Shown here: one piece after another, positions 1-20,295 of the stretch
How the letters are laid out: every line of letters starts with the position of its first letter
How positions within the stretch are numbered: position 1 is the first letter of the stretch
IMG/VR virus record: IMGVR_UViG_3300017726_000116
Location: 1-20,295 of that record
Direction: 5' to 3' (one strand)
DNA length: 20,295 nucleotides
Origin: a virus
Translations under genes and position numbers: made by a program
Notes under the pieces: model-generated
Databases searched by the model: none
Seen by the model: only the letters and a program-made list of their open reading frames with translations
What the model was told of the DNA's origin: nothing

Positions 1-915
1 ATACACAGTATGATCACGATCGTTGTTGTAACTGGGCTCCATGCCCTCGATCTCGTCAATCTGCTCTTCGATCTCGTCACGACTGAGGTTGTAACTGCCA
101 CCTGTAAGCTCGACGTCCCGGTAAAATCCGCTTAGCTGTGACTTGCGAATCTCGTTCTTCGACATCTGCAATACATGAGTGACACGTTCTGCCGTGAAGA
201 TATCTGTGGCCTCGTAGGGCACGACTAAGTCTTGAGGCTGAATGAATTTACTCATCGCCTTATTTTGAGCTGAGTCGTAGTACACCTTCTTGAAAGCAGA
301 CCCTGCCAGCGGCAGGTAGAACAACATCATGTCTAGCTCGGGATCAAACTCCTGCATCACATTAAGAATGTAGAAGTTCATGAATTCTTCGACCCGCGAA
401 GCTTGCGCTTCTACCTCGGGAGATCGTGCACCGACAATCTCTGCCTTAACAGGGCCTTTGGCAGGCAAAAGCTCTTTGTACGCCTGTGCCTGAAACTGTG
501 TAACAGCCTCCGCCAGAATGGGGTGAATGACGCCAGTAGATCCTTGGAAGGGCGAGCTTCTCGCCTCGTCAAACTTCATGCCGAGGTACTTCAGTCCGTC
601 AACATACGTCTTTTCCCACTCTGCGCGAGACTCTTTGTCTGCTTCAATAGAGCCCAATACATCCTTGGCTAAACGCATCAAATCGCTATCAACAAGGAAT
701 TCAGCAAGGTTTGAGTCGAAGGCGATGCCTGTTTCCATTTCTACAGGTGCATCAATCTCGTCATCTACAAGAATATCTTCTTCCGTAACCAAGATTTCTG
801 CCGCAGAACGGATTTGATCGGCACGACTTGGCTCAGGCGTCACCTCAACGGCATTGCCAAAAGGTATTACGTCGGGATCGTCTTGTGTGCCTAACTCTCG
901 CTTTTCAATAGCCAT
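1..915 (-). CDS. Phage portal protein (P22-like), C-terminus cut by window edge
   Basis: The frame is open from ATG at 913-915 to base 1, giving the N-terminal 305 residues. It starts MAIEKRELGTQDDPDVIPFG and has an acidic first 70 residues. Then come segments such as KYLGMKFDEARSSPFQGSTG and GVIHPILAEAVTQFQAQAYK, which match the pattern I know from P22-like portals of aquatic podoviruses. Residues near 190-215 (MMLFYLPLAGSAFKKVYYD) and the following QPQDLVVPYEA also fit that family. Portal rings sit at one capsid vertex, carry the terminase motor and form the DNA channel. The start codon overlaps the terL stop in TAATG, so the two are probably translationally coupled. The terL-portal order is standard for tailed phages. 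The assignment is by recognition and context; the missing C-terminus lies to the left of the window. Confidence 0.85.
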   Translation of the reverse strand, partial: MAIEKRELGTQDDPDVIPFGNAVEVTPEPSRADQIRSAAEILVTEEDILVDDEIDAPVEMETGIAFDSNLAEFLVDSDLMRLAKDVLGSIEADKESRAEWEKTYVDGLKYLGMKFDEARSSPFQGSTGVIHPILAEAVTQFQAQAYKELLPAKGPVKAEIVGARSPEVEAQASRVEEFMNFYILNVMQEFDPELDMMLFYLPLAGSAFKKVYYDSAQNKAMSKFIQPQDLVVPYEATDIFTAERVTHVLQMSKNEIRKSQLSGFYRDVELTGGSYNLSRDEIEEQIDEIEGMEPSYNNDRDHTVY

Positions 916-2399
916 TAATAATATACCTTTCTGTCACGCCTCATGGGGTGCATTTCATTGACGTGGTCATTCTCTAATGACAGGAAACCGCCCTGTCGAA
1001 ACCGCATCAATGCCATTGTCGCCGAGTCACAATAGTCGTCGTGCTCTCCGTAGGGGAAGGAAGCCATTTCTTCAATCACCTCTTCGGCAAATTGTTGTTC
1101 AGGTGCCCATACCATACCAGACTCGAATATGGGAGCCACAGAATTCATTCTGGCAATCTTATCCTGACCTCGGCTTGGCGTATAGGCTGTAACCGGAATG
1201 CCCATACGGCGAAGTTCTTGCGTTAAAGGGGTGCCTGACGCTTTAGCCTCAATTAGGACGCAGTCTGGCTCCCAGTATTTGTATTCATCCCAAGCCAGCT
1301 TTTTAAGCTCAGGAAAGTCCATCCTGACCCGTTTTGCATCCAATAAGATGATTTGGTCAGGGTCTCCGTCTTGCGGCTTAAACACCGCCCACGTAGTAAT
1401 CGCCGAATAGTCAGCGGTTTCTTTCTTGGAAAACGCCGTATCGTAGCTTTGTATTACGTAGTCATACTGCGGAATGTGGTCTTGCTCCCACATATTCCAC
1501 CACTCGCGCTTGACGATAGAGCCCTCTTCTGCGGTCGGGTTCTGCATCCACTGCGCGTTCCACTTGGCCACTGGCAGTGATGCCTTCACCGAGAGCAGTT
1601 CTTCTTTCTTCCAATACTCTGGCCAAAGCGGCTCGTCAGACTCCGGCATGATCGCAGGAAATTCAATGACCTCCCATTGGTCTGCGTGATCGTCTCCCTG
1701 CCTTTTCAGGACCTTACCCACAAGGTCTTTGGTCGACCATCGTGTCATGACGATTACGATGATGCCTCCCGGCTGTAAACGCTGACGAGGACCAGACGTA
1801 TACCACTCATAGACCGAATCCATAGCAGTAGGGCTCAAGGCATCTTGCTCAGACACTGGGTCATCAATAATGAGTAGGTCCGCACCGCGTCCTGTAATCG
1901 CACCACCTACACCAGCGTAGAATGATTCACCGCCTTGGTTTGTGGTCCATCTACCTGCTGACTTGTTATCAGCCTGTAGCTTCAGTTGCGGAAAAACTTC
2001 TTTATATTCATCAGAGTCGATAATGTTACGAACACGACGGCCAAAGCGCACCGCCAGTTCTGCGGTGTGCGTCGTCTGAATGATCTTAAGATTGCCGCGC
2101 AAGCCCATCATCCATGCGGGAAAAAAGGTGGAGGCAAACTCGGATTTGGTGTGTCGCGGAGGCAGGCATACAATCAATCGCTTAAGCTTGCCCTCGGCGA
2201 TCTTATTAAACTTGTCTCCGATAATCTTGTGGTGCCGACCCTCTACAAAATCAGGCCACTGGCTCTTGATGAAGCTAATAAAATCGTGCTGACAACTATC
2301 CTGCTTTTCTAGCCGCTTATACCGGTCTAGGAGCGCTAACGCCTCCTGTTGCTCTTGTCTGCTTAGAACATCGAAGTCCTTGAGAAGCGCGTTCGTCAT
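915..2399 (-). CDS. terL: Terminase large subunit (packaging ATPase and nuclease)
   Basis: The 494-residue product has the expected two-domain layout. The ATPase half carries a Walker A-like PPRHTKS at about residues 80-86 and a Walker B strand LLIIDD at 175-180. A TTHTAELAVRFGRRVR segment at 109-124 and a motif III-like VMTRW near 217-221 follow. The RNase H-like nuclease half shows candidate metal-binding acids: D320 in QSYDTAFS, E384 in VLIEAKASG, and the D454-D458 cluster in GEHDDYCDS. TerL docks on the portal, pumps DNA into the prohead and cuts the concatemer. The upstream start context is weak (CTGAG). The gene begins 5 bp after the lysozyme stop and ends in TAATG shared with portal. 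It lies about 16 kb from the small subunit gene. Confidence 0.95.
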   Translation of the reverse strand: MTNALLKDFDVLSRQEQQEALALLDRYKRLEKQDSCQHDFISFIKSQWPDFVEGRHHKIIGDKFNKIAEGKLKRLIVCLPPRHTKSEFASTFFPAWMMGLRGNLKIIQTTHTAELAVRFGRRVRNIIDSDEYKEVFPQLKLQADNKSAGRWTTNQGGESFYAGVGGAITGRGADLLIIDDPVSEQDALSPTAMDSVYEWYTSGPRQRLQPGGIIVIVMTRWSTKDLVGKVLKRQGDDHADQWEVIEFPAIMPESDEPLWPEYWKKEELLSVKASLPVAKWNAQWMQNPTAEEGSIVKREWWNMWEQDHIPQYDYVIQSYDTAFSKKETADYSAITTWAVFKPQDGDPDQIILLDAKRVRMDFPELKKLAWDEYKYWEPDCVLIEAKASGTPLTQELRRMGIPVTAYTPSRGQDKIARMNSVAPIFESGMVWAPEQQFAEEVIEEMASFPYGEHDDYCDSATMALMRFRQGGFLSLENDHVNEMHPMRRDRKVYY

Positions 2400-2404
2400 G
2401 TAAT

Positions 2405-2827
2405 TTACTCAGGGTAGCGGCCTGTGCGAATTATTTCGCAGACCTCGTCTGCCCGTGATCCTACCTGCTTAGCCCAGCGAGAGTCGTAAAACTCATCGCC
2501 AGCCTTTTCGTAGTCGCCAGTGGCCATTGCGGCCATAGCGTTTTTAAACCCCATAAGTCGAGTCAAGCCGAGGTTGAAGCACAGGTTTACGATAGCGTCT
2601 TGACGAACTGAATCTAAGTCCATGAACCAAGACAGTGCGATCAATTCCTGCTTGCACCTTTTGATGTCGTTTTCCAGCAGATAATCTATTTCATCATCTG
2701 ACAACCCTAAGCCGTTGTTTTCGCTTATGTTTCTGCCTACGCCAATTGTTTCAAAACCGGCCGGGCACAGGTAACAGAACTTTTTGACGCCTTCATGGCG
2801 CTTTAATTGTGCAACGAGCTTGCTCAT
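2405..2827 (-). CDS. Phage lysozyme (GH24 muramidase, endolysin)
   Basis: The 140-residue product matches the T4-lysozyme family in length and in its N-terminal catalytic block. HEG places the acid at E12, YLC places Cys at 21 where T4 has Asp20, and TIGVGRN places Thr at 27; spacing E-8-C-5-T equals that of T4. Asp/Cys variation at the middle position is known in this family. DAIVNLCFNLGL (about 77-88) and FYDSRWAKQVGSRADE (about 113-128) fit the C-terminal lobe. There is no signal peptide or N-terminal membrane anchor, so release to the peptidoglycan should depend on the holin encoded upstream. The start is supported by GGAGATAGGTT before ATG. terL follows after 5 bp. Confidence 0.93.
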   Translation of the reverse strand: MSKLVAQLKRHEGVKKFCYLCPAGFETIGVGRNISENNGLGLSDDEIDYLLENDIKRCKQELIALSWFMDLDSVRQDAIVNLCFNLGLTRLMGFKNAMAAMATGDYEKAGDEFYDSRWAKQVGSRADEVCEIIRTGRYPE

Positions 2828-2864
2828 AACCTATCTCCAATCACAAGGCTAAACTTCAAGACCC

Positions 2865-3848
2865 TTAGTTTCTCTGCTGGACACTCCTGCTTGCGCGCGC
2901 CCTGTCGAGACCTCGCTCTTGCATGAGATACGCAATAGCATCGTCTCGATTAGTAAAGCGAGGAACATCAAGGCGATTTTGATTAACGCCCTGCGTCACG
3001 GTAAACATAGGCCCACCACCCATATTGACTAAGCGGTCGTAAGCAACGGCAAGATTGTTAGGATCAGCACCGGGGGCATTGAGCCCTCTGAGTGCCGCCA
3101 TGGCTTCATCAAGATCGCGGAATCTAACATTTTCAAATCCACGCCCCTCAAGTCCAAAGCCGCCTTCTACATCGCGTCCTGAGTAACGATCAATCAAGCC
3201 CTGCTTGCGCGCCTTAAATTCTTCGACTCGTCGCCTGTTTTCCTCAAACCTACGAAGGCCTTCAAGTCGACGCTCTTCAATCGCGCGTCTTTCTTCGGCC
3301 GTTAATTGTGGTGCTCGTGTTTGACCTGCACCTACAAATTGCACCGCGTCAGGATCTTCTAATTCGTTACGTGCATAATCTAGTGCTTCCTGCCGTGTGC
3401 CAAATGATTGATCACCAGCAAAAAAGGTGGGTTGATCTACAGGTTGACCTGCGGCAGAAATACTCGCGATTCCTCCTTGAGGACCCGGAGGCATTTGTCC
3501 GGTGTATTGGCCTGTTCGCTCATCAAATCCCGGTGTTCCGCCTGCATACACCGTATCATTAGTGTCTTTTTGAGGGGCTTGGCTTTGCATAAATTGTGAG
3601 TACATTGGCGCCGGTGGCGGAGCCATACCAAACGCCGGTTGTTGCATCCCCCCTCTCTGCGCGCTAAACAGGTCTATGTCAGAAAAGGGACTAGAAAAAT
3701 CTGCGTAAGGGTTTTCATAGCTCGCGTAGGGGTTTTCATAGCTCGCGTAGGGATCTTGATATGGCTGTGGCTCAGGAGGCTGATACGATCGCTCTGATCC
3801 GCCAAATAGATCAATAGAGTTATAAGGGTTGAAATCAAAATAGTTCAT
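2865..3848 (-). CDS. Hypothetical Pro/Gln/Tyr-rich phage protein with short tandem repeats
   Basis: I do not recognise this 327-residue protein. The N-terminal 110 residues are low complexity, rich in P, Q, Y, S and M, with a repeated NPYASYE unit near residues 33-47 that matches a 21-bp DNA repeat. Residues about 175-215 are highly charged and probably helical (ERRAIEERRLEGLRRFEENR). Two similar segments, FGTRQEALDYARNEL and FTNRDDAIAYLMQERGLDRA, may be related small modules. There is no signal peptide or membrane segment. The start is supported by AGGAGTAGACC before ATG, and the SD overlaps the TAG stop of the holin gene. The position between holin and lysozyme would suit a virion-associated or assembly protein, but no function is shown. 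Confidence 0.8.
   Translation of the reverse strand: MNYFDFNPYNSIDLFGGSERSYQPPEPQPYQDPYASYENPYASYENPYADFSSPFSDIDLFSAQRGGMQQPAFGMAPPPAPMYSQFMQSQAPQKDTNDTVYAGGTPGFDERTGQYTGQMPPGPQGGIASISAAGQPVDQPTFFAGDQSFGTRQEALDYARNELEDPDAVQFVGAGQTRAPQLTAEERRAIEERRLEGLRRFEENRRRVEEFKARKQGLIDRYSGRDVEGGFGLEGRGFENVRFRDLDEAMAALRGLNAPGADPNNLAVAYDRLVNMGGGPMFTVTQGVNQNRLDVPRFTNRDDAIAYLMQERGLDRARASRSVQQRN
3703..3752 (-). repeat. 21-bp tandem repeat inside the Pro/Gln/Tyr-rich gene
   Basis: Two exact copies of a 21-bp unit beginning GGGTTTTCATAGCTCGCG (plus strand) start at 3709 and 3730, with partial units on either side. The period is a multiple of three, so copy number can change without a frameshift. Each unit encodes one NPYASYE-type heptad. 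Confidence 0.8.
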
Positions 3849-3851
3849 GGT

Positions 3852-4325
3852 CTACTCCTGCTTTTGAGACGCACCAAAGTAAAAACTTACCACGGCAGAA
3901 ACTAAGCCGCCAAGATATCCAAGGATCAGGTTGATTAGCTCCATGGAGGTGGAGCCGGGAGGCTCGACAACAATAAATGCACAGAAGGAGCAGAAGAAAA
4001 TGACCATAATCAAACCAATGGTCCGGGCTGTCCAATCTGTTGAGAAGTTAGATCGAGCGTCCTGTATATCCTTTGTTTCTAAAGCAAAGACATCAACCTC
4101 TAACTCTTTCATGCGCGCTTCAAAATTTAGCTCTGCTTTTTTGATTTCTGCAAGCTGATCAGGCGTGGCCTGCGCCAGAGCCCTCTCAATCTTTGCAGGA
4201 GCAGGATCACAGCCTAAGACGTCCGCCAGCATAGATGCGGCCGCACCGCCCACAGGGCCTCCTAGAGCGGCTCCTAGCGTGGGTGCCAGCGAGCCTACCA
4301 ATCCTTTAACTTTGTCAAAGTTCAT
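3852..4325 (-). CDS. Holin, 3TM / gene-transfer-agent release type
   Basis: The 157-residue product has a Gly/Ala-rich hydrophobic N-terminus (residues 7-38, VKGLVGSLAPTLGAALGGPV onward). A charged helical middle follows (about 45-92), with ATPDQLAEIKKAELNFEARM. Two membrane spans end the protein, near 103-120 (IGLIMVIFFCSFCAFIVV) and 130-151 (INLILGYLGGLVSAVVSFYF). This order is typical of the 3TM holin family described for gene-transfer-agent release. Such proteins open the inner membrane to let the endolysin out, fitting the lysozyme gene nearby. The start is preceded by GGAG at 9 nt and shares an ATGA overlap with the stop of the upstream 61-residue gene. Holin timing is not testable from sequence. 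Confidence 0.82.
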   Translation of the reverse strand: MNFDKVKGLVGSLAPTLGAALGGPVGGAAASMLADVLGCDPAPAKIERALAQATPDQLAEIKKAELNFEARMKELEVDVFALETKDIQDARSNFSTDWTARTIGLIMVIFFCSFCAFIVVEPPGSTSMELINLILGYLGGLVSAVVSFYFGASQKQE

Positions 4326-4507
4326 CGAAAATACTCCACGAATACCAATGAGCCTAAAATAAACGGATAGATAGCAAGCAACATACGCTCCTGTCGCTTA
4401 AACTGCTCTGCGCCTGAGTCAAGTCGCGTTTCGATGGCTTTCATGCGCAGTGCGCACTCACGCTCGTGCATTTCAATTTTTACCAAGGCTTCTTCTGCTT
4501 TATCCAT
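4322..4507 (-). CDS. Small coiled-coil protein with C-terminal membrane segment (XhlA-like topology)
   Basis: The 61-residue product has a charged helical N-terminal part (MDKAEEALVKIEMHERECAL to about residue 40) and a single hydrophobic stretch at the C-terminus (MLLAIYPFILGSLVFVEYF, 42-60). This is the layout of XhlA-type accessory proteins found beside holins, but I see no decisive sequence signature, so the match is topological only. AGGTGG at 6 nt supports the ATG. The start overlaps the previous stop in TAATG and the end overlaps the holin start in ATGA, so the three genes look translationally coupled. A role in membrane disruption with the holin is an inference. Confidence 0.72.
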   Translation of the reverse strand: MDKAEEALVKIEMHERECALRMKAIETRLDSGAEQFKRQERMLLAIYPFILGSLVFVEYFR

Positions 4508-5040
4508 TAGTTACCACCTAGTGGGTTTGTCGCATCTATTGCCATCCATAAATCGTCCATGTCTCTCTCAAATCGAGACAGGCGCTCGTCAATGGTTGAC
4601 AGTGCATCTAATTTACCAGAAACACGTAGCTCTGTTTCAGATGATGTTTTTTCAACCGAGCTAATCCGGTCACGCAAATCCAGTAGTTCAGACTGCGCCT
4701 CCATAATCTGTACAAGGTTAGCGCCTAATTCCGCCAACTTGCCTTGCAGGTTCTCCACATCGGCCGCTGTCATGGCCTGTTCCATAGTCGACAGCTTAAC
4801 ATCCATAGCCTGCAAGCGCTGAGCATTTGATTCACGGAGGTCATCAAACCGTGAAGCGAGCGCTTCAGCCTGTGCGGTGGCGGCTATGACTGCTTCAGAC
4901 TGCTCGTTAAGTTGCGCAAAGAACTGAGACGCCGCCCAGATTCCGCCCCCGATTGTTGAGCCAAAAGTGAGCACAATAGCGATCCAAACGCCCTTGATGG
5001 ACGTCCCGCCGACATTAACTTCTAAATCTTCAAGGGCCAC
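4507..5040 (-). CDS. Membrane-anchored coiled-coil protein, possible lysis accessory
   Basis: The 177-residue product starts at GTG (5040), with AGGAG 10 nt upstream. After a short polar start (MALEDLEVNVGGTSIKG) there is one membrane span at about 17-41 (VWIAIVLTFGSTIGGGIWAA). A long region of about 120 residues follows with heptad-like spacing of L, I, V and A among charged residues, predicted to be a coiled coil. An N-terminal anchor followed by an extended helix resembles inner-membrane spanins. However, no lipobox-bearing outer partner is visible, so that is only a suggestion. It overlaps the previous gene by 11 bp and the next by the A of TAATG. It is specific to the lysis neighbourhood, with no recognised family signature. 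Confidence 0.78.
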   Translation of the reverse strand: MALEDLEVNVGGTSIKGVWIAIVLTFGSTIGGGIWAASQFFAQLNEQSEAVIAATAQAEALASRFDDLRESNAQRLQAMDVKLSTMEQAMTAADVENLQGKLAELGANLVQIMEAQSELLDLRDRISSVEKTSSETELRVSGKLDALSTIDERLSRFERDMDDLWMAIDATNPLGGN

Positions 5041-5866
5041 CGCTTAGACACTCCTCTTGATTCTCCGCGAACCAACAACCACCTTCCGGGCTTGTAGTCC
5101 AAAATTCCTCTGTTTCTGCCCGAGTAAGCACATCCTGCGCCTCAACAAAGTAATTGCTTACTTGTAGGCCCTGTATTGTCGCACCATCATCGAACGAAAC
5201 CCAAACAGCCGTTGTATCTAAATCAAAAAATATAGAGGCGGCTTCCTCAAACGTCACGTTGTACTCTCTAGCCATATTGTCCGCTTGATCAAGCAAGTTT
5301 TCATCGTTAGCGACCGCCATATACGCCGCCGCCACCTGAATAGCAGATTCGGTGTTTGATAAAGCCGTGTTGTACGTCTCGATATCTTCGTCTTGAAGCA
5401 CCACATCGTTGGCGCCCATGAACTCTTGCAGGGCCATTGCTTCGCGCTCGTCGGCCGCTGTCTGCGCGTCCTGAGCCATCTCGTTGACCGTAGCAACCAT
5501 AATAATCTGCTGTGCCGCATCGACGTAGGCGTCAATCATTTCTGACACCTCATCCATGGCTTGATCGGCTTGGTCTTGGAAGTATTGATCTGCGCCGGGG
5601 TCGTAACTGTAGGTGGCCGCTTGCACTGCGGCGACAGCGGCGTTGTAGGCGTCTTGCTGTTCTTTGGATATGTAGCCGTTTTCGGCCATAGCTGGTGCGA
5701 TGAAGCCTTCACCCGCGTAGGCGGCCCCACCAGCAATTGTCTTGATGCCATAAGCAAAGGTGTCACGAATGCTCTGGCTCGTGTTCACTAAATCGTCAAT
5801 TTCGGTCGCGCTTAGTGGAGCGGAAGCGATCACTAAGAGAGCCGCCGTCAGACTCTTGCTCGCCAT
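5030..5866 (-). CDS. Exported hypothetical protein (signal peptide)
   Basis: I do not recognise the family. From ATG at 5866 the 278-residue protein opens with a classical signal peptide (MASKSLTAALLVIASAPLSA, then TEIDDL), with a likely cleavage after LSA. The mature part is acidic, rich in A, D, E, Q and M and mostly helical. It ends in a short Cys-containing tail (GGCWFAENQEECLSGGP). GGGGGTGG 8 nt upstream favours this ATG; GTG at 5878 and ATG at 5872 are in frame and possible. The N-terminus overlaps the end of the upstream exported-protein gene by 71 bp in another frame. Periplasmic location is inferred. Its place between another exported protein and the coiled-coil membrane protein suggests an envelope or lysis role. 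Confidence 0.75.
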   Translation of the reverse strand: MASKSLTAALLVIASAPLSATEIDDLVNTSQSIRDTFAYGIKTIAGGAAYAGEGFIAPAMAENGYISKEQQDAYNAAVAAVQAATYSYDPGADQYFQDQADQAMDEVSEMIDAYVDAAQQIIMVATVNEMAQDAQTAADEREAMALQEFMGANDVVLQDEDIETYNTALSNTESAIQVAAAYMAVANDENLLDQADNMAREYNVTFEEAASIFFDLDTTAVWVSFDDGATIQGLQVSNYFVEAQDVLTRAETEEFWTTSPEGGCWFAENQEECLSGGP

Positions 5867-6494
5867 TGTCATCACCACCCCCAGCTAACAGCGCGTCGTA
5901 GAATGCCTTATCTTCCAAATAGTCTGGAATCCACAGTTCTGGATTCTTTTTAATCGCCAGTAGTGCGTTTTTACCCACTACGAGACGCCCTGCGCGGATT
6001 ATAGGACATGGAGTTGCACTCATGAACATAGCCCGCCACACCATAGCATTCTGGCACATGAGCGACACGCTGGCGACCTTCATTCCCATGTTTGACAACG
6101 TAATGGCATTCAAACGGCGATTGCATTCCTCATCCTGCCGATAAAGGCCGGACGATACACCAAAGCCAACAAGCTGTACGCCGCCAGACAAAGACTTTAG
6201 GCATGATTGCTGTCCCGTGCTCATCAAACTAGGCGCTACAGCCGTGTTTGCAGGCATCTGTCGACCAGATCCTGCTCCATTGTACGTTTTATTGACGTTG
6301 TTGTTATTCGAGTTTGACGTATTTAAGTCGCCTTCGATATTGGTGTCGTCACCGTCAAAATCAGGCTCGTATTCTCCATCGTCCCGTGTGGGAGGCGGAT
6401 CTTCTTCTGGCGCTGGGTCGATATCCTGCCCGAAGGCAGGACTATAAAGACTAATTGACAGCAGTATCAGTAGGCACTTCGTCGTAGTCCTCAT
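5796..6494 (-). CDS. Exported Cys-containing conserved phage protein
   Basis: The start chosen is ATG 6494, because it begins a signal peptide (MRTTTKCLLILLSISLYSPA, then FGQD) and has GAGGAAA upstream; an upstream in-frame start at 6560 would bury that signal. The mature part of about 210 residues has an acidic Pro/Asp-rich stretch, then an Asn-rich linker (TSNSNNNNVNKTYNGAG). A conserved-looking core follows: AVAPSLMSTGQQSCLKSLSG, GVQLVGFGVSSGLY, DEECNRRLNA, SLMCQNAMVW and TPCP. Five cysteines in the mature part may form disulfides in the periplasm. I associate this core with small exported proteins near tail and lysis genes of aquatic phages, without known function. Both ends overlap neighbours (44 bp upstream, 71 bp downstream). 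Confidence 0.75.
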   Translation of the reverse strand: MRTTTKCLLILLSISLYSPAFGQDIDPAPEEDPPPTRDDGEYEPDFDGDDTNIEGDLNTSNSNNNNVNKTYNGAGSGRQMPANTAVAPSLMSTGQQSCLKSLSGGVQLVGFGVSSGLYRQDEECNRRLNAITLSNMGMKVASVSLMCQNAMVWRAMFMSATPCPIIRAGRLVVGKNALLAIKKNPELWIPDYLEDKAFYDALLAGGGDDNGEQESDGGSLSDRFRSTKRDRN

Positions 6495-6708
6495 CGACAA
6501 TTTCCTCAGCTCCCTCCAAAGACTGAGCCAACAGGTTGACGAAAGCCTCGCGGCCGACAACCAATTGGTCTACGTTGAACCGCGCGCTCGCAAGCTTACG
6601 ATCAAGATCATTGATGTGATTGATTAAAACTTGCTGTTGATCGCCAAGATCTTCAACGAAGTATTCTTTATCATTCACGGTGATTGGGGTCTTTTCATTT
6701 TTTCCCAT
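6451..6708 (-). CDS. DUF6447-like small phage protein
   Basis: The 85-residue protein begins with a short beta hairpin-like stretch (TPITVNDKEYFVEDLGDQQQ). A helical region rich in charged residues follows (LINHINDLDRKLASARFNVD then QLVVGREAFVNLLAQSLEG), and it ends in an acidic tail. The VNDKEYFVEDL...VLINHINDLDRKL pattern fits the small family I know as DUF6447, common in cyanophages and related viruses and of unknown function. AGGAG lies 8 nt before ATG. The 3' end overlaps the start of the exported protein by 44 bp in another frame, so the SD and signal peptide of that gene lie within this one. No signal peptide or membrane segment is seen. Confidence 0.78.
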   Translation of the reverse strand: MGKNEKTPITVNDKEYFVEDLGDQQQVLINHINDLDRKLASARFNVDQLVVGREAFVNLLAQSLEGAEEIVDEDYDEVPTDTAVN

Positions 6709-6733
6709 CGTCGCTACTCCTAGTTGTGGTTGG

Positions 6734-6901
6734 TTAGTGTTTGGCCTTCCCGATGTTAATCGCCATAATGTCGATGAACTTATACAGTTTGGCCAGCCAT
6801 GCGTCGTCTTGAGGCGTAGGCGTTACCGCCGCAATTATCGAGCATACAGTTACGACCATAGGGGCAATGGCCGCTAGGTCAGATATTAGTTGCAGAATCA
6901 T
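6734..6901 (-). CDS. 55-residue small membrane-like phage protein
   Basis: This short gene fills the gap between its neighbours. Its product begins MILQLISDLAAIAPMVVTVC and continues SIIAAVTPTPQDDAWLAKLY, ending in KFIDIMAINIGKAKH. The first 26 residues are hydrophobic and could span a membrane. TPTPQDD followed by LYKFIDIMAINIGKAK is a pattern I recall from very small conserved proteins in phages and prophages, function unknown. The start overlaps the upstream stop in ATGA, with only a weak SD, so translation probably depends on the upstream gene. The start, stop and frame are clear from the sequence; the resemblance is from memory. Confidence 0.72.
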   Translation of the reverse strand: MILQLISDLAAIAPMVVTVCSIIAAVTPTPQDDAWLAKLYKFIDIMAINIGKAKH

Positions 6902-7143
6902 GCTGTGTAGCCTTGGCCTGCGCTAATAGCGGCATTGGCGTCACTCATGTCCTCGCCATCCCAATCGTCCTTGGCGACCATAATCTCAAGGTGTGCCACG
7001 TTACGGTCACAGCAGTCTTGTCGCTCGTCGGCTTCCCACTCGTCGTGGTCGCCAGCAACAATGGCGTTAATAAGGTCTACGCTATGTCCCATAGCAGTAA
7101 AGTCTTGTGTGCGCTCTTCAGCGGTTCTTGCTTCGTCAGTCAT
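6898..7143 (-). CDS. Small acidic hypothetical protein after the fibre gene
   Basis: The 81-residue, strongly acidic protein (MTDEARTAEERTQDFTAMGH, later RNVAHLEIMVAKDDWDGEDM) has no membrane or signal segment. It looks helical. AAGGAG at 7 nt supports ATG 7143; that SD overlaps the stop region of the fibre gene, 11 bp upstream. Similar small proteins with an HLEIMVAK core follow tail-fibre genes in some aquatic phages, from my recollection. A fibre chaperone or assembly role would fit the position but is not shown. It ends in an ATGA overlap with the 55-residue gene. Confidence 0.75.
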   Translation of the reverse strand: MTDEARTAEERTQDFTAMGHSVDLINAIVAGDHDEWEADERQDCCDRNVAHLEIMVAKDDWDGEDMSDANAAISAGQGYTA

Positions 7144-7154
7144 GGATTAACTCC

Positions 7155-10100
7155 TTAGTTTGATTCAAGCTCTTCAATACGAGCAGTAAGTTCTTGGATT
7201 GCTTTGACAAGCACTGGTATTAATGCGGCTTCCGCCACTTCTTGTGAACCATCTTCTCTATCGTCCCAAAGTGTAAAGCCGTCTTTAATACTATCGTCAG
7301 CGTCTATAGCCGCTTTTACTTCTTGCGCTATGAAGCCGTGATTAGTGTGAGCATTTTTGAATACTTCAGTTGAGTCAGCTTCGTAAGCGTTAAAGGTTTC
7401 TGGTAGTTCGCCAAGTGTTTTGTACTTAAAGGTACGAGGACGCAAAGCGTTTACAAACGAAAGGCCCGCCATAGAGTCTTCGATGTCTTTTTTGTATCGT
7501 TCATCTGATACTGTAGACCAAGTTACATTTCCGTGTGCGGCCCTTATGTCGTCTGAGCCAGAGCCTATTGTTGTGTAACCTGCATCACAACTAAGATTAA
7601 AACCAAAGCCTTGTGCTTTATCACTAGTAGCCGATGAAACATCGCTTTGGCTTCCTACGATTACAGTGTAGTTGCCCGTCGTTAAAGCATCACCAGCCCC
7701 AAATCCCATTAGAGTATTGTCAACGCCTGTGCTGATTAGTTGGCCTGCACTTCCACCAACTGCAACGTTTTTAACGCTTGTGGAGGAGGTGGTGTTTTGC
7801 GACATTAAGGCTCTTCTGCCGACGGCAACGCTATCATTTCCTGCCGTCTCAGCACCTAAAGAGTTTGCCCCAATTGCTACATTGTCAGCACCTGTAGTAA
7901 TAGCATCACCTGCCGTCCATCCAACAGCAGTGTTTTCATCGCCTGTGGTATTACTTCCTAACGCATCTCGGCCAACAGAAGTGTTATTGCTGGCAGTTGT
8001 GTTGCCCTCTAAGGCGCCTTGACCGACTGCTGTATTATTTGATCCAGTAGTGTTGGATAGCAATGCTCTATAACCAACGCCCGAGTTGTTGGAAGCTGTA
8101 GTGTTGGCCTTTAGTGCTTCACGACCTACGGCAACGTTAGTTCCGCCTGTAGTGTTCGACTGTAAAGACCCTTGACCAACGGCAGTGTTTTCTGGTCCTG
8201 TCGTGTTCGCATACATAGAATTCATACCCACAGCGACATTGCTATTAGCTGTTGTATTCCCACGTAGAGCTTGCACGCCTATGCCTGTGTTCTGTGCGCC
8301 AGTCGTGTTAAGAGTAAGCGAATCATACCCCACTGCTGTGTTGTTGGCCGCAGTCGTATTAGCATCAAGCGAGCCGTAACCTAATGCTGTGTTGTTTTGG
8401 CCTGTGGTGTTGGCTAACAGTGCAAACGCACCAAGTGCCGTATTGTTAATTCCTGTGGTTACTGCCGCACCTGCTGATACACCCATAAGCGTGTTATTAG
8501 CGCCGGTTGTCATGCTATAACCTGCAACATAACCAACAGCAGTGTTATTTGCATCTGCCGCTGAGGTGTTGTTTTGCGTAAACAACGCAGAATAACCTAT
8601 AGCCGTTGACCTGCTTCCTAGCGTTTCTTGCCCTAAAGTGTTTACGCCAATAGCTACGTTGAAATCAGAGTCTGTTAACGCATCACCAGCAAGTCCGCCA
8701 ATGAGCGTGTTAGAAACGCCTGTAGTAACTGCGGCTCCTGCGTTATCTCCTACGGCTACGTTGTAAGCATTAGTTGCTGAAGTGAAGTTTTGAAGTAGTA
8801 AAGCATCTCGCCCAATGGCAACTGACTTACTACCTTTAGTATCGCTTGAAAGTGCTTGGCTACCCATTGCGATGTTACTATCGCCTGTCGTAAGAGCATC
8901 ACCAGAAAGACCACCTACGAGTGTGTTGAATGTGCCTGTGGTTACTGCCGCACCTGAGTTATGCCCTACAGCTACGTTATACATATTGCCAGCTGATGCA
9001 GGGTTTTGCGCGTTTAAAGCAAATGTGCCGATTGCTACACTTTCAGAGCCTAAGACATTTGTTGTCATGGCAGAGTAACCAATGGCTACGTTGTTGTCAG
9101 CATCTGTAAGAGCATCGCCAGCAAGCCCACCCATTAAGGTGTTTTGAGTGCCTGTGGTTACTGCTCCACCTGCGTTATATCCTACTGCTGTATTAAGAGC
9201 ATTTGCCGCACTGCTGTTTGATTGTGCGCCTAAAGCGTTCCAACCAATAGCTGTACTGTACTGACCTAATATTTCAGAGCTTAAAGCCCCATAACCTACG
9301 GCTGTGGTGCGATCAGCATCAGTCAGTGCATCACCTGCAAGACCACCCACGAATGTGTTTTCAATGCCTGTGGTTACTGACCCACCAGCAAACATACCAA
9401 CTGCTGTATTATAAGCATCGGTAGCTGAAGTAAAGTTTTGAGCAACCAAGGCTTGATAACCAATCGCTACACTTCTACTACCTTGAGTATCACCGCCTAA
9501 AGCACCTTTGCCCACTGCTACGTTGTAATCAGCATCTGTAAGTGAATCACCTGCTAAACTACCGATGAGGGTGTTGTCTATGCCTGTGGTTATATAAAAA
9601 CCAGCATCCTTTCCGACAGCGGTGTTATTTGATCCTGTCGTATTAGACGTTAAGGCGCTTCTGCCCAAGCCCGTGTTATTTGCTCCGGTTGTGTTCTGCC
9701 CTAAAGAGGAACTGCCCACCGCTGTGTTATCGTCTGCCGTGGTGTTAGCATCCATAGCAAAAGCACCAACAGAAGTGTTGTGTGTGCCTGTGGTTACGTC
9801 ATTACCTGCGTTATAGCCGACCGCTGTGTTGTACGTGCCAGAGCTATCGGTAACATTCATGTTAGCCAAAGCCCTAGAGCCTACCGCAACATTATAAAAA
9901 CCTGTTGTATTGGCGCTAAGGGCTTTATAACCAAGACCAGTATTCTCGCCACCAGTTGTTATTGCGTCACCAACCAAACCACCAATAAGCGTATTGCTTA
10001 CGCCTGTAGTTACTGATACACCCGCATTAGCGCCAACAGCTACGTTGTAAGCACTAGTTGCACTTGTAAAGTTTTGAGCATTAAGAGCTTGGTGTCCGAC

Positions 10101-11591
10101 TGCTACACTGCTACTACCTTGTGTGTCGTTTCTTAGAGCATAAGCGCCTAGCGCGGTGTTCTTAGTGCCTACTGTAACTGCGCTTGCCGCATTAGAGCCA
10201 AAGGCCGCGTTTTCTGCACCTGTAGTCGCCGCACCTAAAGAAGCGTGACCTACGGCAGTATTGTTAGAAGCCGTAGTATTTGCATCCAGAGCCTCGTTGC
10301 CCACAGCAGTATTTGTTGCGCCAGTCGTGTTTGCACCCAAAGCACTTGGGCCAACCGCTACGTTTCCTGCGGCTGTAGTATTGGCATCTAGCGCTTGATA
10401 GCCGACCGCTACATTGGAAGCACCTGTGGTGTTTGCCCGCATTGCTTGGTAGCCAAGTGCAACGTTATTTGAAGCAGTTGTACTAAAGCGTAAAGCCTCA
10501 CGGCCTACAGCAACACTGCTACCTCCAGTAGTGTTGGTAAAGAACGCTTGGTCGCCTATTGCAATGTTGTTTGCACCGCTAGTGTTTGCAGTTGCGGCTT
10601 GATTACCTATTGCTACATTACTGCCACCACTTAACGAGCCATCGTCTAATGCGGCATCACCCAGCGCCACATTGCCTGTACCCGTAGGATAGTTCCCATC
10701 CAGCTTGATTGTGCCGCCGTCTACTGACAGGTTGCCTGCGACTGTAGCGCCGTCGGTTACAGCAGTACCTGTAACGTCGATGCCTGTATTCGTTGTTGCA
10801 ATTTTGGCTGACCCATTAAAATACGCAGTAACTGCACCATCAGTGACGGCAGTCATCATGAACTCGTTATCCGCCGCATTTTTTAACTGAAAATCTGTAG
10901 CCAACACCTTAAGGTCATTTGTACCTTGATCGCTAATGTAGCTATTAGAACCATCGTGATAAATCTGTAGGTCAGAGCCAGCACCGAAGACCGCTTTAGC
11001 GTTGTCACCGAACTCAAGCGCCGAATCAGAGCTATCCCATACCGCGTTGTAGCTTGCGCCGGTTAGAGTCAGGTCATCGCCTGAAGACATGGTAAGGCCG
11101 GTGCCGCCCGAGGTATTACCCGCAACCAACACTTCCGCCAGCGTATCGGTAATACCGGGATCGACTAGCGCCATAGCATCGACTACTGCCGCACCAGAAC
11201 CTGCTCCGTCGAGATAAACTACGGCTGTCTTGCCGGTTGCAATGGTGACGTTTGCACCAGAGCCCTGAGAGATAGTGATCGACTGCGAGCCAGTGGTCGC
11301 ATTTTCGATAAACATCACACGCGAAACGGTATTCGGTGCAATGGTCAATGTGCGGGTAGCGCTAAGCGTGGCCGACGAAGTGACCTTGAAGTAGAACGAT
11401 CGAGCTGGGTCAGTGGCGCCATCCGCTACCGTCGTGGTAGCGTCAGCGTCTGAAGAGAAGCAATCCTGCGTGTTATAACCTAACGCTTCGCCGATGAGCT
11501 CAAGGGATGTATTTGTGGTTGTACCCCACGTTCCCGAGCCTTCACCTGTCGCAAGCTCAGTAAGGCGCAAGTTGTTGACATAAGTAGCCAT
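7155..11591 (-). CDS. Giant tail fibre/adhesin: beta-roll repeats with C-terminal S74 self-cleaving chaperone
   Basis: The 1478-residue protein is a modular receptor-binding fibre. Residues 1-300 form a phage-type N-terminal module, with VNNLRLTELATGEGSGTWG at the start and a DLQIYHDGSNSYISD block near 207. Residues 306 to about 1316 are about 70 short rungs of the form NTAVGxxAL..NTTG, like the left-handed beta-roll heads of YadA-type trimeric adhesins. Residues 1362-1478 are a peptidase S74 intramolecular chaperone: SDERYKKDI gives the Ser1362/Lys1367 dyad that cuts the chaperone off after trimer folding, followed by HGFIAQEVK and a final coiled coil (LVKAIQELTARIEELES). AGAGGA at 7 nt supports the start. 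Expected location is the tail tip, binding the host surface. Confidence 0.92.
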   Translation of the reverse strand: MATYVNNLRLTELATGEGSGTWGTTTNTSLELIGEALGYNTQDCFSSDADATTTVADGATDPARSFYFKVTSSATLSATRTLTIAPNTVSRVMFIENATTGSQSITISQGSGANVTIATGKTAVVYLDGAGSGAAVVDAMALVDPGITDTLAEVLVAGNTSGGTGLTMSSGDDLTLTGASYNAVWDSSDSALEFGDNAKAVFGAGSDLQIYHDGSNSYISDQGTNDLKVLATDFQLKNAADNEFMMTAVTDGAVTAYFNGSAKIATTNTGIDVTGTAVTDGATVAGNLSVDGGTIKLDGNYPTGTGNVALGDAALDDGSLSGGSNVAIGNQAATANTSGANNIAIGDQAFFTNTTGGSSVAVGREALRFSTTASNNVALGYQAMRANTTGASNVAVGYQALDANTTAAGNVAVGPSALGANTTGATNTAVGNEALDANTTASNNTAVGHASLGAATTGAENAAFGSNAASAVTVGTKNTALGAYALRNDTQGSSSVAVGHQALNAQNFTSATSAYNVAVGANAGVSVTTGVSNTLIGGLVGDAITTGGENTGLGYKALSANTTGFYNVAVGSRALANMNVTDSSGTYNTAVGYNAGNDVTTGTHNTSVGAFAMDANTTADDNTAVGSSSLGQNTTGANNTGLGRSALTSNTTGSNNTAVGKDAGFYITTGIDNTLIGSLAGDSLTDADYNVAVGKGALGGDTQGSRSVAIGYQALVAQNFTSATDAYNTAVGMFAGGSVTTGIENTFVGGLAGDALTDADRTTAVGYGALSSEILGQYSTAIGWNALGAQSNSSAANALNTAVGYNAGGAVTTGTQNTLMGGLAGDALTDADNNVAIGYSAMTTNVLGSESVAIGTFALNAQNPASAGNMYNVAVGHNSGAAVTTGTFNTLVGGLSGDALTTGDSNIAMGSQALSSDTKGSKSVAIGRDALLLQNFTSATNAYNVAVGDNAGAAVTTGVSNTLIGGLAGDALTDSDFNVAIGVNTLGQETLGSRSTAIGYSALFTQNNTSAADANNTAVGYVAGYSMTTGANNTLMGVSAGAAVTTGINNTALGAFALLANTTGQNNTALGYGSLDANTTAANNTAVGYDSLTLNTTGAQNTGIGVQALRGNTTANSNVAVGMNSMYANTTGPENTAVGQGSLQSNTTGGTNVAVGREALKANTTASNNSGVGYRALLSNTTGSNNTAVGQGALEGNTTASNNTSVGRDALGSNTTGDENTAVGWTAGDAITTGADNVAIGANSLGAETAGNDSVAVGRRALMSQNTTSSTSVKNVAVGGSAGQLISTGVDNTLMGFGAGDALTTGNYTVIVGSQSDVSSATSDKAQGFGFNLSCDAGYTTIGSGSDDIRAAHGNVTWSTVSDERYKKDIEDSMAGLSFVNALRPRTFKYKTLGELPETFNAYEADSTEVFKNAHTNHGFIAQEVKAAIDADDSIKDGFTLWDDREDGSQEVAEAALIPVLVKAIQELTARIEELESN
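7644..10676 (-). repeat. Coding repeat array of the fibre (about 70 rungs of 14-15 residues)
   Basis: The protein-level consensus is NTAVGxxAL(x)ANTTG, repeated without long gaps over about 1010 residues. The DNA units have diverged, so the repetition is stronger in protein than in DNA. In trimeric adhesins each such unit forms one turn of a beta roll; here that fold is inferred from the motif. Confidence 0.88.
8547..9626 (-). repeat. Five consecutive 216-bp (72-residue) super-repeats in the fibre
   Basis: Units start at residues 656, 728, 800, 872 and 944 with a spacing of exactly 72; a sixth partial start is at 1016 and an isolated unit spans 516-587. Each runs NTAVGxxAG..VTTG..NTLIGGLAGDALTDAD..VAIG..AL...GS.S.AIG..AL..QN.TSA. 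DNA copies also align at 216 bp, for example CATCACCAG at 8681 and 8897. Confidence 0.85.
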
Positions 11592-11603
11592 AAGTTTTTC
11601 CTC

Positions 11604-12782
11604 TTAGGCGGCGTCCCGCCCTGCTTCAATTTCCGTCCATGTCGGATCTTGTGTATCGTCTATCGTACTATAGCTCGGCGTCTGTGAAGTAGATATTGCC
11701 GCATAACCCGCAGACTGGCTATTGTCAATCTCAGACCACCCCGGTGACTGGGAATCATCTACCTGATTGTAGTTAGGGTCTTGGTCCGTGTCTATCTGAG
11801 ACCAAATAAACAGTGAACCTACCGCAAAATTAGCCTGTACGCCCGTCAACTCGACAATTGAGTCCGCACTCGTCTCTACTGCGCCGATTGCAGAGTTAAT
11901 CTGCTGGCCGGTAACCGACACGTCTTGGCGTATCTGAATGACCACATCGCCGATAGCGGAGTTAATTTGCTGACCGTCTGGCGTGACATCTGCCTGCGCA
12001 ACGACGCTCACATCACCAAGGCTTGCGGTCATGCTGACGCCTGTGACCTCCACAAGCGCTACAGCGTCAACCTCGATACTGCCTACCGCAGACGTGGTTT
12101 GCTGTCCCGTAGGCGTTACATTGGCAATGCCAGTGACCGTGAGAGAGCCCACAGACGCCGTTGCGCTGACACCTGTCGGTGTAACGTCAGCATTGGCTTG
12201 GACCGTGACAGATCCTAGCGATGCGGCCATGCCAACGCCAGTCACATTGACGTTTGCTACACCGCTGACTGTCGGTGCGCCGACACCTGCTGTGGTCTGC
12301 TGACCGTCTGGCGTGACGTTTGCTACACCAGAGACGCTGACGGCCGGGTTGAAGCCAGACGTAATGCCAAGGCCGGTGACGTCGACATCTGCGGCCGCTC
12401 TGACTGTAGGGGTGCCTAGCTGAGCTGTAGACTGCTGACCGTCTGGGGTGACGTTGGCAAGACCAATAACATCGACACTGCCGACCGATGCGGTTGCGGA
12501 TTGGCCATCTGGGGTGACATTAGCTTGTGCATCGACCGTTACTGAGCCAAGGGCAGAGCTGACACTGAAGCCTGAGACCTCAACAATCGCCTGCGCAATA
12601 ACCTCCACATCGCCTAATTGCGACGTGACTTGCTGGCCAGTAGGGGTGACGTTAGCGAGAGCAACAACCGAAAGGCTACCGATCCCGCTAGTGATTTGCT
12701 GGCCCGTAACTTCAACCGGGAGAGGAGTGCCCCAAGCACCCTCGCCCCATCCGCCACGGCCCCAGCCGTTGATGTTAGCCAT
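11604..12782 (-). CDS. Repeat-built putative virion structural protein
   Basis: The 392-residue protein starts with a Gly/Trp-rich leader (INGWGRGGWGEGAWG). Fourteen near-perfect 22-residue repeats follow (residues 23-331; one has 23) alternating VTPDGQQxTAxVGxxxV and VEVTGxxxTASLGxVxV. Five 11-residue repeats end it (331-385), consensus DDSQSPxWSEI. The 22-residue units look like beta-strand pairs and suggest a fibrous or trimeric spike. I recall similar GWGxGxWG-plus-repeat proteins near tail genes of aquatic phages, usually annotated as hypothetical or structural. It starts inside the end of the upstream 48-residue gene (8-bp overlap) and is followed after 12 bp by the giant fibre, so the two are likely co-expressed. 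Exact role (connector, spike, fibre adaptor) is not shown. Confidence 0.82.
   Translation of the reverse strand: MANINGWGRGGWGEGAWGTPLPVEVTGQQITSGIGSLSVVALANVTPTGQQVTSQLGDVEVIAQAIVEVSGFSVSSALGSVTVDAQANVTPDGQSATASVGSVDVIGLANVTPDGQQSTAQLGTPTVRAAADVDVTGLGITSGFNPAVSVSGVANVTPDGQQTTAGVGAPTVSGVANVNVTGVGMAASLGSVTVQANADVTPTGVSATASVGSLTVTGIANVTPTGQQTTSAVGSIEVDAVALVEVTGVSMTASLGDVSVVAQADVTPDGQQINSAIGDVVIQIRQDVSVTGQQINSAIGAVETSADSIVELTGVQANFAVGSLFIWSQIDTDQDPNYNQVDDSQSPGWSEIDNSQSAGYAAISTSQTPSYSTIDDTQDPTWTEIEAGRDAA
11628..11792 (-). repeat. Five tandem 11-residue repeats (33-bp units)
   Basis: Units DTDQDPNYNQV, DDSQSPGWSEI, DNSQSAGYAAI, STSQTPSYSTI and DDTQDPTWTEI are contiguous at the C-terminus. Each keeps Q at position 4, an aromatic at 8 and I or V at 11. 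Confidence 0.88.
11790..12716 (-). repeat. Fourteen tandem 22-residue repeats (66-bp units)
   Basis: Units are contiguous from residue 23 to 331; only the sixth is one residue longer. Two sub-types, VTPxGQQ and VxVTG, partly alternate. At DNA level the plus-strand string CTGACCGTCTGG recurs at 11970, 12301 and 12436, showing near-identical copies. Confidence 0.88.
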
Positions 12783-12921
12783 CGTTTAACAGGTCGAGTG
12801 CATCGTCGAGATCAGCTACGGACGAATTCATGATGTCTCTGATAGATCCGCTCATGAAATCGGTGGCTAAGGACGCATTCAAACGGTTGATAACTTCTTG
12901 AATCAGTTCTTCGGCAGTCAT
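12775..12921 (-). CDS. 48-residue acidic hypothetical protein
   Basis: The short frame begins MTAEELIQEVINRLNASLAT, continues DFMSGSIRDIMNSSVADLDD and ends ALDLLNDG. A perfect AGGAGG lies 5 nt before the ATG, one of the best ribosome sites in the window and the main reason for calling it. It appears fully helical and acidic, with no membrane segment. Its end overlaps the start of the repeat-built structural gene by 8 bp, so it may help set translation of that gene. It sits between the recombinase and the adhesin genes. No family is recognised. Confidence 0.7.
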   Translation of the reverse strand: MTAEELIQEVINRLNASLATDFMSGSIRDIMNSSVADLDDALDLLNDG

Positions 12922-12952
12922 GGTGGCCTCCTATTAGGGGACCATCATACCC

Positions 12953-13747
12953 TTAATGCTGTGTTGCGACAGCCTGATATTTGCGCTTCTTGAGCACCTT
13001 CTCGACTTGACGATAGTGCCATTCCTTCTCAGTTTGCAAGGAATTAAGCTCTTTTGCGATGTATCTGTAGCCTCGGCCACGGTTGTGCAGTTTGTGGATA
13101 ACTCGAATCCACTCCTGCTCCTCGGGCACTTCAACAAGGCGCACACGCTTTTTGTTGCCATGCTTCTCTTCCTCGGTGCGCCAGCCATAGGGCACTCCGC
13201 CACCGATGTAATAACCTCGCGAAGCCCAGTCCATTTTGCCTTCTCCGAAGCGATCCCGGATGTTCGCGTGTTCGATCTCCGCTACCGCAGACAGAACCAT
13301 TAGCATGATCTTGTTGACCATGTCGTTCATGTCAAAACGCTGATCGAGGCCGTGCACCTTGGGCCGCTTCTTGTGTACGACTGGCATATCGCCGAACTGC
13401 TCGCAGAAAAAGAGCTGAATGCCGATGTCTTCCAAGATCGGAATAGTCGATAACAAATCCTGAGCTGATCGAGAAAAGCGATCAAGGCGGGTCGCTATGA
13501 CCACGTCGTGCTCCTCAATGACGTCAGTCATGGCCCTCGACGCGGGTCGTTCGAGAATGTCGGTCGTGCCTGACACCCCGTCGTCGATAAACCATTGGTC
13601 AATAGCCCGGTTGTACTTGTTGATCGAAAAGTTGGTGATCAACTGCTTTTGCTGATCAATAGAAACACCAGAACGGCACTGCTCCTGCGTTGAGACGCGG
13701 ACGTAGCCATAAATCCGGTGTTTGTACTCGCGAGGTTGAACGATCAC
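12953..13747 (-). CDS. Serine recombinase (resolvase/invertase catalytic domain, short C-terminal DNA-binding part)
   Basis: From GTG 13747 the 264-residue protein has the resolvase fold. RIYGYVRVST places the nucleophile at Ser19, followed by SIDQQKQL. RLDRFSRS near 87-94 is the conserved DRxSR block, and a long E-helix-like segment runs from about 143 to 167. The C-terminal part has GGGVPYGWR and a helix-turn-helix-like tail (GYRYIAKELNSLQTEKEWHY). It is longer than invertases (about 190) and shorter than large serine integrases (450 or more), lacking the zinc-ribbon part. AAAGGAGG 6 nt before GTG fixes this start; it overlaps the upstream stop in GTGA. Integration, inversion or resolution are all possible. 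Confidence 0.88.
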   Translation of the reverse strand: MIVQPREYKHRIYGYVRVSTQEQCRSGVSIDQQKQLITNFSINKYNRAIDQWFIDDGVSGTTDILERPASRAMTDVIEEHDVVIATRLDRFSRSAQDLLSTIPILEDIGIQLFFCEQFGDMPVVHKKRPKVHGLDQRFDMNDMVNKIMLMVLSAVAEIEHANIRDRFGEGKMDWASRGYYIGGGVPYGWRTEEEKHGNKKRVRLVEVPEEQEWIRVIHKLHNRGRGYRYIAKELNSLQTEKEWHYRQVEKVLKKRKYQAVATQH

Positions 13748-13983
13748 TTTATGCCTCCTTTGTAACCGTAGTCTGCCATCTCCTCGTGCAGACGCTTCCA
13801 ATCGATGTCGAGCGGGTGATGATCATCTGCCCGGTCAGCAAACATGGTAAAGCCATCCTTCTGAAGCTCGACAGCTCGGTAAAACTTGGGCACACCATCA
13901 TAAACGATGTCCAGACCATGCAACTTGCAGGTCCTGCGCACCCGGTTGTAATAGCGCTTTTTCTCCTGAGCGTTAAGCACCAC
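13744..13983 (-). CDS. Small basic hypothetical protein upstream of the recombinase
   Basis: The protein of about 79 residues starts at GTG 13983 or at the next GTG, 13980, both just after GGAGGAGG; the spacing does not decide between them. It opens with a basic helix (NAQEKKRYYNRVRRTCKLHG). A compact mixed region follows (LDIVYDGVPKFYRAVELQKD), then an acidic and aromatic end. It could bind nucleic acid through the basic helix, but I recognise no family. It overlaps the upstream gene by 11 bp and the recombinase start in GTGA, so it is probably co-translated with the recombinase and may be a partner or directionality-type factor. That is inference from position only. Confidence 0.65.
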   Translation of the reverse strand: MVLNAQEKKRYYNRVRRTCKLHGLDIVYDGVPKFYRAVELQKDGFTMFADRADDHHPLDIDWKRLHEEMADYGYKGGIK

Positions 13984-14134
13984 GAGCCTCCTCCGCAACT
14001 ATCGCCTGCGCTATCTGCTGGCGGATCTCCATGATCTGCTCGATCGCCTCCTTCGGATGATTGAAATCCTGTATCAGAGCGCTGAGTTCAAGAAGGAGCA
14101 GGTCGGCCTGCTCCGTAGTGAGTTCAACCTTCAT
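13973..14134 (-). CDS. 53-residue helical hypothetical protein
   Basis: The frame begins MKVELTTEQADLLLLELSAL, continues IQDFNHPKEAIEQIMEIRQQ and ends IAQAIVAEEARGA. It looks fully helical, with Leu-rich and Gln-rich faces that could dimerise. Its ATG shares an A with the upstream stop in TAATG, and its 3' end carries the GGAGGAGG that serves the next gene. It is supported by perfect fit into the overlapping chain rather than by a recognised family. Confidence 0.65.
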   Translation of the reverse strand: MKVELTTEQADLLLLELSALIQDFNHPKEAIEQIMEIRQQIAQAIVAEEARGA

Positions 14135-14340
14135 TACAGCTCACCCTTGGTGTTTTCGTAGTGGTCGATAAGCAACGAGAACAACTGCGGGTTGGTCAGC
14201 TTGAACGGAAAGTTATCGTCAACCTTGGCCCTCAATGCAACCCACTTGGCGGCGAGATCGCCTTCCAAGGTTAGGTTCTGCTTTGGTGCTGTTCGCTTGC
14301 GCGGTTTCGCTTTACTGCGATCGTAAACGCCTCTTGGCAT
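14134..14340 (-). CDS. 68-residue basic protein, first gene of the long minus-strand operon
   Basis: The ATG at 14340 is chosen because GGAGGG lies 7 nt before it; an upstream in-frame start would run through the palindrome and control sequences. The N-terminus is very basic (MPRGVYDRSKAKPRKRTAPK). A segment that may form a strand and two helices follows (QNLTLEGDLAAKWVALRAKV, then LTNPQLFSLLIDHYENTK). The layout would suit a small DNA-binding regulator of ribbon-helix-helix type, but the motif is not clear. As the first gene after the divergent control region, it is a reasonable candidate for an autoregulator. It ends in TAATG with the 53-residue gene. Confidence 0.7.
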   Translation of the reverse strand: MPRGVYDRSKAKPRKRTAPKQNLTLEGDLAAKWVALRAKVDDNFPFKLTNPQLFSLLIDHYENTKGEL

Positions 14341-14364
14341 GGTGTTTCCCTCCATACGAATGAA

Positions 14365-14380
14365 TGTTCCATGTGGAACA
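14365..14380. promoter_or_regulatory. parS-like 16-bp palindrome
   Basis: TGTTCCATGTGGAACA is a perfect 7-bp inverted repeat around TG. It differs at one base (C to T at position 8) from TGTTCCACGTGGAACA, the form of the chromosomal parS site bound by ParB in pseudomonads. It lies 25 bp upstream of the first start codon of the minus-strand operon. A two-base loop makes an RNA hairpin unlikely, so a protein-binding site is favoured. Confidence 0.6.
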
Positions 14381-14436
14381 CTGCGGATGGTCGCACAGGC
14401 CGTGTCGATGTGCAAGTCTTTGTAGAATTAAAAATA

Positions 14437-14462
14437 ATTGTATTTATTTGTATAAATTTGTA
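14437..14462. repeat. TTGTA motifs at exact 10-bp spacing
   Basis: ATTGTA starts at 14437 and TTTGTA at 14447 and 14457, exactly one helical turn apart; another TTTGTA is at 14419. Same-face phasing is typical of cooperative protein binding or small iterons. Confidence 0.55.
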
Positions 14463-14493
14463 GACATGGACACGGAAATATGAGACCATGTCT
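14462..14493. promoter_or_regulatory. 8-bp inverted repeat, candidate operator
   Basis: AGACATGG (14462-14469) and CCATGTCT (14486-14493) are perfect inverted copies around a 16-bp spacer. Half-sites are 24 bp centre to centre. It lies directly upstream of the plus-strand cassette and could also fold as a leader hairpin. Confidence 0.5.
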
Positions 14494-14532
14494 TTGCGGT
14501 CGGGGGTTCCGGCCTTAACCAAGGAGAGAAAG

Positions 14533-14985
14533 ATGAGTGCTTATTTATGTGACCCGGCGGATTTCGTGGCTTTGGCTCGATACGCCAAGCGACCTTGTAA
14601 CGGCTTCAACGGTTACAACCTTTTCACTAAAGAGCGAATTGGTGGTGACGACAGCGAGCTTAATGTTCGAGAAATTGCCTTGAAGCTTGCGACTGCCAAC
14701 ATCTGCTCTGTCGCCTATCGATATCCGCGTGAGCCTTTCGGCGGATTCCTCAAGGACGAAGAGGAGATGGTTGAGTTCATGTGTGAAGTAGCGCAGGAGG
14801 CGCGAAAAAATCGCATTCCTCCAAGCCACAGCGAGGCTTTCATGTTGGCCGCTCAGGTTGAGTACCAAAGCTGTGAGCGCCCTGACTGGATCGAGCAAGA
14901 CGCCTACTGGATCTTGCAAAGCATCCGAAACGACGCGGGTCGCAATATGGCCCAAGCAGTAGAAGACCTTAAGGAGGTAGCGTAA
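14533..14985 (+). CDS. Hypothetical protein, first gene of the plus-strand cassette
   Basis: ATG 14533 is chosen because AAGGAGAGAAAG precedes it directly; an upstream in-frame start at 14488 has no such site. The 150-residue product opens MSAYLCDPADFVALARYAKR and contains LNVREIALKLATANICSVAY and a C-terminal helical part ending AQAVEDLKEVA. There is no membrane segment or signal peptide. Proteins with this kind of start and an LATANICSVAYRY-type core occur in phages and plasmids as uncharacterised small proteins, from recollection. It is the only strand switch in the window and shares TAATG with the next gene. Opposite orientation suggests separate timing from the late genes. Confidence 0.8.
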   Translation: MSAYLCDPADFVALARYAKRPCNGFNGYNLFTKERIGGDDSELNVREIALKLATANICSVAYRYPREPFGGFLKDEEEMVEFMCEVAQEARKNRIPPSHSEAFMLAAQVEYQSCERPDWIEQDAYWILQSIRNDAGRNMAQAVEDLKEVA

Positions 14986-15326
14986 TGAAAACTGCACCAC
15001 GTTTTTACACTGGAAACCCGGAGACTGTGCTGGCCTACCAGCCAGTCGATCTGGAAAAGCTGAACGCTGAACTGCGCACCGCAGAACAGCTTTGGAATAA
15101 GGAGTGGCGCGCTCAAGGCGCCACCGACGAGGGAAGCTGTTGCGGAGGCAAGGGTATCCAAATCTGGTTCTGTGGACCTCGCAAGCGAATTGCTGAGCCC
15201 AAAACCATCATCCCAGCGCCGCCGGTACAGGGAAACGTGTCTGCGCAACGCAGTGTGGGTCCCGCTCTTGAGTATCTCAAGGAGCAGGGCATCGAGGCTC
15301 GTTACTATGACGGGTGGATGGATTAA
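14985..15326 (+). CDS. Hypothetical protein, second gene of the plus-strand cassette
   Basis: The 113-residue product starts MKTAPRFYTGNPETVLAYQP after AAGGAGG, 5 nt before the ATG. It has a CC pair in EGSCCGGKGIQIWFCGPRKR, with a third Cys nearby, and a C-terminal segment ALEYLKEQGIEARYYDGWMD that looks like a helix and strand. No signal or membrane segment is seen and I recognise no family. It is tightly coupled to the first gene (TAATG) and overlaps the third by 20 bp, so the three are probably one transcript. Confidence 0.75.
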   Translation: MKTAPRFYTGNPETVLAYQPVDLEKLNAELRTAEQLWNKEWRAQGATDEGSCCGGKGIQIWFCGPRKRIAEPKTIIPAPPVQGNVSAQRSVGPALEYLKEQGIEARYYDGWMD

Positions 15327-15507
15327 CGCCCGGTTGCGCCAGCGCGCAGAGCTTTTATTGATGGGAGGCTATCGAGAGGACGAGGTGGTCTCCAATCTTC
15401 TGGTCGAGTACCCGTCACTCGATGAGTTTCAACAAGAAGACCTTCCTAAAATTGTGAAACAGGTCAGAGAGACCCTATCCCCTTCTCCTCGCTCGACGTC
15501 GCTCTAG
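15307..15507 (+). CDS. Small hypothetical protein, third gene of the plus-strand cassette
   Basis: The 66-residue product from ATG 15307 is MTGGWINARLRQRAELLLMG, then GYREDEVVSNLLVEYPSLDE and FQQEDLPKIVKQVRETLSPS to the end. It is helical and could contain a small helix-turn-helix (RAELLLMGGYREDEVVSNLL), but this is not clear enough to claim. GAGG about 9 nt upstream is a modest ribosome site. It overlaps the preceding gene by 20 bp and the ART-kinase gene on the other strand by 44 bp tail to tail. I see no room for an intrinsic terminator between the converging genes. Confidence 0.62.
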   Translation: MTGGWINARLRQRAELLLMGGYREDEVVSNLLVEYPSLDEFQQEDLPKIVKQVRETLSPSPRSTSL

Positions 15508-17455
15508 CAGTCTTTTGCTTAGAGCCTGAAACGCCGGGCTTTCCGAGATCATATCCGCTATCTCTTCCGCCGCTTCGTAGTCGAATGTCTGTGCCTTCGA
15601 GTAATCTTCCCGTGTCTTCGAGGACTGGTCTTGGCTGGTCGATCGCGACCGTGTTATCGATTCTCGTGTAGCCATCTGCTATTCCCTCCTTGCGCAGTAT
15701 ATCATAAGTAGCCGAGGGCTTATTGCCCACTTTGTTCAGGTAGTCTGTCGGTATCATGCGGCCAGTCTTATAAAACCGCCGGAACATTCGGATTGCCGCT
15801 TCTTCTGCTGGCACTTGCACGTCCACGACCTGCACGTTGTATCCGGCGTTCCTGTATCGTTCGACTTTGCCTCGAATCTTGTCCGCATTCTCTCCCACCG
15901 TTGGGATGACCAAGTTATCTCCCTCATCGATCGCCAGTTGCTCCATTTGATTGATAATGGCTTTCGATTCGGTGTGTACAGCGTTTGCACCAACCCCACC
16001 CGCGTACTCAGGGAGAAGTTTCTTCGCTTCATCTGAATCAATGATGGTAGCGTCATACTTACGCGCTATTGGGTTCGATATTGAACTTTTACCAGATGCC
16101 GGGGGACCCAAGACAATAACTGCCGTCTTATCACCCGTGCGTGTCGCGGGGCCGGGGTAAGGCAAGCCGTCGTCTGTCCAAGCCAAGCTTTTAGACTGGT
16201 CGTACAATCGGTCAATGGCGTCATCATAGCCAATAACCTCTTCCACTTCATCGCCATTCCTAAACTGAAATACGCGGTTCTCGAGCCATTTAGGCGATCC
16301 AAATCCTTTCGTTTCGTTGGTCAGTGGTATGCGGCCAATTTGAGCCATGGCCTCAACCACCACCGGGTGATTTTCTGCAATCTCTCGCATATCTGGCGCT
16401 TTTTCATCGATTGCGCGCTCTAACACCTTGCCGAATTCGTTCAACTGCTCAGCAGAAAGGTCATTCGATGACCGCAAGGCCTTTGCGGCCGCTCGGGCAC
16501 CTAGTCCTACGATAGGAAGCACCCCGAGGCTCTGCAATCCGGCGCTAAGGTAGTTACCCTCACCGATATTCTCCGCTAAAGACGGCCCTCGCTGTCCCTC
16601 AAGCACCATTTCCTCTACGGAGACGTCACCTTCCGGGAACTCAGGGTATTCACCAAAGATATCAGCCACCCCGGCTACGCCGGTCAAACCAGCAAGCAAG
16701 TTCGCAGTCTGGGCGCCGCTGAGAAGAGGATCACCACCGCCTGAAACTCTCTCCCGCTGGTCCTGAGCACGTTGGCGGCGGTCTCGACGACGGTCTCGGT
16801 ACGTCATCGGCGACTCTTCCTCAAAGATGTCTACATCTTCGATGGCCGCGCTTGCATCATTCGGTGCCATGAGAGCACCTGCACCTATCGCCGTTGCCGC
16901 TGTCCCGCCAAGGATGTTCGCGCCCTTGTATTGAGGGTCGAATGCGGCGTTGACTGAGCGGATATCTCGCTCATCAAAGGTGTTTCTGATCGGTATGTCA
17001 CCGGCAGAGCTTAAATGACTACTAGCAAGGTCCTCTACACCCGTAATTCCATCAACATTACGAAGGTTGTAGTTGATTTCGGGCATATCCATGATGGCCG
17101 CTTCAGGATTTCGCGCCTGATAGTCATCAAAACCAATGGTTCCTGAGCCTTTTCGCGTCAGTAGAGGGTAAATTGCAGAACCATCCTCCAGATCAGCGTA
17201 CATATCGGCCATGTCAGTGGAAGGCGTTGTATAAACTCCGGGACCTAGCGCTCCATATTCACTAGGGATGAATTCTTTAATGTCCGCTTGAGTCCCATGG
17301 TACTGAATATCGTCTGGGTCGTAGCCTTGTTGGCGCGCTCTCTCCATTCGAGATCCGCGATCCATAGGTAATTCACCATTAGCGATGCGGTAAGCGGTGT
17401 CTTTTGGGTAGCCCCGGCTCACCAGTTCGGTCATCGCTTCAAGTACGGACTTCAT
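15464..17455 (-). CDS. ADP-ribosyltransferase-like / zeta-toxin-like kinase fusion (polyvalent-type protein)
   Basis: The 663-residue protein has two recognisable ends. At residues 45-180, QYHGTQADIKEF then GPGVYTTPSTDMADMYA and IRSVNAAFDPQYKG follow the pattern of phage ART-like domains, with H53 as the NAD-binding His. Residues 445-605 form a zeta-toxin-like P-loop kinase: GPPASGKSS (450-458), IIDSDEAKKLLPEY (471-484), HTES (494-497), and RMFRRFYKTGRMIP (556-569). Zeta toxins phosphorylate UDP-activated amino sugars; that substrate is not proven here. The middle has two short hydrophobic stretches and charged linkers. The N-terminal RGYPKDTAYRIANGELPMD is a module I associate with phage multidomain proteins. 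The start overlaps the nuclease stop in TAATG. No antitoxin gene is evident. Confidence 0.78.
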   Translation of the reverse strand: MKSVLEAMTELVSRGYPKDTAYRIANGELPMDRGSRMERARQQGYDPDDIQYHGTQADIKEFIPSEYGALGPGVYTTPSTDMADMYADLEDGSAIYPLLTRKGSGTIGFDDYQARNPEAAIMDMPEINYNLRNVDGITGVEDLASSHLSSAGDIPIRNTFDERDIRSVNAAFDPQYKGANILGGTAATAIGAGALMAPNDASAAIEDVDIFEEESPMTYRDRRRDRRQRAQDQRERVSGGGDPLLSGAQTANLLAGLTGVAGVADIFGEYPEFPEGDVSVEEMVLEGQRGPSLAENIGEGNYLSAGLQSLGVLPIVGLGARAAAKALRSSNDLSAEQLNEFGKVLERAIDEKAPDMREIAENHPVVVEAMAQIGRIPLTNETKGFGSPKWLENRVFQFRNGDEVEEVIGYDDAIDRLYDQSKSLAWTDDGLPYPGPATRTGDKTAVIVLGPPASGKSSISNPIARKYDATIIDSDEAKKLLPEYAGGVGANAVHTESKAIINQMEQLAIDEGDNLVIPTVGENADKIRGKVERYRNAGYNVQVVDVQVPAEEAAIRMFRRFYKTGRMIPTDYLNKVGNKPSATYDILRKEGIADGYTRIDNTVAIDQPRPVLEDTGRLLEGTDIRLRSGGRDSGYDLGKPGVSGSKQKTARATSSEEKGIGSL

Positions 17456-17862
17456 TAGGCGGCCTTTTGATTAGGAATCCAGTCTTTTGCCAGTATATCA
17501 AGCCAGTCGTCGAAAGGAATCACTGCGCAACCCGTTAAATCAGCGTAATCCGAGTTAAATGCGCCCATCGGCAGGGTGACGCGGATGGGTTTGTTGTTGA
17601 ACTTCCAAACCAAGACGGGAATGTCGTCCCCGGCGGCCGTGCAAACCTGCTCCCACCACGCTTTTTGATACCACCAACCATCCTTGTAAGCCTTGCACTC
17701 GATCGCATAGCCGGGAATAGTGATGTCGCATAGGTTTTTCGCTTGATATTGATCAAGGTTACGCTTGCAACGGACATCGATGCCTTGCGCCTCAAAGAAA
17801 ATATTGAGTCGTTTTACGATATCCCGCTCAAATGCGGCACCCTTGTTACGTGAATCAGCCAT
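17455..17862 (-). CDS. PD-(D/E)XK nuclease, Holliday-junction-resolvase-like
   Basis: The 135-residue protein shows the core of the restriction-endonuclease fold: KGAAFERDIVKRL with Glu12, LCDITIPG with Asp46, and AIECKAYKDG with the Glu55-Cys-Lys57 signature. A Trp-rich helix (WWYQKAWWEQV) and a closing strand (IPVLVWKF) follow. Size and order fit phage Holliday-junction resolvase-like or recombination nucleases, which trim branched DNA before packaging. A role in host DNA attack is also possible. The gene follows the 496-bp non-coding zone and ends in TAATG with the ART-kinase gene. No strong SD was confirmed; the ATG at 17862 fits the family start. Confidence 0.8.
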   Translation of the reverse strand: MADSRNKGAAFERDIVKRLNIFFEAQGIDVRCKRNLDQYQAKNLCDITIPGYAIECKAYKDGWWYQKAWWEQVCTAAGDDIPVLVWKFNNKPIRVTLPMGAFNSDYADLTGCAVIPFDDWLDILAKDWIPNQKAA

Positions 17863-18300
17863 TTCGCGATATTATCCTATCTGGGAAAAAATTCTAGGCC
17901 ATAGGGGTCCCTTGGTCTTTTGCAGAATCGACCCCCACCCCCACAACCAGAGCGCTACCCCTCCAATCATAGCGCTGGGGGTGAGGGGTCCCTTTTATCC
18001 ATCAAATAAAATTAAGTTTTGAATGTACCAAACTCAGCTATAGCTATACGCCATCGGCCGCGCGCGATTCAGGGGGGTGCGGGGGTCCCCCCTAACGCGA
18101 TCTGAAGGCCGTTTTCCGACCCCATAGAGACCCATTGACCCATCCAGTTACGTCCCGTACAGGCCAATACAGGCCGTTTTAGGCGTAGCGTGACCCCCGT
18201 GAACACACAAATGCGGCGCAGGGGTCACAGAATCGGCCCAATGATCGGTAAAATCGATGGTCAGGCGGGTTTTTTGGGGTTTTTCCGGGATTTTGGCGGG

Positions 18301-18325
18301 GCGTAGAGAGAGAGCCTCTCTACGC
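18301..18325. terminator. 10-bp perfect stem-loop downstream of terS
   Basis: GCGTAGAGAG, a 5-nt loop AGAGC, then CTCTCTACGC form a perfect stem. It lies 34 bp past the terS stop on the minus strand. The T tract after it is short in either direction (GGTTTT on plus), so it may act as a weak terminator, a processing site or a protein-binding site. Confidence 0.5.
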
Positions 18326-18333
18326 GGTTTTGC

Positions 18334-18352
18334 ATATCGTTAAGCACGATAT
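18334..18352. repeat. 7-bp inverted repeat at the terS 3' end
   Basis: ATATCGT, spacer TAAGC, then ACGATAT; the right arm is inside the 8-bp palindrome CGATATCG (18347-18354). It sits between the terS stop and the larger stem-loop. Confidence 0.45.
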
Positions 18353-18358
18353 CGACTG

Positions 18359-18886
18359 TCAGTGATCTTTGTCTGAGAAATTATTTTCCGTGCCCAATAA
18401 TTCGTTGAGCCTAGACTTGATATCGTCCTTGCTCATGCTGTCGATGTTGGCGTTGATGTTGAGGTTCTGAGTGCGCTGAACCGTTAGGCCACCGAGCTGG
18501 TTAAGCTCCTTCACAGCACTCACAGCGGCGTTGTAATGCCCACTGTCGAACGCTGTCTCAGCGATGTTCCACAGCATCGACCCAGTCTTCTCAGGCGTGA
18601 TGGCGAACTTCTCTCTCAGCTCCTCCTGCTTCAACCTGATCGCTTTCGTGACGTGGGGATGCGTCTTGCCATCCATCATCTTAGTGGCACTCGCCGCAGG
18701 GAATGAGAACCCGGAGCGTCGAGCCGCTTCCGTTTGCCCACACGAGCCCTCCGTGTAGAACCACACGAACGCCGCTTGCATCTCGGTCAAGCCAAGCTCT
18801 GGGTCTGCCTCGAACTGCGCTGGCGTGTTGACCAGCGGCTTCAGCTTCTTCCGGGGTCGGCCCGGTCCTCTCTTCTCATCACTCAC
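18359..18886 (-). CDS. terS: Terminase small subunit
   Basis: The 175-residue product starts at GTG 18886, supported by GGAAG about 6 nt upstream. A basic leader (KRGPGRPRKKLKP) precedes the Terminase_2-type core: LTEMQAAFVWFYTEGSCGQT, EAARRSGFSFPAASATKMM and HPHVTKAIRLKQEELREKF. A helical part (AVSAVKELNQLGGL) and an acidic C-terminus (SRLNELLGTENNFSDKDH) that may contact TerL follow. Small subunits bind the packaging site and stimulate TerL. The gene overlaps the preceding helix-turn-helix gene by 8 bp. It is unusually far from terL, on the same strand about 16 kb upstream in the transcription direction. Confidence 0.88.
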   Translation of the reverse strand: MSDEKRGPGRPRKKLKPLVNTPAQFEADPELGLTEMQAAFVWFYTEGSCGQTEAARRSGFSFPAASATKMMDGKTHPHVTKAIRLKQEELREKFAITPEKTGSMLWNIAETAFDSGHYNAAVSAVKELNQLGGLTVQRTQNLNINANIDSMSKDDIKSRLNELLGTENNFSDKDH

Positions 18887-19055
18887 GATCTACTTCCTTC
18901 GGTGAACCAGTCCACAGCGAGTCGCCATACCTTTCGTAGTTACGCAACCATCGCCTCAACGTACTCACATGGACGTGCGAATCATGCGCCACTTCGCCCA
19001 TCGACTTACCGCTGTCGATCATCTTCTTGGCGTTCTTCACTCGCTTCTTATCCAT
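18879..19055 (-). CDS. Small helix-turn-helix protein overlapping terS
   Basis: From ATG 19055 the product is 58 residues: MDKKRVKNAKKMIDSGKSMG, then EVAHDSHVHVSTLRRWLRNY and a short polar tail. SMGEVAHDSHVHVSTLRRWL is a clear helix-turn-helix of the Hin/transposase-like type. A TTG at 19073 in frame would extend it by six residues but is less likely. The SD is weak (GGA about 10 nt upstream). The 3' end overlaps the terS GTG start by 8 bp, so the pair are coupled. It could help recognise the packaging site with TerS or regulate the repeat-rich region just upstream; this is inference. Confidence 0.75.
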   Translation of the reverse strand: MDKKRVKNAKKMIDSGKSMGEVAHDSHVHVSTLRRWLRNYERYGDSLWTGSPKEVDRE

Positions 19056-19118
19056 GATTTTCAATCCAAGCAACAGGGTACAGTAGAGGGTAGGGTAGGT
19101 GTTTCCTATATACCCCTA

Positions 19119-19149
19119 TTTATACCTTACAAATATATCTACTTGTAAA
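19119..19149 (-). promoter_or_regulatory. Candidate promoter for the helix-turn-helix/terS genes
   Basis: Reading minus, TTTACA (19149-19144) and TATAAA (19124-19119) resemble -35 and -10 boxes, but the 19-bp spacer is longer than ideal. An inverted repeat TTACAA-N10-TTGTAA (19127-19148) overlaps this site, as an operator would. Confidence 0.3.
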
Positions 19150-19296
19150 TATAAAACTACACTTAATAGAGTTGATATACCCTACCCTGCCCTGTCACTA
19201 TATCCTTTAATATCAAGCACTTAACCCTAGTCAAAACAGGGTACAGTGTACATCTACCCTCCAAAACAGGCCTTTTTCGGGGGTCAGTAGATTTAC

Positions 19297-19324
19297 ATTT
19301 GTAAAATCACCCCTGTTTACAAAT
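19297..19324. promoter_or_regulatory. 9-bp inverted repeat ATTTGTAAA-N10-TTTACAAAT
   Basis: The two arms (19297-19305 and 19316-19324) are perfect inverted copies. The TTTGTA core is the same word found phased in the divergent region near 14450, suggesting a common binding protein. Confidence 0.5.
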
Positions 19325-19392
19325 CGTTGTTTTTGCCCCCAAAACAGCCTTAGATGTACCCTGTTCAGGGCATACCCTACCCTGCCTTACCC

Positions 19393-20295
19393 TCATACAT
19401 CCCACTTCGGAGGCGGCACTGAGCCCCCATCTTCGATGATAGGCTCATAGTCAATGTCGTATATCTTGCGCCCATTACTCTTGCGCGGAACGCATCCATT
19501 CGCCGCCAACACTCGTGCCGCTTCCTTGAAGTCCGCCACCCTCGGCGACCTCACGCCAAGGTCTCGCAACAGCTCCGTCATCTGCACCGGGCGCACCATC
19601 GTCGATGTGAACTTGACCCGCTGAAGGATTAGGTCTTCGACCACCGACTGCGTCCTCGACAGCTCATTAGACTCTTGCAGTAGCGCTCGCTCTTCACTGG
19701 TCAGGAACCAGCCTTCGCCTGTATCAAAGAAGCGCGCCTTCACCTCGGCCCAAACCTGTTGCATATCGATCTTGTGCCGGTAGTTAATACCCTGCACTCG
19801 CACAACCCAGAACCTTCGGTTGCCGGTGGGATCAGTCAGGAACTCATTCTCGTTGACTGACCCGTAAAAAATCGTGCGCCGACGATACCGCGAGAACCCG
19901 CGATCATAGGGCAGACGTAGCTCGTCATGGCTTCTAGTAATGAAGGCCTTGAGTTGATCTAGGTCAGCCTTCTTGAATGTGCTCCCCAACTCTCCGAGTT
20001 CACATATCCAATGGCTCACACACTGCTTGACGCTGTCTTTGTCGCCGGGGTTTAGTGTGGCGCCTTCGAGTAGCCAGTCCTTCTGTGGTGCCAGCGTTTT
20101 CATCCACTGGGTCTTACCTAGCGCCTGCCTACCCACAAAGACGAGAATACCCTCACTGGATACACCCTCGTCCCCACAGGCCGCCGCAACGCATGAGGTG
20201 AGCCACTTGGTCATGAGAATCTCTTTCAGCTCGTTGTCCTCGGCGTCTACCGTGTCGAGCAGGAGTTGAAGCCGCGATGTTCCATCCCATGGCCG
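19393..20295 (-). CDS. VapE-like primase/helicase ATPase, N-terminus cut by window edge
   Basis: The frame is open from the right edge, so the visible 300 residues are the C-terminal part; a Met at 20214 is internal. The fragment begins RPWDGTSRLQLLLDTVDAED, the WDG motif opening the virulence-associated E domain. GRQALGKT is Walker A, ICELGELGSTFKKADLDQLK is the ELGEL Walker B region with KAFITRSHDELRLPY following, YGSVNENEFL is sensor 1, and TGNRRFWVV holds the arginine finger. The last about 90 residues look like a winged-helix tail (VRPVQMTELLRDLGVRSPRV). Such proteins unwind phage or mobile-element DNA, often fused to a primase domain that would lie off the right edge. The adjacent repeat region may be its origin. 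Confidence 0.9.
   Translation of the reverse strand, partial: RPWDGTSRLQLLLDTVDAEDNELKEILMTKWLTSCVAAACGDEGVSSEGILVFVGRQALGKTQWMKTLAPQKDWLLEGATLNPGDKDSVKQCVSHWICELGELGSTFKKADLDQLKAFITRSHDELRLPYDRGFSRYRRRTIFYGSVNENEFLTDPTGNRRFWVVRVQGINYRHKIDMQQVWAEVKARFFDTGEGWFLTSEERALLQESNELSRTQSVVEDLILQRVKFTSTMVRPVQMTELLRDLGVRSPRVADFKEAARVLAANGCVPRKSNGRKIYDIDYEPIIEDGGSVPPPKWDV

Follow-up and report, generated by a model that had tools for sequence, protein, structure and literature searches.

A replaceable cargo slot of uncultivated tailed phages holds a fused ART–zeta-fold kinase gene as one of its alleles

In a 20,295-nucleotide stretch of viral DNA (the window; positions 1 to 20,295 of IMG/VR virus record IMGVR_UViG_3300017726_000116), a replaceable cargo slot lies behind a conserved nuclease gene, and the gene encoding an ART domain and a zeta-fold kinase in a single protein is one of its alleles. 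The whole gene is exchangeable, and its second half, a header followed by an effector, also occurs alone and in other combinations. Slot proteins are built of units in which each effector sits behind a common header consisting of an IDIF motif and an adaptor. The presence of differing enzymes at one spot suggests an interchangeable tool set against the host or rival viruses. On balance, we favor a reading in which the slot allele encodes a modular effector that is loaded into the particle and whose payload is exchanged under pressure from hosts or rivals. The gene, its parts, and its surroundings are as follows.

15464..17455, minus strand: ART and zeta-fold kinase protein (P0001), 663 aa, start ATG
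17321..17455, minus strand: leader, residues 1–45, helical, common to variants with differing ART domains
16922..17320, minus strand: ART domain, residues 46–178, with H53, Y75, and D161 (Pfam ART-PolyVal, conserved columns, hhalign)
16856..16924, minus strand: hydrophobic stretch, residues 178–200 (sequence; pLDDT low)
16823..16840, minus strand: EDVDIF, an IDIF-type motif, residues 206–211, first part of the header (motif enrichment)
16457..16729, minus strand: adaptor, residues 243–333, second part of the header; its 3' end is the swap junction
15614..16453, minus strand: zeta-fold kinase module, residues about 335–614, with K456, D475, R560, and R566
17455..17862, minus strand: PDDEXK_15 nuclease (PHROG 'RusA-like'), conserved left neighbor of the slot (Pfam 3.9e-9; PHROG 244 3.2e-16)
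14428..17454, no strand assigned: replaceable cargo slot, bounded on both sides by flanks that are near-identical in contigs L007 and L008
18359..18886, minus strand: terminase small subunit (TerS), upstream of nuclease and slot (PHROG 51 3.7e-9; order conserved)
14985..15326, plus strand: convergent 113-aa ORF, present beside Rel-type slots too
12953..13801, minus strand: serine recombinase beyond the slot, conserved (Pfam Resolvase 1.9e-25; order conserved)

A preliminary description of this DNA, made from its letters, had placed an ORF at 15464–17455 and read it as an ART-like domain joined to a zeta-toxin-like kinase beside a nuclease gene. The ORF holds (minus strand, 663 aa, ATG), as do the motifs at their residues (H53 in YHGT at 52–55, Walker A GPPASGKSS at 450–458 with K456, HTES, and RRFYKTGRMIP) and the joining of ART-type and zeta-fold domains in one protein. 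The adjoining gene is a nuclease of the PDDEXK_15 type by Pfam and PHROG, and its stop overlaps the start of the 663-aa ORF (nuclease at 17862..17455). The order leader–ART–header–kinase is found again in the independent contig L001 and four further contigs confirm the ART–header link, which rules out an assembly chimera. In the structure model, the middle of the protein (residues 170–383) is predicted to be disordered (pLDDT < 50). An N-terminal subdomain of the kinase module (residues 340–440) is conserved. At the extreme C-terminus, GIGSL (window 15467–15481, minus strand) recurs at the ends of slot proteins in L001, L081, and L038; this tail motif is enriched, yet is found in fibre repeats too.

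Phages that are otherwise nearly identical carry different genes in the slot. With the nuclease as anchor, 188 matched stretches were found in IMG/VR and 80 loci were kept; 75 slot ORFs, that of the window counted, collapse to 45 types. Contig L008 shares 95.3% identity with the window up to position 17454 and 99.9% from position 14427, but the content between differs: an unrelated 873-aa protein takes the place of the ART–zeta gene. Exchange can also be partial. Contig L002 shares 94.3% identity with the window to codon 331, after which a different domain replaces the kinase. This domain, in L002 and L004, is RelA/SpoT-like as judged from a low-confidence structure model, for which all 50 listed PDB fold matches (50/50) are alarmone synthetases; the fold search alone revealed the likeness, with PF04607 (RelA/SpoT) reaching at best 20.5 bits against a cutoff of 27 and the Rel profile matching nothing among PDB sequences. 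Between loci, leader and header DNA stays similar while the ART and C-terminal parts differ, and N-terminal domains of at least three divergent types, each ART-like as judged from alignment, stand behind one leader type (window, L001, and L013). We suggest that recombination in the conserved leader, header, and slot-flanking genes would exchange the enzyme payload, and that such swaps would track changing hosts or rival phages. No common DNA repeat of 8 bases or more, as a recombinase site would present, was found at the two slot borders.

Two observations concern what lies in and beside the slot. The 873-aa alternative protein (L008 1355–3976; L007 1894–4515) has no Pfam match, as tested with the L007 copy, and ends in RPGIEAIQPI, like the C-termini of large slot proteins in L035, L054, and L059. 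Window positions 15333–15464 hold what looks like the remainder of a convergent 140-aa gene. L004 has this gene intact (7745–8167), which suggests that a swap cut into the neighboring gene.

The adaptor, of ∼90 aa (window residues 243–333), recurs in slot proteins and only there among the loci compared. It is present in 79 IMG/VR contigs, has no match in 50,697 cultured phage records, and was not found in bacterial or archaeal genome contigs, so that no host is indicated. Across 109 ORF entries, with some contigs represented repeatedly, it stands before ART, ZETA, REL, PBECR5, or regions without an assignment, singly or in series. Header-ZETA occurs as a single gene in L003 and L081 and header-REL in L023 and L029; the window gene therefore looks like leader-ART fused to header-ZETA. 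An independent ART–zeta combination, H-ART-H-H-ZETA, is found in L136 and L137. Other arrangements are H-H-REL (L028 and L100) and H-ART-PBECR5 (L054). IDIF-type motifs sit at the starts, borders, and ends of adaptor proteins, with 168 instances versus 2–3 expected by shuffling, a count that kinship inflates and that leaves 67 distinct contexts. The motif is absent from the nucleases; its occurrences in capsid-region genes, inside seemingly ordinary folded proteins, were judged to be chance. A literature search on the IDIF motif returned no relevant paper.

Near the lysozyme gene, a 327-aa ORF (window 2865–3848, minus strand) has two IDLF motifs close to its N-terminus (NSIDLFGG and SDIDLFSA). 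It lacks the adaptor, has no PHROG or NCBIfam match, and is a possible second cargo gene.

We raise tentatively the idea that the IDIF motif and adaptor form a portable loading address, such that any effector behind the header would be packaged and delivered, and phages would assort ART, zeta-fold kinase, Rel-like synthetase, and RNase by header–effector swaps at one slot. Should the header prove to be such an address for packaging, this would explain how effectors are loaded by phages that lack known targeting domains. Two findings count against particle loading as the main reading: the adaptor is absent from portal, major head protein, and terminase, and the IDIF motif lies 4–31 aa upstream of the adaptor in only 45 of 73 distinct copies.

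The slot lies near virion genes. In the five larger contigs compared, VapE, TerS, nuclease, slot, recombinase, fibres, TerL, portal, and major head protein mostly follow one another in this order, although TerS was not detected in one of the five. Upstream lies TerS, and the slot is on the same strand as TerS and the virion genes, among them fibres, TerL, and portal. Phage ARTs are often near terminase and head genes (PMC9503650). By TerL, the nearest named phages are 023Pt_psg01 (62%) and Pelagibacter phages HTVC027P and HTVC023P (58–59%), and we regard the group as one of uncultivated, mostly marine tailed phages; searched against the phage collection, the whole 663-aa protein had no match spanning most of its length. 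Polyvalent proteins combine two or more disparate activities per polypeptide, are encoded by a phage or conjugative element near virion or late genes, and are proposed to enter the host along with the DNA. The ART and kinase in one chain and the conserved virion-gene neighborhood support the polyvalent character proposed in the preliminary description. Among the fibre genes of the window is one for a 1478-aa tail fibre (7155–11591, minus strand) that has long repeats of the N-T-A-V-G type and, at its C-terminus, a Peptidase_S74 chaperone.

We suggest that the product is a polyvalent-type effector of two units, the first comprising leader and ART and the second comprising header (IDIF motif and adaptor) and zeta-fold kinase. 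The protein would most likely be a late product taken up into the particle, where the header would serve as a shared address by which unrelated enzymes can be loaded. On infection it would enter the host, where the ART part is predicted to ADP-ribosylate a host macromolecule and the kinase part to phosphorylate a nucleotide-like metabolite, probably not UDP-GlcNAc. Counting against this reading, no known virion-targeting domain was found in the protein, with no MuF match in Pfam or PHROGs, and small opposite-strand genes inside the slot are typical of a defence or moron island.

The main rival is indeed such an island, for anti-phage defence or superinfection exclusion, acting in the infected cell or lysogen, with ART, kinase, Rel, and RNase serving as abortive-infection toxins that are not injected. 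Toxin–antitoxin systems employ each of the zeta, Rel, ART, and BECR folds. The clean replacement of cassettes between conserved genes resembles defence hotspots, and a serine recombinase is nearby. However, PADLOC found no defence match, no paired antitoxin specific to the kinase is present, the slot shares its strand with TerS and the virion genes, and a common header before different enzymes fits shared targeting better than it fits independent toxins. We consider the island possible, at perhaps one chance in four, and continue to favor a particle-loaded effector.

The ART identity of the N-terminal half is established indirectly. Its own match to ART-PolyVal (25.2 bits, E = 3.1e-5) is below the Pfam cutoff of 31.2. 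The profile of window-type ARTs aligns over the whole domain (hhalign 99.1%) with that of a second group from related loci, and members of this group (L076, L068, L067, and L074) pass the Pfam cutoff with up to 68.7 bits (E = 1.2e-18 for L076). H53 and Y75 fall in invariant alignment columns and D161 is aligned with the Asp of FDPKNIRS, so the His-Tyr-Asp triad of ART-PolyVal (PF18760) and Tox-ART-HYD2 is present. These three residues are described for this ART class by Iyer et al. 2017 (PMC5512222). The ART beta/alpha order is modeled with moderate confidence; all 50 listed PDB fold matches went to the kinase, and the ART profile matched nothing among PDB sequences. Alignment with bona fide ART-PolyVal members speaks against a fold unrelated to ART, which the preliminary description named as the outcome that would overturn it, although the fold itself drew no independent match.

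The kinase half is zeta-like in fold. Pfam Zeta_toxin (PF06414) matches residues 441–596 with 66.1 bits (cutoff 22.3, E = 3.7e-18), and the structure model has pLDDT mostly 80–93. Among the 50 PDB matches listed by Foldseek, the eight best are zeta and PezT (3Q8X at E = 2.3e-9), AvrRxo1 is next, and nucleotide and polynucleotide kinases rank far behind. A search by sequence profile gave zeta, spanning the domain, 3.5e-5 versus 6e-4 for Pnkp1. A polynucleotide kinase or chloramphenicol phosphotransferase, a match to which would by the preliminary description refute its reading, was rejected on both searches. The catalytic residues Lys46, Asp67, Arg158, and Arg171 of 1GVN correspond to K456, D475, R560, and R566 and are all kept. 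In the zeta family, this Lys and both Arg are essential. Asp67 is the catalytic base (PMC3062530). Two structural library matches may be set beside these. A0A6J5LTH6 in BFVD is an uncultured phage protein of 1134 aa that bears the name anti-CBASS Acb1, a hint that zeta-fold kinases are also combined in one protein with counter-defence enzymes already known. A0A516LJA4 in a viral structure library (535 aa, 587 alignment columns) may be another ART–zeta protein.

As the preliminary description remarked, an obvious antitoxin is lacking: no kinase-specific candidate of the epsilon type is among the slot neighbors, and the neighboring convergent ORFs were rejected as such, for they flank Rel-type slots as well. 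An antitoxin acting in cis, for which E. coli EzeT is a precedent (PMC4826407), is compatible with this absence: residues 340–440 would then keep the kinase silent until cleavage. A conserved subdomain does precede every kinase in the set. We consider this unlikely; the subdomain is modeled as helix and strand without demonstrated contact to the ATP site.

Could the kinase be a classical zeta toxin, a UDP-GlcNAc kinase that weakens the cell wall? Iyer et al. 2017 (PMC5512222) propose a cell-wall role for polyvalent zeta domains, and the Pfam match, best fold matches, and catalytic residues all agree with it. However, in a gapless sequence block between the conserved NLVI and Gly, rather than in a solved structure, UDP-GlcNAc contacts Thr118, Arg120, Glu116, and Thr128 are replaced by V520, E522, P518, and K530. 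The UDP-GlcNAc-binding Glu100 column is not conserved, and no relative in the set has Arg at position 120. Thr118 to Val abolishes PezT toxicity (PMC3062530), and AvrRxo1, the next structural match, has the same fold. The cell-wall reading is therefore unsupported, and an active zeta toxin of the kind already known is quite improbable. We suggest from these residues a zeta-fold kinase that probably has a substrate other than UDP-GlcNAc.

Selection on the slot modules is purifying. Within modules, dN/dS is 0.02–0.10 (0.02 for leader and ART, 0.06 for the N-terminal part of the kinase, and 0.03–0.05 for Rel), and 0.24 for the ART compared with that of the diverged L004. In L001 (1449–3260), 69 kinase codons are missing in frame, the R560/R566 region included; dN/dS is 0.06 in the remainder, which points to a recent loss (or else a mistake in assembly). 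If real, it means that the kinase is dispensable at least sometimes, which counts against our main reading. Such loss could also signal junk-like mosaic turnover, in which structural or morphogenesis genes decay and no effector role is under selection, but the purifying selection weakens this account, as does the conservation of catalytic residues across divergent copies, and we regard it as very improbable.

The exchangeable slot turns what seemed an isolated two-domain oddity into a defined system, in which one locus has nearly identical phages differing only in effector. These natural allele pairs offer a way to ask what polyvalent effectors do, and the candidate header could reveal how they are loaded.

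The system resembles several known ones in part. Zeta and PezT kinases (PF06414; 1GVN, 2P5T, and 3Q8X) share fold, Walker A, catalytic Asp, and two essential Arg with the window kinase, which differs in lacking the UDP-GlcNAc-binding residues and an antitoxin and in sitting inside a 663-aa protein. Likewise, the ART domain has the H-Y-D triad of Tox-ART-HYD2 and ART-PolyVal in the expected order and is homologous to members above the Pfam cutoff, but is short, divergent, and itself below that cutoff. T4 Alt, a virion-packaged ART, resembles it in the proposed mode, by which an ART would be brought into the host; Alt belongs to the R-S-E class, has no kinase fused to it, and is proven to be packaged, whereas packaging of the window protein is proposed. 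Polymorphic toxin systems also have a constant leader or connector and exchangeable toxin-like C-terminal domains. In contrast, the window has a phage slot, no immunity gene seen, concatenable units, and a header before each effector. Closest are the polyvalent proteins of Iyer et al. 2017 (PMC5512222), alike in having unrelated enzyme domains in one protein and a late-gene location. That work already lists ARTs, zeta-like kinases, RelA/SpoT, and PBECR in such proteins, for which it proposes injection. Its zeta kinases are in conjugative elements and MuF fusions, and its available text contains no ART–zeta pair, repeated header unit, or allelic cargo slot. Relative to the literature in its available portions, the header–effector unit, its single and concatenated forms, and its exact allelic replacement in near-identical phages appear to be new.
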